DNA of 64,000 bases, taken from NCBI GenBank assembly GCA_029202385.1, contig CP119314.1, positions 3,350,501 to 3,414,500 on the forward strand, written 5' to 3'. Shown here one piece after another: positions 1 to 64,000 of this stretch. Each line of letters starts with the position of its first letter. The first letter of the stretch is position 1. Source of the stretch: Candidatus Sphingomonas phytovorans (GTDB taxonomy: Bacteria > Pseudomonadota > Alphaproteobacteria > Sphingomonadales > Sphingomonadaceae). The translations under genes were made by a program, and so were the position numbers. Under the pieces are notes generated by a model that was not told the origin of the DNA, searched no databases, and was given only the letters and a program-made list of their open reading frames with translations.

Positions 1-153
1 CTGCGCCGGCGGCTCGACGGCATCCCCGCCGCCGTGATCGCGAACGACCTGCAGCTCAGCGTATCGGCGATCGAGAAGCATTGCAGCCGCGCGCTGGCCG
101 ATCTGCGCGCGGCGCTCGAACGGCGCGGGCTGCCCGCCGGGGCCCGGGCATGA
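1..153 (+). CDS. ECF-type RNA polymerase sigma factor, C-terminal end (partial)
   Basis: The frame is open from base 1 to a TGA at 151-153 and encodes the last 50 residues of a protein. It reads as the region 4 helix-turn-helix of a sigma-70 family factor: an LDGIPAAVIA helix, a turn, then a recognition helix around SVSAIEKHCSRAL, followed by an arginine-rich tail. The stop overlaps the fecR start (ATGA at 150-153), which implies translational coupling. With fecR and an STN-containing TonB receptor directly downstream, this is most likely a FecI-type sigma factor that drives transcription of the receptor after a cell-surface signal. The N-terminal part (region 2) lies outside the window, so the assignment rests on the HTH and the neighbours. 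Confidence 0.8.
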   Translation: MRRRLDGIPAAVIANDLQLSVSAIEKHCSRALADLRAALERRGLPAGARA

Positions 154-1079
154 GCCGCCGCGCCGCCCTGCGCGATGCCGCCCGCTGGGCGATGGCCGAG
201 GATACGACGCCGGCAGCACCACCGCCACTCGCCGCCGACGTCCAGGCGACGCTCGACGATCCAGCACTGACAGAGGCGCTCGAACAGAGCGCCTCGTTCG
301 GCCGTCTTTCCGACGGCGACATCCTTGCGATGCGCGGCGCGCGGCGTCGGGGCATCGCGACCTTCGGCGCGGTCGTGCTGGTGGCAGCCCTCGGTGTGGG
401 GGGCTGGTCGAACGGCTGGTTCGTCAACGGCCCAGCGCCGATCGTCGCCCATTATGAAACCCAACGCGGCGAGCAGCGCGACGTGGCGCTCGCTGACGGA
501 TCGACTCTCCATCTCAACGGCGCGACCAGTCTCGACGTCACGCTCGACGAGAAACAGCGCCATGTCGCCCTCAATCGGGGCGAGGCCTATTTCGACGTCG
601 CGCATGAGAAGGACCGGCCGTTCATCGTCCGCGCCGGCGCGTCGTCGACACAGGTGCTGGGCACCGCGTTCGACGTCGACATGGCCCGGGGCGAGGTGAA
701 GCTCGCGGTCTATCGCGGGCGCGTGCGGTTCGGCGGCGTCGGTTCGGATTCGCACAGCGTCGAAGTCCCCGCCGGCTGGCGCTCACGCTTCGAAGGCGGG
801 GTGGCGCATGCGCCGACGCGCTTTGACGCGACGCAACAGGATTGGCGCCAGGATTGGGTCGACACCGACGATATGCGTCTCGCCGACCTGGTCGACGCAC
901 TCAACCGGCGTGGCGGCCCGATGATTCTGGAGCCGTCGCCGACACTAGGCAGCATCGCGCTATCCGGTCGCTTCAAGCTTGATAAACCACAGCAATTGCT
1001 CCGGGCAATCGGCACCGTCTACGGCTTTCAGGTCGTGACCGAGGGAGAAAGGCTGCGGCTCGCGCCGGCCGAGCAGTGA
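150..1079 (+). CDS. fecR: FecR-type anti-sigma / signal-transducing membrane protein
   Basis: A 309-residue protein of normal FecR length. A cytoplasmic N-terminus (residues 1-67) is followed by one membrane segment at about 68-90, then the periplasmic FecR domain at about 98-195, recognisable by DVALADGSTLHLN, GEAYFDV and LGTAFDVD. A C-terminal segment (about 240-309) resembles an STN-like fold. ATG at 150 was chosen because it overlaps the upstream sigma-factor stop; the frame is open further upstream, but that part is antisense-like filler. In FecIR systems FecR senses the STN domain of an occupied receptor and releases or activates the ECF sigma factor. The receptor 115 bases downstream carries exactly such a domain, so the three genes form one regulatory unit. 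The ligand is unknown. Confidence 0.9.
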   Translation: MSRRAALRDAARWAMAEDTTPAAPPPLAADVQATLDDPALTEALEQSASFGRLSDGDILAMRGARRRGIATFGAVVLVAALGVGGWSNGWFVNGPAPIVAHYETQRGEQRDVALADGSTLHLNGATSLDVTLDEKQRHVALNRGEAYFDVAHEKDRPFIVRAGASSTQVLGTAFDVDMARGEVKLAVYRGRVRFGGVGSDSHSVEVPAGWRSRFEGGVAHAPTRFDATQQDWRQDWVDTDDMRLADLVDALNRRGGPMILEPSPTLGSIALSGRFKLDKPQQLLRAIGTVYGFQVVTEGERLRLAPAEQ

Positions 1080-1194
1080 GTCTCACATTCGTCATACCGA
1101 TGTCATTGCACTGCAACAAAATTCTTTTGTCCGGACCGGGCCCCGAACCCCGTCCTCCGTCCGAGGCGAACAAACGCCTGAGCGGAGGAACATC

Positions 1195-4100
1195 ATGGAT
1201 CGCACAAAGGGACTTTCATTGATCGCGCTGGCGGCGGCGCTTGCCGCGCCGGCCATGGCGCAGGCAAAGCCGGTCGAGGGCACGCTGGCACGGCAGATGC
1301 AGTTCGACATCGGTGCATCCGACCTGCGCAGCGCCATCTCGCGCTTCTCGCGTGCGACGGGCGTGCAGGTCATCGTGGCGCCGGACGTCGTCGCGAAGCG
1401 CCGCACCGCCGGCGTGCGCGGCGCGCACAGCGTGCGTGAAGCACTCGACCTGATGCTGCGCGGCACCAACCTGTCGGCGTCGATCAGCGATGGCGTGGCT
1501 GTGCTGAAGCCGGTCGCCGCGGCTCCGGCCGCGATCCGCCGCCCCGCGCACGCCGTGCGCGAGATTGCAGATATCTCGGCAGCGGGCGCAGCACCGGAAC
1601 AGGAGACCTCTGTCGCACCCGATATCATCGTGTCAGGCTATCGCCAGAGCCTCACGCGGGCGCAGGACCTCAAGCGCCGTGCGATCGGATCGGAGGACGA
1701 TATCCTGGCGCAGGATATCGCCGCCTTTCCCGATCTGAACCTCGCTGAATCGCTCCAGCGCGTTCCCGGCATCACCATCACGCGCGATTCAGGCGAAGGC
1801 CGCCAGATCGCGCTCAGGGGCCTGGGCGCCGAATTCACCCGTACCCAGCTCAACGGCATGGAAGTGCTGGGCAACACCGCATCGGGCATGGACAATCGCG
1901 GCGGCGTCAGCCGGTCGCGCTCGTTCGACTACAGCCTGTTCGCGTCGGAACTGTTCAACCGCGTGTCGGTGCAGAAATCCTACGCAGCCGAACAGGACGA
2001 GGGCGGCATCGCCGGCACCGTGGGGCTGACCACCGCCAAGCCGTTCGATTACAACGGCTCGAAATTCGTCGTCTCGGCGAAGGGCCAGACCAACACCAAC
2101 ACCAGCGGCATCACGCCGCGCGTCGTCGGCCTCGCGTCCGGACACTGGGGCGATTTCGGCGCACTCGTCTCCGTCGCGTACAGCCAGATCAAGAGCAACG
2201 AATACGGCTATCGCAACTGGGGCTGGGGCTATGTCAAATATGCGCCCGGCAATATCGGCCCCAATATCGACGCAGCGACCTCACAACTGCTTCAATCGGG
2301 CACTATCGTCGCCCCCCAGGCTGAATCGCCTTCGACCTGGTACACCGACCGCAAGCGGCTGGGCGTCACATCCTCGCTGCAATATCATCCCGGCGACCGG
2401 TTCAAGATCGATGTCGACTTCCTCTACGGCCGACTTTGGGATTACCGCGACGACTATGCCATCGCCAGCGCCGGCAGCAACGCGCTGACCGGCGCCACCG
2501 TCAATGGCGGCCAGATCATCCAGTCAGCGGTGATCGACGGCAACACGCTGCGCGCGGCGAGCTATACCGGCATCGACCAGCGCTCCGAGCACCACATCGT
2601 CAAGAACCACACCGATTTCTACCAGGGCGTGGCCAATGCGAGTTGGAAGGTGACCGATCGCCTGACGATCACGGCACTGGCCGGCTATGAGGAATCCGAC
2701 TTCAGCCAGCCTGTGTTCGACAAGGTGTTCATGGAGGCCAAGAACATGGCCTTCAGCTTCGACACCCGGCCGACCATCCCGGTCAACACCTATGGAAGGG
2801 ACCTGACCGACCCCAACAACTGGACGTTGCAACGCCTCGACGTGCAGGAAAACGGGATCACCAGCAAATATGCCAACGGAAAGCTGGCCGCCGCCTACAG
2901 CGCGACCGATGCGCTGACCTTCAAGGTCGGCGGCGAGTTCAAGCATTTCAGCAACAGCGGCTATATCTATGTCAACAAGGTGTTCCACAACGTCCCGGCC
3001 AATGTGGCGATTCCGAACAACCTGAAAGAAGTGATTGGGCGGGATTCGCTGCTGCCCTATATCGTCGGCAACGTGGACGGGGTGTACGCCTATATCGGCG
3101 ATCCGCGGGACCTGTCGGCGAAATACCTGCAGGCCGGCAGCGACTATCTGGTCGACGAGAAGACCTGGAGCGGCTTCGCCCAGGTCGATCTCGATACTCA
3201 TGTCGGCGGCATGCGCCTGCGCGGCAATGCCGGCCTGCGCTATTTCTCGACCGACCTGACCTCGTCGGGCCATCTCACTGCACCGGTGAACGGCGTGAAT
3301 ACGCTCGTGCCGGTGGTGATCGGCACCAATAGCAGCGGCTGGCTGCCCGCCGCCAATTTCGCGCTCGACGTCGCTAAAGACGTGGTGGTCCGGCTGAGCG
3401 CGAGCCGCAACGTCAACCGGCCGGCGCTGGGCGACCTGGCGGCGGCCGGCACGCTCACCACCCGGCCGAACGGCGGGAGCGCCTCCTTCGGCAACCCCTT
3501 CCTGAAGCCCTACAAGGCAACCTCGGTGGAGGGCTCGATCGAATATTACATGGATCGCACCGGCTTCGCCTCGATAGGCTTCTTCTACAAGCACATGGAC
3601 AGCTTCATCACGTCGAGCAGCACGACGATCCCGTACAGCCAGACGGGCCTGCCGCTGTCGCTGCTGATCCAGGGCCAGGACGGCAACACGCCGTACGATG
3701 TGAGCCGGCCCGTCAATGGCCCCGGCGCCGACATCAAGGGCATCGAGGTGGCGTTCCAGCACGACTTCACCTTCCTGCCGGCCCCATTCGACCATCTCGG
3801 CGTCGTCGCCAACGGCACCTGGTTCGACGGGCACCAGAAGGCGATCTACACCTCGGGCACCACGATCAGGATCGAGACCCTGCCGCTGCTCAACCTGTCC
3901 AAATGGGCCGCGAACGTCACCCTCTATTACGAGGACAAGGACTGGGGCGTGCGCGTGTCGGACGCCTATCGCAGCCAGTATCTGATCAACACGGGCAATG
4001 TCGCCAACACCGGCGACGGCATCAAGGGCACCAACAACATCGACTTCCAGGCGCATTACAACATCACGCCGAAGATCCGCGTCGTGGCCGAGGGCATCAA

Positions 4101-4209
4101 CCTGACCAACCAGGCGATCCGGCAGTTCGCCGATATCAATGCCAACCGTTCCGAGGTCTATACGACCAGCGGGCGGACCTTCACTTTCGGCGTAAGCGCC
4201 GAGTTCTGA
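1195..4209 (+). CDS. TonB-dependent receptor with N-terminal STN signalling domain
   Basis: A 1004-residue outer-membrane receptor. It has a signal peptide (residues 1-22, ending in AMA before QAKP), an STN (secretin/TonB short N-terminal) domain at about 36-105, a linker, a plug domain from about 150 with the TonB-box-like DIIVSGYR and the plug signature VPGITITRDSG, and a 22-strand-type barrel ending in an aromatic residue (VSAEF). The start ATG at 1195 has a good ribosome binding site (GCGGAGGAA). The extended plug and barrel resemble the large Xanthomonas/Caulobacter-type receptors, often used for oligosaccharides, but the substrate cannot be read from sequence. STN together with upstream fecR and sigma genes indicates that it is also the sensor of a cell-surface signalling loop. 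A strong stem-loop follows the stop codon. Confidence 0.93.
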   Translation: MDRTKGLSLIALAAALAAPAMAQAKPVEGTLARQMQFDIGASDLRSAISRFSRATGVQVIVAPDVVAKRRTAGVRGAHSVREALDLMLRGTNLSASISDGVAVLKPVAAAPAAIRRPAHAVREIADISAAGAAPEQETSVAPDIIVSGYRQSLTRAQDLKRRAIGSEDDILAQDIAAFPDLNLAESLQRVPGITITRDSGEGRQIALRGLGAEFTRTQLNGMEVLGNTASGMDNRGGVSRSRSFDYSLFASELFNRVSVQKSYAAEQDEGGIAGTVGLTTAKPFDYNGSKFVVSAKGQTNTNTSGITPRVVGLASGHWGDFGALVSVAYSQIKSNEYGYRNWGWGYVKYAPGNIGPNIDAATSQLLQSGTIVAPQAESPSTWYTDRKRLGVTSSLQYHPGDRFKIDVDFLYGRLWDYRDDYAIASAGSNALTGATVNGGQIIQSAVIDGNTLRAASYTGIDQRSEHHIVKNHTDFYQGVANASWKVTDRLTITALAGYEESDFSQPVFDKVFMEAKNMAFSFDTRPTIPVNTYGRDLTDPNNWTLQRLDVQENGITSKYANGKLAAAYSATDALTFKVGGEFKHFSNSGYIYVNKVFHNVPANVAIPNNLKEVIGRDSLLPYIVGNVDGVYAYIGDPRDLSAKYLQAGSDYLVDEKTWSGFAQVDLDTHVGGMRLRGNAGLRYFSTDLTSSGHLTAPVNGVNTLVPVVIGTNSSGWLPAANFALDVAKDVVVRLSASRNVNRPALGDLAAAGTLTTRPNGGSASFGNPFLKPYKATSVEGSIEYYMDRTGFASIGFFYKHMDSFITSSSTTIPYSQTGLPLSLLIQGQDGNTPYDVSRPVNGPGADIKGIEVAFQHDFTFLPAPFDHLGVVANGTWFDGHQKAIYTSGTTIRIETLPLLNLSKWAANVTLYYEDKDWGVRVSDAYRSQYLINTGNVANTGDGIKGTNNIDFQAHYNITPKIRVVAEGINLTNQAIRQFADINANRSEVYTTSGRTFTFGVSAEF

Positions 4210-4216
4210 ACGGACA

Positions 4217-4245
4217 GTCCCCGCGCGGCAGGTCCGCGCGGGGAC
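4217..4245 (+). terminator. GC-rich stem-loop terminator after the TonB receptor
   Basis: A perfect 12-base-pair inverted repeat (GTCCCCGCGCGG at 4217-4228 and CCGCGCGGGGAC at 4234-4245) encloses the five-base loop CAGGT, eight bases after the receptor stop codon. There is no clear T-run, as is common in high-GC alphaproteobacteria. It probably ends the fecI-fecR-receptor transcript or protects its 3' end. Confidence 0.7.
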
Positions 4246-4294
4246 CCCATCCGCCGGGTTGGCAGAGCGCATGGCGACGCTCTAGGCTGATCGC

Positions 4295-4933
4295 ATGCTC
4301 AAACGATTCGCCACGCTCGCCATCCTCTTGCTCGGCATCGGCACTGCGACCGCGCAAACCGCAAGCCCCTCTGCCCCCATCCTCCCTGCGACACCGCCGG
4401 CCACCGTCCGCGTGGTGCTGACCACCAGCGAAGGCCCCATCACGCTCGAGCTGGAAAAGGACCGCGCGCCCAAGACCACGGCGAACTTCCTTCGATATGT
4501 CGATACGAAGCGTTTCGACGGCACGACCTTCTACCGCGCCATGAAGCTCCAGCCTGAGCTGGGGCTGATCCAGGGCGGCCTGCGCAACGATCCCAGGAAA
4601 CTCTTCCCGCCCGTCCCGCATGAGCCCACCACCCAGACCGGCCTGAGCAACAGAGACGGCGCGATCTCGATGGCGCGCGACAAGCCGGGCAGCGCGACCG
4701 CGGATTTCTTCATCGCGATCGGCGATCTTTCCTCGCTCGACGCGAAGCCCGACCAGCCGGGGGACAATCTCGGCTTTGCCGCCTTCGGGCATGTCGTTGA
4801 GGGGATGGACGTCGTGCGCCGCATCGGCACGGCCCCCACTTCTCCCACCGAGGGCGAAGGCGCGATGAAGGGGCAGATGCTCGCGCCGACCATCCGGATC
4901 ATCACCGCGCGCCGGGTAGCTGAGGTCCGGTAG
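4295..4933 (+). CDS. Periplasmic cyclophilin-type peptidyl-prolyl cis-trans isomerase
   Basis: A 212-residue protein with a Sec signal peptide (MLKRFATLAILLLGIGTATAQ). The mature part is a cyclophilin domain: ITLELEKDRAPKTTANFLRYV at its start, FYRAM in place of the classical FHRVI, LIQGG, then GSATADFFIAIGD and FGHVVEGMDVVRRI. These correspond to the catalytic Arg-containing strand and the SQFFI region of cyclophilins. It should catalyse prolyl isomerisation during folding of exported proteins, plausibly outer-membrane proteins such as the receptor upstream. The gene stands alone, 50 bases after the terminator-like hairpin, and is probably transcribed separately. The substitutions in the active-site loop are mild and common in this subfamily. 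Confidence 0.9.
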   Translation: MLKRFATLAILLLGIGTATAQTASPSAPILPATPPATVRVVLTTSEGPITLELEKDRAPKTTANFLRYVDTKRFDGTTFYRAMKLQPELGLIQGGLRNDPRKLFPPVPHEPTTQTGLSNRDGAISMARDKPGSATADFFIAIGDLSSLDAKPDQPGDNLGFAAFGHVVEGMDVVRRIGTAPTSPTEGEGAMKGQMLAPTIRIITARRVAEVR

Positions 4934-5020
4934 CTGAACGGGGGCCGACCCGGTAGCTCATCCTCAGTTCAGCAACGATGTGATATGACCCTCGCCATAG
5001 TCAATCAGCGAGAGTCGACC

Positions 5021-5434
5021 ATGCGTATCCTGTCCTCATTGCTCCTCGGCGCCGCCCTGATCGGCATGAGCGCCGCCGCCCCTGCCGCGCCGCGCGACAA
5101 CAGCCAAGCTGAGGCGAAGCTTGCCAAGGCGCTTGAAGGCCGCGTCCCGGGCAAGCCCGTGAGCTGCATCACCCTGAGCAACATCACCTCGTCCCAGATC
5201 TATGATGGCACCGCGATCGTCTATCGGTCCGGCAGTACGCTCTATGTCAACCGGCCGCGCATGGGGCAGACCTCCCTGGACAGCGACGATATCCTGGTGA
5301 GCAGAACCTTTGGCTCGCAGCTCTGCAGCCTGGACACGATCAACCTGGTCGACCGGACATCGCGCTTCCAGACTGGCTTTGTCGGCCTGGGCGAGTTCGT
5401 GCCCTATACCAAGGTGAAGACGGTAAAGGGCTGA
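5021..5434 (+). CDS. Small secreted protein of unknown function
   Basis: A 137-residue protein starting at ATG 5021, preceded by a GAGAG ribosome site; an in-frame ATG at 4985 is less likely because it would place extra polar residues before the signal peptide. Residues 1-21 are a clear Sec signal peptide ending APAAP. The mature part contains CITLSNITSSQIYDGTAIVYR and a second Cys in GSQLCSLD, so one disulfide is possible. The pattern (charged N-terminal helix, a Cys, a beta-rich body) is one I associate with small periplasmic proteins of sphingomonads, without a known function. No partner gene is evident: the neighbours are unrelated and face the same way only by chance. Confidence 0.65.
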   Translation: MRILSSLLLGAALIGMSAAAPAAPRDNSQAEAKLAKALEGRVPGKPVSCITLSNITSSQIYDGTAIVYRSGSTLYVNRPRMGQTSLDSDDILVSRTFGSQLCSLDTINLVDRTSRFQTGFVGLGEFVPYTKVKTVKG

Positions 5435-5506
5435 CGGCCCGGCAACGGCATCAAGCTTTACTGGCTTGTGCCGTCGTCGCCAAATAGGATCTTCAGGGAG
5501 CCCAGC

Positions 5507-5662
5507 GTGACCGACTCGATCGACGATCAGATCATCGACACGCCCGACGGGCCGATGACCTGGGCAGCGTGGAAGAAGAAGCACCCGGTCCAGATCCCGT
5601 CGCGGCGGACCAAGGGCAAGGACCTGCCGGTGAAAGTCAAACGCTTCACCGACAAGCCCTGA
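5507..5662 (+). CDS. Very small basic protein of unknown function
   Basis: A GTG start at 5507 with CAGGGAG seven bases upstream gives a 51-residue lysine-rich protein (VTDSIDDQIIDTPDGPMTWA and a basic C-terminal half with WKKKHP and KGKDLPVK). A longer in-frame ATG form begins at 5468. The acidic front and basic tail, good ribosome site and independent reading frame favour a real gene. It resembles small conserved orphan proteins of sphingomonads, but I do not recognise a family. It converges with the aldo/keto reductase gene, only 12 bases away. Confidence 0.45.
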   Translation: MTDSIDDQIIDTPDGPMTWAAWKKKHPVQIPSRRTKGKDLPVKVKRFTDKP

Positions 5663-5674
5663 ACGGCGCCGGGA

Positions 5675-6781
<1,107 letters not shown>

Positions 6782-6833
6782 TCATATCTATGAGACACCC
6801 CGACCTGATAAAGCCACAAATGCGGGGAGAGAA

Positions 6834-7289
6834 ATGATGTTCAATCTGGTGAAGCTGGCGGCGACGCTGACGTTGCTGGCGGCGGTGCCTGCCTTCGCCG
6901 CGGAGCGGACCCCGGAACAGGTCGTGAAGGATCACGTCGCCGCGATGAAGACCGCCAATGTCGATGCCGTGATGGCCGATTATGCCGAGGACACCGTCGT
7001 CATCACCCCGCCCGGCCTGGTGCCGACGCAACAGCCCGCCAATGCACCGGGCGTCTATTCGGGCAAGACGAATGCCCGGAAAGTGTTCGTGGTGCTGACC
7101 GGCAAGGACAGCATCGGCGGCATCCGCGCGATGGAAACGGTGGTCGAACCGCTGGGCGGCGACGTCGCGCTGCTGCGCTGGATGCAGTTCCGGGGCACGC
7201 CGCAGCAGGTGTCGGGCGTTGACGTCTTCGTGGTTCGCGGCGGCAAGATCGCGGTGCAGGACATCATTCTCGATACCGCCAGGCCATAG
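6834..7289 (+). CDS. Secreted SnoaL/NTF2-like protein
   Basis: A 151-residue protein with a signal peptide (MMFNLVKLAATLTLLAAVPAFA) and a cone-shaped NTF2-like domain: an N-terminal helix (TPEQVVKDHVAAMKTANVDA), DYAEDTVVITPPG, then curved beta strands ending in VDVFVVRGGKIAVQDIILD. This fold is shared by SnoaL-like isomerases, polyketide cyclases and many ligand-binding proteins, so the reaction, if any, cannot be stated. The export signal places it in the periplasm. Either ATG of the ATGATG at 6834 could be used; a GGGGAGAG site lies just upstream. No linked genes. Confidence 0.8.
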   Translation: MMFNLVKLAATLTLLAAVPAFAAERTPEQVVKDHVAAMKTANVDAVMADYAEDTVVITPPGLVPTQQPANAPGVYSGKTNARKVFVVLTGKDSIGGIRAMETVVEPLGGDVALLRWMQFRGTPQQVSGVDVFVVRGGKIAVQDIILDTARP

Positions 7290-7386
7290 CCGGCCGATCC
7301 GGCGAGCCGGGTGCGGTTCAGGGCGACCCGCCGGGTTTGGTTGGATCGCTCGCCCCGTGGGAGCCCACTTTCCCGGTCATCTACGC

Positions 7387-8133
7387 CTATCGGTACAACC
7401 GCACGAAATCGCCCTGCGTCGCGTAGTCCAGCCGCTCGCGATAGTCGCGATGCTCCGCCATGCCCGGAACGACGCGGCCGATGACGGGGTCGGCCTGGGC
7501 ATCAAGCTTCGCCAGGGCGACAGGACAGGCGACCGGAACGAGCTGCGAGCCTGTGCCGACCTGGAGCGTGGTCATCACACCGTACAATGCCCCCTCGATC
7601 GTCGGGCGGCCGAGGATCACGAGCCGGTGCTGCCCCGCCACATTGGTGACGAGATAGATATGGCCCGACAGGTTCGGCATCGAGACGTGCCCGGCCTGTT
7701 CGAACCGGGCGTCAGTGCGCTGCGATTCAGCAAAGCCGAGATGCCCCGCCTCGTCGATCCAGCGGATCGTGGTGACATAGGCGAAAATGTCACCCGGACT
7801 GCCGAAGCTCGGCCGCAGCGTCAGATAGCGGCCCTCGATCCAGCGTACCGCGGCACGGGCATAGGCCCCCATGGTTTCGGGCGCGAGGTCGTTGGAGGCG
7901 GCGGCCGGCGGCGGCGCTACCGGACGGAGCGTCACGCCCAGCGCTTCCTCCAGGCGGATCGTCGTCGCCAGCGTGAAGGGACGCCCGCCGGACAGCGCCT
8001 TTTCCAGGGTCGACAGGCTGATCTTCGCCATATCGGCCAGCGCCTGGCGCGAGATTCGGCGACGCGCAATCTGCTCACGCACGCGGCGGCCGACTTCGCG
8101 CGTCTCGCCCTCAAGAAGGTCGCGGTCCTGCAT
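7387..8133 (-). CDS. XRE-family transcriptional regulator with C-terminal sensor-like domain
   Basis: A 248-residue protein. The start ATG at 8133 has a GAGGAGAG ribosome site; the frame is open further upstream without one. Residues about 15-65 form an XRE helix-turn-helix (ISRQALADMAKISLSTLEKA). The rest (about 85-245) is a beta-rich domain with YLTLRPSFGSPGDIFAYVTTI and HVSMPNLSGHIYLVTNV. I recognise this layout as an HTH regulator carrying a ligand- or protein-binding domain often seen in alphaproteobacteria, but not its ligand. It lies directly beside the left edge of the phage-derived island and faces away from it. It could be a cellular regulator or a remnant of phage control; its base composition matches the chromosome. 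Confidence 0.75.
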   Translation of the reverse strand: MQDRDLLEGETREVGRRVREQIARRRISRQALADMAKISLSTLEKALSGGRPFTLATTIRLEEALGVTLRPVAPPPAAASNDLAPETMGAYARAAVRWIEGRYLTLRPSFGSPGDIFAYVTTIRWIDEAGHLGFAESQRTDARFEQAGHVSMPNLSGHIYLVTNVAGQHRLVILGRPTIEGALYGVMTTLQVGTGSQLVPVACPVALAKLDAQADPVIGRVVPGMAEHRDYRERLDYATQGDFVRLYR

Positions 8134-8278
8134 TCTCTCCTCTTTCTCCGATAAGTGACTACCACATCTTTCCGCACCGCCCGTCAACTGGCCTGTCGGG
8201 CGCCAACGCACCAGAACAGCACCTTTTTCGTGGCACAGGCCAATTGTCCGAACCGCCGCTGCCGCGCCGCGCGCCCTT

Positions 8279-8306
8279 GATTCAAACCCTGTCGCAGCTG
8301 GCCTAA
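8279..8306 (+). promoter_or_regulatory. Promoter-like motif GATTCAAACC-N13-CCTAA ahead of the tail genes
   Basis: GATTCAAACC at 8279-8288 is followed after exactly 13 bases by CCTAA at 8302-8306, nine bases before the start codon of tail tubular protein A. The same two boxes with identical spacing occur at 18581-18608 ahead of the tail-fibre gene. It does not match the usual sigma-70 boxes. If CCTAA were a -10 element, this transcript would be nearly leaderless. It may be a phage-specific promoter or another control site. Confidence 0.35.
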
Positions 8307-8315
8307 TCCCGCCGC

Positions 8316-8960
8316 ATGGCCATCAGCATCACTGTCTGCAATCTCGCCCTTGGCGAGCTTCGCGCACCCCCGATCGTCGATATCGATGAGGCGACCACCG
8401 AGGCGGCTGAGTGCAAGCGCTATTATGCGCATTGCCTCAAGCTACTGCTCGAACGCTTCGACTGGAGCTTCGCCACGCGGATCGCCTCGCTCGCCGAACT
8501 GAACGTGAATCCGCGCGCGAGCGAATGGGCCCATGCCTATGCGCTGCCCGCTGATCTCGCCACCGCGCAGCGGCTCGTACCGCCGGCAAGCGGCTGGCCA
8601 AGCGGCGCGACGAACCGTCCCGTCGCGCCGGTGCTGGCCCAGCCCTTCATCATTGAGGATGGCGTGCTGTTCAGCCAGATGCGCGGGGCAATCCTTGAAT
8701 ATACCACGCGGGACGTGAGCGAGGCGGACATGCCCGGCCTGTTCTGCGACGCGCTGGCCTATGCCGTCGCGGCCCGGCTAGCCGTGCCGCTGCGCGACAG
8801 CCGGGAGACCAAGGGACAGCTGCTCCAGCAGGCCGAGGTCGCTGCCCAACGCGCCATCGCCGACGACATCAACCGCCAGCCCAATCGCGATGCACGCACG
8901 CCCGATGAAGTCGCGGCCGCGCGCGGTGCCGGGGCCGGTTGCGCGAGCGGAGCGAACTGA
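8316..8960 (+). CDS. T7 gp11-like tail tubular protein A
   Basis: A 214-residue protein that I recognise as the tail tubular protein A (gatekeeper) family of T7-like phages. An N-terminal helical bundle begins ITVCNLALGELRAPPI, with DIDEATTEAAECKRYYAHCLKLLLERFDWSFATR matching the helix that ends in the conserved W-x-(F/W) region. The middle is beta-rich and the C-terminus is low-complexity (AARGAGAGCASGAN). In such phages this protein forms the ring between portal and nozzle. It overlaps the next gene by one base (TGATG), as in a compact phage operon. No portal or capsid gene precedes it: the upstream neighbour is a chromosomal regulator on the other strand. Confidence 0.75.
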   Translation: MAISITVCNLALGELRAPPIVDIDEATTEAAECKRYYAHCLKLLLERFDWSFATRIASLAELNVNPRASEWAHAYALPADLATAQRLVPPASGWPSGATNRPVAPVLAQPFIIEDGVLFSQMRGAILEYTTRDVSEADMPGLFCDALAYAVAARLAVPLRDSRETKGQLLQQAEVAAQRAIADDINRQPNRDARTPDEVAAARGAGAGCASGAN

Positions 8961-9958
8961 TGCCGCTTCGCACCGGACAACCGAATTTCTCCAAGGGCGA
9001 GCTTGCCGAGGATCTGATCGCACGCGTCGATGTCGCTGCTTATGCGACCGGCCTGCGACGCGCGCGCAATATCATCATCCTCAAATATGGCGGCGTGACC
9101 AAGCGCCCCGGCACGCGGCTGGTCGCCGAGGTCTATGCGGACCGGGGCGTCCGGCTGATGCCGTTCCAGTTCTCGATCGACCAGACCTATGCCCTCGAAA
9201 TGGGGCAGGGTTATATGCGCCCCGCGGCGCTCGGCGGCCTGTTGCTCGAAGACAAGCTGTCGATCATGAGCATCACTCTCGGCGCCGTCACCACGATCCA
9301 GGCGGCCTATCACGACTATGCGGTCGGCGATCAGATCTATCTTTCGGGCATTGAGGGAACGACCGAGCTGAACGGCCGGGTCGCCCGCATCCTCAGCGTT
9401 TCGGGAGGAAGCACCGCCGGTGGGACCTTCACGATCGACGTCGATTCGACCGGGTTCACACCGTTCACCGCCGACACCGGCGGCACGGCCAGGCCGGGGA
9501 TACCCCCGCCGCCACCGCCGCCGCCGCCCGTTCCACCAACAGCGCCACCACCGCCGCCACCCGATGTGGGCGGGGGCGGCGGCGGAAGGGGCGACTATTG
9601 CGTTGCCGACGACACACCGATCATGATGGCGGACGGACGGGAGATCGAAGCCCGCCACGTCAAGGTCGGCATGCAGGTACGGACGCAGCATGCCGCGACG
9701 ATGGAATGGGGCAACTATCCGGTCGAAGCGGTCAGTGCCGCATGGCAGCCCGTATTTGCCTGCGCTCTTGATGGGGTAACGATCCGCGCGACCGCGGAAC
9801 ATCGCTTCCGGATCGGCGACGACTGGGTCCGCGCCGACACGATCGGCACCGCAGCCGGGTCCGCCTGGGTTGCGCGGATCACGATCGCTGACGCCCATAC
9901 TTACATCTCGGCCGGCATCCTGTCCCACAACAAGGTCTGGGAGCGGAACTATGACTGA
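8960..9958 (+). CDS. Tail tubular protein B, N-terminal part, fused to a Hint (intein-like) domain
   Basis: A 332-residue product starting in the TGATG overlap at 8960. Residues 1-95 match the start of T7 gp12-like nozzle proteins (GQPNFSKGELAEDLIARVD, ARNIIILKYGGVTKRPGTR, FSIDQTYALE). Residues about 100-180 are the beta module usual in these proteins (GDQIYLSGIEGTTELNGR). Then come a proline-rich run (182-201), six glycines (204-209), and a Hint domain from Cys214 (YCVADDTPIMMADG, block A) through TAEH (278-281, block B) to His323-Asn324 (ISAGILSHN, block G). The residue after Asn324 is Lys, not Cys/Ser/Thr, so ordinary splicing is unlikely while C-terminal cleavage remains possible. A TGA at 9956-9958 ends the frame; the same frame continues into the next gene, which holds the rest of tail protein B. 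Confidence 0.8.
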   Translation: MPLRTGQPNFSKGELAEDLIARVDVAAYATGLRRARNIIILKYGGVTKRPGTRLVAEVYADRGVRLMPFQFSIDQTYALEMGQGYMRPAALGGLLLEDKLSIMSITLGAVTTIQAAYHDYAVGDQIYLSGIEGTTELNGRVARILSVSGGSTAGGTFTIDVDSTGFTPFTADTGGTARPGIPPPPPPPPPVPPTAPPPPPPDVGGGGGGRGDYCVADDTPIMMADGREIEARHVKVGMQVRTQHAATMEWGNYPVEAVSAAWQPVFACALDGVTIRATAEHRFRIGDDWVRADTIGTAAGSAWVARITIADAHTYISAGILSHNKVWERNYD

Positions 9959-9967
9959 GCATTTCGC

Positions 9968-11944
9968 ATGAGCGTCGCCCGCATCTATCGCGTCGGCTCA
10001 CCTTTCAACGGCGAGGAACTGCCGGAAGTCGACTTCGAGCAGTCGGCCGACACCATGTACCTGGCGCACCTCAACCATGCGCCGACCAAGCTTGTCCGCA
10101 AGAACCATACGGCCTGGACCTTCTCGACGATCGCCTTCACCCCGACGCTCGTCGCCCCGGCGAGCGTCAGCGTCACCGCGACCACCCCGAACACCACCGA
10201 GATATTCTACCAGCCCGCCCGATATGTCGTGACCTCGATCGACGATGCCAGCGGCACGGAGAGCCGTGCCTCCATCGCGCAGTTCGCCAGCAACGACCTG
10301 ACGCTGAAGCGCAACTATAACAGCATAGGGTGGGCGGCGGTGGCCGGTGCGTCGCGGTACCGGGTCTACAAGGCCGACAACACCCAGGAATTCGGCTATA
10401 TCGGCACCACGACGAGCCTGAGCTTCGTGGATGACAATATCGGCCCGGATTATTCCGACGGGCCGCCGATCGCCACAAACCCTTTCGATGACTTTCCCGC
10501 CGTCGTCACGGCGAGCATCGCCGGATCCGTGATGACCGTGACCGCGGTGACGAGCGGCGAGATCAGCGAAGGCAAAACGCTTTCCGGCACCGGCATAACG
10601 GCCGGCACGCTGGTGGTCGGACAGCTTACCGGCGCGACTGGGGCCGCAGGCACCTATACCGTCACGCCATCGCAAACGGCAGCAAGCACGGCGGTCACCG
10701 CGAAGGACCTGCGGAACTACCCCTCCACCATCACCTTCTTCGAGCAGCGCCTGCTCTGGGGCCGCACGACAAGTCATCCCAATGCGATCTGGGGCTCCCG
10801 GTCGGGCAGCTTCGAGAACATGGATATCTCGCGCCCGCTCAAGGCATCGGACAGCCTGAGCTTCGCGCTCGTCTCGGGGCGGGTCAACGCGGTGAACCAG
10901 CTCGTCTCAACGACCAGCCTGCTCGCCCTCACTTCGGATTCCATCTTCAGGATCGAAGGGGGACAGAATGGCTATCTGACCGCGACCGACTTTGTAAGCC
11001 GACGCCAGAATGGGCGCGGATCGGCGCGCCTGTCTCCGCTGGTGATCGACAGCGTCGTCTTCTACCAGACCAGCGTCGGCAACGGCGTGCGGACGCTTGG
11101 TTATGAATTCTCGAGCGACAGCATCAATTCCAACGATGTGACGATCTTCTCCCCACATCTGTTCCGTGGCTTCAACGTCACATCATGGGCCTATGCGCAG
11201 GAACCCCGATCGCTGATCTGGGCGGTTCGCGACGACGGCAAGCTGCTGTGCTTCACCTGGGAGCAGGAGCAGCAGGTCTGGGGCTGGACGATCTGCGAGA
11301 CCGATGGCCTCGTCGAGAGCGTCTGCGTGATCTCCGAAGGTGGCGAGGACCGGCTCTACCTGACCGTGCGACGGAACGGGAAGCTGCTGATCGAGCGCAT
11401 GGCGACGGCCAGATGGGATGCCGTGGAGGATTGCTGTTTCCTCGACAGCGCGGTCAGCTATCGTTTCGAAACGCCGCAAACCGTGCTGCGAAACCTGCAG
11501 CATCTGGAAGGCAGGACTGTCTCGGCCCTTGCCGATGGCGGGGTCGTGACGGGGCTGGTTGTCGGCAATGGCAGCGTCACCCTGCCCGAGCCGGCGAGCA
11601 AGGTGACCATCGGTCTGCCCTACAGCGCCACGATCGAGACTTTGCCGCTCGCCTGGCAGGGCCAGGGCGGCTGGACGATCGCCAAGCCGCAGACCCAGGC
11701 CAGGGCGGTGGTCCGGCTGGTTAACAGCCGCGGCGTGAAGGCGGGGCCGACCGACGCGACGCTCGAACCGCTCCGCGCCCGCATCAACGAGCTTCCCGGC
11801 CAGCCCCCCCAGCTGATGACAGGCCTGTACGGAACCTATCTGCGCGCCGACATCAATGGCGGCGCGCGCATGGTGGTGAGATCGGACGATCCGCTGCCGA
11901 TGACCGTGAGTGCGATCTATCTCGACCCCTCCGTCTCCGAATAA
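9968..11944 (+). CDS. Tail tubular protein B, C-terminal part (nozzle)
   Basis: A 658-residue product beginning [20 protein letters not shown] and [20 protein letters not shown], the signature that in gp12-like nozzle proteins normally follows the beta module without a break. It is in the same frame as the preceding gene, separated by one TGA and three codons. ATG 9968 lacks a strong ribosome site; a six-codon frame (ATG 9951) ends over it in ATGA, so reinitiation is conceivable. Residues about 178-246 are a Gly/Thr-rich beta module ([17 protein letters not shown]) that looks inserted. The remainder has the nozzle core: [43 protein letters not shown]. Together the two parts exceed T7 gp12 in length, mainly because of the Hint region and this insert. 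Confidence 0.8.
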
Positions 11945-12398
11945 CCGGGTCGCGCTGGTCAGCGCCACGCCAGTCCATGTCGGCCCGATCGCATCGCGGA
12001 TGCGCGAGGCCGATGTGACCGAGTGCGCGGCGATGGGCCATACGCCAAGACAGGCGTTGCGGGCTGGCCTGCTGTCCTCCTCATTATGCCTTACCGCCAC
12101 GGTCGACGGGCGGCCCGAGGCGATGTTCGGCCTGGTGGTGACGAACGCACTGTGCGGCGAGGGGGCGCCCTGGATGCTCGGCAGCGACGCGATCTACCGC
12201 CACCCGCGCACGATGCTGCGCTGGGGCCCGCGCATCCTTTCGGCGATGTTCGATTCAACCCCGGTGCTGGAGAACCTAGTAGCGGAAGACAATCACCGCG
12301 CCGTCCGCTTCCTGCGGCGGATCGGCTTCACCATCGGAAAGGAGGTGATCATGATCGCCGGAACCCGCTTCGTCCCCTTCTCCCAGGAGCGCCGCTGA
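11910..12398 (+). CDS. T7 gp13-like virion protein (DUF2833/acetyltransferase-like)
   Basis: A 162-residue protein from a GTG at 11910, overlapping the nozzle gene by 35 bases; no better start exists before residue 30. It resembles the gp13/DUF2833 family of T7-like phages, a small GNAT-like fold: an N-terminal [16 protein letters not shown] segment, [19 protein letters not shown], then the conserved C-terminal pattern [20 protein letters not shown]7 gp13 is needed for virion assembly; an acetyltransferase activity has not been shown to my knowledge. Its place between nozzle and gp14-like genes matches T7 order exactly, which supports the assignment. It ends in TGATG, overlapping the next start. 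Confidence 0.65.
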
Positions 12399-12955
12399 TG
12401 TGCGAACCCACAACCGCTTTGCTGATCGCCTCCACCGCCATGTCGAGCATCGGCGCCGTGACGGCCGGCATCGGGCAGGCCCAGCAATATCGCTATCAGG
12501 CGCAGATTGCCGACCAGAATGCCCGGCTGGCGAATGAACAGGCGCGCGATTCGATCGAGAATACCAATCTGGAGGCGCAACGTCGCTATCGCGACCTGGC
12601 CCAGATGAAGGGCGCGCAGACCGCCGCGATGGCGGCGAACGGCGTCGATCTCAATTTCGGATCACCGGTCGATATCCAGAAGGATACCGCGATGATCGGC
12701 GCCGAGGATATCGGCCAGATCTACAAGGGCGGCAACGAACGGACGCGCGGCTTCGACATCAACGCGTTCAACTACAGATCCGAGGCCTCGGCGAACCGCG
12801 CCAAGGCAAGCGGTGCGCTGATGAAGGGTGTGTTTGACGGGCTCTCGACGGCGTTGGGCGGTGCCTCGCAAGTCGCGGGGAAGAAGAATCCGGTTGGCAA
12901 GAAATCAGCCCCGCCAGCGCAAAACCCGTTCGCCTCTCCACTGCCGAGGACTTAG
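12398..12955 (+). CDS. T7 gp14-like internal virion (ejectosome) protein
   Basis: A 185-residue protein; ATG 12398 overlaps the previous stop. The frame is open far upstream, but that part is antisense-like. It starts with a hydrophobic, Gly/Ala-rich segment ([19 protein letters not shown]), then long alpha-helical stretches rich in Ala, Gln and Arg ([34 protein letters not shown]), and a basic Pro-rich tail. This matches small internal virion core proteins that insert into the outer membrane during DNA ejection in T7-like phages. The gp15 and gp16 genes expected next are missing; the stop overlaps by four bases the stop of a glutaminase gene on the opposite strand. Confidence 0.6.
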
Positions 12956-13917
12956 CTGTCATTGACTTTCAGTCCCGCCCGGGGATCGGAAGGCTCGAAC
13001 ACTGACCAGCCGGTACGTTGCACCAGCCGCTCCAGCGCCAGTGCGCCCAGTTGCGATGTACCACGCGGGTTGAGACCGGGCGACCACACGGCGATCGACG
13101 CCTTCCCGGGCGCGATCGCCAGGATACCGCCGCCGACGCCGGACTTGCCCGGCAGGCCGACACGGAAGGCGAACTCGCCCGACCCGTCGTAGTGGCCGCA
13201 GGTCATCATCAGCGCGTTGATGCGCCGTGCGCGCTGGGTCGATACGATCGAATGGCCGGTCGCCGGGTTGATTCCGCCAGCCATGAGATACCTGCCCGCA
13301 AGCGCGAGCTGGCGGCAGCTCATCGCCAGCGCGCATTGATGGAAATAGACGCCAAGCGTCCGTTCGACCGGATTGCGGACATTGCCGAACGCGCGCATAT
13401 AATTGGCCAGCGCAATGTTGCGGAAACCAGTCGCCTGCTCGGCCCGCGCGATGCGTTCGTCGATGAAGATGCTGTCGTCGTCCGCCAGCGATCGGACGAA
13501 GCGCAGGATTTCACCGATCGCCTCGACCGGTTCGTACGCGCCAAGGATCATGTCGGCGACGACGATCGCGCCAGCGTTGATGAAGGGATTGCGCGGGATG
13601 CCGGATTCAGTCTCGAGCTGGACGATCGAGTTGAACGCGCTGCCCGATGGTTCGCGCCCGACCCTGTCCCACAGCCTGTCACCGATCGCGCCCAGCGCCA
13701 GGGTCAGGCTGAACACTTTCGAGATGCTCTGGATCGAGAAGGGTTCTTCCGCATCGCCCGCCATATGGCAGGTGCCGTCCGCCTCGATCACCGCGATGCC
13801 GAACTTGCCGGCGGTGACCTCTGCGAGGCCGGGGATATAATCGGCCACGGTGCCGCGATCCGGCGCGTCCGCCATCTCGGCCGCGATATCGACGACGATC
13901 GTTTCGAGGGAAGCCAT
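12952..13917 (-). CDS. glsA: Glutaminase
   Basis: A 321-residue serine-dependent beta-lactamase-fold glutaminase that hydrolyses L-glutamine to glutamate and ammonia in the cytoplasm. The SxxK motif is Ser64-Ile-Ser-Lys67 ([11 protein letters not shown]). Other family marks are [45 protein letters not shown], and the C-terminal [15 protein letters not shown]. Length is normal and all key regions are intact. It lies 40 bases downstream of the P450 gene on the same strand and could be the last gene of that operon, though a functional link is not obvious. Its 3' end converges with the phage gp14-like gene, with a four-base overlap of stops. Confidence 0.95.
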
Positions 13918-13957
13918 AGGTGTTGTTAGCGAGCCCCGCCCGCATAATCACGCTGCT

Positions 13958-15190
13958 TCAGTCGAACTCCACCGTCAGCGATTCAGCAAAGGCCCCGTTC
14001 TTGCGCAGCTTGCCGGCAGCACCCGGCGCGCGGCGCAGATTCTCGCGCTTCAACAGCGGCTTCAGCATCAGGTGAAGCGTGGCGTTGTTGATGTGGATAC
14101 CGAAGCATTGATGCAGGTCATAGCCGAAATGAATATATTCGTGCGGCAGCCGGCACGGATCAAAACGCTCCGGATCCGGCACCCGACGCCCGTCGCGCAT
14201 TGCGGAGGCAAAGGCGGCAAGCACCGTCGATCCAGCTGGAATGGTGCGCTGATGCCTGGTGCCCTGAGCAACCGTCCAGTCCTTCAACACCACGCGCGGC
14301 AAGCCGGGGGCGAGCGGATCGAAGCGCATCGCCTCGCGAACATAGCCGGCGAGCAGCACGACATCCCCGGCGCGCGCCGCTGCCTGGGCACCCCGCAGCG
14401 CATCGGGCCGGCGCAGCAGCTGCTCCATCGCCTGGGGCACGACCATCGGCGGCTGGGGCGGACCGCCGACGATGAAGCCCATCAGTGCGGTGCGGATCTG
14501 CGCATCGCTGAAACCAGGTTCACCCGCCTTTTGCAGCTTGAGGCAACGAGCGAGAACATCGTCCACCTTGCCCGGCGCGGCACGGCGTGCCTCGATCTGC
14601 CGCTGGATATGGTCGCGCAGGGCCGGCGCGATCTCGGCAACCTCGGCGAGCAGCGGCGCATCGCTGGCGACGAACTGATATTCGAACAACCGCGTGCCCC
14701 AGACACGCAGGTCGCCCCCCGGGGGCGCCGGGACGCCGAAATAGTCGGCAAGGAAATCGAAGGTGACGCGCCGCACCAGCATATCGACCACCTCGATCCG
14801 GCCGCCTGCGCCGGCGACGATCGCCTCGGCCTGCGCCTCGACCTTTGCCGCGAGCAGCGGCAGGTCGGCCGGCCGGACGACCTTGCGCATCGCCGCGGTA
14901 TCGGCGCGATATTGCGGGGTATCGCCCATGCCGAGGAAGAAGGGCTCCCCGCCCATGATGATGTCGAGCTTTTCCTTGTAGGTGACGCCGAACGCCGGAT
15001 CGGTCGCGAACACCTCCCGCACGTCATCGTACAAAGTGACCACATAGGTCTTGCCGAAGCGGGGGATCGGCTTCAGCCGGCGCAGCAGCCGGAAAGCGAA
15101 CGGCATCGCCGCCATCACGCCTTGCATCAGCAATCGCTTCAGGCCCGTGGGGCCGGGCCGTAGCACCTCGGTCGAGGAAAGCACGCTCAT
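13958..15190 (-). CDS. Cytochrome P450 lacking the acid-alcohol pair in the I helix
   Basis: A 410-residue haem-thiolate protein; ATG 15190 overlaps the DyP stop (ATGA). The haem-binding loop is FGYDLHQCFGIHIN with Cys362 as axial ligand. The K-helix ExxR is Glu286-Arg289 (VREAMRFDP). In the I helix, where monooxygenases have (A/G)Gx(D/E)T, this protein reads FIVGGPPQPP (242-248): both the acidic residue and the threonine are absent and two prolines pairs break the helix. P450s that rearrange or cleave hydroperoxides, such as CYP74 enzymes and prostacyclin synthase, also lack this pair, so a peroxide- or hydroperoxide-using reaction is more likely than O2-dependent monooxygenation. No ferredoxin or reductase gene is nearby. 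It is coupled to a DyP peroxidase gene. Confidence 0.85.
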   Translation of the reverse strand: MSVLSSTEVLRPGPTGLKRLLMQGVMAAMPFAFRLLRRLKPIPRFGKTYVVTLYDDVREVFATDPAFGVTYKEKLDIIMGGEPFFLGMGDTPQYRADTAAMRKVVRPADLPLLAAKVEAQAEAIVAGAGGRIEVVDMLVRRVTFDFLADYFGVPAPPGGDLRVWGTRLFEYQFVASDAPLLAEVAEIAPALRDHIQRQIEARRAAPGKVDDVLARCLKLQKAGEPGFSDAQIRTALMGFIVGGPPQPPMVVPQAMEQLLRRPDALRGAQAAARAGDVVLLAGYVREAMRFDPLAPGLPRVVLKDWTVAQGTRHQRTIPAGSTVLAAFASAMRDGRRVPDPERFDPCRLPHEYIHFGYDLHQCFGIHINNATLHLMLKPLLKRENLRRAPGAAGKLRKNGAFAESLTVEFD

Positions 15191-16779
15191 AGCGACGCCA
15201 GATAGCGCAGTGCCGGGATGCTCGGCAGGAAGAAATAATCCCCGCCGGCCATGCGGACAAAGGTCTCGACATCGACGATCCGGCGCAGCGGCTGTTCCCG
15301 GATCGTCATCTTGCCCTTGGGCCCGATCAGCGGATCGGTCTCGTCGAACAGGGTCGCGAAGTTCGGGTTGAGCAACCAAGTCTGCTGCACGAACTCGAAC
15401 TGGCGGGCGATGTCGGTGTTGAGGCAGATGAACAGCAGCCCGCGATCGACCCCGTCCTCCTTTGGCGGCACGCTGATCGTCGAGCCATATTTCCGGCCGC
15501 GGCGCAGGATGCGGTGGTTGTTCGCAGCGTCGAGCAGGGTCTGCTTGTCGCCAGTTGTGGGCGCAAGACCGTCTCGCGGGTTGGAGCGACGGACATGTGA
15601 CCCAGCCGGGCAGCCGACACCGTGCAGATCGCGGTCGAAAAAGCCGAAATCATTCTCCGGCTGCTCATAGGCATCGGGCGGCAGATAGCCGGCCGGACAG
15701 AGCAGATCGCCCTTGGTGTTGCGGCCGACCACCCGCTCGGCAAGCCAGGTGGTGGTAACGTGCGCCGATCCTTCCGGATCGCGCTCGCGGATATGCGCGG
15801 CATTCGCGCGCATCGATTGCCAGAAGGCGACGACATCCTGCTTCAGCTCGCGCACGACCATGTAGCTGCCGTCGAGCCCGAGATCGAGCGAGCCCTCCGC
15901 CAGCGGATGCGGCGGCAGGCCGGCGGCCCGTGCCTTGTCATCGTCGGGCACGATCGGCCCGGGCGCCTTTTCGTGGTGGCCGTTGGTGTGGCCGAACAGG
16001 ATCTCGCCAAGCGGCACGCCGTTCCAGAAATCGCGCACGGCCGGGGCACCCGTACTGAGGACGATCGCGTCCTCGTCATCGAACGGGATCGGCTGCGAGA
16101 TGCCGTCGGCGAAACCGAAATGCTCGCGCGCGACACCCTTCTCATCCGGGCGCAGATCAAGCGGCAGGCGGTGGACGACCTGCACGTCATGCGGCTTCAG
16201 CGCCGCCTCGACCTGTTCGGCCCAGGCCTCGGCGCTGTCCTCGTCCTTGTCGTAGAGCAGCAGCAGGGCATGGACGGTCACCGGCGTGACGATCTGTTCC
16301 TCGCGATGCCCGGTGGAGGTGCTGGAACGCGATTGTCCCGCTTCCACGCTGGTCAGGGCACTGCGCTGCCGCGCGTTCGAGCTCCATTTCGGCCCGCCTT
16401 CGATGACCGTGCCGAGCCATTCGCCCTTGCGGCGATCACCCAGGCGACGCAGCCGGTCCTCCTGGAACATCCCCTCCTTGAACGGTGCAGCAAAGGAGTC
16501 GAGCGCGGGTTTCGGCAGGCCCATCTTTTCGAGCCCGGCATAGGCGAAGGAGATCGCGGTCGCCCGCGCGTCGCGCCCGTCAGCATCGGTGACCGGCGCG
16601 AGTTCCTGGACTGTCCGGAGCCAGGCACCGCCGCCCTTCCCCTTCCAGGTGAATTCGAGGAACAGGGCCCGCCCGGTCGGCAATGAAGCGAAGCCGCTGA
16701 CAACCAGCCCCTGAGTCAGGGTGCAGTGCGGCGCCTTCAGCTGCCAGCTCGGCGGCTTTTTCCGCGGCGTCTCGCTCAC
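15187..16779 (-). CDS. DyP-type haem peroxidase
   Basis: A 530-residue protein. GTG 16779 overlaps the upstream stop (GTGA); a GTG at 16794 is the alternative. It carries the DyP catalytic GxxDG motif as GFADG (222-226, Asp225) and the proximal haem ligand His395 in CPAGSHVRRSNPRD. The C-terminal ILRRGRKYG and GLLFICLNTDIARQFEFVQ are typical of the longer DyP subfamilies. There is no Tat or Sec signal, so it is probably cytoplasmic, unlike EfeB-type DyPs. It uses peroxide to oxidise organic substrates. Tight coupling to the P450 downstream and a membrane protein upstream suggests a three-protein pathway acting on a lipid or lipid hydroperoxide; that substrate is my inference. Confidence 0.92.
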   Translation of the reverse strand: MSETPRKKPPSWQLKAPHCTLTQGLVVSGFASLPTGRALFLEFTWKGKGGGAWLRTVQELAPVTDADGRDARATAISFAYAGLEKMGLPKPALDSFAAPFKEGMFQEDRLRRLGDRRKGEWLGTVIEGGPKWSSNARQRSALTSVEAGQSRSSTSTGHREEQIVTPVTVHALLLLYDKDEDSAEAWAEQVEAALKPHDVQVVHRLPLDLRPDEKGVAREHFGFADGISQPIPFDDEDAIVLSTGAPAVRDFWNGVPLGEILFGHTNGHHEKAPGPIVPDDDKARAAGLPPHPLAEGSLDLGLDGSYMVVRELKQDVVAFWQSMRANAAHIRERDPEGSAHVTTTWLAERVVGRNTKGDLLCPAGYLPPDAYEQPENDFGFFDRDLHGVGCPAGSHVRRSNPRDGLAPTTGDKQTLLDAANNHRILRRGRKYGSTISVPPKEDGVDRGLLFICLNTDIARQFEFVQQTWLLNPNFATLFDETDPLIGPKGKMTIREQPLRRIVDVETFVRMAGGDYFFLPSIPALRYLASL

Positions 16780-18416
16780 AGGTCGTTGATCCACGCGGAC
16801 GCCTCCTTGTTCGTGAGCGACGGTTTGCGCAGGCCGTTGGCGATGCGGTTGTTGCGTTCGACCTGATCGACGGTCAGGTCGCTATAGGCGCTGTACCAGA
16901 AGCGGCTGACCGCCATTGAATGGCGCGCCCAGCCCTTGAACTTGCGGCCATGGCTGGCGCCGTCCTGGATGAGGAAACGCGTCGCCGGGAAGCCAACGCC
17001 GCATCCCCAGGCGAGGGTGAGGCCGACATGCGCCTTCTCGATGAAATCATCGAGATAACTTTCCCAGCTCTGATCGAAATTGCTGAAGAACATCAGCCGG
17101 CTGCCATTGTTGACGAATGCCCAGTGCGCGAAATGGACGGTGCGCATGCTGCCGAGATAGCCGCGCACGCCGCTGTTCGGCATCGCGCGCAGCACCAGCC
17201 CGAGCCCGTGATGACCGGCGCGGACGATGATGGTGCGCAGCACGCCCGGCTTGATCAGCACGACCGAGCCCATGTGGTTCTGCGGAATCCAGTCCTCGCG
17301 CTGCGCCATCTGGCGCACCATCTCCTCATCGATCGGCGGCTCGTCCTGCGAGGAATCGCGCCGTTCGAGATAGCGCAGCCAGCAGAGGATCAGCAGCACC
17401 GAGAAGGGTACGCTGAGGAGGCCGAACAGCGTGATCCGCGGCGCATGCTGACGCGCCAGCTCGAGCGGCAGGCCGGTCATGATCGAGATGGTGATGGTGA
17501 TAAGCGGTGCGAGCACCGCGTAGAGGATCGCCCCAACCAGGATCAGCACCAGGGTCTGCGGCTTGAACAGGGCAGTGATCAGGTTGAACGTCCCCGCCGT
17601 GTCAGTGCCCGGCAGCGGCTCGCGGATCATGTAGAGGCGGATACCCGTGTAGATCAGGCCGAAGGCGAGCAGCAGGAAGAAGCGTTTGTCCGGCATCAGC
17701 GGCGCGAGGATCAGGCCCGGCAGCGCCAGTGCGAGGACGACGAGCAGGGCAAAGACCGCCACCTTGAGATAATCGCCGCAACGCGTGAAGAACGGGATAC
17801 GAGCCGGCGCGCGTTCGGCAAGCCAGGGAAAGGCGGGCAGCAACGCACTACGGAGATGGTGGTGGATGTCGGCCGGGGTCACCGCGCCACGATAGGGGCT
17901 TGGCCCGGTACCGTTGGCGGTCGCGATCTCGGTCCGGGTCGCGCGAAACAGGTCGCTCTCGGCAAGGATTCGGTCGCGGGTCATGCCGCGATTGCCGTGA
18001 TGGTAGACACTCGGCTCAAGCGAGCGCGCCTCCATATAGGGCGCGACCGGCGCCCGCGAATCCGGCGCCGTCACCGCATCGTAAAGCGGCCCGCATGGAT
18101 CCAGCGGGCGCTTGCAGCACCGCAGCATGTTACGCAGGTCAATGCCGATCGCTGCCTCGAGCTGCCCCCAGAAGATGCCGGGCGCCCCGTCGAAATTGGC
18201 CTCGAGCACGAACAGCGGATCATAGTCAGCGCCGGGGAACATGCTCATCGACAGGAAATGCACCGACGGCACGCCCCGCATGAACCAGGCATAGTCGCCG
18301 GGGCCACCCGCGCTCGCGGCGGAGCCGTTGTCGTGCAGCCGGTCGATCAGGGCGGAAAGCTTGACCTGGCTTTCCGGCTTGACCTCCAGTGCCACGGACA
18401 AAGTCGTTTGTCGCAT
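16776..18416 (-). CDS. Membrane protein with duplicated soluble domain, first gene of the haem-enzyme operon
   Basis: A 546-residue protein from ATG 18416, preceded by AGAGGA. I do not recognise a named family. Layout: a soluble N-terminal domain (about 1-205), four membrane segments (about 216-240, 246-264, 288-313, 328-350), and a soluble C-terminal domain (about 380-546). The two soluble domains look related. VHFLSMSMFP at 52-61 followed by LEANFDG and a helix aligns with VHFAHWAFVN at 427-436 followed by FFSNFDQ and a helix of similar length. Each suggests a ferredoxin-like alpha/beta fold, the fold DyP peroxidases also use, but no haem ligand can be assigned. Overlap with the DyP start (GTGA) and strict order suggest a membrane platform or substrate-delivery partner for the two haem enzymes. 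Confidence 0.7.
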   Translation of the reverse strand: MRQTTLSVALEVKPESQVKLSALIDRLHDNGSAASAGGPGDYAWFMRGVPSVHFLSMSMFPGADYDPLFVLEANFDGAPGIFWGQLEAAIGIDLRNMLRCCKRPLDPCGPLYDAVTAPDSRAPVAPYMEARSLEPSVYHHGNRGMTRDRILAESDLFRATRTEIATANGTGPSPYRGAVTPADIHHHLRSALLPAFPWLAERAPARIPFFTRCGDYLKVAVFALLVVLALALPGLILAPLMPDKRFFLLLAFGLIYTGIRLYMIREPLPGTDTAGTFNLITALFKPQTLVLILVGAILYAVLAPLITITISIMTGLPLELARQHAPRITLFGLLSVPFSVLLILCWLRYLERRDSSQDEPPIDEEMVRQMAQREDWIPQNHMGSVVLIKPGVLRTIIVRAGHHGLGLVLRAMPNSGVRGYLGSMRTVHFAHWAFVNNGSRLMFFSNFDQSWESYLDDFIEKAHVGLTLAWGCGVGFPATRFLIQDGASHGRKFKGWARHSMAVSRFWYSAYSDLTVDQVERNNRIANGLRKPSLTNKEASAWINDL

Positions 18417-18580
18417 CCGGCCATTCCTCTGCGCGCAGCGTTCCCGAAGCGAAGAACGGACACCCACCGCCCGAACGTTACGCTCCCGATTCGTCAACCT
18501 ATTATGTCACGCCATTCAAGGCGCACAGACAAACGAGATGATAGATCGGATTCCGGATCTATCTCCGTCCGGCGCCAGTC

Positions 18581-18608
18581 GATTCAAACCTTTCCCGCCA
18601 CCGCCTAA
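18581..18608 (+). promoter_or_regulatory. Second copy of GATTCAAACC-N13-CCTAA, ahead of the tail fibre
   Basis: GATTCAAACC at 18581-18590 and CCTAA at 18604-18608 repeat the arrangement found before tail tubular protein A, with the same 13-base spacer length but different spacer sequence. Here a strong ribosome site (AGGAGGTG, 18623-18630) lies between the motif and the GTG start at 18635. It marks the restart of the plus-strand phage genes after the opposite-strand block. Confidence 0.35.
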
Positions 18609-18634
18609 GCCATCTCCATCACAGGAGGTGCCGC

Positions 18635-20953
18635 GTGGCCGCAATCAGTCCGAACATTTCAAGCGAACCCCAGAATGGCACCGGCACACAGGCCGAGTTC
18701 CCATTCAATTTCTCGATCGTCGCAGCGACGGATGTCGGCGTTTATGTCGACGGCGTCCGCAAGACCTATTCGACACACTATGGCGTCACCTTCGGCGCCA
18801 CCTCCGGCACGGTGACCTTCACCACGCCGCCAGCCAGCGGGACGCGAATCCAGCTTATCTCCGAACCGGATTATCTCCAGACCAGCGAATTCGCGGACCA
18901 GGGCGCGTACAATCTTTCGACCGTGAACATGATCAACCGGCGCGGGGCGATCCGGGATCTGGTCAACCACGATTTGGGCACGCGCGCGCTTAAGGTGCCG
19001 TTGGGCGATCCCGCGCCCACCTTACCGCCGGCCTCGGAGCTTGCAGGCAAGGTGCTCGGCCATGACGGAACGCAGTTCATCGCGGTGCCGAACGACGCAA
19101 CATCTGTAGCAGAGGCCGTAATGGAGAGCCAAGCCGCGCGAGACATAGCATCGGCAGCCGCCAGACAGACAGCACTTGATCTTGCGACCACAACTCTTGC
19201 AGTTGCCGCCCTTCCCATTCGCTATACTAAGAGCACCTCAACGACGATCACGGCAGATGCGACGCTGAACATCGACACCGATCTTTCAGTGCCATTGGCC
19301 GCAAACACACTAACCCGAATCAACGGCAAGATCTATTTCACCACCACTGCGGCGGCAGATTTCAAGTGGCGCCACCTCGGCCCCGCCGCAGCCACGAGAA
19401 TTCGCGTGCAGCACTATAGCATCGCTCCGGGGGACGCCGCTCTAAGTAATATCGCTGTGGATACCACTTTCAGTGCGGCGGACATCTCGATAACAGGAGC
19501 GGCCGGGTCGGGCTGGATCGAGATAGATGCACTTATCGCAAACGGGCCGAATGCCGGCAGCTTCGGCATATCCTGGTCACAGAATACGTCCGACATTGGA
19601 AACACCGTAGTCGAAGCTGGCAGCTATCTAGAGGCGGTCAGACTTCCGATAACCTTGGACGTAGCATTCGGAGACAGCGCAGTAGCCAAGCTAGGCGGAT
19701 ACGCTGCTCCGGTCGCCTCAAGTGGGCATAACGTGGTGGGGGTCCCCGGTTTGGGAATGGGCCTTGGGAACTGTTACCTTGATACGATGATCCGTGGCAC
19801 GGACCTCTCCGCGCAACTCTTCGGAGGAAACTACACGCTTCAGATAGATGGAGGAACCCCAACCACAATTGTAGCCCCCGCAGGCTGGTCTTTCGTCCCA
19901 CTCTTCCGCCTTCCCGAGGGAAATCATCGGATCAAGTTGAAGGGCCAGTACTTTGACAACGATCTTTGCTATCGTATTGCGGGGATCGCCCCTCAAATAA
20001 CCCGCCCTTCGGACGTACCCAATTTCTATCCGGTGGGCACGGCCCCGTATTCAAATTATATCGCAGCCGAAGGCATAACCGGCAGCGCCTCGCTGTACGC
20101 GACTGGGAACGAGCAACGCTATTGGTCGCAGCCTAGCGGCTGCGGACTAAGGTTTGCAGCCACCACAACCTCAGTGCGCCTCTGGATGTTCAACGGCTTC
20201 GGCACAGGAGCAATCGTTCTGCTGCAGGACGGAGTGGAGATAGCCTCGGTCACTCCTACCATGTCTTCCAACTATGAGGTCGTCGCCCTTGCTACAGGCC
20301 TGTCCGGGACCCACGAGTATGAGGTCAAGTTCATCTCGGTTAGCGCCACGATCTATGTCAATGCTATCCTCGTAGACAGTCTAAGCGCTTCCTTACATAC
20401 CCCCAAACAAGTGGACGCGTATTTCGGGGACTCCATCGTACAGGGAAACGCCCTCGCCTCCCAAGCAGACTCACGTCTCATGGACCCTTACATCCTCGCG
20501 CAGGCCACAGGCAGGGTTTCCATCAGGCGGGGTGGGTCAGGAGCCAAAGTCTCTACAGGCCTTCGTGATACGACCTCCCAGATAACTAGCCTAACCTCTA
20601 TTCCCACCCGCGTCTTCTGCGCTGGCGGCGTCAATGACATGATTACGGGGGTCCCGATCGCCACCTTCCGGTCCGACTACCAGACCATGCTTTCCCTCAT
20701 CCGTGCGGGGCTACCTTCAGCGAAGATATATGCACGAGGCATCCTTTCTGTAGGAACCACCATTGCGAACTACGCGCAGCGGAACACCTACAACAGTGCA
20801 ATATTGGCGGCCGTGACTGCGATTGGGGACGCCAACATCATTTTTGTCAACACAGATGGCTGGATCGATCCAGTGACGGACACCTCCGATGGCCTCCATC
20901 CGAACGCCTCAGGTTACGCCAAGGTGGCAGCCGCTCAACAACTAACGTTGTAA
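18635..20953 (+). CDS. Tail fibre with C-terminal SGNH-type esterase domain
   Basis: A 772-residue protein from GTG 18635 with a strong AGGAGGTG site. Residues 1-150 match the T7 gp17 N-terminal virion-attachment region (GTQAEFPFNFSIVAATDVGV, GTRIQLISEPDYLQTSEFAD, GAYNLSTVNMINRR, LKVPLGDP). A short helical region and beta-rich modules follow; the module at about 480-585 resembles the jelly roll that precedes SGNH domains in CE2-like esterases. The last 180 residues are an SGNH hydrolase: block I FGDSIV with Ser600, block III GGVND, block V DGLHPN with Asp752 and His755. It should bind a surface polysaccharide and probably remove acetyl or other acyl groups from it. Codons in the 3' two thirds are visibly richer in A and T than neighbouring genes, which suggests recent exchange. 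Confidence 0.8.
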   Translation: MAAISPNISSEPQNGTGTQAEFPFNFSIVAATDVGVYVDGVRKTYSTHYGVTFGATSGTVTFTTPPASGTRIQLISEPDYLQTSEFADQGAYNLSTVNMINRRGAIRDLVNHDLGTRALKVPLGDPAPTLPPASELAGKVLGHDGTQFIAVPNDATSVAEAVMESQAARDIASAAARQTALDLATTTLAVAALPIRYTKSTSTTITADATLNIDTDLSVPLAANTLTRINGKIYFTTTAAADFKWRHLGPAAATRIRVQHYSIAPGDAALSNIAVDTTFSAADISITGAAGSGWIEIDALIANGPNAGSFGISWSQNTSDIGNTVVEAGSYLEAVRLPITLDVAFGDSAVAKLGGYAAPVASSGHNVVGVPGLGMGLGNCYLDTMIRGTDLSAQLFGGNYTLQIDGGTPTTIVAPAGWSFVPLFRLPEGNHRIKLKGQYFDNDLCYRIAGIAPQITRPSDVPNFYPVGTAPYSNYIAAEGITGSASLYATGNEQRYWSQPSGCGLRFAATTTSVRLWMFNGFGTGAIVLLQDGVEIASVTPTMSSNYEVVALATGLSGTHEYEVKFISVSATIYVNAILVDSLSASLHTPKQVDAYFGDSIVQGNALASQADSRLMDPYILAQATGRVSIRRGGSGAKVSTGLRDTTSQITSLTSIPTRVFCAGGVNDMITGVPIATFRSDYQTMLSLIRAGLPSAKIYARGILSVGTTIANYAQRNTYNSAILAAVTAIGDANIIFVNTDGWIDPVTDTSDGLHPNASGYAKVAAAQQLTL

Positions 20954-21205
20954 TGCTCAATGGCAAAGTATCTTTGGCAACTATATCTACAGCGCGTGAC
21001 CTTACGCTTAGCATCTCACTCGGCGCCTTTCGGATTTACGGGGACTTTACTATACGCTTCGCATTACACTTTGACATACTCACGCATAAACCAAGGCCAG
21101 TCATATATGTCAAAAGCCACGAAGATAAAGCCTTGCATTATACCAGCAACCCGTTCGCCTTATTATCCAATTTCCAATTGTTGATATTTTCTTGGATTTA
21201 ACAAT
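20954..21205 (+). other. AT-rich gap between tail fibre and lysis cassette
   Basis: About 250 bases of clearly lower GC than the rest of the window. An 82-codon frame (20953-21201) fills it but starts on the fibre's stop, has no ribosome site, shows no recognisable protein pattern, and is matched by a competing frame of similar length. I see no convincing gene, hairpin terminator or promoter. It is probably leftover sequence from fibre-gene exchange. Confidence 0.5.
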
Positions 21206-21511
21206 ATGACAGAACAACTCGATACTACAGGGATGATGCTAGGTGAGATGAAGGGTCAACTTCGTGAAGTTATCCACAATTTGAACATGATGTCGACCAA
21301 ACTTGATGCACTCGGCGAAAGGGTAATCAGCGCGGCCGACCTTCCGGTCAAGGTCAAGGAACTCGAAAAGCGCGTGCTAGCGCTCGAAGCGGACAGACAT
21401 CGCCGCGACGGAGCAATGAGCTTCGGCGGCTGGGTTGTTCGCTCACCTCTCGTCGGCTGGCTGGCCGGCGCGGGGCTCGCCCTCTGGATGCTATTGAAGG
21501 GAAAGCCGTGA
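21206..21511 (+). CDS. Coiled-coil protein with C-terminal membrane anchor (lysis cassette)
   Basis: A 101-residue protein. Residues about 5-70 form a heptad-rich coiled coil (LREVIHNLNMMSTKLDALGE and VKVKELEKRVLALEADRHRR) and residues about 80-97 a membrane segment (VGWLAGAGLALWMLL) with a short basic tail. Small proteins of this build are common just before endolysins in phages, where they act as holin accessory or antiholin-like factors; that role is inferred from position. The stop overlaps the start of the endolysin gene. Start ATG 21206 is preceded by an AT-rich leader rather than a strong ribosome site. Confidence 0.6.
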   Translation: MTEQLDTTGMMLGEMKGQLREVIHNLNMMSTKLDALGERVISAADLPVKVKELEKRVLALEADRHRRDGAMSFGGWVVRSPLVGWLAGAGLALWMLLKGKP

Positions 21512-22050
21512 TGAAGACGATTGACGCAGTGATCGAACAAGTGCTGGCGAACGAGGGAGGCTATGTCAATAACCCCAACGACGCCGGCGGCGAGACGAAC
21601 CACGGCATCACCGCAGCAATCGCGCGCAGCCAAGGCTTTACGGGGCCGATGCGCGCCATGACGCGGGCCTTCGCCTTCGAGATTTATCGGCGTCGTTATG
21701 TGATCGCGCCAGGCTTCGACCAGATTGCCACGGTATCAATGCCGGTTGCTGCAGAACTGGTCGATACCGGCGTGAATATGGGCCCGGAGGTCGCCACGGC
21801 TTTCCTGCAACGCTCGCTCAACGGACTCAATAACGGCGCACGGGATTATCCGGACCTTACCATCGATGGAGCGGTTGGCACGGCGACGCTCGCCGCATTG
21901 AAGGCGTTTCTTGCCAGACGCGGAGCGGAAGGCGAACGGCGACTGCTCGTGCTGCTCAACGCCCTTCAAGGTGAGCGCTATCTCTCGCTGACTGAAGACC
22001 GGACCGCCAACGAGGCCTTTCTGTATGGCTGGCTGGCGAGGGCGGCGTGA
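21511..22050 (+). CDS. Endolysin: GH108-type N-acetylmuramidase with C-terminal peptidoglycan-binding region
   Basis: A 179-residue cell-wall hydrolase. ATG 21511 follows GAAGGGA at a suitable distance; a GTG directly before it (21508) is possible. The N-terminal domain has the glycosyl hydrolase 108 signature with catalytic Glu15 in NEGGYVNNPNDAGGETNHGI. The C-terminal part (about 85-179) is the associated PG-binding-3 type domain: ELVDTGVNMGPEVATAFLQR, DLTIDGAVGTATLAAL, YLSLTEDRTANEAFLYGW. It cleaves the glycan backbone of peptidoglycan. There is no signal peptide, so it should depend on the holin encoded downstream. It is intact and full length, which suggests that lysis function has been kept. 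Confidence 0.93.
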   Translation: MKTIDAVIEQVLANEGGYVNNPNDAGGETNHGITAAIARSQGFTGPMRAMTRAFAFEIYRRRYVIAPGFDQIATVSMPVAAELVDTGVNMGPEVATAFLQRSLNGLNNGARDYPDLTIDGAVGTATLAALKAFLARRGAEGERRLLVLLNALQGERYLSLTEDRTANEAFLYGWLARAA

Positions 22051-22349
22051 GCGGCACAGCTATCGGCGACCCCGTCGAGCCGATTGTCGTAGAGATGGCG
22101 AAAGCTGCACCGACTAACGCGATCAACATGCCCGATCACCGGATCCGCGAACAGGCCTGGTATCAGGCGTTCGTTCGGCTCGCCCGCCCGACGCTCGACT
22201 GGATCACCAACGCGACAGTCGCCTGGACAATGATCCTGCAGCCTCTGCTGTTCGACCGGTTCGATATCACCGCGGCGGGCATGTCGCTTGCCTGGGCCGG
22301 CACGGTCTACGGCTTCAAGTTCGCCGAGAAGATCAAGGGGGTGGCATAG
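22047..22349 (+). CDS. Holin-like small membrane protein
   Basis: A 100-residue protein starting at GTG 22047 in a GTGA overlap with the endolysin stop. It has a polar N-terminus, then hydrophobic segments at about 52-68 (ITNATVAWTMILQPLLF) and 73-92 (TAAGMSLAWAGTVYGFKFAE), with a short charged end. Size, two membrane segments and position between endolysin and spanin genes fit a phage holin, which forms holes in the inner membrane to release the endolysin. The GTG start and overlap imply tight translational coupling. Holins are too divergent to name the class with certainty. Confidence 0.7.
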   Translation: MSGTAIGDPVEPIVVEMAKAAPTNAINMPDHRIREQAWYQAFVRLARPTLDWITNATVAWTMILQPLLFDRFDITAAGMSLAWAGTVYGFKFAEKIKGVA

Positions 22350-22711
22350 TGCCGGCCGTCCCTGTCGCAGCCTTGTTCAGGATCGCATTGGCGACGATCC
22401 TGATCGCGTTGCTTGCCGGCCTGCTCGCGCTCCGATCATGCGGCACGGCACGCAAGGCGGCAACTGAAGCCCGCCTTGCGGCCGGCCAGCGCGGGGCCGC
22501 GATCGAAAGTGGGCACGACGCAGTCCAGACGCTCGGCAACGCCCAGGCGGCCGAGCGATCCATCCATGAGACCGTGAAGGAGGGAAGAGATGCGATCAAC
22601 CAAGCACCTGGCGGCGATAGCAACGATGCTGCCGATCGCGCTGCTTGCCGGCTGCGCTCATACCGTCATTCAGGCAAATGCATCGCCCTGCTCGGCCCTG
22701 TTGCCGAGTAG
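22349..22711 (+). CDS. Rz-like inner-membrane spanin subunit
   Basis: A 120-residue protein from a GTG sharing its G with the previous stop (TAGTG at 22347). It has an N-terminal signal-anchor (about 7-30, LFRIALATILIALLAGLLAL) and a helical periplasmic part rich in Ala, Glu and Arg (KAATEARLAAGQRGAAIES, QAAERSIHETVKEGRDAI). This is the layout of i-spanins, which join the inner membrane to an outer-membrane lipoprotein and disrupt the outer membrane in the last step of lysis. A second lipoprotein gene begins inside it in another frame, the classical Rz/Rz1 arrangement, which strongly supports the call. Confidence 0.75.
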   Translation: MPAVPVAALFRIALATILIALLAGLLALRSCGTARKAATEARLAAGQRGAAIESGHDAVQTLGNAQAAERSIHETVKEGRDAINQAPGGDSNDAADRAACRLRSYRHSGKCIALLGPVAE

Positions 22712-22934
22712 CTGGCTCAACGGCGTATCCCCGGCGGCCCTGCCCGAGAGTGCCAAGCTGCCCGACGGACATGACGACGCGCGGCCATGGCAATCGGGCT
22801 TCATCGAACAGACTGGGCAGCTTGAGGTGGCAAACGGCCGCTATACCGATGCGGTGGGAATTGTTGCTCGTTGTGAGGCGCGGGATGTTTTGGCGACAAA
22901 AAGGGTGCGATCTAAATTCCTTGGCGTTTTCTAG
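22590..22934 (+). CDS. Rz1-like outer-membrane lipoprotein spanin subunit, overlapping Rz in another frame
   Basis: A 114-residue protein whose first 122 bases lie inside the i-spanin gene in a different frame. ATG 22590 has a strong AAGGAGGG site. The signal peptide ends in a lipobox (ALLAGC, Cys22), so the mature protein should be lipidated. Pro-containing polar sequence follows (SPCSALLPSSWLNGVSPAAL, LPESAKLPDGHDD). Together with the upstream Rz-like gene this completes a two-component spanin. It is somewhat longer than classical Rz1; its last codons run into the 3' end of the opposite-strand acyltransferase gene (overlap 22912-22934), which may mean that the original 3' end was changed when that gene was joined. 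Confidence 0.75.
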   Translation: MRSTKHLAAIATMLPIALLAGCAHTVIQANASPCSALLPSSWLNGVSPAALPESAKLPDGHDDARPWQSGFIEQTGQLEVANGRYTDAVGIVARCEARDVLATKRVRSKFLGVF

Positions 22935-24072
22935 CCATCCCACCCTCAAGCAAGCGCATCAACGCCCTCTTGGCTGGCCTCTCGATCAGATAGAATGACA
23001 GCGCGCCGATCAATGCGATGACAGCGGCATAAGCGATCAAAAAGCCCGGCTGCAAAACGATCCTGCGCGACCCAATGATACCATCCAAGACGAGCATGGC
23101 AGTCAACATTAGCGGGACATGCCACAGATAAACGCCGTATGTCATATCACCGATGGCGCGCGCCCATTTCGGCAGGACCAGATGTGACGATTCGACACTG
23201 CAAATAATCAAAAACAGGCTTGGCAGGATCGCCGGCATTAGCTTGGGCACACCGATGGCCGGATGCACAACCAATAGGGCTGCAACGAGGCCGAGGCCCG
23301 CTATCCCCGGAATGGCAAGCCAGCGAGATTTCTTACCCGCTACGATATATGCGCAATGCGCCGCAGATCCGAGGAAGAAATAGAAACCACATTGCCAGAA
23401 CAACGTACCCGGAAAATTGAAAATACTCCCCATCGCGAAAGCGCCTGCCAATGCAAAAGGGCCTATCAGGCCAAACCGGTAAAGCCGAGACGCTATCAAC
23501 CAGAATATGGCGTATATCAATATTTCTAGTGAGACCGACCAGATTGGAGCATTAAATGAGGGCGCTCGCTGAAACCCCCAGTCAGAAGCCATGAAAAGAT
23601 GCAGTACAAAATGATAGGTATCGTTCGCCTGATAGATTGCGAAATTACCCAAGGTACCAAGTCGACCAAACTGGAGACCCGCAACCACGAGAAGTGTGAT
23701 CAGGTGAAGTGGATAAAGGCGGGCGATTCTGCTCGCTACAAAATAACGGGTTGTATGAGCATGGCCAACATAAACCCCAGTGAATACGAAACCAGAAATT
23801 AGCCAGAATAGCTGTACTGCAAAGAGACCAAAATCGTATATTGGCCACAAGAGGGTTCGCCAAGGCATAGCATCACGCACCACTAGAACCTGCTCGATCG
23901 AACCAGCCGGTATTGCGAAATTCTGATAGTGGAAAATAACGACGGCCAAGGCTGCGAACCCACGCACGAGATCGATCAAGAAAAAGTGCCGACCTTCGCC
24001 GCGAACTGGCGCGAACAAGCGCCTGGCGAGAGGCTCCTTCGACGTCACATCTACCGCCTTTATTGTTTGCAT
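22912..24072 (-). CDS. Acyltransferase 3 family (OafA/NodX-like) membrane O-acyltransferase
   Basis: A 386-residue integral membrane protein. ATG 24072 (MQTIKAVDV) was chosen; the frame is open far upstream but that part is not protein-like. Family marks: FFLIDLVRGFAALAVVIFHY near the N-terminus (the R-G-x-A-A-x-x-V and conserved His), SRIARLYPLHLITL, SVSLEILIYAIFWLI, and YLWHVPLMLTAM near the end, with about ten membrane segments. Members transfer acyl groups, usually acetyl, to sugars of O-antigen, capsule or Nod factor. The gene is noticeably poorer in GC than its chromosomal neighbours and ends inside the phage spanin gene, so it is probably a lysogenic-conversion (moron) gene that alters the surface polysaccharide. 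Confidence 0.9.
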   Translation of the reverse strand: MQTIKAVDVTSKEPLARRLFAPVRGEGRHFFLIDLVRGFAALAVVIFHYQNFAIPAGSIEQVLVVRDAMPWRTLLWPIYDFGLFAVQLFWLISGFVFTGVYVGHAHTTRYFVASRIARLYPLHLITLLVVAGLQFGRLGTLGNFAIYQANDTYHFVLHLFMASDWGFQRAPSFNAPIWSVSLEILIYAIFWLIASRLYRFGLIGPFALAGAFAMGSIFNFPGTLFWQCGFYFFLGSAAHCAYIVAGKKSRWLAIPGIAGLGLVAALLVVHPAIGVPKLMPAILPSLFLIICSVESSHLVLPKWARAIGDMTYGVYLWHVPLMLTAMLVLDGIIGSRRIVLQPGFLIAYAAVIALIGALSFYLIERPAKRALMRLLEGGMARKRQGI

Positions 24073-24416
24073 CGCCCCACCCTGCCTTGAATATCGCCAT
24101 CGTTCTGCGTTCGATGTGGCGCCTATACAAGTGGATTGAGGCGGGCGCGAGTTCACAGGCGTAACAAACTTGTCATACTGGTCAGCGGTGTATCCGCCAC
24201 CATCTCTGCGATCGACTCTCTTCACTATGTTGTATCGCTCGATGGACCGCCTCTGTCGTGCGGGCGCTCCCGTGTAAAATCTGGCCCGTAGTGCATCCTT
24301 CCATTCCTGGCTGAATAATGCACCATCAAATGACGGGATCAAACATCTAGCCCCCGGTTGGGAAGCCCCGCGGTCACACCGGTACCATTTTCCGACCACC
24401 GCCTGAAGATTGACCC
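24073..24416 (-). other. Gap between acyltransferase and radC, no supported gene
   Basis: About 340 bases. On the minus strand the frame stays open (it includes a stretch reading SFDGALFSQEWKDALRARF) and could be a decayed coding fragment, but it has no start with a ribosome site and matches no family I know. I looked for a tRNA, a tyrosine-recombinase attachment repeat and an insertion-sequence end and found none. This is the likely right boundary of the phage-derived island. Confidence 0.4.
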
Positions 24417-25046
24417 CTAGATCAATCCCAGCTCCCGCATGCTCGCATGGCCGCTGGTCGACATGATCAGGTGGTCGTGCACCGCGATCCCCAGCGGCTG
24501 GCCCGCTCGGGCGATGCGGCGGGTGATGTCGACGTCCGCCCGGCTCGGCGCGGGATCCCCGCTCGGGTGGTTGTGCACCAGCACGATCGACGCGGCGTGA
24601 AGCTCCACCGCGCGGCGGATCACCTCGCGCACATGGATCGTCGCCTCGTCGATCGTCCCGCGCGATATCTCCTCGTCGAGGATCAGGCGGCCCTGGCCGT
24701 CGAGGTGAAGCACCCGCGCGATCTCCACCGCGCTGAAGGCATGGGTGAGCCGCAGATAGTCGAGCAGCGCCGGCCAACTGTCGACCACCGGCCCGCGCGC
24801 GAAGCGCAGCGTCGCGATATGCGCCAGCGCCGCGTCGAGTCCGCCGAGCAGTGCGTCGAGATCGGGCCTGCCCTCCAGCACGCGCAGCCGCGCCTGCCCG
24901 CTCGCCGCCAGCACGCCGGGCAACGAGCCGAACTCCTCCACCAGCCTGGCGGACAGGCCGGCCGCGCCGGCCCCCGCTACAGGCTCGAGGAATCCCTCCA
25001 GGATCTGTCGGCACCGTAGAGCTGAAGGCGCCGCCGGTGCCGCCAC
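24417..25046 (-). CDS. radC: RadC family protein (JAB/MPN-type metal-dependent domain)
   Basis: A 209-residue protein from GTG 25046, the first usable start upstream of the conserved region; it overlaps the membrane-protein gene by 70 bases. The N-terminal helix-hairpin-helix-like part (LVEEFGSLPGVLAASG) is followed by the MPN domain with the metal-binding pattern VLVHNHPSGDPAPSRADVD, then GIAVHDHLIMS. RadC was named for DNA repair, but that role has been disputed and its biochemical function is unsettled; the motif suggests a metal-dependent hydrolase. Family members often sit near mobile elements, and this one lies beside the presumed island boundary. Length and motifs appear intact. Confidence 0.85.
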   Translation of the reverse strand: MAAPAAPSALRCRQILEGFLEPVAGAGAAGLSARLVEEFGSLPGVLAASGQARLRVLEGRPDLDALLGGLDAALAHIATLRFARGPVVDSWPALLDYLRLTHAFSAVEIARVLHLDGQGRLILDEEISRGTIDEATIHVREVIRRAVELHAASIVLVHNHPSGDPAPSRADVDITRRIARAGQPLGIAVHDHLIMSTSGHASMRELGLI

Positions 25047-25432
25047 GCGCCAAGCGCCACCAGCAGCAACATCGGATACGCTTCGAACGAGATCAGGAAC
25101 TGATAGCCCCTGGACAACGCGCTCTGGTCCACCGCGCGGATGAAATGCGCGGTGACCGCCAGAAGCTGAAAGCCGGCGAGCCAGAGCGGCCAGAAACGCG
25201 TCGAGGCGACCGCGAGCACGAACAGGCCCACCAGCAACAGCATGTCGATCACGAAGACCCACATCTGCATTTTCTGAAAGGAGCCGGAGAAGGGCTGAGA
25301 CTGGGTGACGAAGCTGGCGAGCGAGGCGGCCAGCATCATGGCCGCCGCGCTCCGCTCCGGCGCGCCGCCCCGCGCCAGCGCGTAGGCGCAGCAGATGATC
25401 AGAATCATCTCGTACAGAATGATGCGCAGCAT
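24977..25432 (-). CDS. Small four-helix membrane protein of unknown function
   Basis: A 151-residue protein from ATG 25432 (MLRIILYEMILIICCAYALA); the longer open frame upstream of this codon is not protein-like. Hydrophobic segments lie at about 3-18, 27-45, 58-77, 83-100 and 117-132, separated by short charged loops, and the C-terminus is basic (WRHRRRLQLYG) and cytoplasmic by the positive-inside rule. I do not recognise the family. The 3' end overlaps the start of radC by 70 bases in a different frame, so the two may be co-expressed, but the overlap could also mean that radC starts later. Confidence 0.6.
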   Translation of the reverse strand: MLRIILYEMILIICCAYALARGGAPERSAAAMMLAASLASFVTQSQPFSGSFQKMQMWVFVIDMLLLVGLFVLAVASTRFWPLWLAGFQLLAVTAHFIRAVDQSALSRGYQFLISFEAYPMLLLVALGAWRHRRRLQLYGADRSWRDSSSL

Positions 25433-25475
25433 GTCCGGAGCGGAGCATTCAACCAGCCCTCTCGTCAACCCGCGA

Positions 25476-25832
25476 TCATGCGGCCGTGCTGATCGAGACA
25501 ACCGTGGCGGTGCCGAGCGCCGTATCCTCGCAGAGCGACTGATCGCCGAACCACGCCTTGACGCCGTCGAGCCCGACATCGTGCTGTGCCGCCCGCAATG
25601 CACCATGGACCAGCGCGATGCTCGACCAGGCCTTGGCGAGCGCGACGTTCGCGTCCGCATTATGCCGCAGGGCATCGCTGGCAATCGATAGCGGCAGCCG
25701 CGCTTCCTCGCGCGCCGCCAGCATCGCCAGCGTCAATTCGGCGTTGCTGCGCAACGAGGCGTCGAGATTGCGCTCTGCCGGGATCAGGGTCTGCGCGACT
25801 TTGCGCGCCGCGGAAAGACGATCATTGAGCAT
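25476..25832 (-). CDS. Small helical protein of unknown function
   Basis: A 118-residue protein; ATG 25832 has an AGGGGG site. It is predicted to be all-helical: LSAARKVAQTLIPAERNLDA, NAELTLAMLAAREEARLPLS and NADANVALAKAWSSIALVHG, with an amphipathic pattern and a small hydrophobic C-terminus. It has no signal peptide or membrane segment. The composition and helix pattern recall small conserved orphan proteins found in sphingomonads next to LuxR-type regulators, but I cannot name a function. It lies 50 bases downstream of the LuxR/membrane protein's end region on the same strand and may share its transcript. Confidence 0.55.
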   Translation of the reverse strand: MLNDRLSAARKVAQTLIPAERNLDASLRSNAELTLAMLAAREEARLPLSIASDALRHNADANVALAKAWSSIALVHGALRAAQHDVGLDGVKAWFGDQSLCEDTALGTATVVSISTAA

Positions 25833-25882
25833 GATTACCCCCTGCGCCGGCGCAGGGCGCGGGCGCTTTCAAGAATGTGCTG

Positions 25883-26425
25883 TCAGAATGTGCGGTTCAG
25901 AACCGTGCCGATGAATTCGCCGGCGCCGTTGACCACACCGAAACCCAGAAAAAGAATGGCCATCACCAGTGTCGCGATCGCGAACGGCCAGGCCAGTCGC
26001 TGAAGCGTGCTCAGGTCATTGCGTTGCCCTTCCCGTGTTGGGATGGGCCAGCGCGCTTCCGCTCCGATCGGCGACAATCGCTGGCCCGACCGGGACCAGC
26101 TGTCGCGGACCGAAGCGGAAGCGGGAACCGGCCCCTCCTCGTCCGGAAACAGGATTGCGCCGGAATCGCCGGGGTTCGGAAGATCGGACGGTCCACGGTT
26201 CGGTTCAACCGAACCCTCCCACCCCTCCCGCACGGCGACCATCAGCACGGCGGCACGGGTGGAGGCCGTACCGAGCTTCTCGCGCGCGCCGCGCAGATGG
26301 CCCTCGACCGCACGCTGGGAGATGCCGAGCTCGTGCGCGATCTCCTTGTCCATCTTCCGATCCCATTTGCCGCGAAGACATTGCAGCTGGCGGGCGGTCA
26401 GGCCGTCGAGTCGATTCGGTCCCAT
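25883..26425 (-). CDS. Membrane-anchored LuxR-type HTH protein
   Basis: A 180-residue protein; ATG 26425 was preferred over the TTG at 26434. Residues about 5-60 form a LuxR/GerE helix-turn-helix (LDGLTARQLQCLRG, DKEIAHELGISQRAVEGHLR, AREKLGT). The middle is a polar, Pro/Ser/Arg-rich linker (about 80-140), and residues about 150-172 are one membrane segment (LAWPFAIATLVMAILFLGFG) followed by a short outside tail. This reverses the usual LuxR order, in which the HTH is C-terminal behind a sensor. It implies a regulator that binds DNA while anchored in the inner membrane, or one released by proteolysis. I associate this HTH-linker-TM layout with sphingomonads, where its role is not known to me. 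Confidence 0.75.
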   Translation of the reverse strand: MGPNRLDGLTARQLQCLRGKWDRKMDKEIAHELGISQRAVEGHLRGAREKLGTASTRAAVLMVAVREGWEGSVEPNRGPSDLPNPGDSGAILFPDEEGPVPASASVRDSWSRSGQRLSPIGAEARWPIPTREGQRNDLSTLQRLAWPFAIATLVMAILFLGFGVVNGAGEFIGTVLNRTF

Positions 26426-26788
26426 TCGGAGCAATCTACTTTATGGTAAGCGCTTGGAAAGCATTCGCGTGCCCGGATCGTGCCTCCCCGCCGAGGGCCA
26501 GCCCTCCTTATCCATTGCGTGCCCGATACGACACGCAAATTGCATTGCCGTGCGCGGAACAATCCTTTCGCATCGAAGGAGGCAAACGTCCTATTTCTTG
26601 GGACGAATCGCAGCGCCCGTCAGGAGTGACGACCATCGCCGTTTCGGTTCTTGTTCCGGCCCGCGACGCCACGATCCGGGCCACAGGCGGCCACCCGGGC
26701 GGCAGGCAGGCGCGAACTCCGACATTGTGCACTACCCTACCCCGACCTAACGCGACGATTTCTGATTAAACGCACAGGGAGCCAGTTC
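26426..26788. other. Intergenic region between divergent HTH-TM and dehydrogenase genes
   Basis: About 360 bases between divergently transcribed genes, so it should hold two promoters. I could not assign clear -35/-10 boxes. Frames on the plus strand pass through it but lack ribosome sites and protein-like composition. A good ribosome site (AGGGAG) precedes the dehydrogenase ATG at its right end. Confidence 0.4.
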
Positions 26789-27661
26789 ATGGACGTCGGT
26801 TTCATCGGCTTGGGCCAGATGGGCAGCCAGATCGCCCGCAATCTGATCGAGGCGGGACATCGGGTCACCCTGTGGAACCGCAGCGCGGACAAGGCCGCCC
26901 CGCTGGTCGCAGCGGGCGCGAGCCTGGCCGCAACGCCCGCCGAAACCGCCCGGCAACCGGTGGTGATGAGCATGCTGGCCGACGACAGGGCGCTTGAGGC
27001 AGTGGCCTTCGGCAAGGACGGCATCCTCGCCTCGGGCACGCCGACCATCCATGTCTCGATGAGCACGATCAGCGTCACCATCGCCGACCGGCTGGCCAGC
27101 GCCCATCGGGAGGCTGGCCAGACCTTCGTCTCGGCACCGGTCTTCGGCAGGCCGCTGGCGGCGGCCGCGAAGAAGCTGTTCGTGGTCGCGGCCGGCCCGG
27201 CCGAGGCAGTCGCGATCTGCCAGCCGTTGTTCGACGCAGTCGGTCAGCGCAGCTTCAATCTGGGCGAGACGCCCCACAAGGCCAATATCGTCAAGCTCAG
27301 CGGGAATTTCCTGATCATGACGGTGATCGAATCCCTAGCTGAGGCAATGACGCTCGCAGGGCGCTATGGCGTCGACAAGGGCATGTTGCTCGACACGCTG
27401 ACCGGCTCGGTCTTCGGCGGGCTGATCTACGAAGTGTACGGCAAGGTGCTGGTCGAGGAGAAGTACGAGCCCGCCGGCTTCACCCTGCCCCTCGGCTTCA
27501 AGGACATGAGCCTGGTCGCCGAGGCTGCCGTCGCCGCCGGCGTACCGATGCCGATGCTGTCGCTTGGCCGCGACCGGCTGATCGCCACGATGGCGCGCGA
27601 GCGGCCGGAACTCGACTGGGCATCGATGGCGAAGACGGTCGAGGCCAATGCCGGTCTGTGA
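26789..27661 (+). CDS. Beta-hydroxyacid dehydrogenase (3-hydroxyisobutyrate dehydrogenase-like)
   Basis: A 290-residue cytoplasmic NAD(P)-dependent enzyme. ATG 26789 has an AGGGAG site and places the Rossmann motif at residues 4-14 (GFIGLGQMGSQIARN). Further signatures are FVSAPVFGRPLAAAAKKLFV, corresponding to the substrate-binding DAPVSGG region but altered (APVFGRP), and the catalytic lysine in ANIVKLSGNFL. The family oxidises or reduces small beta-hydroxyacids such as 3-hydroxyisobutyrate, tartronate semialdehyde or glyoxylate. The changed substrate motif points to the glyoxylate/succinic-semialdehyde-reductase-like or imine-reductase-like branch rather than true 3-hydroxyisobutyrate dehydrogenase. 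It stands alone. Confidence 0.88.
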   Translation: MDVGFIGLGQMGSQIARNLIEAGHRVTLWNRSADKAAPLVAAGASLAATPAETARQPVVMSMLADDRALEAVAFGKDGILASGTPTIHVSMSTISVTIADRLASAHREAGQTFVSAPVFGRPLAAAAKKLFVVAAGPAEAVAICQPLFDAVGQRSFNLGETPHKANIVKLSGNFLIMTVIESLAEAMTLAGRYGVDKGMLLDTLTGSVFGGLIYEVYGKVLVEEKYEPAGFTLPLGFKDMSLVAEAAVAAGVPMPMLSLGRDRLIATMARERPELDWASMAKTVEANAGL

Positions 27662-27776
27662 GGCCGGCTACTCAATGGCCCCGGTTTCGCCGATCGCAAC
27701 CGCAAGTGGTTATACCGGAGCCGAACATTTAGACTTGCGTAACATACGCCCGGCAATGCTGCACAGGTAAGAGGTC

Positions 27777-29987
27777 GTGCCATTGCCGAATATCATCGAT
27801 CCCCATGGCGAGACCGCAGGCGCTGAACGGCAGCGTCTCGAATGCCTGCGGCGTTACGGCCTGGACGGCACCCCCGGCGAGCCAGATCTCGATCGCATCG
27901 TTCGCCTGGGCGCTGAGATGTTCGGCGTGCCGATCTGCGCGATCACCCTGGTCGGTCGCGACCAGGTCTGGCTGAGAGCCAGGTTCGGCGTCGAAATCGA
28001 TTCACTCCAGCGCGAAGGCTCCTTCTGTGCCGAAGTCGTACGCGGCACCGATCCGATGGTCGTCGCCGATGCGCTGGCCGATCAGCGCTTCGCCACCACC
28101 GATCTGGTCGCCGGGGCCGGAATCCGTTTCTACGCGGGCGCACCGCTGATCACGCGGGACGGCGTCGCGCTGGGCAGCTTCGGCCTGCTGGACGTGAAGC
28201 CGAGGCATGATTTCTCGGAAAGGCAACAATCCCTGCTGTCGCGGATGGCCGGCATCGTCGTCGACCTGTTCGAACGCCGCCACACCAGCCGAACGGCGAA
28301 TACCCTCATCGCTTTTGCCGATGTCGCCCACCAGGCGCTCATCACGACTGACGAAGAAGGGCGCATCACCTTCTGGAATCACGGCGCGCAGGCGATGTTC
28401 GGCTATGCGGCGCGCGAAGTCGAAGGCCGTTTCGTCGAACTGATCGTGCCCGAGCGCTTTCGCGCGGCGCATCGCGAAGGGCTGATGCGGATCGCGGGCG
28501 GCGCGCAGGCGCGAATGACCGGCCGGCCGCTCGAAGTGCTCGCCGTCCGCCGCGACGGATCGGAATTCCCCGCGGAACTGTCGCTGTCGGTGTGGAACGG
28601 GTCACTCGGTCTCGGCTTCGGCGCGCAATTGCAGGACATATCGGACCGGCGCGCGCGCGAGGAGCGGCTCCATCATCTTGCGAACCACGACGAACTGACG
28701 GGCTTGCTCAATCGCAACAGCTTCCGCGCGCGGATCGAGGCCCAGCTCGAAAGCACCGCGACGGCGACGGTGATGGTCTTCGATCTGGACGGGTTCAAGG
28801 ACGTCAATGACGGGCTCGGCCATGCGGCGGGCGATACGTTGCTGCAGGCACTCGCGCTGCGGCTTGCCGCATCGCTCGGCCCCGACGACGTGCTGGCGCG
28901 GCTGGGTGGTGACGAGTTCGCGATCCTGATGCCCAATGAGCGCGACCCGCTCGAGATCGCGGCTCGCGCCGACGCGCTGCTCGACCTGATCGGCCGGCCC
29001 TTCTCGGTCTGTGGGCACCAGTTCCACTTGTCCGGCAGCATCGGGGTCGCGCTCGCCCCGTTCCATGCGGGCAACGCCGACGAACTGGTGGTTCGCGCCG
29101 ATCTTGCGCTCTTCCGCGCGAAGAACGCGGGAGGACGGCGCTACCGCCTGTTCGACACCGGCATGGAAAGCCAGCTCGCCACCAATCGCGCCTTTCAGGA
29201 CGAACTGCGCTACGCCTTCACCGACCGGCAGCTCGAACTGCATTTCCAGCCTCAGGTCAGCCTGGCCGACGGCCGCCTGATCGGCGCGGAGGCGCTCCTG
29301 CGCTGGCGCCATCCGACCCGCGGCCTGCTCTATCCCAAGGCCTTTCTGCCGGTGCTCGAAACGCACGCCCTCGCGTTCGAAGCCGGGTGCTGGGTGCTCG
29401 ACGAGGCGTGCCGGACACTGGCCGCCTGGCGACACGCCGGGCTTGCGCCGATCCGGATCGGCGTCAACCTGTTCGCTGCCCAGCTCCGCGCCGGCACCCT
29501 GGTCGATGTGATCGAGAGCACGCTCGCCCGGCATCGGCTTTCCCCGGCGGACCTTGAGGTCGAGATCACCGAAACCATCGCGCTTCGCCACGACATCGAG
29601 GAGCTGGAACCACTCCGCGAGCTGCACGCGCGCGGCGTCAGCATCGCCTTCGACGATTTCGGCACCGGCTTCGCATCGCTCAGCACGTTGAAGGACTTCC
29701 CCCTTTCACGCCTCAAGCTCGATCGCAGCTTTGTCGAGGATATCGGCCTGGACCCGCACAGCGAGGCGATCGTGAAGGGCGTGGTCGCGATCGGCCACAG
29801 CCTTGGCCTGGACGTGATTGCCGAAGGCATCGAGACGGCCGGGCAGGAGGCATTGCTCCGCGCCTGGCAGTGCGACGCGGGCCAGGGCTATCATTATGGC
29901 AAGGCGATTCCGGCAGCCGAGTTCATGGCGACCTTCGGCACCCCTTTTCCGATCGCGGCAGCCGGACCGGTCGCAAAGATCCGCTGA
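27777..29987 (+). CDS. GAF-PAS-GGDEF-EAL cyclic-di-GMP signalling protein
   Basis: A 736-residue cytoplasmic protein from GTG 27777. Domains in order: GAF (about 25-165, LAGA-type ADQRFATTDLVAGAGIRFYA), PAS (about 180-300, ALITTDEEGRITFWNHGAQ), GGDEF (about 305-465) with an intact RLGGDEFAIL near 377, and EAL (about 480-725) with EALLRWRHP near 504, NLFAAQLR, EITETIAL, DDFGTGFASL, LKLDRSF and IAEGIET. All metal- and substrate-binding motifs appear intact, so both diguanylate cyclase and phosphodiesterase activities are possible. The position of the inhibitory RxxD site upstream of GGDEF reads GPDD, so product inhibition is unlikely. The sensor domains suggest control by light, redox or a small ligand. 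Monocistronic. Confidence 0.93.
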   Translation: MPLPNIIDPHGETAGAERQRLECLRRYGLDGTPGEPDLDRIVRLGAEMFGVPICAITLVGRDQVWLRARFGVEIDSLQREGSFCAEVVRGTDPMVVADALADQRFATTDLVAGAGIRFYAGAPLITRDGVALGSFGLLDVKPRHDFSERQQSLLSRMAGIVVDLFERRHTSRTANTLIAFADVAHQALITTDEEGRITFWNHGAQAMFGYAAREVEGRFVELIVPERFRAAHREGLMRIAGGAQARMTGRPLEVLAVRRDGSEFPAELSLSVWNGSLGLGFGAQLQDISDRRAREERLHHLANHDELTGLLNRNSFRARIEAQLESTATATVMVFDLDGFKDVNDGLGHAAGDTLLQALALRLAASLGPDDVLARLGGDEFAILMPNERDPLEIAARADALLDLIGRPFSVCGHQFHLSGSIGVALAPFHAGNADELVVRADLALFRAKNAGGRRYRLFDTGMESQLATNRAFQDELRYAFTDRQLELHFQPQVSLADGRLIGAEALLRWRHPTRGLLYPKAFLPVLETHALAFEAGCWVLDEACRTLAAWRHAGLAPIRIGVNLFAAQLRAGTLVDVIESTLARHRLSPADLEVEITETIALRHDIEELEPLRELHARGVSIAFDDFGTGFASLSTLKDFPLSRLKLDRSFVEDIGLDPHSEAIVKGVVAIGHSLGLDVIAEGIETAGQEALLRAWQCDAGQGYHYGKAIPAAEFMATFGTPFPIAAAGPVAKIR

Positions 29988-30035
29988 ACCCCCGCGTCAT
30001 GAGAGACCGGCCGGGGTCCGATTCAAACCAGCCCC

Positions 30036-31037
30036 CTATTGATGAATACGGCGCGGCAGCTTCCATGCGTCGGAAATTACCTGGCTCAACCGGCCGGGAA
30101 AGAACAGGCAATGCAGCGCGAGCATGATCCAGTCCGCTGGATGCGCCAGTGCGGAGGCGACCAGCAGCGAGACCGGCAGGAACACCTCATAATATTCGTT
30201 GAGCAGGATCAGATGGCGCGGGCGCGGCTGGACGATCGCAGCGTGCATCTCGAACCGTTCGAGCTTGAAGATCACCAGAAAGGCGTAGAGCACCAGCGCG
30301 ACGAACGGGATGCGATCATCGAGCAGCCAGAGCAAGGCGAACAGGGCCGCGCATTCCAGCGGGAACATCGCCCTGGCGCCGATCGCCCTGGCCCAGCGCC
30401 CGCCATGCCGCTGCACGAAGGTGCGCACATTGCCGATCCGGTCAGCCTCCTCGTCGCTCAGCTGATGCCACAGGATGCCGCGTACCCCGAAGGCACCGGC
30501 CCACACCCCGACCAGCACGAGCCAGGCGAGATCGGGCGCCACACCGCCAGCGCGAAAGGCGAGCAGCGCCGCGACCAGCGCGGGAAACAGATGCGCGCCA
30601 CTCGCATCGGCCATCACCCCCAGCAGGCCCCGCGTCTTCAACCGCAAGGGCGGCAGCGAATAGGCACTGAATGCCAGCCACGCCGCGCCATAGGCCGCCA
30701 GCAGCAACGGATCGTCACGCCAGCGCCATGCCATGGCCAGCCCGATCAAAAGCGGCACGGCAACGAGCAGCGCGGTCGTCACGCCTGACCGCCCCTCAAG
30801 CCGGTTCGGCTTGCCAGCTCGCCGATCCTCGTCACGGTCGGTAAGATCGTTGATCACACTCACATAAACGGCACCGGCCGCGATCCCGATCAGCAATTCG
30901 ATTACGACAGGCCAGGCAGCAGCAATCGATGCGTGGCGACAGGCGAGCGTCGCATAGAAAACGCCGAGGATCGGGAGCAGCTTATACTCCCACCACTCCG
31001 TCGCCCGGATGATTTGCCCGATCCGCACCTGATTCAT
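30036..31037 (-). CDS. UbiA-family prenyltransferase
   Basis: A 333-residue polytopic membrane protein (about nine membrane segments). The two aspartate-rich motifs of the family are present: NDLTDRDEDRRAGKPNR (first, binding prenyl diphosphate through Mg2+) and LSDEEADRIGNVRT (second). It should attach a prenyl chain to an aromatic or other acceptor in the inner membrane. The sequence is not a good match to the ubiquinone or haem O enzymes, which have different acceptor-side motifs. It is divergent from the glycosyltransferase gene and close to sulfotransferase, toroid and ABC-export genes, so it may supply a prenylated lipid for that pathway; this link is inferred from position only. Confidence 0.85.
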   Translation of the reverse strand: MNQVRIGQIIRATEWWEYKLLPILGVFYATLACRHASIAAAWPVVIELLIGIAAGAVYVSVINDLTDRDEDRRAGKPNRLEGRSGVTTALLVAVPLLIGLAMAWRWRDDPLLLAAYGAAWLAFSAYSLPPLRLKTRGLLGVMADASGAHLFPALVAALLAFRAGGVAPDLAWLVLVGVWAGAFGVRGILWHQLSDEEADRIGNVRTFVQRHGGRWARAIGARAMFPLECAALFALLWLLDDRIPFVALVLYAFLVIFKLERFEMHAAIVQPRPRHLILLNEYYEVFLPVSLLVASALAHPADWIMLALHCLFFPGRLSQVISDAWKLPRRIHQ

Positions 31038-31168
31038 TCCCCCTGGCCGACCCGTTCATCGCCGATATTTCGCCACGACATAACTGCTTGTTTTACAAAA
31101 TCCTGCGATTTTTGATTGACGGCATAAAGGGGCAACGTGGTAGCGACGGCACAGAGGGGGCTCCGTTT

Positions 31169-32389
31169 TTGAAAATCGCCGATCCGCGCCATATTGCTTT
31201 TGTCAGCTGCAACGAGACACATTGGGGGGGCAGCGAGGAACTTTGGGGGGCCGCCGCCGCCGAACTGGCCCGCCGCGGCCACCGCATATCGGTCGCCAAG
31301 CCCAACCTTCCCAAGGGCGAACCGGCGATCAAGCGGCTGAACGAGGCGAAGTGCACACTGCACGATCTTGCCAAGTTCCCGCTGCTGCCCAAGGCATTTT
31401 ACGGTATTTTCTCGTTGATCAGCCGCGCCGCCGGGCTGAGCTGGCAACTCGCCCGCCTCGATATCGCGCTGCGCTTCTCGCGCCCCGACATGGTCATCCT
31501 CTCTCAAGGCGGCAATTGGGACGGTTTCCTCTATGCCGGCGTGCTGCGACGGCTCGGCATTCCCTATGCGCTGATCTGCCAGAAGGCGACCGAACTCTAC
31601 TGGCCGTCCGACTGGATGCGCGAGCGGTGCAAGGCGATGTATGCCGACGCGCAGGGAGCCTATTTCGTCTCGCACCACAATCATCGGCTCACCGAAGAGC
31701 AGATGGGCATGGCGATCCCCAGGGGGGAGGTCGTGCGCAATCCGTTCCTCACCGCCTGGGATGCGCCGCTTCCCTGGCCCGATACGGGCGACGGGCTGAG
31801 GCTCGCCTGTGTCGGCCGCTTCTTCCCGATGGAGAAGGGCCAGGACATGTTGCTGCGGGTGATGGCGCTGCCCAAGTGGCGCGCCCGCGACGTCAGCGTC
31901 TCCTTCTTCGGCGCCGGCGATCGCGCCGAGGGCTTGAAGGAAATGGCGGCCTTCCTTGGGCTCGACAATGTCGTCTTCCCCGGTTTCGTCCGGAACGTCC
32001 AGGGAGGGATCTGGGCACAGCATCACGCCCTGATCCTGCCGACGCGCGCCGAAGGGCTGCCGCTGGTGGTGGTCGAGACGATGCTGGCCGGGCGGGTGAC
32101 GATCACGACCGACGTGGCCGGCAGCGCAGAGGTCTGCAGCGACGGCGAGACCGGCTTCATCGCGGCCGCACCGACTGAAGCTGCCATCGACGAGGCAATG
32201 GAGCGCGCCTGGGCCGCACGGGCGACATGGCCTGCGATCGCCGCCGCCGCCGCCGCCAGCATCCGCACCCAGGTGCCGCGCGATCCTGCCAGCACCTTCG
32301 CCGACATCGTCCTGCGCCTTGTCGACAAGGGCGCCGTGCAGGCACCGGCCAGGGACTATGGCGAGGAACTCGTCGGGGCTGCCGAATAG
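31169..32389 (+). CDS. Glycosyltransferase, group 1 (GT-B fold)
   Basis: A 406-residue enzyme. TTG 31169 has AGAGGGGG nine bases upstream; another TTG start at 31088 would add 27 residues. The N-terminal Rossmann half begins HIAFVSCNETHWGGSEELW, where the GGSE loop contacts the acceptor. The C-terminal donor-binding half has LACVGRFFPMEKGQDMLLRV, FFGAGDRAEGLKEMA and the GT4 E-x7-E region LPTRAEGLPLVVVETMLAG. It should transfer a sugar from a nucleotide donor to a lipid-linked or small acceptor in the cytoplasm. It converges with the sulfotransferase gene and diverges from ubiA, within the proposed surface-molecule cluster. Confidence 0.88.
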   Translation: MKIADPRHIAFVSCNETHWGGSEELWGAAAAELARRGHRISVAKPNLPKGEPAIKRLNEAKCTLHDLAKFPLLPKAFYGIFSLISRAAGLSWQLARLDIALRFSRPDMVILSQGGNWDGFLYAGVLRRLGIPYALICQKATELYWPSDWMRERCKAMYADAQGAYFVSHHNHRLTEEQMGMAIPRGEVVRNPFLTAWDAPLPWPDTGDGLRLACVGRFFPMEKGQDMLLRVMALPKWRARDVSVSFFGAGDRAEGLKEMAAFLGLDNVVFPGFVRNVQGGIWAQHHALILPTRAEGLPLVVVETMLAGRVTITTDVAGSAEVCSDGETGFIAAAPTEAAIDEAMERAWAARATWPAIAAAAAASIRTQVPRDPASTFADIVLRLVDKGAVQAPARDYGEELVGAAE

Positions 32390-32416
32390 CTGGTCCGCGC
32401 CACAACCGGGCGCGGT

Positions 32417-33310
32417 CTATTGCGGATTCAGCCGGTGCTCGAACAGATAGTCGCGGGCAAAGGGCCGGTAGATCGGATCTACCGCCAATCCATCGGCGGT
32501 ACCGCGCACCGCCTCGAGCAATTCATCAGTGACAACCGTCCTGTCGACCGGTTTTGCCGGTGATAGCCGATTGAGCAGCGCGATCGGCCGGCTCAACCGG
32601 TTGTCGAAAACAAGACCAAGGTACAGGCGCGACATCCGCCGACGAAACGGCAGACGCCTGACCAGCCGGGCGATGCGAGGATACCATCGCAGCTCGACCG
32701 GAGAGAGAGAACGATTGACCACGGCGTCCTTGAAATCGAACGGCGCCACGCCGAGCCGCCGTTCCATCTCAGCGCGGAACCCGGCCGGATCGCGCGCCAG
32801 CAATTCATAGGGCAGCACGATCACCCGATCGCCGAAACGGGCGCGGTACATCGCGATCAGTTCATCATAGCACCAGGGATTTTTGCCGCCCAACCACATC
32901 TGCGTTTCCAGATCGTCAGTGCCGCCGACCCGGACATATTGCGAATAGGAGGACAGGATCATCGACCGGAATCCGCGCGTGACGATCAGGACATGCGCGT
33001 CCGGGAAATTGCCCGCCAGCAGGGCACAAGCGCGCGCCTGTCGTTCTTCCAGCGTTCCTTCGCCCGGATGCGACAAATCGATATCGCGCCGCCCGGCATC
33101 GAGAAACGGGAAGGTGAATGCCTCGTGGCTGGTGACGCGCCACAGATAGCCGGGATCCTTGCCAGCCGCCTCCGCAACAAGGGAATGAATGCTGCGGAAT
33201 CCGGCGATGCCGCCATGCGCATAGGCGATCTGCGGATGGGCGGCGAACCAGCGCTGCAAGAAGGTCGAGCCGGTCTTCGGATAGCCGATATGAATCAGAT
33301 GACGGGTCAC
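32417..33310 (-). CDS. PAPS-dependent sulfotransferase-family protein
   Basis: A 297-residue protein with the 5'-phosphosulfate-binding loop at the extreme N-terminus (IHIGYPKTGSTFLQRWF) and a 3'-phosphate-binding strand and helix around VLIVTRGFRSMILSSYSQYV, both expected in P-loop-like sulfotransferases. The C-terminal half has YRARFGDRVIVLPYELLARD and a basic stretch. It probably transfers sulfate from PAPS to a carbohydrate or lipid hydroxyl. ATG 33310 overlaps the stop of the toroid protein (ATGA), so both act together. With a glycosyltransferase and Wzm/Wzt exporter nearby, a sulfated surface glycan or glycolipid is plausible. Confidence 0.82.
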   Translation of the reverse strand: MTRHLIHIGYPKTGSTFLQRWFAAHPQIAYAHGGIAGFRSIHSLVAEAAGKDPGYLWRVTSHEAFTFPFLDAGRRDIDLSHPGEGTLEERQARACALLAGNFPDAHVLIVTRGFRSMILSSYSQYVRVGGTDDLETQMWLGGKNPWCYDELIAMYRARFGDRVIVLPYELLARDPAGFRAEMERRLGVAPFDFKDAVVNRSLSPVELRWYPRIARLVRRLPFRRRMSRLYLGLVFDNRLSRPIALLNRLSPAKPVDRTVVTDELLEAVRGTADGLAVDPIYRPFARDYLFEHRLNPQ

Positions 33311-34407
33311 GCTGCCTCCGTGCGCGATACCCGTGCAAGCGCCTCGATGCAGAAGCCGGTGGTCAGTTCCTCCGATCCCCAGTGCGGCGTATCGGGGTGC
33401 GCGGGCGCAAGGCTGCCGTCACGGCGACGTTCGCGCCCTCCGAAATAGACCGGCGCGCGCGGCCAGCTTCCATCGGAAGACTGGCGAGCAAGCAACGCAT
33501 CGATCAGCTCGTCCGGCGGCATCGCACCGCAATAGAGCCGGGCGGCGATCGACAAGGCGATCTCCAGCGCACTCGTCGGAGGCGCGGCGTCCAGCCTGGC
33601 GAGGAGCAAGCCCCGCGCCTCTTCCGAACGGTCCCCAAGCGCACGGGCGAAGAAATACCAGAGTACGAAGGGGTTCTCATACCATTTGTCGGCATCTGGC
33701 TCACCGCCCCGGCGCAATATCCCGACCAGCCGCTCGACCACGCGCGCATCGCCCGGGAAGCTGCCGAGATAATGAAGGCAATTGGCATTCACGCCCGCAT
33801 CGACATCGGCTGGCGCCGCGGAGGTCTTCTTGAAGAAGAACCAGAGCGTCACGAGATGGCGAAGCTGCGGCAGCGTCACCCGCATATGCGCCCGGCCGGT
33901 CCAGCGAGCCCGGGGCATGATCCAGGTCAGGAACATGCCCTGCGCGTCTCGGTTCGCGAGGAGCAGCGCCGGGTCCGCACCGTCCGTCGAGCCAGCGGCC
34001 GCAAGGGCGGCCGACACGCAACACGTATCGTCCATATCGGGCGGCAACTGGCGAAAGAACGGGTGATCCCGGGTCCAGTGCCGCCATAGGCCATGGCGAT
34101 CGCGCTGGGCGAGCAGGAACGCCAGGCCACGGTCGCGCATCAGGTTGGCGGCGGGGACGAAGGACAGGCAATGCGCGATCAGGGCGGTCGGGAAGATCGA
34201 GGGATCTGGCTCGCAATCGCCCGCCATGTCCCTGCGCAGCGACGTCACCACGCGGAACTCCCCGCTGTCGAGCTGGACGTGTTCCAGAAAGGCGAGACCT
34301 CCGGCAAGCGCTGCCCGCACATCGGCGCGGTCGAATCTGCCCTTGGGTGTCACGATTGCCATTCCCGGATTCCCGTTCGGACCCAGACAAGCCGGAACGT
34401 CGTTCAT
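33307..34407 (-). CDS. Alpha/alpha-toroid protein (prenyltransferase/squalene-cyclase-like) with a DMDD motif
   Basis: About 366 residues from ATG 34407; ATGs at 34467 and 34362 are alternatives. The sequence is a series of paired helices with repeat-like openings (ALAGGLAFLEHVQLDSGEFR, RGLAFLLAQRDRHGLWRHW, DALLARQSSDGSWPRAPVYF), the QW-like pattern of squalene-hopene cyclase and related toroids. At residues 124-128 it reads DMDDT, which fits the DxDD motif that starts protonation-driven (class II) terpene cyclisation. It is only about half as long as squalene-hopene cyclase, so it would be a single toroid domain. WYENPFVLWYFFARAL lines the C-terminal half. Position between Trm112-like and sulfotransferase genes suggests a role in making the exported molecule. 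Catalysis is not proven. Confidence 0.6.
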   Translation of the reverse strand: MNDVPACLGPNGNPGMAIVTPKGRFDRADVRAALAGGLAFLEHVQLDSGEFRVVTSLRRDMAGDCEPDPSIFPTALIAHCLSFVPAANLMRDRGLAFLLAQRDRHGLWRHWTRDHPFFRQLPPDMDDTCCVSAALAAAGSTDGADPALLLANRDAQGMFLTWIMPRARWTGRAHMRVTLPQLRHLVTLWFFFKKTSAAPADVDAGVNANCLHYLGSFPGDARVVERLVGILRRGGEPDADKWYENPFVLWYFFARALGDRSEEARGLLLARLDAAPPTSALEIALSIAARLYCGAMPPDELIDALLARQSSDGSWPRAPVYFGGRERRRDGSLAPAHPDTPHWGSEELTTGFCIEALARVSRTEAA

Positions 34408-34472
34408 CCGGCGACGCTTAGCCAGTCGCCATTGCGCTGTCGACGGCTCCAGCCGCCCGCGGGCCATCGCGA

Positions 34473-34643
34473 TCAGTCGGTGTCGATCCGCCGTGCCGCC
34501 TCGATCAACAGGACGGGAATGCCGTCGCGGATCGGGTAGGCGAGACCGGCCTGATCCGAAACCAGCTCGCCGGCGATCGCATCATGCCGCAACGGAGTCC
34601 GCGTCGACGGGCAGACGAGCCTGGCAAGCAACGTTTCATCCAT
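34473..34643 (-). CDS. Trm112-family small protein
   Basis: A 56-residue protein from ATG 34643 (an ATG at 34655 is also possible). It has the Trm112-like pattern [20 protein letters not shown] followed by [20 protein letters not shown]. Many bacterial members keep only one or two of the zinc-binding cysteines, as here (one). Bacterial Trm112-like proteins partner with methyltransferases or are found in polysaccharide clusters with no assigned function. It lies between the Wzt and toroid genes in what looks like one operon. Confidence 0.75.
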
Positions 34644-34684
34644 ATTACGCCGCATGCCGGAATTCTCCTCGACCGACCCTTCGG

Positions 34685-36010
34685 TCATTTCCCGTCCGTT
34701 CCGTCCGGCGACACCCGGAGCGGTTCATCCCATTGCGCATCAAGCCGCACCAGCTGATTCGCCCAGATCTGCAGATTCAGGACAGGATCCGGATCGGTAT
34801 GCACCTGGATATGGCATTCCCGGCTCCGCGAACTCTCCAGGGCGATCGGGTAGTGTGTGGTGGCATCGAGCAGCGTCGCGCGGACAATGTAGCGGCCGGC
34901 GAGCAGCGGCACATCGGGCAAGATGCAGCGGAGAATGCCGCGACCCGCGTCGAGACGCCGCGGTGCCGTATCGACCGCACCGCAAACACAGGTCCATCGA
35001 TCCTCGGTCCAGATGCTCAGCGCCCATATCACCTCGGTCGCCAGGTCGGCCTCGTAACGGAGCGTCACCTCGGCCCGCCCGCCGGTGCGGATATCCCCGC
35101 CGCTACCCGACGCCATGCTGAGCCCGCCCATGCGCACCGGGCCATTGGCGGCGAAGTCGCCCGACTGGCTCGCCTCGACCGCCGGCCGCTGCTCGAGCAT
35201 CCTGCTGACCGCATCGGCCACACCGCCCTCGAGTATCACGCGGCCCCGTTCGAGCAGGACAGCGCGGTCGCACGCCGTCTGAATCTGTTGCACATTGTGG
35301 GAGACCAGGAGCAGCGATCCGCCCCCCTGGACGAACTGCCGCATGTGGCGAATGCATTTGTGCTGGAAAGCGAGATCCCCCACCGCCAGAGCCTCGTCCA
35401 CCAGCAACAGGTCCGGCCCGAGATGCGCGGCGAGCGAATAGGCGAGACGTGCCTTCATGCCCGAACTATAGGACAGCAGCGGGGCATCGATGAACTCCGC
35501 CAGTTCAGCGAAATCGATCACTGCCTCTAGCAGGCGCCCGGTCGCATCCGGATCAAGGCCATGAAGCGACGCGCCGACCTCGATATTCTCGCGGCCGGTG
35601 AGCAGCGGGTTGAAACCGGTGCCGAGCTCGATGATCGCCTCGGACCGGCCGGCGATGCGCACCTGCCCCATATCGGGTTTCAGAAGACCGTAGATCACCC
35701 GCAGCAACGTGCTCTTGCCGGCACCGTTGCGCCCGATCACGGCGACGGCCTCACCGCGCCGCACGTCGAACGAAACATCGTCGAGCGCCCAGAATTCCCC
35801 GGGGCGCAGGCGACCTGCCCACCATTGTCGCCCCGACATCTCACCCGCGATATCGCCCAGACCGTAGAACAGCGCCTTTTTCAGATCGCCGCAATATTTC
35901 TTGGACAGGTTGGAAACCGACAGCGTCGTATCGCCCTTCCCCGAACGCGCGGCGCGATCAGGTGCGTCTGACATGTCGAGACCGGCAAAGGGGGGCGCTG
36001 CGACCTCCAT
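34685..36010 (-). CDS. wzt: Wzt-like ABC transporter ATP-binding protein with C-terminal carbohydrate-binding domain
   Basis: A 441-residue protein. The ABC domain (about 25-265) has Walker [10 protein letters not shown], the signature [10 protein letters not shown], Walker B LLLVDEAL and the switch His in LVSHNVQQ. The C-terminal domain (about 285-430) is a beta-sandwich ([33 protein letters not shown]) like the Wzt domain that recognises the modified end of an O-polysaccharide before export. Start ATG 36010 lies four bases after the permease stop, so the two are co-translated. It powers export of an undecaprenyl-linked glycan or similar lipid-linked molecule across the inner membrane. Confidence 0.92.
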
Positions 36011-36013
36011 CGC

Positions 36014-36835
36014 TCAACCCAACCGGCTGACGACATGCGGTCGGGCAAGCCGGTACCACAGCCAGGCGGCGACCAGACCGACAAGGGCGATGCCGACGAT
36101 CACCAGAAAGCCATTGGAAACGCCCCACCAGCCCAGCAACCAGCTTCGGGTTGTGACGAGCAGCGGCGCGACCGGATTGAAACGGAGTGGCCCAAAGGAT
36201 GGCAAGGGATAGATCACCGGGGTCAGGAAGAACCAGAAGGTCATCGCCATCGCGATCACGCGGCCGATATCGTCATACAGCAGCCCCAGTGGCGCCACCG
36301 CCAGCCCGATCGCCAGGCCGAACACCACCAGCGCGACGACCCCTGCGGGGATCAGCACCATCGACGGCACGAACGGCACCCAGATGGCGATCACCACCAC
36401 AAGCACCACGAGACGGACCGCGGCATTGAGCAGCACCTCCATCGCTCCTGCGAGGATGATCGCCTCGTGCGGGACCCGGCTTCGCGTGATCAGCTGTCGC
36501 GCGGCAGTGAGTTGCTGCAACGGCGCGTTGATCGCGTCGACGAAGGATTGCCACAGGATCATGCCCGAGAGAACGAACAGGGGATAGGGCAGACTGGTCG
36601 GCGCGATGCTGACGATCCGCCGCGAATGGATATAGCTGCAGATCAGCACGGTACCCATCACAGGCATCAGCAGCCAGAGATAGCCCAGAAAGGTCCTGCG
36701 GTGCCGTACGCGCAGGTTGCTGCGGAAGAGCCGCCAGGCGATCGCGCCCGAGGCGCGCAGGTCGAGCATCGCCTTCGCCGCAAAATGGCGCGGCCGGCGC
36801 AGTTCCGGGCTGGCGCTATAGACGATGTCCTCCAT
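36014..36835 (-). CDS. wzm: Wzm-like ABC transporter permease
   Basis: A 273-residue membrane protein of the ABC-2 type with six membrane segments. After a cytoplasmic N-terminus (LRRPRHFAAKAMLDLRAS) it has the family's amphipathic entry helix and WRLFRSNLRVRHRRTFLGYL, followed by hydrophobic segments such as YPLFVLSGMILWQSFVDAI and TFWFFLTPVIYPL, a conserved Wzm motif. It forms the channel through which the lipid-linked polymer is exported. ATG 36835 was chosen (MEDIVYS); an ATG six codons upstream is also possible. It is followed immediately by wzt. Confidence 0.9.
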   Translation of the reverse strand: MEDIVYSASPELRRPRHFAAKAMLDLRASGAIAWRLFRSNLRVRHRRTFLGYLWLLMPVMGTVLICSYIHSRRIVSIAPTSLPYPLFVLSGMILWQSFVDAINAPLQQLTAARQLITRSRVPHEAIILAGAMEVLLNAAVRLVVLVVVIAIWVPFVPSMVLIPAGVVALVVFGLAIGLAVAPLGLLYDDIGRVIAMAMTFWFFLTPVIYPLPSFGPLRFNPVAPLLVTTRSWLLGWWGVSNGFLVIVGIALVGLVAAWLWYRLARPHVVSRLG

Positions 36836-36930
36836 CGGCCGCCTATGCCGCAACGCAGGAGAGAGTCATAGCCGCCCCCTCGCCGAGGCAAGCCCCCGTG
36901 CCGTTCCCGCGGAGGTTGCGGCAGCGGCGA

Positions 36931-38082
36931 TCATATCGGCAGCACCCCGATTTCCAGGCTTTCCGGGGAAAGAGCTGCCTCGGTCGCGAAATAGCGGATT
37001 TCGTGCAGCGGCCGGAGCGCGTGGAGGGCGGACGAACGGTGCAACAAGGTCGCCACCGCGATGTTGGCCGTCGCGCGGCCGACTTGCGCGCCGATACAGG
37101 CATGAGCGCCGGAGCCGAACGCGAAATGGCGCGCGCTGCCCCGGTCGAGCCGAATCCGGTCGGGCTGCTCGAACTGGGCCGGATCGCGATTGGCCGCGCT
37201 CAGGCACAGCCTGACATCGGCTCCGGCCGGAATGGTCACGCCGTCCAGCTCGACATCGGCCGTCGCCAGGCGCGGCACCATATGTTCTGGCGGGTGCAGC
37301 CGAAGCACCTCTTCGACGAACGGCCTGACCAGACCAGGGTCGGCGCGCAGCGCGCGCTGGTCGCTGTCGCATTCGACGATGCGAAGGATCGTTCGCGAGA
37401 TCACCCGTTGAGTCGTGGTGGTGCCAGCGAGCCACATCAGCCGGACGAGGCTTCGCGCCGACTCTTCGGGAATCCCCGCATCGGTCAGCGCCGCGAACAT
37501 CGCCGAGCGATGCGCCAGCGCATCGAGGCTACGGACGAAATCGCCCAGCGGGTCCGCCATTCTCCGCGATAGTTCCTCGGCATGGACGATATCGTCCATG
37601 CCCGCCGCGTCGAGGCCGAGCAGGTCCGCCGTGACCCCGCGGCTGACCGGGATCGCATAGGTCGCGACGGCATCCAGCTCCCGCCGAACAAGCGCCTCCG
37701 ACAGTCGCGACGCGGTCGCTTCCAGCCGGGCCGTCACGGCGGGAGAGAATAGGCGCGCGACCGTGCGCCGGATCACCGTCTGGACGGGCGGATCGGCGGC
37801 GAGCAGGATAGCGTCCACGTCCCGGTAAGGCGCGTTGGAGAAATGCTCGGGTCGGGCGAACGCTGAACGGACCGCGTCATGACCAAGGACGATCCAGTAA
37901 TCGTTCAGCGGCAGGAACAGCACCGATCCTTCCCGCCTCAGGGTTTCATAGTGAGGAAACGGGTCAGCCGCGATCCCGGGCGAACACAGGTCGATCGTCG
38001 CCGAGGATTGAACCGCGGCCGGGGCCCGACGACGCGACAACGCCCGCATCCGGCGCGCAAGGGCGGCGGCGTAGCGCCTCAT
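36931..38082 (-). CDS. Cytochrome P450
   Basis: A 383-residue soluble bacterial P450. The haem loop is FAFGSGAHACIGAQ with the Cys ligand, the K-helix ExxR is in EEVLRLHPPEH, and the I helix reads WLAGTTTTQRVI, keeping the distal threonines but with Thr in place of the usual acidic residue. It is a little shorter than average, with a compact N-terminus. It should hydroxylate or otherwise oxidise a hydrophobic substrate using an external ferredoxin system not encoded nearby. It is the most upstream gene on this strand, 95 bases before wzm, so it may tailor the molecule made by the cluster or be independent. Confidence 0.9.
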   Translation of the reverse strand: MRRYAAALARRMRALSRRRAPAAVQSSATIDLCSPGIAADPFPHYETLRREGSVLFLPLNDYWIVLGHDAVRSAFARPEHFSNAPYRDVDAILLAADPPVQTVIRRTVARLFSPAVTARLEATASRLSEALVRRELDAVATYAIPVSRGVTADLLGLDAAGMDDIVHAEELSRRMADPLGDFVRSLDALAHRSAMFAALTDAGIPEESARSLVRLMWLAGTTTTQRVISRTILRIVECDSDQRALRADPGLVRPFVEEVLRLHPPEHMVPRLATADVELDGVTIPAGADVRLCLSAANRDPAQFEQPDRIRLDRGSARHFAFGSGAHACIGAQVGRATANIAVATLLHRSSALHALRPLHEIRYFATEAALSPESLEIGVLPI

Positions 38083-38433
38083 CCGCGCTCTGCGGCGTCG
38101 GACGGGCAGGCATAGTGCCGCAACCGGCCATGATGAAGCTGCTTCCCCCCAGACATCGACGTCCTCCCCTGCCCGGTCCCGCGACCTTGCTCATAGGATA
38201 GCCTCCGCCGGTTGCCGATCCCCTTTTGTCGAACAGGATGTGCCTGAGGCAGACAGCACTATCCACCACGCGAGCTTACTCGCACAGTCTTTCAGCGTGC
38301 ATTCGGTGCTGGTTCCCCGGCCACCCCATGCAGGATGATCGCCCCCTGGCGCTATCCCGTGCCACCGGCTTGACACGGTAAAGCACCAATGGCCATGCCG
38401 TGTGCAGGACATAATATAACAGGGAAATTGCTC
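38083..38433. other. Intergenic region between divergent P450 and hydrolase genes
   Basis: About 350 bases between divergent genes. Several frames cross it, but none has a ribosome site or plausible protein sequence. The right end has an A/T-rich patch (around 38410-38425) and an AGGGA ribosome site before the hydrolase ATG. A TTGACA at 38370 has no good partner -10 box at 16-18 bases, so I do not call a promoter. Confidence 0.4.
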
Positions 38434-40347
38434 ATGCGGATCGGGTTCGCGCTTCTCGCCACGACGCTTCTCTCCTCCATGGCCATCGCCCAGTCGACGC
38501 CGACCGCGGCACCCGGTGGCGACATCCCCGCCAAGTTCACGCCGCCCACCGCCAGCTACGACTATGAAAAGCGCGAGGTGATGATCCCGATGCGCGACGG
38601 GGTGAGGCTCCACACCGTCATCATCGTCGCCAAGGGCGCGAGGAACGCACCGATCCTGCTGACCCGCACCCCCTATAACGCCTCCGGCCGCGCGATGCGG
38701 GTCGACAGCCCGAACATGCTCTCGACCCTGCCCGAGGGCGACGAACTGTTCGTCAAGGACGGCTATATCCGCGTGTTCCAGGACATCCGCGGCAAATACG
38801 ACTCCGAGGGCGACTACATCGTCACCCGCCCGGTGATCGGCCCGCTGAACAAGACCAAGGTCGACCATGTCACCGACGCCTACGACACCATCGACTGGCT
38901 GGTGAACAAGGCGAACCTGCCCGAAAGCAACGGCAAGGTTGGCATGCTCGGGTCGAGCTATGAAGGCTTCACCGTCGTCATGGCCTTGCTCAATCCGCAC
39001 CCCGCGCTGAAGGTCGCGGCGCCGGAGAGCCCGATGATCGACGGCTGGATGGGCGACGACTGGTTCCATTACGGCGCGTTCCGCCTGACCAATATCGGCT
39101 GGCTCGCCGGTCAGACCGGCTACAAGGGCGCCGGCAAGTCGGCAGGGTCGCCGGCCTGGGACGATTACGACACGTTCCGCAAGGTCGGCTCGGCCGGCGA
39201 GTGGGCAAAACAGTCGGGCTTCGACCAGCTGCCCTACTGGAACCGCATGTCGAAGCATCCCGCCTATGACGAATTCTGGTCGGGACAGGCGCTCGACAAG
39301 CTGCTCGCAGCCGCGCCGTCCAGGGTGCCGACCCTGTGGGAACAGGGCATCTGGGACCAGGAGGACATGTACGGCGCGATCCACGCCTGGGAGGAGCTCA
39401 ACAAGGTCGGCCATGGCAGCAACAATTTCCTATTGATGGGCCCATGGCGGCACAGCGGGTTCAACTATAACGGCTCGTCGCTCGGCGCGCTCAAGTTCGA
39501 GGGCGACACCGCATTGCAGGCGCGGCGCGACGTGCTGCTGCCCTTCTTCAACGCCTATCTGAAGGACGGCGCGCCAGCCTTCACCCCGCCGGCGGTGACC
39601 TTCTACAACACCGGCGAGAACAAGTGGAACAGGTTCGACAAATGGCCCCTCGCTTGCGACACCGGCTGCGCGGCACCGATGAAGCCGATCTACCTGTCGG
39701 GGGACTGGGGCCTCGGCTTCGACAAGCCTGAGGCAGGGGACGACAGCTATGTCTCCGACCCCGCAAAGCCGGTGCCGCATCTGCCGCGTCCGGTGAATTT
39801 CGGTGACGGGCGCTGGCAGAGCTGGCTGGTCAGCGACCAGCGTCATGCGGACGGCCGCCCCGACGTGCTGACCTACGAGACACCGGTGCTGACCAGGGCG
39901 GTGACGGTATCCGGCGTGCCGATGGCCGACATCTATGCGAAGACCACCGGCACCGACGGCGATTTCGTGGTCAAGGTGATCGACGTCTATCCGGACGAAG
40001 TCGCGAGCGACAAGACGATGGGCGGGTACCAGCTCGCCGTGAGCCTCGACATCTTTCGTGGCCGGTACCGCGACAGCTTCGCCAGGCCGAGCGCGATCCC
40101 GGCCGACAAGGTCCAGCGCTACCGCTTCCGCCTGCCCGCGGTGAACCATGTGTTCAAGCCGGGCCACAAGATCATGGTGCAGATCCAGTCGAGCCTGTTC
40201 CCGCTCTACGACCGCAACCCGCAGACTTATGTGCCGAACATCTTCTTCGCGAAGAAGACCGACTACAAGAAAGCGACCGTCACGATCGAGCGCGGCGGCG
40301 AGACGCCGAGCGCGGTGTGGCTGCCGGTGGTGTCGGGCGCCGAGTGA
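38434..40347 (+). CDS. Alpha-amino-acid ester hydrolase (CocE/NonD family, secreted)
   Basis: A 637-residue serine hydrolase with a signal peptide (MRIGFALLATTLLSSMAIAQ) from ATG 38434. The X-Pro/CocE-type alpha/beta-hydrolase domain has the nucleophile elbow GSSYEG (Ser175), PESPMIDGWMGDDWFHYGAF, and the His region MGPWRHSGFNYNG near residue 333; a C-terminal jelly roll follows from about 430. These blocks closely resemble the alpha-amino-acid ester hydrolases of Xanthomonas and Acetobacter, which cleave or make amino-acid esters and can acylate beta-lactam nuclei. The natural role in the periplasm is probably peptide or ester scavenging. It appears intact and is monocistronic. Confidence 0.88.
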   Translation: MRIGFALLATTLLSSMAIAQSTPTAAPGGDIPAKFTPPTASYDYEKREVMIPMRDGVRLHTVIIVAKGARNAPILLTRTPYNASGRAMRVDSPNMLSTLPEGDELFVKDGYIRVFQDIRGKYDSEGDYIVTRPVIGPLNKTKVDHVTDAYDTIDWLVNKANLPESNGKVGMLGSSYEGFTVVMALLNPHPALKVAAPESPMIDGWMGDDWFHYGAFRLTNIGWLAGQTGYKGAGKSAGSPAWDDYDTFRKVGSAGEWAKQSGFDQLPYWNRMSKHPAYDEFWSGQALDKLLAAAPSRVPTLWEQGIWDQEDMYGAIHAWEELNKVGHGSNNFLLMGPWRHSGFNYNGSSLGALKFEGDTALQARRDVLLPFFNAYLKDGAPAFTPPAVTFYNTGENKWNRFDKWPLACDTGCAAPMKPIYLSGDWGLGFDKPEAGDDSYVSDPAKPVPHLPRPVNFGDGRWQSWLVSDQRHADGRPDVLTYETPVLTRAVTVSGVPMADIYAKTTGTDGDFVVKVIDVYPDEVASDKTMGGYQLAVSLDIFRGRYRDSFARPSAIPADKVQRYRFRLPAVNHVFKPGHKIMVQIQSSLFPLYDRNPQTYVPNIFFAKKTDYKKATVTIERGGETPSAVWLPVVSGAE

Positions 40348-40514
40348 TGGAACGTGGCGATGGCGGGCGGATCATGATCCGCTTGCTGTCGCCACTGGTG
40401 ACGGTAGCGGACATGCGAAAGGACGCTGACTAAGCAAAGATGACAAAGATGATATAGCTCCCGACTGCTTCGATCTGCTAAGCACCGCCAGGCCGCAAAT
40501 TCGAGGATAGTGCA

Positions 40515-42320
40515 ATGTCCGTCGCTCGCTGGTGTGCTATTCTATCGTGTCTATCGTGCCTGTGCCTCGCACATCCTGCCGCTGCTCAAAGCGGGACGGA
40601 CAAGGATACAGGCGCATCGGAACAGCCCCTCGCGACCAAGCTGCCCACGTCCCATGAAAAAACCAGCGGACCGGATATCATCGTCAATGGCGTCATCGAC
40701 AAGAAGCGGGGCAGCTGGAAAAGAGCTGAATCCGACCACGTCATTGTCTTCAGCAAGGATAATGCGGGCGATCTGGCCCGCATCTCGAACAATCTCGAGC
40801 GACTCTATCATCTGATGTCACGCCTCTATCGTCGCGGCGACCAGATCGACGATACCACGAAGCTGCAGGTGACGTTGATCGACTCCACCGCTGACTTTCG
40901 CATGATGGACCTGAAGAATCTGCGGTCGGAAGAGGGGCCCTATCTGGCGGCTTTTCCCGACCGGACCTATTATGATCCGCGTGAGGATGGCGAGGTACTG
41001 GCCATCGCCCGCAACGACCAGATCATCGATCTGAACACGAACCGCGCCTACGATCTGGACTGCGACGATGCGCTCGGCGAGGGAGCATTGCAGTGCGCCG
41101 GCGACGCCGGCTACCACCCTCCTGCGGTAAGGACCTGGGAAGAGCTGCTCTATTCGGCCTTCGCGCAACATTTCATCCTGACCGCCGATCCAGCCGCCTA
41201 TCCGCGTTGGTATCTGGACGGGGTCGGCGCGCTGTTCTCCACCATCCGGGTACGCGGAAACGGGGCGGTCGACTATGCCGTTCCGCCCCTGCAATATAAG
41301 GAGGTCCTGCGATCCTACGGCAATCTGAACGTTGGCGATATTCTGGCGGGGCGATATCTCGACGCGACGGCGTCTAAAAAAGCAAGCTGGTCACCCTATC
41401 ATGCCTGGTTGCTTGCCCATTTTTTCCTGTTTTCCAATCTGAAACCGGAACGCAGCCGGCAATTTCACGACTATATGATGGCCATCCGTCGAGGAGAGCC
41501 GATGGCCGAGGCCGCCAAGGCATTCGGCGACATGGGAAGGCTGCAACGCGAGATCGGGACATATGCCGAGGCCCAGAAATCCTTCGCCCGCGCCGATCCT
41601 CCCCAGGGACTCGGCGGAGATCCGCTGATCACCACATTGTCGCAGGGCAGCGCGGCGCTGGTCGAGGCAAGGGTTGAGCTTGGCACACGCCTTCCTCCAC
41701 TCCCGGCGGATGCGGGCGCCGGTGCAGCCGTTACGTCCCCGACCGAAGCACAGCGACGCGCCGACTGGCTCACGCAGGTCCGCGATACGGTGGCGCGCCT
41801 CCCTTATGATAGCGAAGCCCTGTTGTTCGCGGCTGAGGCCGAATGCCGCAGCGGCCATGACGCAGAGTGTCTTGCCGATGCCGACCGCGTGCTTGCGCGA
41901 TCGCCGGACAATGCCCGCGCCCTCGCTTGGAAAGGCGTGGCCCTGACGGGTCAGGCCGTCACCGCCTCCCCTGCTAATCGCGCGGCCATGCTGGCGGTCG
42001 CGCGTAAGACGATCGAGCGCGCCGTCGAGCTCGACGGCCAGGCTCAGCAGCCACTGATCGCCTGGTTCCAGAGCTTTACCAGGGCTGGCGAGCGGGTTCC
42101 GGACCAGGCAATGCTCGGCATGGCGAGGGTCATTCGAAGCGTACCGGCCGCACCGGCACCGCGTTTGTACCTTGCCGAGGAACTGCTTCGCCAAGGCAAC
42201 GCCGACCTCGCCCGCCGGGTTGTCTATACGGTGCTATACAGCGCCTATGATTCACCCGAAAAGACGGCAGCGCGGGCGCTGTTCGCCTCCGCTGACCGTC
42301 CGCCTCCCAAAGGTGGTTGA
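40515..42320 (+). CDS. Secreted DUF1570-like protein with TPR-like C-terminal half
   Basis: A 601-residue protein with a signal peptide (residues 1-25, ending AAAQ). After a low-complexity segment, ESDHVIVFSKDNAGDLARIS opens a domain that I associate with DUF1570/gluzincin-like proteins. In active relatives a HExxH helix lies about 130 residues later; here the equivalent reads EELLYSAFAQHFIL with no HExxH, so peptidase activity is unlikely. The C-terminal half (about 330-600) is a chain of TPR-like helical pairs (ALLFAAEAECRSGHDAECLA, NARALAWKGVALTGQAV). It may be a binding scaffold in the periplasm. Two long, co-directional neighbours are unrelated. Confidence 0.7.
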   Translation: MSVARWCAILSCLSCLCLAHPAAAQSGTDKDTGASEQPLATKLPTSHEKTSGPDIIVNGVIDKKRGSWKRAESDHVIVFSKDNAGDLARISNNLERLYHLMSRLYRRGDQIDDTTKLQVTLIDSTADFRMMDLKNLRSEEGPYLAAFPDRTYYDPREDGEVLAIARNDQIIDLNTNRAYDLDCDDALGEGALQCAGDAGYHPPAVRTWEELLYSAFAQHFILTADPAAYPRWYLDGVGALFSTIRVRGNGAVDYAVPPLQYKEVLRSYGNLNVGDILAGRYLDATASKKASWSPYHAWLLAHFFLFSNLKPERSRQFHDYMMAIRRGEPMAEAAKAFGDMGRLQREIGTYAEAQKSFARADPPQGLGGDPLITTLSQGSAALVEARVELGTRLPPLPADAGAGAAVTSPTEAQRRADWLTQVRDTVARLPYDSEALLFAAEAECRSGHDAECLADADRVLARSPDNARALAWKGVALTGQAVTASPANRAAMLAVARKTIERAVELDGQAQQPLIAWFQSFTRAGERVPDQAMLGMARVIRSVPAAPAPRLYLAEELLRQGNADLARRVVYTVLYSAYDSPEKTAARALFASADRPPPKGG

Positions 42321-42348
42321 GTCGAGCGGCGGCGAGATATCGCAAGGC

Positions 42349-42771
42349 TCATTTCCCGATCGGCTCAACCCGCCACCAGTCAAACGCTTCCTCCTGCAGC
42401 CCCCGCACGAAGCGCAAAGCCTCAGCTCCGATCCAGGGGCCTTCATAGCCGCGCCGCATCGCGACGCCGCCGACCCACCATCCCTGGCCGGGCAAGCCAT
42501 CGGATTCGCGCACGACCAGCACGGCCAGTTCGGGCTCGCCCGCTTCGGCCCCCGCGGCATCGACCGCGTCGAGCGTCTTGCACACGGCCCGCATCTTCGG
42601 CCGGGTGAAGCGGTGGCCGAGTTCGGCCAGCAGGTGCGAATAGCTGATCGCCTCGCCCGCTCTGGCCGAGGCGATCAGGATGGCGCGGACCCACGCGACG
42701 TCGCCGATGGCGCTGTCGGCCGGAGACGCCGGATGCGCCGGGCCGTCCATCACGGTACGTGCCTTGCCCAT
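42349..42771 (-). CDS. Conserved protein of unknown function
   Basis: A 140-residue soluble protein from ATG 42771. It begins with a helical, winged-helix-like segment (VAWVRAILIASARAGEAISY, LLAELGHRFTRPKMRAVCKT) and continues with a beta-rich part (LAVLVVRESDGLPGQGWWVG and WIGAEALRFVRGLQEEAFDW). I have seen this pattern in hypothetical proteins of alphaproteobacteria, without a function. The first segment looks able to bind DNA, or to be a remnant of such a domain. It is monocistronic and converges with the DUF1570-like gene. Confidence 0.6.
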   Translation of the reverse strand: MGKARTVMDGPAHPASPADSAIGDVAWVRAILIASARAGEAISYSHLLAELGHRFTRPKMRAVCKTLDAVDAAGAEAGEPELAVLVVRESDGLPGQGWWVGGVAMRRGYEGPWIGAEALRFVRGLQEEAFDWWRVEPIGK

Positions 42772-42878
42772 GTTTCCCGGCTGAACTCCATATGATGGCG
42801 TCGATCGCCTTCATTGCCACGCCGCGGGGAAATCGGCATCGAAAAAGGGCGGCCCGTCAGAGCCGCCCCTGAACGCCC

Positions 42879-43271
42879 TCATGCGGCCAGTGTCCGCCCC
42901 GACTGCGGCCGGTGGCCGAACTCAAGCCAGGCAAGCACTGCCACCGTCGCCGCCTGGGCGAGGACAAACACCGTGCCGAACAGGGTCGGCTCAGTCATCA
43001 GGACCACGGCGATGCTTGCCGCGACCCAGCCGATATTGCCGACAACGGCGAGCAGCACCAGCGGGCCGTTGAGCAGCGACGTCTTCGCCATCCAGGCGAA
43101 CAGCGCTGCAACCGGGAACAGGCTGCATCCCGCCACCAGCAACAGGCTCGGGTGAAGCCCGGTCGGGCCGGCGAGCAGGCCCGACCCAAGGCTCATCACG
43201 GCGCCGGCGGCGAGGCAGGTCAGGGCATCGACGCCCAGGATGGTGCGGATGGTTTTGGTCGTGTCGGTCAT
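42879..43271 (-). CDS. Small four-helix membrane protein
   Basis: A 130-residue protein; ATG 43271 has a strong GAAGGAGG site, and the longer open frame upstream is not protein-like. Four hydrophobic segments (about 9-30, 42-62, 70-92, 97-116) with short loops. It resembles a family of small integral membrane proteins found in many proteobacteria next to XRE regulators. It is divergent from such a regulator (43394), with a palindrome between the genes, so it is probably that regulator's target. Function unknown. Confidence 0.75.
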   Translation of the reverse strand: MTDTTKTIRTILGVDALTCLAAGAVMSLGSGLLAGPTGLHPSLLLVAGCSLFPVAALFAWMAKTSLLNGPLVLLAVVGNIGWVAASIAVVLMTEPTLFGTVFVLAQAATVAVLAWLEFGHRPQSGRTLAA

Positions 43272-43326
43272 GATTGCCTCCTTCTGGTTGGTGCGGCCGT
43301 TTTCGGCGAAGGAGGTAGGCACGTCG

Positions 43327-43343
43327 ATTACCCGTGAGGTAAT
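43327..43343. promoter_or_regulatory. Inverted repeat operator between divergent XRE regulator and membrane protein
   Basis: ATTACC at 43327-43332 and GGTAAT at 43338-43343 form a perfect six-base inverted repeat around CGTGA. It lies 56 bases upstream of the membrane-protein start and 51 bases upstream of the regulator start, a typical place for a shared operator of an XRE/MmyB-type regulator. Confidence 0.55.
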
Positions 43344-43393
43344 GGTGCCGCATTGGCCGCCGCTGCAGGGTCGGCCACCGAGGAGGAACGAAG

Positions 43394-44182
43394 ATGATTG
43401 TCGCCGCACGGAACGTCGGGGATCATTTGCGCGAATGGCGCCGGATACGGCGGCTGAGCCAGCTCGACCTGGCGCTCGACGCCGAGATTTCGGCGCGTCA
43501 TCTGAGCTTCCTCGAAACCGGCCGCGCAAGGCCAAGCCGCGAGATGGTGCTTCGCCTGTCGGAGCAGCTCGACATGCCGATGCGGGAGCGCAACCTGATG
43601 CTGACGGCCGCGGGCTTCGCCCCCCTGTTCGGCGAGCGATCGCTCGACGATCCCGAAATGGCCGGCGCGCGGCGCGCGATCGACCTGATCCTTGCCGGCC
43701 ACGAGCCATGGCCAGCGCTTGCGGTCGACCGGCACTGGAACCTGATCGCGGCCAACCGGGGCATCGCGCCGCTGCTGGCCGGGGTGGATCCTCTGCTGCT
43801 CGACAGGCCGAACGTCATGCGGCTGGCGCTTCACCCGCAGGGGCTGGCACCGCGCATCATCAATCTGGGGGAGTGGCGGCACCATCTCATCTCGCGCCTG
43901 AAACGTCAGGCGCAGGCGGCGGGCGATGCCGATCTGGATAGGCTGGTGGCCGAGCTGGAGGACTATCCTGCCCCGCCCGCCTCCGACGCGAGGCCGGAAG
44001 ACCTTGGCGGGATCGCGGTCCCGCTGAAATTGCTGGCGGGCGACCGGGTGCTGAGCTTCCTCAGCACCACGACCATATTCGGCACCGCACAGGACGTGAC
44101 ATTGTCCGAGCTGACGCTGGAGACATTCTTTCCAGTGGACGAGACGACGGCAGAAGCGGTGCGGGAGATGGTGGCGATGTGA
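43394..44182 (+). CDS. XRE-family regulator with MmyB-like C-terminal domain
   Basis: A 262-residue regulator with an AGGAGGA-type ribosome site. The N-terminal HTH (about 8-68) reads HLREWRRIRRLSQLDLALDA, SARHLSFLETGRARPS. The C-terminal domain (about 95-255) matches the MmyB-like ligand-binding fold: AIDLILAGHEPWPALAVDRH, WNLIAANRGI, and STTTIFGTAQDVTLSELTLE near the end. Members of this family bind small hydrophobic ligands and usually control a divergent enzyme gene; here the divergent gene is a small membrane protein with a palindrome between. Confidence 0.9.
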   Translation: MIVAARNVGDHLREWRRIRRLSQLDLALDAEISARHLSFLETGRARPSREMVLRLSEQLDMPMRERNLMLTAAGFAPLFGERSLDDPEMAGARRAIDLILAGHEPWPALAVDRHWNLIAANRGIAPLLAGVDPLLLDRPNVMRLALHPQGLAPRIINLGEWRHHLISRLKRQAQAAGDADLDRLVAELEDYPAPPASDARPEDLGGIAVPLKLLAGDRVLSFLSTTTIFGTAQDVTLSELTLETFFPVDETTAEAVREMVAM

Positions 44183-44198
44183 ACTGGAAGCCTCCGTC

Positions 44199-44242
44199 AC
44201 CCCGGACCTCTCGACAAGCTCGAGACAGGCTTGTTCCGGGGT
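44199..44242. repeat. REP-like palindromic element
   Basis: ACCCCGGA (44199-44206) pairs with TCCGGGGT (44235-44242), and inside it ACAAG pairs with CTTGT, giving a nested stem around GCTCGAGACAGG-like loop sequence. It lies 17 bases after the regulator's stop. The form CACCCCGGA...CTCGACAAGCTCGAGACAGG...is one I associate with dispersed intergenic palindromes in sphingomonads. It may also act as a terminator. Confidence 0.5.
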
Positions 44243-44336
44243 CCACGGCTCCGCAAACCAAACGGGGACAGAATGTGCGGAACAGTGGATGACGCAACGA
44301 GTCCGGCATGACGAACGGGATGGATCGGCTCGAAGG

Positions 44337-44924
44337 CTACCCCACCTGCGCCACCGCCAGGCTCCCCGCCGGAAGTGCGTGCAGCACCTGCCGCGCCGGC
44401 ACTGAGGGATCAAGCCAATCCGCCCAGCGCGACCGGTCGAGGATCGCGATCTGGCGGTCGTGATACGGTGCGATGTCCGGCCCCAGCTCCATCGTCAGCA
44501 GGGTGAAGGCCTCGCCCACGTCGCTGGTACGCCACAGGCCGGCGATGCAGAACCAGGGCTGGTCCTTCATCGTGAACAGCCATTTGTCCTTGCGCTTCTT
44601 CTTCGGGTCCTCGGGCGTGGTGAATTCATAGAAGCCGTCGGCAAGGACCAGGCAGCGCCCGTTCGGGAATTCGCGACCGTCGGAGCGGAAATTATAGACC
44701 GGCTTGCGGTTCGGCCCCGGCCAGCTCCAGCGGCGCTGCACCAGCTCACCCGCCGCGCGCACCCCCGCCACCGAACGGACGATCGGCGCGCTATCCGTGA
44801 TCTTGATGTCCGCCCGCGGCTCGATATTGGGCAGGCCTTCCGGAAAACGGATATCGATCTCCAGCTCCGCGAAGCCATCGATCAGCGTCGCCGCATCCAC
44901 CTCGAGGCGATAGTCGTTGCACAT
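44337..44924 (-). CDS. SRAP (YedK/HMCES-like) abasic-site processing protein
   Basis: A 195-residue protein from ATG 44924, which puts the catalytic Cys at position 2 (MCNDYRLE); the frame is open upstream but the protein must start here. Other conserved sites are the glutamate in LADGFYEF and the histidine in APYHDRQIAIL, plus RRWSWPGP for DNA binding. SRAP proteins form a thiazolidine crosslink through Cys2 with abasic sites in single-stranded DNA and shield them. The gene is monocistronic and divergent from the transglutaminase-like gene, 80 bases away. An SOS-type operator was not evident. Confidence 0.92.
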   Translation of the reverse strand: MCNDYRLEVDAATLIDGFAELEIDIRFPEGLPNIEPRADIKITDSAPIVRSVAGVRAAGELVQRRWSWPGPNRKPVYNFRSDGREFPNGRCLVLADGFYEFTTPEDPKKKRKDKWLFTMKDQPWFCIAGLWRTSDVGEAFTLLTMELGPDIAPYHDRQIAILDRSRWADWLDPSVPARQVLHALPAGSLAVAQVG

Positions 44925-45005
44925 CGGGCCTCCATAACGCTGAATCGCCGCGGCCGCGACATGCGTTGCCGTGGACATGCCGCAGCGCCCGGCTATGTTC
45001 GGGCG

Positions 45006-46469
45006 ATGGCCCGGAGGATTTCGCAGAGAGCAGCATATTGGGCTGGCCTCACCCTTGTCTTGCCGGTCGGCGCGACGGCAGCCGTTGCGCCCGCGCCCGG
45101 TGATTCCGCCTGGTATCTGATCTCTGCCCGGGATGGCGTCCCTATCGGATACATGTCGCACGAGGAGATGCCGGGGCCTGACGGCCGCCGCGTCGTCGAT
45201 GTTCAGCGGATCGACCTGATCGAGCAGCATCATGGCCCGCTCCACCTGTCCCGCCGGAGCGAGACGCGCCGGGATTCAGCCGGAAAGACGATCTCGGTCA
45301 GCGAGGAATCGCGCGACGGCGAGACATGGGTGCGGAGCGAGGTGCGGGTCAGTGCGGGCGAAGCGGAGATCGTGCGCGCATCGCCGTCCGATCGGCGAAC
45401 CATACGCGTGGCGCTGCCCGCCGGGGTCCGCTTCGACGATGGCGACGGTCTGCTGCGCGGATGGGATCCACTGGGTCCGCCACTCGAATTTCCGAACCTC
45501 AATATCGGCGCCTTGGCGGTCGAGCGCGTCGTGATCGAGCGGCTTGACCGGAAACCCGACGGCGACGGCAGGATCTCGGTGGTGCGCCGACGCTATGACG
45601 GCGATGCACTGCGCGGCGTCGCCAGGCTGGTGCTCGACCGGGACCGGCGAGTCGTTTCGATCAGCCAGGCGCTGCTCGGCGGGGCCATCACCCTGCGCGC
45701 GACTGATCGGGACACGGCGCTGCAGAAACGCCCGATCCACACCGTTCCGCTTGAACTAAGCATCGCGTCGCCATTCCGCATCTCACCGACGGCAATGCAG
45801 GGTCATATCCGGTATCGCTTCTCCTTCGTCGACGGGCTCGTCTTCAGCCTGCCGGAGACGGGGGAGCAACGGGCGACGCGGACGGACGACAGCACGACGG
45901 TCGATATCTGCGAGACATGCGGCCCCGGTCTGCCCGACACCGTCGAGGCACTTGCCGATGCCCGCAAGCCGACGCCCTGGTTGCAGAGCGACGCAGCGAT
46001 GATCCGCGCGATTGCGGCACCGATCGCCCGGCTCCCGCTGTCCGATGCCGGCAAGATGAAATTGCTGGCGAAACGTGCGCGGGAGCATCTCAAACGGGTC
46101 GAGGTCTCGGGCCATTATTCGGCGCTGGATGCGTTGAAGCGAGGCGCGGGTGACTGCACGGAGGATGCGGTAGTGCTCGCCGCTCTTGGTCGTGCCGCCG
46201 GCATTCCGACACGTGTCGCGAATGGCCTGGTCTATGCCCGGCAACGCTTCCACGGCACCAGCAACGCTTTCCTGCCACATAGCTGGACCCTGGCCTGGGC
46301 CGATGGCGTGTGGCGAAGCTTCGACCTGTCGCTCGGCGATTTCGACGCGACGCATCTCGCGCTGACGGTCGGCGATGGCGATGCCCGCTCGGTACTTGCG
46401 GCAAACCAGCTCGCTGGTCTGTTGCGTTGGGACGGGATGAACGAAGTCAGGCCGCGGCCCGCCTCATGA
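45006..46469 (+). CDS. Secreted transglutaminase-like protein
   Basis: A 487-residue protein; ATG 45006 starts a signal peptide (MARRISQRAAYWAGLTLVLPVGATAAVA). The N-terminal two thirds are beta-rich and of unknown fold. The C-terminal third (about 345-475) is a transglutaminase-like domain with the full triad: Cys384 (GAGDCTEDAVVLAALGRAAG), His425 (FLPHSWTLAW) and Asp440 (WRSFDLSLG). Bacterial members usually hydrolyse peptide or isopeptide bonds rather than crosslink. It may act on periplasmic proteins or cell-wall peptides; the substrate is unknown. Confidence 0.85.
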   Translation: MARRISQRAAYWAGLTLVLPVGATAAVAPAPGDSAWYLISARDGVPIGYMSHEEMPGPDGRRVVDVQRIDLIEQHHGPLHLSRRSETRRDSAGKTISVSEESRDGETWVRSEVRVSAGEAEIVRASPSDRRTIRVALPAGVRFDDGDGLLRGWDPLGPPLEFPNLNIGALAVERVVIERLDRKPDGDGRISVVRRRYDGDALRGVARLVLDRDRRVVSISQALLGGAITLRATDRDTALQKRPIHTVPLELSIASPFRISPTAMQGHIRYRFSFVDGLVFSLPETGEQRATRTDDSTTVDICETCGPGLPDTVEALADARKPTPWLQSDAAMIRAIAAPIARLPLSDAGKMKLLAKRAREHLKRVEVSGHYSALDALKRGAGDCTEDAVVLAALGRAAGIPTRVANGLVYARQRFHGTSNAFLPHSWTLAWADGVWRSFDLSLGDFDATHLALTVGDGDARSVLAANQLAGLLRWDGMNEVRPRPAS

Positions 46470-46482
46470 TGGGCCGTCTGGT

Positions 46483-46941
46483 CTAGCCGCCGTTTCGCCG
46501 CCGCGGTGTTTCCTTCGCATCGGTCGCCCCGGAAGATGGCGACGCTACCGCGCCGCTCGGCCGCACTGCGGGGACGTCCTCATAGATGGCCGGCAGCTCA
46601 GGCACGGCCCTGTCGGCGGTCACCTCCACATATTTGACATTGTGCAGGTCGCGAACCCCGCCGACCACGATGTCGATGTCGTCCTGCGCTGCCGCGGCCA
46701 TCGGCATTGCGACCAACGCAGCGGCGAGCGCTGCCGCAGCCAGTGCGGGGCGCAACGGCAGCCGATAGGACACGCATACCTCCCCGACACAGGCCCGCAT
46801 GAAAGCCACCCGTTCCTCGTCGCGCATGTCGGTCAGGTCGAACACCTGGCGCTTGCACATGCGGCACATGTCGCCGTCCATCACCGCAGCGAGATTGTTC
46901 TTGTAGGGACAGGGACTCTGGATCTTCGGGAAAATGGCCAT
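46483..46941 (-). CDS. Protein with N-terminal cysteine-rich domain and one membrane segment
   Basis: A 152-residue protein from ATG 46941 with a GGAGAGG site. Residues 1-60 hold the pattern CPYKNNLAAVMDGDMCRMCK, RQVFDLTDM, then ACVGEVCVSY, with cysteines placed like those in a cysteine-rich domain common at the N-terminus of Bacteroidetes proteins (C...FCxxCxKxVxDLTxM...C). It may bind zinc or an iron-sulfur cluster. One membrane segment (about 75-95, ALAAAALAAALVAMPMAAAA) and an acidic Pro-rich periplasmic tail follow. Function unknown. It converges with the transglutaminase-like gene, 13 bases apart. Confidence 0.7.
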   Translation of the reverse strand: MAIFPKIQSPCPYKNNLAAVMDGDMCRMCKRQVFDLTDMRDEERVAFMRACVGEVCVSYRLPLRPALAAAALAAALVAMPMAAAAQDDIDIVVGGVRDLHNVKYVEVTADRAVPELPAIYEDVPAVRPSGAVASPSSGATDAKETPRRRNGG

Positions 46942-47057
46942 CGCACCTCTCCGATATTTGCGAGGCATTCTATGCGATCGGTCGTCGCGAGTCGACACTG
47001 CGCGACGGAGAGCTGAAAGGATACTGGCGTCCCGATCCCGACTGTCGAGCCCTTCCG

Positions 47058-48749
47058 CTACCGCACCAGCAGGGTGAAGGGCGGCACATAGGCCATCAGC
47101 ATCACCACCATGCCAACCAACGACGCAAGCACGATGCTGTGCAGGAAGACGTAGCGCAGGATACGCCCTTCCTGCCCGAACCACTGGGTCGCGGTGGAAG
47201 CGACGACGATGCTCTGCGCGTCGATCATCTTGCCCATCACGCCGCCCGCGCTGTTCGCCGCCGCCATCAGGGTCGGCGACAGGTGAAGCTGTTCCGACGT
47301 CACCTTCTGCAAGCCGCCGAACAGCACGTTTGACGCCGTGTCGGAGCCGGTCACCGCCACGCCGAGCCAGCCGAGCATCGTTCCGAAGAACGGGTACATC
47401 ACGCCCGTCGCGGCAAAGGCGAGGCCCATGGTCGCGTCGAGCCCGGAGAAGCGCGTGACGTTGCCGAGCGCCAGCATCGCCGCGATGGTCAGCAGCGACG
47501 GGATGACCATCACGAACGCGCGGCCATAGCTCCTCGCGATCCCCGCCGGGCCGAGCCCGAGCAGGAAGCCGCTGAGCACGCCCGCCAGAAGGATCGCCGA
47601 TCCGGTCGCGGACAGCGGGTTGAAATTGAAGATCGCCGGTTCCGCCGCGGCGGTCGCCACCACCGGCGGCACGCGCAGGATCGCCATGTCGAGCCCCGGC
47701 ACATGGATGGCGAGCCTGAAGATGCCGTCGAGCGCCGCCTTCACCGCCGGCACGCCCCACAGGAACACGATGACCGTCAGGATCAGCCACGGCATCCAGG
47801 CCTTGCGCATCGCCGCCGCGCTCACTCCGCCGGGCACCACCACCGCCGCATCCTCATGCTCGGCAACGTGCGCAGCGTCAGTGGCCGGCACGCGTTCGTC
47901 GCCCCTGGCAAGCGGCGCTTCATTGACGTGCATGATGTCGCGCGGCTTCCATACCCTCAGGAAGCCGGCCAGAACGACGAGGGTGACGAGCGCCGATCCG
48001 ATCGCCGCCAGCCACGGCCCGTGCAGGTTGGAAATCAGGAATTGCGTGCCGCCGAACACCAGGCCGACCAGCAGCACCGCCGGCCAGATCGCCAGGGTCC
48101 GCCGCCAGCCGCAATAAGCAACCAGCAGCCAGAAGGGCACCATCAGGCAAAAGGGCAGCATCTGTCGCCCAACCATCGCCGACAGGTCGTCGAGCGGCAG
48201 GCCGGTGACGGTCGCCAGCGTAACGAGCGGGGTGCCGAGCGCCCCGAACGCGACTGGCGCGGTGTTGGCGATCAGCGACAGGCCCGATGCCTGGAGCCGG
48301 GTGAAGCCAAGTCCGATCAGCATCGCCCCCGTCACCGCCACCGGCGTGCCGAAGCCCGCCGCCCCTTCGAAAAAGGCGCCAAGGCAGAAGGCGATCAGGA
48401 GGAGCTGGAGCCGACTGTCCTGCGTCACCCGCGCGATCGAATCGCGCAGCACCTGGAACTGCCCCTGCTCGTTGGTGAGCTGGTAGAGGAAGATGATGTT
48501 GAGGACGATCCAGCCGATCGGCAACAGACCATATGCCGCGCCATAGCCAGCCGCCCGCGCGGCAAGGCCGGCCGGCATCCCGAAGGCAAGAGTCGCGATC
48601 AGCAAGGCGGCCGCGAGGCCGAGCAGCGCAGCGATATGCGCGCGGACATGAAACACCCCGATACAGCCGAGCAGCACCGCGAGAGGCGCCGCCGCGAGCA
48701 CGACCGACAGCCAGCTCCCCAGCGGATGATAGTCCTGCGACCAGGTCAT
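47058..48749 (-). CDS. Lactate permease (LctP/LldP) family transporter
   Basis: A 563-residue membrane protein with about 12-14 segments. ATG 48749 is preferred because GAGGGGG lies at the right distance; ATG 48758 is too close to it. Family marks include AFCLGAFFEGAAGFGTPVAV, LGLSLIANTAPVAFGALGTP-like FGALGTPLVTLATVTGLP, and NVLFGGLQ near the end. Members import lactate or glycolate by proton symport. It lies 37 bases downstream of a glycerate kinase gene on the same strand, so the pair may serve uptake and use of glycerate, glycolate or lactate. Confidence 0.92.
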   Translation of the reverse strand: MTWSQDYHPLGSWLSVVLAAAPLAVLLGCIGVFHVRAHIAALLGLAAALLIATLAFGMPAGLAARAAGYGAAYGLLPIGWIVLNIIFLYQLTNEQGQFQVLRDSIARVTQDSRLQLLLIAFCLGAFFEGAAGFGTPVAVTGAMLIGLGFTRLQASGLSLIANTAPVAFGALGTPLVTLATVTGLPLDDLSAMVGRQMLPFCLMVPFWLLVAYCGWRRTLAIWPAVLLVGLVFGGTQFLISNLHGPWLAAIGSALVTLVVLAGFLRVWKPRDIMHVNEAPLARGDERVPATDAAHVAEHEDAAVVVPGGVSAAAMRKAWMPWLILTVIVFLWGVPAVKAALDGIFRLAIHVPGLDMAILRVPPVVATAAAEPAIFNFNPLSATGSAILLAGVLSGFLLGLGPAGIARSYGRAFVMVIPSLLTIAAMLALGNVTRFSGLDATMGLAFAATGVMYPFFGTMLGWLGVAVTGSDTASNVLFGGLQKVTSEQLHLSPTLMAAANSAGGVMGKMIDAQSIVVASTATQWFGQEGRILRYVFLHSIVLASLVGMVVMLMAYVPPFTLLVR

Positions 48750-48785
48750 CGATTTCATCCCCCTCGCGCTTTTATCGGTATCGGT

Positions 48786-50087
48786 TCAGCCGGTCCCCTC
48801 CGGCACGATCAGGATCGCCCGCAGATCGTTGACATTGGTGCGCGTCGGCCCGGTCACGACGAGGTCGCCGAGCGCTGCGAAAAAGGGATGGGCGAGGTTC
48901 GCATCGAGCATCGCCCGCGCATCGAGCCCGAGCGCGCTGGCGCGTGCGAGCGTGCTGGGCGTGACGATCGCCCCGGCATTGTCCTCGGTCCCATCGATGC
49001 CGTCAGTGTCGCAGGCGATCGCGTGGATAGCGGGAGCGCCATCGAGCGCGATGGCGAGGCCAAGCAGATATTCCAGGTTGCGTCCGCCACGTCCCTCCGG
49101 ATTGGTCACCCGCACCACCGTCTCGCCGCCCGACAGGATCACCCGCGCTTTCCCGTCCGCCGCGAGCCGGCGCGCTAGTCCGGCATGCTCCGCACCGAGA
49201 AGCCGCGCCTCGCCTTCGAGATGATCGCCCAGGTCGGTGACCTCATAGCCATGCTTCTCAGCGAGCCGCCGCGCAGCCTGGAGCGCGTCCCGGGCACGCG
49301 CGACGATCAGCACCTCGCCCTCCGCTAGCCCGGGGGAGTCGGCCGGCGGCGTCTCGTTGGCCGGATCGCCAAGCGCCGCGGCAACCCGGGCAGGCAAGGA
49401 GATGCCATAGCGCGCGACGATCGCGCGCGCCGTTTCCAGTCTCGTATGATCAGCCACGGTCGGCCCGGAGGCGACAAAGGAAGGGTCGTCGCCGGGCACG
49501 TCGGAGACGATCAGCGTCGTAACGCGCGCCGGCGCGGCGGCGACCGCGAGCCGCCCACCCTTCACCATCGACAGATGCTTCCTGACGCTGTTGATCTCGG
49601 CGATCGCCGCGCCGGAGCGAAGCAGTGCCCGCGTGACGGCCTGCTTGTCCGCCAGCGAGACACCCGGCACCGGCATGACGAACAACGCGGAGCCGCCGCC
49701 CGAGACCAGCGCGAGCAGCCGATCCTCCGCACCCAGCCCCTGAACCAGCTCAAGCCCGCGCGCGGCGGCGGCAAGGCTCGCCGTATCGGGCACTGGATGG
49801 CCAGCCTCGATCACCTCGAAACCCGGGGGCAGAAAATGTGGAGACCCGGAATGACCATGGCGCGTGATCACCAGGCCCGACACCGGCCCGCGCACCATGC
49901 CCGCCGCGACCGATGCCATCGCCGCCGCTGCCTTGCCGATCGCGACGATCAGGGTGCAGCCGGCAACAGGTTCGCCGACGATCCCGGCGGGAATGCAGCG
50001 TTCGGCGGACACGGCATCAACCGCCGTATCGAACAAGGCACGGAGCAGTTGGCGCGGCTGCATCGCCGCGTCGGGATTCTCCGTCAC
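48786..50087 (-). CDS. Glycerate 2-kinase (MOFRL/GckA family)
   Basis: A 433-residue enzyme from GTG 50087, which has a GGAGGGG site eight bases upstream; an ATG at 50117 is less well placed. The N-terminal DUF4147-type domain has IVAIGKAAAAMASVA, SGGGSALF and the KGGRLAV motif; the C-terminal MOFRL domain has ILSGGETVVRVTNPEGRGGRN, ACDTDGIDGTEDNAGAIV and TGPTRTNVNDLRAIL. It phosphorylates D-glycerate to 2-phosphoglycerate. The downstream permease gene suggests a substrate uptake and activation pair. All motifs intact. Confidence 0.93.
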   Translation of the reverse strand: MTENPDAAMQPRQLLRALFDTAVDAVSAERCIPAGIVGEPVAGCTLIVAIGKAAAAMASVAAGMVRGPVSGLVITRHGHSGSPHFLPPGFEVIEAGHPVPDTASLAAAARGLELVQGLGAEDRLLALVSGGGSALFVMPVPGVSLADKQAVTRALLRSGAAIAEINSVRKHLSMVKGGRLAVAAAPARVTTLIVSDVPGDDPSFVASGPTVADHTRLETARAIVARYGISLPARVAAALGDPANETPPADSPGLAEGEVLIVARARDALQAARRLAEKHGYEVTDLGDHLEGEARLLGAEHAGLARRLAADGKARVILSGGETVVRVTNPEGRGGRNLEYLLGLAIALDGAPAIHAIACDTDGIDGTEDNAGAIVTPSTLARASALGLDARAMLDANLAHPFFAALGDLVVTGPTRTNVNDLRAILIVPEGTG

Positions 50088-50233
50088 CGGCGGCCCCTCC
50101 GCGCGGGATTCGGGCATGGCCTTGTTGGCCGCAAACGCGTCCCCCTCCTCTTCGTGCCGTCCTACGAGACGTGCGGACGGTCACTTTCCGTGAAAGGCCG
50201 GGCGACTTCAATGTCAGTGTTCAGGGAAGGATA

Positions 50234-51640
50234 TTATTTCAGTAATGCCTTCAGGCGCTGCACGGCATTGCTGTTGTTGGGGTCGAGTTCAAGCGATCGC
50301 CTGTAGCCGGCGATCGCCAGGGCGGTGTCACCATTCACCGCATAAGCCTCCGCGAGGCTGTCACAGGCATTGCCGCTCAACGGGAACAGCTCGGCACCGA
50401 TCTTCAGCACCGCCAGCGCGTCTCCGGGCTTGCCGAAGCTGAGCAAACGATATCCCCAGTCGTTGAGTTCCTGTTCGTCAACCTTGAAAGCCGGGTCGCG
50501 GCGCAGCCTGGCCAGGACGGCGGGTGCCTTGTCGTACCCCTGCCGATCAAGCGCCGCCCGAAGCGCGGCCACGCCCTCGATCCGCATGCCGGGAATGTAG
50601 AGCGCGGCGATCTCGTCGACCATATCCTCAGGCGCGGCGCCAGCAAGGTTGGTCAGGATGGCCACGCCGACATCATCACCGGGATAGAGGAACATCGCCG
50701 CCCGCGACCCGCCAGTCATGCCGACGCTGCGGTGCTGTGCCCGCTCCATCACCAGCCAGCCCATGCCCCATTGGCCGGGCGATCCGTTGGCCAAGGGTAC
50801 GCGGGTCCACATCGCCTGCCGCGCGGCGGGGCCAAGCAGGCGGCCATCGAGGATTGCGTTCATCCAGTGTGCCATGTCGGTGGCGTTGCTCTCCATGCCC
50901 GAGGCGGCACGATGCTTGGGCGAGAACACCTCGAACCGGCCGCGCAAAGCGCCATGATTCAGGCCATAGACGGCGACCTTGCCGGGTACGATATCGCGGT
51001 CGTCATGCAGTGCCGTCGAAGGCATGCCGACCAGCGCGATCTGGGCAAGCACGACAGGCTCGTCGAGCGGACGGCCATCGAGCTTGTTGAGGATGTTCTG
51101 GATCAGCGCATAATTGGTCTGGTTGTAATCGAACCGCTCGCCGGGTGGAAAGCGGACCGGCTGCGCCAATACCCAGGTCCAGGCTGCCTCTTCATCACCC
51201 TGTCGGTTTCCCGCATCCCCTGCGAAATTGGGCAGGCCGGAGGTGTGGCTGAGCAATTGCCGAACGGTCACGCCACGCCATGCCTCGGGCAGGCCATCCA
51301 GATAGTCGCCGACGCGCTTGGACAGGTCGAGCCGCCCCGCCTCGACCGCGCGCATCGCGGCAACGCCGGTAAACGCCTTGGTGATCGAGTTGATCGGAAA
51401 GACCGTCGCATCGGTTACCGGCACGGGCGTCTGGAGGTTCGCGACGCCATAATGCCGCAGCAGCACGATCCGGCCATTCCTGACCACAACGACCTGGGCT
51501 CCCGGTATCTTCCTGTCCGCCATTGCACGCCGCATGATCGCGTCGACCTGGGCGGCCGGGTCCGGTTTGGCTTCCGCCGGCGAGGCTGCAAGCGCCAGCA
51601 GCGCGATTGCGCCCCGGAGAAAGGCTCCGATCCGCATCAT
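50234..51640 (-). CDS. Beta-lactamase-fold serine hydrolase with TPR-like tail
   Basis: A 468-residue protein with a signal peptide (MMRIGAFLRGAIALLALAAS PAEA region). The class C-like domain (about 30-350) has the SxxK motif Ser85-Ile-Thr-Lys88 (PINSITKAF), the tyrosine motif in FDYNQTNYAL, and SVGMTGGSRAAMFLYP as the third-box region. A C-terminal segment (about 370-468) has TPR-like helices (DALAVLKIGAELFPLSGNAC, AIAGYRRSLELDPNNSNAV). Such proteins are usually esterases or peptidases of the periplasm, seldom true beta-lactamases. It overlaps the upstream HTH gene by four bases, an unusual partner. Confidence 0.88.
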   Translation of the reverse strand: MMRIGAFLRGAIALLALAASPAEAKPDPAAQVDAIMRRAMADRKIPGAQVVVVRNGRIVLLRHYGVANLQTPVPVTDATVFPINSITKAFTGVAAMRAVEAGRLDLSKRVGDYLDGLPEAWRGVTVRQLLSHTSGLPNFAGDAGNRQGDEEAAWTWVLAQPVRFPPGERFDYNQTNYALIQNILNKLDGRPLDEPVVLAQIALVGMPSTALHDDRDIVPGKVAVYGLNHGALRGRFEVFSPKHRAASGMESNATDMAHWMNAILDGRLLGPAARQAMWTRVPLANGSPGQWGMGWLVMERAQHRSVGMTGGSRAAMFLYPGDDVGVAILTNLAGAAPEDMVDEIAALYIPGMRIEGVAALRAALDRQGYDKAPAVLARLRRDPAFKVDEQELNDWGYRLLSFGKPGDALAVLKIGAELFPLSGNACDSLAEAYAVNGDTALAIAGYRRSLELDPNNSNAVQRLKALLK

Positions 51641-52050
51641 GCCGGCTCCTGTCCGGCAGCCCGGGCGGTGCGATAATCCAGTACGGCGCGCACCGGCAGC
51701 TTCCGATGCGTGCCCACCATGCGGTAAGGCAGCTCACCTCGGGTCAGCAGCTTGACGAGGTGCGGGCGCGACATGTTGAGCAGGTCGGCCGCCTGTTGCG
51801 TGGTCAGTTCGGCCTCGAACGGCACCACGGCGACAGCATTGCCCTTACCCGTTTCGGCCACCATCCGCAGCAACGCGCGGAAGATGGTCGCCGGCAACAT
51901 GATCGCTTCCCGGCCGGATCCGGCGCGCAAGCTGACAATATCGTCGCCGCGGTCGAGCCGCGACAACTGGCCGGCTGCGGCGCGCGCGGCATCGATCTCG
52001 GCGCCGCTCGGCGCATGGATATCGGCCATGTTCAGCGCCCATTCGGCCAT
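51637..52050 (-). CDS. Excisionase-type (MerR-like) HTH DNA-binding protein
   Basis: A 137-residue protein; ATG 52050 has AGGAG five bases upstream, while the longer frame to 52173 lacks a good site. Residues about 85-128 form an excisionase-family HTH (LTTQQAADLLNMSRPHLVKL and LPYRMVGTHRKLPV). The N-terminal part is helical and includes MLPATIFRALLRMVAE. Proteins of this build are usually antitoxins in PIN-domain toxin pairs; here no toxin gene is present and the next gene, overlapping by four bases, encodes a serine hydrolase. It could be an orphan antitoxin or a regulator of that hydrolase. Confidence 0.75.
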   Translation of the reverse strand: MAEWALNMADIHAPSGAEIDAARAAAGQLSRLDRGDDIVSLRAGSGREAIMLPATIFRALLRMVAETGKGNAVAVVPFEAELTTQQAADLLNMSRPHLVKLLTRGELPYRMVGTHRKLPVRAVLDYRTARAAGQEPA

Positions 52051-52193
52051 CGCGCTCCTGCCCGACGTCATCGACGAGCACTTTCGGGAAAGGGGATTTC
52101 GCGTCTCATCGCTGCTCCTCAAGGGTCGCGGACAAGCCGGGGGCGTCCGCCGTCGCACGGTTGGTGATTTCAACTGCTATGGAGGATCGGGGG

Positions 52194-53861
52194 CTAGCCC
52201 GCTCCGTCGCCGGCGCCGCGTCTCTTGTCGATCTCGTCCATGCGTCGGCCGATCAAGTGCCAGAGATCGATGTCAGGCTGCGCCCGTCGCGCCGCAAGGG
52301 CATAGGCCGGCGTCACACCCAGCTTTGCGAGCTGGACCAGCTTCTTCGACGATATGCCGTCGAATCCGGCTTCTCGCATGCCGGTGACCAAAGCGGGTGT
52401 CACGCCGAAGAGGCTGTAGCCCACAAAATCATAGAGGTTCGGCGGCGCCGCCCCCACCGCCCGGAAAGTCTCGAAATCGGCGGCGCGTGCACCGTGCGAC
52501 CAAAGAATCCGGAGCTGCTTGGCATTGGGCAGGCCAAGCCCCAGGGCCGTGATCGAGCGGAGGTAATCGGGCGTGATACCGTCCTGCTGAAGCGACGGCA
52601 GAGCGCGCAAGTCTCCGCCATAGCCGGCACGGAGCATCGCTGCTTCATAGGATTCGGCGACCGGCGCAGGCTCTGGCGGAGCCGGATCGACGCTGACCGC
52701 ACCCACCGCGGCGGCGATTGGCAGCGGATCTGGCACCCCTCTCGGAGCCGGCGCCTCCGCCACGATGGTGCCGGCAGTGACGGTAGCGGCTCCGGCGACT
52801 CGTATCATTGGGACACGCTTCGGTACATGCTTGGGCCGCGCGGGCTGAACGATCGATGCACGCGCCCGTGGTAGCGCCGAGACAGTGCACAGGCCGAGCA
52901 CTGCGACGCCTGCCAGCATCAGCGGCGCGGCGCGGCGCGGCGCCGGCAGCCTCTCGCCCAGGATATGCGCGACGCGAAGTCGCAGCGCCGAGGTGGGACG
53001 ATGCCCGTTGATCGCGAGGGCGAGAGCGGGGTTGCGCGAGACTTCGAGCGCACACAGCGCGGTGGCGAAGGCCAGCGGATCGCCACACGCAGCCAGCGCA
53101 AGATCGTCGCAGCAATGCTCCCGTTCCTCGCGCAGCCGCCGGCTGATCCACCAGACCGCCGGATGGAAGAAGAACAGGGCCTCGACCAGGGTCTGCAACA
53201 GGTTCCAGAAATAGTCGGCCCGGCGGACATGGGCGAGCTCATGCGCAAGCACCGCTTCTAGCTGATCGGGCGACAGGGCAGCGAGCGCCGAAACCGGCAG
53301 GACCACGACCGAGCGGAACAGACCCATGACGAAGGGCCCCGACGCCTGAAGGGACAGGCGCAACACGACCGGACGAAGCGTCATGCAGGCGCACAGGCGG
53401 TCGATCATCTCCGTCAACGGTGCTGGCACCGCGAGATCGGCCGCGTGGACGAGGCGCTGCAACACGATCCACCCGCCGATCCCTCTGACCGACAGCAACA
53501 ACACGCCGGCAAGCCACGCCATATCGAGCCAGAACAGCAAGTCGCCATTCGCCGAAGAAGCAAAAGCGGGCCGGAACGCAGCCCCTGCCCCGATCGCAAC
53601 GTCCGCCAGGGGTACGCCCTGGCCGGTGTTCGGGATCGTGACGGAGACCGCGGCGATCCGCGCCAGCGCCTCCTGATGGATCAGGGTGGCAATCGCGGTT
53701 GCGACGATCGCCAGCATCGCGCCAAGCGCGAGACCATAGCGCGCCCGGCTGCTCAGGCCCGGGAACACCCGGTCGATTGTGCCATAGACAAAGGCGATCG
53801 CCGCCGCCTGCCAGCAGAAATGGATCAGGGTCCACGCCAGCGCGTCGGCGTGCAACGTCAT
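52194..53861 (-). CDS. M56-family (BlaR1-like) membrane metalloprotease
   Basis: A 555-residue protein; its ATG overlaps the blaI-like stop (ATGA at 53858-53861). The N-terminal half has four membrane segments and the zinc protease motif HELAHVRRADYFWN (near residue 206), with the third ligand region REEREHCCDDLAL. The C-terminal part lacks a penicillin-binding sensor; instead it has helical repeats of the pattern GITPDYLRSITALGLG and GVTPALVTGMREAGFDG. It probably senses an envelope signal other than a beta-lactam and then inactivates the BlaI-type repressor by proteolysis. Function in this pathway is by analogy to BlaR1. Confidence 0.88.
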   Translation of the reverse strand: MTLHADALAWTLIHFCWQAAAIAFVYGTIDRVFPGLSSRARYGLALGAMLAIVATAIATLIHQEALARIAAVSVTIPNTGQGVPLADVAIGAGAAFRPAFASSANGDLLFWLDMAWLAGVLLLSVRGIGGWIVLQRLVHAADLAVPAPLTEMIDRLCACMTLRPVVLRLSLQASGPFVMGLFRSVVVLPVSALAALSPDQLEAVLAHELAHVRRADYFWNLLQTLVEALFFFHPAVWWISRRLREEREHCCDDLALAACGDPLAFATALCALEVSRNPALALAINGHRPTSALRLRVAHILGERLPAPRRAAPLMLAGVAVLGLCTVSALPRARASIVQPARPKHVPKRVPMIRVAGAATVTAGTIVAEAPAPRGVPDPLPIAAAVGAVSVDPAPPEPAPVAESYEAAMLRAGYGGDLRALPSLQQDGITPDYLRSITALGLGLPNAKQLRILWSHGARAADFETFRAVGAAPPNLYDFVGYSLFGVTPALVTGMREAGFDGISSKKLVQLAKLGVTPAYALAARRAQPDIDLWHLIGRRMDEIDKRRGAGDGAG

Positions 53862-54244
53862 GGCTTCGGCCTCTTCGAGTCGATCAGCTTGCGGATCTCG
53901 CTAAGCTCGTCCGCATCGACTGTTTCCATCGACAGAGCGTGCATCGCGAGTTGCGCGGCCGATCCGGCAAACAGCCTGGTGGTCAGGTCGCGGAGCAACT
54001 GGCTCTGAGTGTCGCTCTGGCTCGCGGCGGCGCGATAGAGATGCGCCTTGCCCTGCTCGGTTCGCTCGACCAGCCCCTTCTCGGTCATGATCTGCAGCGT
54101 TTTGAGCACCGAGGTATAGCCGCGCGGGCGATTCTGGCTGAGCCCATCGAACAGCTCGCGCACCGTTGCCTCGCCCTTTCCCCATAGCGCCGCAAGCAGC
54201 TCCAGCTCGGCCTCGGTTGGCTTGGGAAGGTCCTGCTTCGTCAT
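53858..54244 (-). CDS. BlaI/MecI-type transcriptional repressor
   Basis: A 128-residue winged-helix repressor: LPKPTEAELELLAALWGKGE, TVRELFDGL, GYTSVLKTLQIMTEKGLVER, with a C-terminal dimerisation helix region (LLRDLTTRLFAGSAAQLA). It dimerises on dyad operators and is cleaved by its partner protease. The gene directly precedes and overlaps the M56 protease gene. Its promoter region contains two dyads (see separate entry), so it is almost certainly autoregulated. The mRNA seems to begin very near the ATG. Confidence 0.93.
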   Translation of the reverse strand: MTKQDLPKPTEAELELLAALWGKGEATVRELFDGLSQNRPRGYTSVLKTLQIMTEKGLVERTEQGKAHLYRAAASQSDTQSQLLRDLTTRLFAGSAAQLAMHALSMETVDADELSEIRKLIDSKRPKP

Positions 54245-54253
54245 GCCCGAGTT

Positions 54254-54294
54254 TCTATACGAAGAGCTTCGTAGGAGTCAACGAAGACTTTCGT
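54254..54294 (-). promoter_or_regulatory. blaI promoter with twin dyad operators
   Basis: On the minus strand TTGACT (54281-54276) and TATAGA (54259-54254) are spaced by 16 bases, a good sigma-70 promoter. Two dyads cover it: TACGAAG-AG-CTTCGTA (54258-54273), between the boxes, and ACGAA-GACT-TTCGT (54281-54294), at and beyond the -35 box. Their centres are 22 bases apart, two helical turns, so two repressor dimers would bind on one face. Transcription should start about 5 bases before the ATG at 54244, leaving almost no leader. Confidence 0.75.
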
Positions 54295-54728
54295 AGATTG
54301 TTGCAGACGGCGGGCGGGAGGGCCTCGCCTGCCCGAGCGGACCGACCAGATCCTTGGATCAGGTCGATCGACCACAGCGACGCCATCAACGCACCGAGGA
54401 TCGCCGCATTGACCCGCCGGGCCGAAAAAGCGTGCCGTTCGGCGGTTCGGCGCGACAGTCGCGACAGGAGGCCGGACACTCAGCGCATTCCGGGCGGAGC
54501 GGCCGTGCGTCCGCGATAGCCGCGGCGCATGAAGGCCGAATGCCCTGGAAACCCGCCGGACGCGGAAACTGCGCCAGCGACGGATACATCCCGACGCGAC
54601 GACACGCGTCCGAAGGATGCCCCCGGACCGGCGCGGGAACCCGATGCGGCCGACCTGCCGCCCGGGCTCTACTGATCCGTCGCGGGCCAGCTTGCTGATG
54701 GCGCGGTGCTCCTGCTAAGCATCGCGGG
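54295..54728 (+). other. Gap upstream of the PadR-like gene, with one possible tiny gene
   Basis: About 430 bases with no strong gene. A 48-residue frame at 54529-54675 (begins MKAECPGNPPDAETAPATD, ends ADLPPGLY) is hydrophilic and rich in Asp and Pro, and could be a small conserved protein, but lacks a clear ribosome site. No terminator or RNA gene was seen. Confidence 0.3.
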
Positions 54729-55292
54729 ATGGGAACGCCGTTGGTTGATCGCGACCTGAGCCTTACCGATCACGAGGGCACCTTCCTGGCGCTGGTGCTG
54801 CGGATCCAGCCGGTCACCGCCTATCTCGTCTCCAAAATCTATGACGGTTCGCCCGTCAGCAACTTCAACACAAGCAAGGGCAAGATCTATCCGCTCATCC
54901 GGCGGCTCGCGGAACGCGGCCTGCTCGACAAGCAGGCCGTCGAAGGCGATGCGCGCGGCACCGAGCAGCTGAGCTGCACCGCCCTCGGCGAGGAAGCGGT
55001 GCGCGCCTGGGTGAAGGAGATACGGCCGGCGCATATGCTGCTCGAGGATCCGCTGCGCACCAAGGTCCAGTCTTTCGACCTGCTGACCGAACGCGAACGG
55101 ATCGAGTGGATCTTCGAAACCAGGCAATTGCTCATTGCCCAGGTCGAGGCGCTCGAGCGCTATGAGGAAGGCGTCTCGGTACCGTTCAAGGCCTTCGTCC
55201 ACGACAATGCCATGCGCTCGATCCGCGCCCGTATCGAATGGCTCGACGCCATGCTGAGCGCATTGCCGCGCAACGACACGGCCACTCGCTAG
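54729..55292 (+). CDS. PadR-family transcriptional regulator
   Basis: A 187-residue protein. The N-terminal winged helix reads LSLTDHEGTFLALVLRIQPV, AYLVSKIYDG, GKIYPLIRRLAERGLL and is followed by a C-terminal helical dimerisation part (about 100-187, DLLTERERIEWIFETRQLLI, LERYEEG). PadR-type repressors usually respond to phenolic compounds or other stress signals. The end overlaps by four bases the convergent LytTR regulator gene. The target is not evident from the context. Confidence 0.8.
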   Translation: MGTPLVDRDLSLTDHEGTFLALVLRIQPVTAYLVSKIYDGSPVSNFNTSKGKIYPLIRRLAERGLLDKQAVEGDARGTEQLSCTALGEEAVRAWVKEIRPAHMLLEDPLRTKVQSFDLLTERERIEWIFETRQLLIAQVEALERYEEGVSVPFKAFVHDNAMRSIRARIEWLDAMLSALPRNDTATR

Positions 55293-56083
55293 TCCGGGGG
55301 AATCCGGTCGTTGGCGATCATGTCGCGGACAGTCCGGCGATAGCTGCGTCCCACCGGCAGCTTGTTTCCGGCATCGGTGCTGAGCTGATAGCTGCCTGTC
55401 GCCAGTCGCCGCACTGACGAAATACGCTCCCGATTGACGATATAGGAGCGGTGGATCCTGGCGAAGCGCTGGGTATCGAGCTGCTCGAGCAACGCGGTCA
55501 GCGATTCGCGGTGAAGATAATTGGCGTCGCCGAGATGCAGCCGGACATATTCGCCCTCCGCGGCGACCCAGTCGACCCGGTCGAGATCGACACGCACCGT
55601 CTCACCCCGGCGCTGCACCCAGATATGGCGGGATTCGGCAACGTCGCCCGCCCGCTCCCGGCGCAGCGCGTCGAGCTGGCCCGCCAGCTCGTTGAGCCGG
55701 GCCCGGGCGCTGCGGTCCTCGATCGAGCGACGGATGCGGTCGATCGCAGTCTGCAATCGGCCAAGCCGGATCGGCTTGGTGAGGAAATCGATCGCCCCTG
55801 CTTCGAACGCCGTCGCGGCGAAATGCGGATAGGCAGTGACGAACACGATCAGCGGCGCAGCTTCGCCGACGCGGGCCAGTTCCTCCACCACATCGAATCC
55901 GTCGAGCGCCGGCATCTCGACGTCGAGCAGCACCGCATCGGGGGCACAGGCAGCAATCTCGGCCAGTGCCGCGGTACCGTTGGCCGCCGTGCCGACGATT
56001 TCCACCCCTTCGATCCGGCCAAGCAGGTCCTGCAGCCGCTGGATCGCCAGCAATTCGTCGTCGCAAAGGAGAAGCCGGATCAT
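55289..56083 (-). CDS. LytTR-family response regulator
   Basis: A 264-residue response regulator. The receiver domain (about 1-120) has CDDE, the phosphoacceptor Asp54 (AVLLDVEMPALDGF), and the switch Lys in FLTKPIRLG. The LytTR DNA-binding domain (about 155-258) reads VDWVAAEGEYVRLHLGDANY, YLHRESLTALLEQL, RFARIHRSYIVNRE. It binds DNA as direct repeats upstream of its targets. The sensor kinase gene lies four bases upstream of its start on the same strand, so the two form one two-component system. Signals are unknown. Confidence 0.94.
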   Translation of the reverse strand: MIRLLLCDDELLAIQRLQDLLGRIEGVEIVGTAANGTAALAEIAACAPDAVLLDVEMPALDGFDVVEELARVGEAAPLIVFVTAYPHFAATAFEAGAIDFLTKPIRLGRLQTAIDRIRRSIEDRSARARLNELAGQLDALRRERAGDVAESRHIWVQRRGETVRVDLDRVDWVAAEGEYVRLHLGDANYLHRESLTALLEQLDTQRFARIHRSYIVNRERISSVRRLATGSYQLSTDAGNKLPVGRSYRRTVRDMIANDRIPPD

Positions 56084-56087
56084 CGCC

Positions 56088-57170
56088 TCACCCCGCCGTC
56101 GACCAGGGGATTTCGATGGTCACCATGAAGCCCCCGTCGCTCTGCCGCTCGGCGAGGAAGTGACAATTCCGCGCGAAGCGCGCGCGCAGCCGATCCGCGA
56201 CATTGGTCAGGCCGACGCCAGTGCCCCTGACGCACGACGTCCCGCCCACCGGCGCGCTATTGCACACGGTGATGCGCAACCATTCGCCCTCGCGCCGCGC
56301 GGCGATGCGCAGCATGATCGGCTCAAGGCTGGTCGCGACCGCATGGCGCACGGCATTCTCCACCAGCGGCTGAGTGACGAGGCTCGGCACCAGCGCAGAC
56401 CGGACATCTTCGGGAACATCGATCTCGACCTTCAGCCGATCGGGAAACCGCAACTCCTCGATCGACAGGTAAAGCGACTGGAGCTCGATCTCCTTTTCCA
56501 GCGGGATGTCCTCATGTGGATCGAGCGACAGGCCGGCGCGCAGGAAATCGGCAAGGTTTTCCACCATCGCCTCGGCACTCTCCGCCTCGCGCCGGGAGAT
56601 CAATGCCGCGATCGAATTGAGCGTATTGAACATGAAATGCGGGTTGAGCTGGTACCGCAACGCGCGGAGCTGGGCAGCATGGGCGATGCGCTGCAGACGG
56701 GCGATCCGCCGCTCCCGGTCACTCAGCTCGAGGCTGCTGGTGACGGCGACCAGCAAGGCGCACAGCGCGGCGTAGGACCAGAACCATTGCAGCAGTGCGA
56801 CGACATAAAGGCCTGTCGAGAAGGAATCCATGTTCGATTCGGGGACCAGCCAGTCGAAGATCACGAGGTTCGCCGCGCCATGGAGGGCGCAGCCGACAAG
56901 CGCCGCGACCAGGGCAGCGATCAGCTTGACCTTCATCGATCGGCTGGCGAAGCGCCGAAGCTGGTTGGCGATGACGAAGGACAGGCCAATCGCGATAATC
57001 GTCACGTAGAGGCGCGGCAGGAGGTAGGACAGCTTCTCCTCGTCGCCCATGTTCAGCCGGCGCATCAGCGTCAGGATCGAAAATTGCGTCGTCCAGAACA
57101 GCAGGATGAACCAGATCATCGTGCGCCGGATCGCCCGGACGCTCTCATTCTCCTGCGGAAGGGATTCCAT
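56088..57170 (-). CDS. LytS-family sensor histidine kinase
   Basis: A 360-residue membrane histidine kinase from ATG 57170. Four membrane segments (about 15-150) are followed by a short coiled linker (SSLELSDRERRIARLQR), a His_kinase region with the conserved H in LRYQLNPHFMFNTLNSIAAL, and an ATPase domain with QPLVENAVRHAV (N box) and GTGVGLTNVADRL (G box). It has no extracytoplasmic sensor domain, so it may sense the membrane itself. It is the partner of the LytTR regulator downstream. Confidence 0.92.
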   Translation of the reverse strand: MESLPQENESVRAIRRTMIWFILLFWTTQFSILTLMRRLNMGDEEKLSYLLPRLYVTIIAIGLSFVIANQLRRFASRSMKVKLIAALVAALVGCALHGAANLVIFDWLVPESNMDSFSTGLYVVALLQWFWSYAALCALLVAVTSSLELSDRERRIARLQRIAHAAQLRALRYQLNPHFMFNTLNSIAALISRREAESAEAMVENLADFLRAGLSLDPHEDIPLEKEIELQSLYLSIEELRFPDRLKVEIDVPEDVRSALVPSLVTQPLVENAVRHAVATSLEPIMLRIAARREGEWLRITVCNSAPVGGTSCVRGTGVGLTNVADRLRARFARNCHFLAERQSDGGFMVTIEIPWSTAG

Positions 57171-57343
57171 CGTCACATGCACCAGCCATCGTAGCCAGCG
57201 ACCGCTTGACCGGTAAACAGCACCTTCGTGACGTTGATCGGGCTCAACGTGCCGTTCGCGCCATTTATGCCGTTCGTCCGGGGCTGAACGCCGTTCGCGG
57301 CATCCCGGATGAGACGCCATGTCGCCCGACTATCATATATTGC

Positions 57344-57763
57344 ATGCACGGTACCGCCCCTCGTTCCGATGTTGGATCCCACGCGCCGGTCACGTCGATT
57401 CCGGACGAGGAAGGGCGTCGTCCGCTGATCAAGCGAGGCTCGCTGACCGCGACCTTCGATCCGGTCGAGGTTTGCTGGAATGGCCGGCCAGTGCCGTTGT
57501 CTCCACTTGAGGCGGCGATCGTGGTGAAGCTGATCAAGCGTGGCCGTGCCACCTGGTCCGATCTGCGCAACCTGCTCGTTGAGAACAATGCTCAGCCGGA
57601 TACCTGCGAAGTGCTGGTGTTCCGTATCCGCCGCAAATTCGCTGCGATGGGCGCGAACAAGCCGATCGAAACGATTCGCGGCTGGGGCCTGCGCCTGCGG
57701 GTCGAGCATGACGCGCGCGGATCGAGCTCGCTGTGGATCGGGGCGACCGAGGTCATGGACTGA
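57344..57763 (+). CDS. Orphan OmpR-type winged-helix protein without receiver domain
   Basis: A 139-residue protein from ATG 57344; the frame is open upstream but without protein-like content. After a 35-residue disordered segment, residues about 40-135 form a trans_reg_C winged helix: FDPVEVCWNGRPVPLSPLEA, KLIKRGRATWSDLRNLLVEN, and IETIRGWGLRLRVE in the wing. No phosphoacceptor domain is present. It is divergent from the LytS kinase gene, and the 170 bases between them probably hold promoters for both. It may act as an auxiliary DNA-binding protein; the target is unknown. Confidence 0.75.
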   Translation: MHGTAPRSDVGSHAPVTSIPDEEGRRPLIKRGSLTATFDPVEVCWNGRPVPLSPLEAAIVVKLIKRGRATWSDLRNLLVENNAQPDTCEVLVFRIRRKFAAMGANKPIETIRGWGLRLRVEHDARGSSSLWIGATEVMD

Positions 57764-57819
57764 ACCGCCGGGACGTGTAGCCCTCTACGGACGGGACAAC
57801 GGCCGCAAGGGACTGACGT

Positions 57820-60408
57820 TCAGCCCCCGATCAGCGCGATCAGGTCGATCATCGCGCGGGCAGCAGGCAGCCCGGGCGGCGTCGCGACGTAGCGCGGTTG
57901 CCAGTCGGGGTGGAACTTCGCCTTGAACGACCGGAGCCCCGCGAACCCGTACAGCGCTTCGCCATGGCCGTAGATGGCATGGCCAATCCGCGACCAACCC
58001 GGCGCGAGCCGCCCGCCGCCCAGCCCCGACAAGGGCGCCATGCCCAGGTTGAAGCGGCGATAGCCCTCCACCTCGCCCCATTGCATCAGCCGCACGAGCA
58101 GCAGATCCATCGTGCCATAGGGCGTGTCGGGGAAATGCCGCATCAGGTCGACCGACAATTCGTGGCGGTTCCGCGTCGCCCAGATATTGGCGAAGGCAAT
58201 GATGCGATCCTCCTGCCACAACACCGCGCAATCGAACCGGACCAGGTAATCGGGATCGAAGCGCCCGATGCTGAAACGCTTCTCTGCCCCGGCCTTGCCG
58301 CGCAGCCACGCATCGGACACCTCCTTCAACGCCGGGCCATAGGCGGCGACGTTCGCGACAGGCAGTATCTCGAACCGCAGCCCGGCCGCCTCGGCCCGAC
58401 GCACCGAATGACGCAGCGACTTGCCGGTGGGGCCGTCGAGCGAGAAGGGGTCGAGCGGGACATGCGCCTCCTCCCCATATTTCATCGTCTGCAGGCCGAG
58501 TTCGACCAGCAATGGCAGCATGTCGGTGCTTGCCTGATAGAAGCAGAGCCGGCCATGCGCCGCATCGCATTCCGCACGGATTCTCCAGACCAGCTCGGAC
58601 CAGGCGGCCACCGGGCCGACCGGGTCCCCCATTACGACCCAGGTGCGGCCCTGCACGCGGTACATCAGGAAGGCATCGGCCGAAGCCGAAACGATGAAAT
58701 GCTTGTCGCCGGTATAGGCGAGCGCCGCGTCGGCGCGGGAAGAAACGGCGAAGGCGCGATCGGCGATCTCGCGCGCCAGCACGCTTTCGCCATGCGCGCG
58801 CACCGGCGCAGCGAGCAGCCGCCACGCCGCCACCGCGACGAGGACGACGACCGCGCCGACGCTCGCCCGCAGGAAGCGGGGGGCATTGCCCCGCCAGGCG
58901 AATTCCCACCACAGGTCGGTCGAATAGGGCACGCGCTTGTACGCGAAGAAGCCTGCCCACAGGCTGAGCGCGAGCGCTACCATCGCCGCGGCGAGCCACA
59001 GGCGCTGGAACGGCGCGTCGAACACACCGGCGCGGCGGTAAAAAGCGGGGCGGCAATATTGCAGGATGCCCGCGATCACCGTCAGGATCGCCGCTTCCTC
59101 ATAATCCACGCCCTTCAGGATCGAGAAGACAGCCCCCCCGACCAGCAGCAGCCGCGCGGCGATGAAGCCGCTGCGCAGCCGCGCGTTGATCGCTGGCGAC
59201 ACCATGATCAGCACGGTGCCCGCCAGGCTCGCCGAGAAATGCGATGCCTCGATAAAGGGCAGCGGCAGGACGTCAGCCAGCCAGAAGATGCGGTCGCGCG
59301 CGGCGGGCAGCGCCCCCGACACAAGCAGCACCAGGCCGCCGGTGAAGACGAGTGCCGCGAGCAGAGGCGGGGCCAGCGCCCGGCTTGCCTGCTCGACCAT
59401 CGACACGCCGACCGCGATCGGGTGGCGCAGGCGCCGCCCTTCGAGCACGCCCAGCAACCCGGCCGCGGTGGCAAGCGGCAACAGGTAATAGATGACGCGG
59501 TACAGCAGCAGCGCGGCGAACAGACCCGGCCGGTCGCCGGGCACCGTCGCCAGCATCACTGCCTCGAACACGCCGATACCGCCCGGCACATGAGTCACCA
59601 GTATCGCCACGAGCCCGACCGCATAGGCGACAAGGAACAGGTCGAGCGGCGGTGCCGAGGCGGCGGGCAACAGCACGTACAACGTCGTCGCGGCAAGCAA
59701 CAGGTCGAGCGCCGCCACCCCGATCTGCGCCGACAGGATCGGGAGCGACGGGACCGGCAGGACGAAATCGCCCCAGCCAATCCGTTTGCGCCCGGATGCG
59801 CGCACGGCGAACAGCAGGACGATGCCCCCAAGCAGCGCGGCGCCGGCGAGGTGACCGGCAAGCGGCGCGATCGTGACGATGCCAAGTTCGATCGGCGTCG
59901 CGGCGAAGAAGAGCGCGGCCGCCCCGACCACGGCGACCCCGCCCCAGAAGGTCGCCGAGGCGAGCAGGGTCACCCGCGCGACATCGCCGAGCTCAAGCCC
60001 GGCGGTCGCATAGACCCGGTAGCGCGCCGATCCGCCCGTCAGCAGCGAGAGGCCGAGATTATGGCTGACGGTATAGCTGGTGAAGGAGGCCAGCGCCGCC
60101 GTTCGCCAGGGCAGCGGTCGCCCGATCGCACGGAGCGCCAGCACATCGTAGAACGTCAGGCAGAGATAGCTGCCGACCGTCAGCGCAAGGGCAAGACCGA
60201 TCGAGCCGTCCGGGATCGCGTGCAGCGCGGCCCGTACTTCCTTGAGCCTGACCTCGGCGAGCAGCCCGCGGAGCGCGGCAAACCCGAGCAGCGCGACCGC
60301 CAGCACCGCGGCGGCGACCAGCCAGCGGCGATGCCGGAGCATCCACTGCGCCGTGCCCGATCGCGCCTTGGCGTGGATCAGACGCGTTTCCAGATCTGCG
60401 ACTTGCAC
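57820..60408 (-). CDS. mprF: MprF/LpiA: lysyl-phosphatidylglycerol synthase and flippase
   Basis: An 862-residue membrane protein. GTG 60408 has a strong CGGAGGG site; a TTG at 60429 is the alternative, and both overlap the DUF2147 gene. The N-terminal flippase part (about 25-500) has around 14 membrane segments with SYTVSHNLGLSLLTGGSARY and VTHVPGGIGVFEAVML. The C-terminal soluble part (about 535-855) is the DUF2156 synthase domain: DKHFIVSASADAFLMYRVQG, VVMGDPVGP, LRHSVRRAEAAGLRFEIL, YRRFNLGMAPLSGL. It transfers an amino acid (usually lysine) from tRNA to phosphatidylglycerol and flips the product outward, which lowers surface charge and gives resistance to cationic peptides and acid. Confidence 0.95.
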   Translation of the reverse strand: MQVADLETRLIHAKARSGTAQWMLRHRRWLVAAAVLAVALLGFAALRGLLAEVRLKEVRAALHAIPDGSIGLALALTVGSYLCLTFYDVLALRAIGRPLPWRTAALASFTSYTVSHNLGLSLLTGGSARYRVYATAGLELGDVARVTLLASATFWGGVAVVGAAALFFAATPIELGIVTIAPLAGHLAGAALLGGIVLLFAVRASGRKRIGWGDFVLPVPSLPILSAQIGVAALDLLLAATTLYVLLPAASAPPLDLFLVAYAVGLVAILVTHVPGGIGVFEAVMLATVPGDRPGLFAALLLYRVIYYLLPLATAAGLLGVLEGRRLRHPIAVGVSMVEQASRALAPPLLAALVFTGGLVLLVSGALPAARDRIFWLADVLPLPFIEASHFSASLAGTVLIMVSPAINARLRSGFIAARLLLVGGAVFSILKGVDYEEAAILTVIAGILQYCRPAFYRRAGVFDAPFQRLWLAAAMVALALSLWAGFFAYKRVPYSTDLWWEFAWRGNAPRFLRASVGAVVVLVAVAAWRLLAAPVRAHGESVLAREIADRAFAVSSRADAALAYTGDKHFIVSASADAFLMYRVQGRTWVVMGDPVGPVAAWSELVWRIRAECDAAHGRLCFYQASTDMLPLLVELGLQTMKYGEEAHVPLDPFSLDGPTGKSLRHSVRRAEAAGLRFEILPVANVAAYGPALKEVSDAWLRGKAGAEKRFSIGRFDPDYLVRFDCAVLWQEDRIIAFANIWATRNRHELSVDLMRHFPDTPYGTMDLLLVRLMQWGEVEGYRRFNLGMAPLSGLGGGRLAPGWSRIGHAIYGHGEALYGFAGLRSFKAKFHPDWQPRYVATPPGLPAARAMIDLIALIGG

Positions 60409-60785
60409 AGGAACCCTCCGATAAGACAACCGGAGATCTTCAGCGTATCAGGCGCGAGCCTTTGTATTCGCGAAGAGAAGCTGTGCCCCATGTCCGGCAC
60501 ATAAACGGTGCCGGCCCAGCGATCGAGTCCGATCTTGCGATAGTCCTTCAGCAGTTCGATGCCGACCAGCTTGTCGATCCCGGCATCGCGCGCATCGGCC
60601 TCGGCAACGGGCGTGGCGGCGGCGATCGCGCCGCACAGCGCATCTCCGCAAGCCATGGTGCGCACGCGGAGCGTGCCCTTCGGGTTCTGCCACAGCCCGA
60701 TCGGCATGTCGCGAGTGGCTGTCGTCCCGGCAAAGACAGGCGTGGCGACAAGGGCGAGCATCAGGATGAGGAGTCGCAAGGTCAT
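60378..60785 (-). CDS. Secreted DUF2147-family protein
   Basis: A 135-residue protein with a signal peptide (MTLRLLILMLALVATPVFAG) and a DUF2147 domain: MPIGLWQNPKGTLRVRTMAC, CGAIAA, and DTLKISGCLIGGFLCKSQIW at the end, with cysteines likely to pair. The family is periplasmic and has no known function. It overlaps the AcvB-like gene by four bases (ATGA) and the mprF gene by 31 bases, so it is embedded in the lipid-modification operon. That position suggests a role in lysyl-phosphatidylglycerol metabolism or sensing, by inference only. Confidence 0.85.
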   Translation of the reverse strand: MTLRLLILMLALVATPVFAGTTATRDMPIGLWQNPKGTLRVRTMACGDALCGAIAAATPVAEADARDAGIDKLVGIELLKDYRKIGLDRWAGTVYVPDMGHSFSSRIQRLAPDTLKISGCLIGGFLCKSQIWKRV

Positions 60786-61552
60786 GACGGGATACTCTTG
60801 GGCAGGACCGGGCGCAGCGCGCCGAGGATCGTCGGGATCAGCCGGGCCGGATCATTGTTGAGGAAATGCCCCCCGGGTAGTTCGATGCGCCGCGCGACCC
60901 CGCCAAGCAGCGGGCACAGGCTGTCGGTCTCGCGCGCGCCATAGATGCAGGTCAGCGGCGCCCAGGACAGGGTCCGTGCCGCGTCGATCGCCTGCGCGTC
61001 GGGCGTGCCGCGATAGGCGAGGCTGGTCGGATCGGCACGGAAGAACACGCTCCGTCCCGGCACCACCAGCACGATCGCGGCGACCTTCGCACGGAGATCG
61101 GCCGGCAGCCGGGCGATGCCGGTACCGATGATATCCGACCCGAACGACTGTCCGACCAGCACGACCCGGTCGGCATGCGCCCGCTCCAGCGCGGCCCGCA
61201 CGGTGCCGGCGACCAAGTCATCGACCTCGCCGCGGTTGCGGCGCCGGCCGAAGATCGTCGGGGAATTCACCCCCATCACCGGGATGCCCTGCGCGGCGAG
61301 CGCGCTGGTGACGTGCGGCCCCATGCCGAACCGAAGCCCCATATCACCCGAGAAGAACAGGCCGACGACCGGCACCCGCTCCTGGCCGAAATGGCCGAAC
61401 TGGTGGATTGGATCGCGGTCGAAGAAACCGGCGATGCCCGCCAGCGCCAGCAGCGCGGCGACGATCAGCAACGCCCCACCACCCAGCCAGCGCAGGGCGC
61501 GGCGGGCCGGACGGCGGCGGATCGGGCGATCGACAAGACGCGGCATTTCCAT
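60782..61552 (-). CDS. AcvB/VirJ-like periplasmic lysyl-phosphatidylglycerol hydrolase
   Basis: A 256-residue protein from ATG 61552, anchored by an N-terminal membrane segment (about 20-45, LGGGALLIVAALLALAGIAG). The VirJ/AcvB alpha/beta-hydrolase domain has GLFFSGDMG, the nucleophile elbow VLVGQSFGSD, an aspartate region in CIYGARETDSLCP, and the histidine in ELPGGHFLNND. AcvB/AtvA proteins of Agrobacterium and Rhizobium are encoded with LpiA (MprF) and hydrolyse lysyl-phosphatidylglycerol. Co-transcription with mprF here fits a synthesis and turnover pair that sets the amount of this lipid. Confidence 0.88.
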   Translation of the reverse strand: MEMPRLVDRPIRRRPARRALRWLGGGALLIVAALLALAGIAGFFDRDPIHQFGHFGQERVPVVGLFFSGDMGLRFGMGPHVTSALAAQGIPVMGVNSPTIFGRRRNRGEVDDLVAGTVRAALERAHADRVVLVGQSFGSDIIGTGIARLPADLRAKVAAIVLVVPGRSVFFRADPTSLAYRGTPDAQAIDAARTLSWAPLTCIYGARETDSLCPLLGGVARRIELPGGHFLNNDPARLIPTILGALRPVLPKSIPS

Positions 61553-61988
61553 CGCTCGCACCTAGGCTCAGGGGTCTGACGGTGTAGTGGATGCTTCGTG
61601 AAAAAACCGTCATCCGGTTTCGCGACGCGGCAGGCCGCGCGTCGCCCGCGTCGTTAGTCGCGCTTTCGTACCGACAAGTCGAACTTTGCTTCTCATATCC
61701 CATCGAATCGATAGGAATAGAGTCGTTCGATCAGCATGATCATATTGCCTGATCGATCGCGACCCGTAACCCGGCAAGGAGCCCGCGAATATGCGCAGCG
61801 ATTGCTTTCACCTGCCATCCGGAACTGCTTGAACAACAACAGGTCAAGAATGATCAGCTCTTGATCAATAGCTTATAACGCGCGGTCCGTGCGGCGTATT
61901 GTTGCGTCTTTAGCCTCGGCATCGATTGATTCCGGGAACGGAGAGCTGTGCCGTTCGCGGATCGAACATGAAAAGGGTATGACAAACA
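61553..61988. other. Intergenic region between divergent AcvB operon and TonB receptor
   Basis: About 435 bases, more A/T-rich than the coding parts. It must hold promoters for both directions. Several short dyads occur (for instance TTGATCAA near 61861), but I could not settle on promoter boxes. No frame with a ribosome site was seen. An AAAAGGG site precedes the receptor ATG. Confidence 0.4.
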
Positions 61989-64000
61989 TGGATTCAGGCC
62001 GGCATTTCCGTTTCGTTGTGCTCGCAGGCGCCGCGCCATTGGCGCTGCTCGCCCAGCCCGCGACCGCACAAACGGCGTTGGACGGCCAGCACCTTGCCAG
62101 CAACGACGCGACAGCGCCTGAAGTCGCCGCCACTGACGAGGCGGCCGGCGACGTCGTCGTCACCGCACGGCGCCGGTCGGAACGCGCCCAGGACGTGCCG
62201 ATCGCGCTCAGCGTGGTCAGCGAGGAGAGCCTTCGCGCCCGGGGCGACTATACGCTCGGCACGATCCAGCAGAGCGTGCCGAGTCTGCAGGTCTTCAGCT
62301 TCAACCCGCGCAACACCAATGTGAACATCCGCGGCCTCGGCTCCAACGTCGCGCTCACCAATGACGGGCTGGAGAACGGCGTCGGCATCTATATCGACCA
62401 GGTCTATTACGGCCGCCTCGGCCAGAGCCAGTTCGAGTTGGTCGATCTCGACCGGATCGAGGTGCTGCGCGGACCGCAGGGCACCTTGTTCGGCAAGAAC
62501 ACCACTGCCGGCGCGATCAACATCACCAGCAAGGCACCGACCTTCGACCTGCAGGGCTTCGGCGAGGCAACCGGTGGCAATTACGGATTCCACCAGCTTC
62601 GCGGATCGATCAGCGGCGGCCTGATCGACAATCTGGTCGCCGCGCGGATCAGCGTCAGCGACACGCATCGCGATGGCTTCATCAGCAACATCACCACGGG
62701 CAGGAAGGTCCATGATTTCGACAATTTCACCGCGCGCGGGCAATTGCTGATCACCCCGACGCCCAACCTGACCGCGCGGATCATCGCCGACTACGGCAAG
62801 CAGAAGCAGAATTGCTGCATCCCGCTGATCGCCGGGGTCATCACGAAATACGACAACGGCGCGCCGATCGCGAACAACTTCATCGATCGGGTCAATCGCG
62901 CGGGCTACACGCCGCTGCCCTTCACGCCCTTCGCCCGCGTCACCGACGCGGAGGCGAATTTCCAGGCGAACATGGATACCTGGGGCGTGTCGGGCCAGCT
63001 CGACTGGGATGTCGGGCCAGTCACGCTCACCTCGGTCACGGCGAGCCGCCAGTGGAACTGGTTCCCGGCGAACGACGGCGATTACACCGCGCTGCCGGTC
63101 AATCTGAAGAGCCAGCAACAGAACAACCAGCGCCAGTTCAGCCAGGAACTGCGCCTCGCCTCGAACGGCACCAACAGGATCGACTATGTCGTCGGCGCCT
63201 ATTATTTCTACCAGATCATCCGCGGCTATGGCACGTCGGCTTATGGTTCGGCCGCACCCAAATGGCTGTTCCCCGCGCAATATGCGGCCGACCCGATCGC
63301 GACCGACGCAGCGGTCAACGGCTTCGAGGCGCAGTCGCAATCGACACCGGTGACGCGCAGCTATGCGCTGTTCGGCCAGACCGTCTGGCATATCAGCGAC
63401 GCGCTCAGTCTGACCACCGGCCTGCGCTACACCCATGAGAAGAAGGTCGGCGGATTTGCGCAGCAGCAGGTCGCGGGACTTTCGCTGGCCGGGCTGACCC
63501 AGGCGCAGCGGACAGCGGCGCAGGCGCTGCGCAACCAGCTCAACCCGATCACCGCCTATACCGCCGAGACCAGCGACGACAGCCTGTCCGGCCTGGCGAC
63601 GCTGAGCTGGAAGGCGACCGACGACGTGCTGCTCTATGCGAGCTATTCGCGCGGCAACAAGTCGGGCGGGCTCAACCTCTCCAACCTACCGGCCGGCGTC
63701 AGCGCGGTGGTCGCGCCGGAGAAGGTCGACAATTACGAGGTCGGCGTGAAGAGCCAGCTCTTCAACCGCGCGCTGACGCTGAACGCCGCCGCCTTCTGGA
63801 CCGATGTCGCCAACTATCAGACGGCGATCACCGAACAGATCCCCAGCACCACCAATTTCCGCAACTACATCACCAACATCCCGCTCGCGCGGTCGCGCGG
63901 CGTTGAGGCTGACGCGGTCTGGGCTGTCACCAGCAAGATCAGCCTCAACCTGTCGGGCGCCTATACCGACGCCTATTATGTGAGTTACCCAAAGGGCCCG
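61989..64000 (+). CDS. TonB-dependent receptor (partial, runs off the window)
   Basis: At least 670 residues of an outer-membrane receptor, open to the end of the window. ATG 61989 begins a signal peptide ending near TAQ (about residue 28). A TonB box-like DVVVTARRR at about 55 and the plug domain (about 65-190) follow: AQDVPIALSVVSEESLRARG, VPSLQVF, NIRGLGSNVA, DRIEVLRGPQGTLFGKNTTA. The barrel begins around 200, with GLRYTHEKKVGGFA and KSGGLNLSNLPAGVSA loops. It lacks an STN domain, so it is not linked to a FecR system. This is the large sphingomonad receptor type with diverse substrates; its ligand is unknown. Confidence 0.95.

Follow-up and report, generated by a model that had tools for sequence, protein, structure and literature searches.

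A split tail nozzle gene in a sphingomonad phage locus and a putative self-processing Hint domain with a recurrent lysine at the end of its first chain

The window, a stretch of 64,000 nucleotides from the chromosome of Candidatus Sphingomonas phytovorans (contig CP119314.1, positions 3,350,501 to 3,414,500), carries a phage tail nozzle (tail tubular protein B) that reads in one frame except for a TGA, with a Hint domain lying just before it, raising the question of where the nozzle chain ends and what a Hint domain would do there. Re-reading of the window confirmed the positions given in a preliminary description for the open frame, the TGA, the three codons after it, the ATG at 9968 and the Hint motifs. 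The explanation favoured here, with a probability of about 0.6, is a split nozzle carrying a self-processing Hint domain of the type A BIL kind, for which a nearby lysine would be the likeliest amine. The features concerned are as follows.

8316 to 8960, plus strand: tail tubular protein A gene, matching phrog_394 (tail protein, E 1.9e-38); its stop overlaps the start of the nozzle first chain
8960 to 9958, plus strand: nozzle (tail tubular protein B) first-chain gene, 332 aa, matching phrog_376 at 5-108 and 8ck1_A at 13-107
8960 to 9259, plus strand: nozzle N-terminal module, residues 1-100, from the phrog_376 and 8ck1_A matches
9281 to 9484, plus strand: FCCH-type beta domain, residues 108-175 (PF16190, E 3.3e-7)
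9494 to 9586, plus strand: Pro run and six Gly, residues 179-209, a flexible arm present in Hint-less homologues too
9599 to 9931, plus strand: Hint/BIL-type domain, Cys214 to Asn324, from alignment and predicted model
9791 to 9802, plus strand: Hint block B, T278 to H281
9926 to 9931, plus strand: Hint H323-N324
9932 to 9955, plus strand: C-terminal tail KVWERNYD, with the Lys325 codon at 9932-9934
9956 to 9958, plus strand: TGA, first-chain stop, common to loci L222 and L040
9968 to 11944, plus strand: nozzle second-chain gene, 658 aa, matching phrog_376 at 102-707 (E 6.2e-147) and 8ck1_A (Tail Nozzle, E 3.3e-69)
12023 to 12955, plus strand: T7 gp14-like internal virion protein (PF24072; phrog_418, E 7.6e-37)

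Together the two chains span the phrog_376 profile, with a sequence match over the whole family, and cover most of the solved tail nozzle 8ck1_A, of which 13-107 is covered by the first-chain profile and 112-585 by the second chain. As the chains abut in both, all of the extra sequence sits at one site of the nozzle, and the window differs from the phrog_376 nozzle in being split at about profile position 102-108 with the FCCH domain, the Pro/Gly arm and the Hint domain placed there. In structure prediction the first chain, folded alone, had pLDDT below 50 at residues 1-55.

The Hint domain named in the preliminary description was borne out, its predicted model having a complete intein/BIL fold, with Cys1 and the block B His (H281) each present in 111/111 aligned nozzle chains and T278 being Thr in 97 and Ser in 14. 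These chains, left after one of 112 rows was discarded as a chance SHN inside a fused nozzle, had been picked by the SHN motif, so that their S-H-N conservation is built in; when picked by the Cys pattern instead, 87/89 chains had the C-terminal HN. No Pfam or NCBIfam Hint model passed its cut-off on the window protein, and residues 1087-1222 of 8w20_A (1368 residues, 'Intein C-terminal splicing domain-containing protein') matched the Hint profile with E 2.6e-7. The Hint shares its fold, N-terminal Cys, block B TxxH and C-terminal HN with type A BILs (Clostridium thermocellum BIL, PDB 2lwy), while the fold, Cys1, block B His and C-terminal HN are also common to class 1 mini-inteins (Ssp and Npu DnaB). 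Class 1 mini-inteins require Cys, Ser or Thr at +1 and usually lie inside conserved enzyme motifs. None of these residues stands at +1 in the 111 nozzle chains or in 34 other tail proteins with the module, which speaks against class 1, and the presence of Cys1 throughout speaks against class 3, which lacks Cys1 and has a block F nucleophile; Myxococcus locus L228, with Thr, is an exception to the nucleophile-free +1. The earlier judgement that canonical splicing is unlikely, made from the Lys at +1 in the window, thus extends to all 111 chains. Against loci L031 and L040 dN/dS is low in the N-terminal module and in the Hint (0.11 and 0.15, respectively, for the Hint), and the Hint value of 0.44 against L222, obtained on 11 changed codons, may reflect a recent relaxation. 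Many nozzle homologues lack the Hint, which is therefore not essential to the nozzle; where present it is, judging by its conserved residues, probably active in self-processing.

The residues after the terminal His-Asn are also patterned. The +1 residue of the 111 chains is I in 49, K in 38, L in 16, V in 5, F in 2 and A in 1, with Lys at +1 in 38/111 and at +2 in 73/111 and one Lys per tail. Clustering the chains so that representatives share less than 60% identity over the final 60 residues of the Hint leaves 30, all with Lys at +1 or +2, an outcome with a chance of ~1e-18 for one randomly placed Lys per tail, a rough figure that ignores ancestry. Past +2 the tail residues vary freely, with Pro, Asp and Glu frequent, and 23/73 Hint-less tail ends have a Lys within the last ten residues. 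The idea that the Lys merely reflects the ribosome-binding site of the following gene was rejected: its codon begins 18 to 39 bases ahead of the stop, AAG (18) and AAA (2) are both used at the 20 loci, and other tail proteins share the Lys.

In the proposed mechanism Cys214 would take the chain over as a thioester by an N-S shift, aided by the block B His281, and Asn324, aided by His323, would cyclise and release the short tail. As +1 is not Cys, Ser or Thr, the branched ester of canonical splicing would not form, and the arm would then either be hydrolysed off or become attached to an amine, the likeliest being that of the Lys at +1/+2, either its side chain (giving an isopeptide bond) or the freed adjacent alpha-amine. 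The product would be an arm tip similar to that of some Hint-less homologues. Self-processing is favoured because the residues for thioester formation and Asn cyclisation are present, together with a flexible arm and a Lys nearby. The available text of PMC4031507 describes type A BILs as having an HN end and no +1 nucleophile, giving mostly cleavage, and as able to splice when a freed amine attacks the N-side thioester, and that of PMC8616854 reports an isopeptide bond to Lys for BIL2 of Tetrahymena BUBL1. BIL2 (6tmm, 6y75) is eukaryotic, lies between ubiquitin-like domains and is zinc-activated as reported, whereas the window Hint is flanked by FCCH, the Pro/Gly arm and an 8-residue tail, BUBL-type ubiquitin-like flanks being absent. 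As crystallised BIL2 has M-Q at +1/+2, unlike the Lys of the phage Hint, so that its acceptor Lys lies elsewhere and it is a precedent for the chemistry and not for the position. Unlike type A BILs, the phage Hint, with its predicted activity, forms the C terminus of a tail protein after a Gly-rich arm, with a tail of 3-14 residues and Lys at +1/+2.

That the Lys is the acceptor is a tentative reading of these tails, standing level with pure autocleavage, in which the Hint cuts off the arm, the tail is dropped with no ligation and the Lys merely positions or activates the bond after Asn. Pure autocleavage agrees with the mostly cleavage products of BILs (available text of PMC4031507 and PMC7664689), with tails that are short and variable past +2, and with the Lys seen after HN in some of the distant Hints that are internal, but a helper residue would be expected in a fixed register, which the observed +1 and +2 positions do not keep, and a throwaway tail does not explain exactly one Lys in each, the tail of locus L246 being a single Lys. 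That the Lys stands at either +1 or +2 is easier to reconcile with a flexible side chain than with a catalytic residue in a set place, although the Lys could instead orient the bond or act by charge.

The module is found on other tail proteins. Scanning viral contigs with an alignment of the Hint yielded 50 loci, namely 9 already known, 40 new with a C-terminal Hint (L181-L220, some of them from contigs that were in use before but cut differently) and L221, where the match is not C-terminal; Lys stands at +1/+2 in 39 of the 40 and at +3 in L215. Ten non-nozzle carriers were scanned, eight from L181-L220 and two (L005, L006) from genomes, of which eight match phrog_5616 (gpJ-like tip) and two phrog_1101 (hub-type tail), the L215 carrier (phrog_1101) having a GTA-type Rcc01698_C domain. 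A protein-collection search with the L197 Hint returned 35 proteins, comprising nozzle chain P0008 and 34 others, the query P0121 included. In all of these 34 tail proteins HN is followed by a hydrophobic residue, then a Lys and finally 1 to 9 further residues, and their alignment shows no variation at the Cys, the block B His, the His-Asn or the Lys; 29 matches to phrog_5616 and 6 to phrog_1101 were found. HN is followed by LK in L007 and by TK and VK in two Myxococcales loci. When the distant hub-type Hint of L215 served as query, two proteins were returned. The family is rare in bacterial genomes: at E <= 0.001 a match was found in 20/385 genomes of the class and 20/398 of the phylum, with the window's own alone close and the others at 41.5 bits or less, and in the order 36/296 genomes matched, many by the Pro-rich run only. 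Among phage records one of 50,697, MT835519 (IK), has a clear copy of the window Hint, and a search of plasmid records for the Hint gave no match. Phage Hints as such are already known, since the Hint model matches 65 predicted viral proteins (BFVD) with E <= 0.001, some of them named Hint in uncultured Caudovirales.

Among 24 distant Hint loci where an HN lies within reach, not counting L007, which belongs to the family, or L258, which is L255 cut a second time, Lys stands at +1/+2 in 11 and is absent in 11, L243 and L256 being ambiguous, so that it is neither a rule of all Hints nor confined to phage tail proteins. Eight of the distant Hints clearly end within 20 residues past HN; L255 has Cys at +1, and the other seven (L236, L239, L242, L244, L246, L247, L259) have Lys there and end in V-H-N-K plus 0 to 4 residues, L246 ending at the Lys. 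Internal distant Hints (L231, L232, L234, L257) also have Lys at +1/+2, so that it may be common to BILs in general and serve a purpose other than ligation. Across these sequences the Lys appears to be a mark of C-terminal Hints more widely, the phage family being its best sampled part.

A broader proposal, that the Gly arm, Hint and Lys tail form a C-terminal ligase cassette on several unrelated tail proteins of sphingomonad phages and others, making an isopeptide splice or cross-link through the side chain of the tail Lys, is doubtful. It is improbable that the Hint is a selfish passenger, an endonuclease-free mini-intein at permissive arm ends that removes itself and is useless to the phage. 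A passenger would suit the patchy distribution, with the Hint in 18/77 split rows labelled for the tree, six label changes forced by starred branches on the quick tree of 83 nozzle chains, and a near pair (L178/L179) of which one has the Hint and the other does not; the predicted spliced tip is also similar to Hint-less tips such as that of P0074. Such an element has no need for a Lys, and the Hint sits 3-14 residues from the C terminus of unrelated tail proteins and not at conserved active-site positions.

The TGA itself is explained by comparison of nozzle loci from viral contigs and genomes, of which 145 had both parts and 91 were left after identical ones were removed. The nozzle genes are split in 84/91 (L117 and L126 being counted as split after direct reading) and fused in 7/91. 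Among 82 measured split loci, 65 have the second gene in frame 2, 15 have it in frame 1 and two, the window and L040, have it in frame 0, and the gaps from stop to start are -1 (46), -4 (16), +4 (12), +5 (3), +9 (2), +1 (2) and 922 (1). A one-base or four-base overlap of stop and start is the usual sign of translational coupling. At L222 (Sphingomonas sp. QA11; outside the 82) the TGA and junction are identical to those of the window. At L033 the nozzle genes, both intact, lie ~0.9 kb apart with an antisense mntP between them (2295-2867, minus strand; manganese exporter, PF02659, E 1.5e-47), led by a manganese-riboswitch-like element (2881-3059, minus strand; 38 bits and E 7.4e-9, the gathering score being 45); the second gene is open, and its outlasting the insertion points to an independent gene. 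L223 has an insert between the nozzle genes similar to that of L033 in size and first bases.

The fused loci lack both the Pro/Gly arm and the Hint between the two nozzle parts; an FCCH-like stretch occupies this place in L004 and L108. In the quick tree, which has long branches among fused rows L008, L010 and L108, fused rows L004, L158 and L174 nest within split rows, suggesting that the split may have reverted or arisen more than once. On this comparison the nozzle gene is almost certainly two adjacent, mostly overlapping genes broken at a single nozzle site, and the TGA of the window would be the proper stop of the first. Of the options in the preliminary description, a two-chain nozzle made by termination and (re)initiation is therefore upheld by the 84 split loci, and self-cleavage by the Hint domain is plausible. 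It had also held that single-frame homologues without a Hint would mark a one-off mutation; such homologues exist as the seven fused loci, but the prevalence of the split argues against the mutation. The suggested alignment of homologues found the TGA at the same place in L222 and L040 and the Hint in a minority of labelled rows. In one Sphingomonas genome the first chain (P0103, 209 aa) loses frame within the Pro-coding run, for which an indel-prone tract, a sequencing error or a switch are possible readings; the nozzle locus L305 of genome G1052 has an intact Hint reading frame with SHN-KR.

A nonsense mutation that broke a formerly continuous gene in a dying prophage would account for the single frame open on either side of the TGA and for head and tail genes lying far apart on this chromosome, but it is very improbable and for the nozzle gene is refuted by the homologues, given that the second gene lies in another frame at 80 of the 82 measured loci, where the stop is out of frame and typically overlaps the next start, that the same TGA occurs in another species (L222) and in L040, and that dN/dS is low in the N module and Hint. 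Programmed readthrough of the TGA, giving a minority full-length nozzle with an internal Hint, has next to no likelihood, as the same-frame layout it would need is confined to the window, L040 and L222 and readthrough would enter another frame at those 80 loci.

The tail genes of the window lie outside any compact prophage: the genes for portal, protease and capsid are found ~57 kb upstream, and another ~20 kb separates these from the terminase. On the chromosome the terminase large subunit is near 3.274 Mb, portal-protease-capsid near 3.296-3.301 Mb, tail tube, nozzle and gp14 near 3.359-3.363 Mb, and tailspike and endolysin near 3.369-3.373 Mb. Phage structural genes extend over ~100 kb on one strand (window 8316-12955 and 18635-22050; L285 6447-11080; L298 4184-5821), with host-type genes interspersed between them. 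The region 3.290-3.370 Mb is largely syntenic with Sphingomonas sp. QA11 at 93-97% identity, in which the terminase likewise lies ~21 kb from the portal. The scattered genes may be those of a domesticated podophage, which might be a gene transfer agent with podoviral ancestry. In two complete genomes portal and nozzle are separated by ~40 kb (G1052) and ~30 kb (G1065), compared with 5-6 kb in G1105, G1125 and both copies in G1097. L114, L118 and L121 have the usual phage order, with head genes immediately before the tail tube gene; as both the split and the Hint occur in relatives with the usual order, neither depends on the scattered setting. A block of HTH regulator, tail tube, nozzle chains, gp14, glutaminase and P450 (window 7387-16794) recurs whole or in part at L110, L116, L119, L222 and L223, around nozzles as low as 69% first-chain identity, and at L116 and L223 the glutaminase is closer to that of the window than the phage genes are.

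To our knowledge, the biological role of BIL domains is mostly unclear. BIL domains have been known since 2003 (reference list of PMC4031507), and the available text of PMC3556154 describes the Hint of phage phiCbK as an intein in the terminase. The open-licence literature held no paper combining 'tail tubular protein B' with 'intein' and none mentioning 8CK1, and no phage tail BIL module appeared in the titles and abstract openings of the matches listed. The module is easily overlooked by annotation, the window protein falling below the Pfam and NCBIfam cut-offs and the phage records holding a single clear copy. What emerges is a recurrent BIL family with a well-defined position, at the ends of arms on phage tail proteins, for which the Lys at +1/+2 makes a specific chemical prediction. 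A Lys directly following the final His-Asn may be the mark of a broader class of C-terminal Hints. If the Hint ligates, it would offer a new route to covalently built parts of the virion and might serve as a tool that couples a protein C terminus to lysine, and were the cassette proposal true, the tail arms of the virion would be covalently capped or linked without ATP or a separate enzyme.
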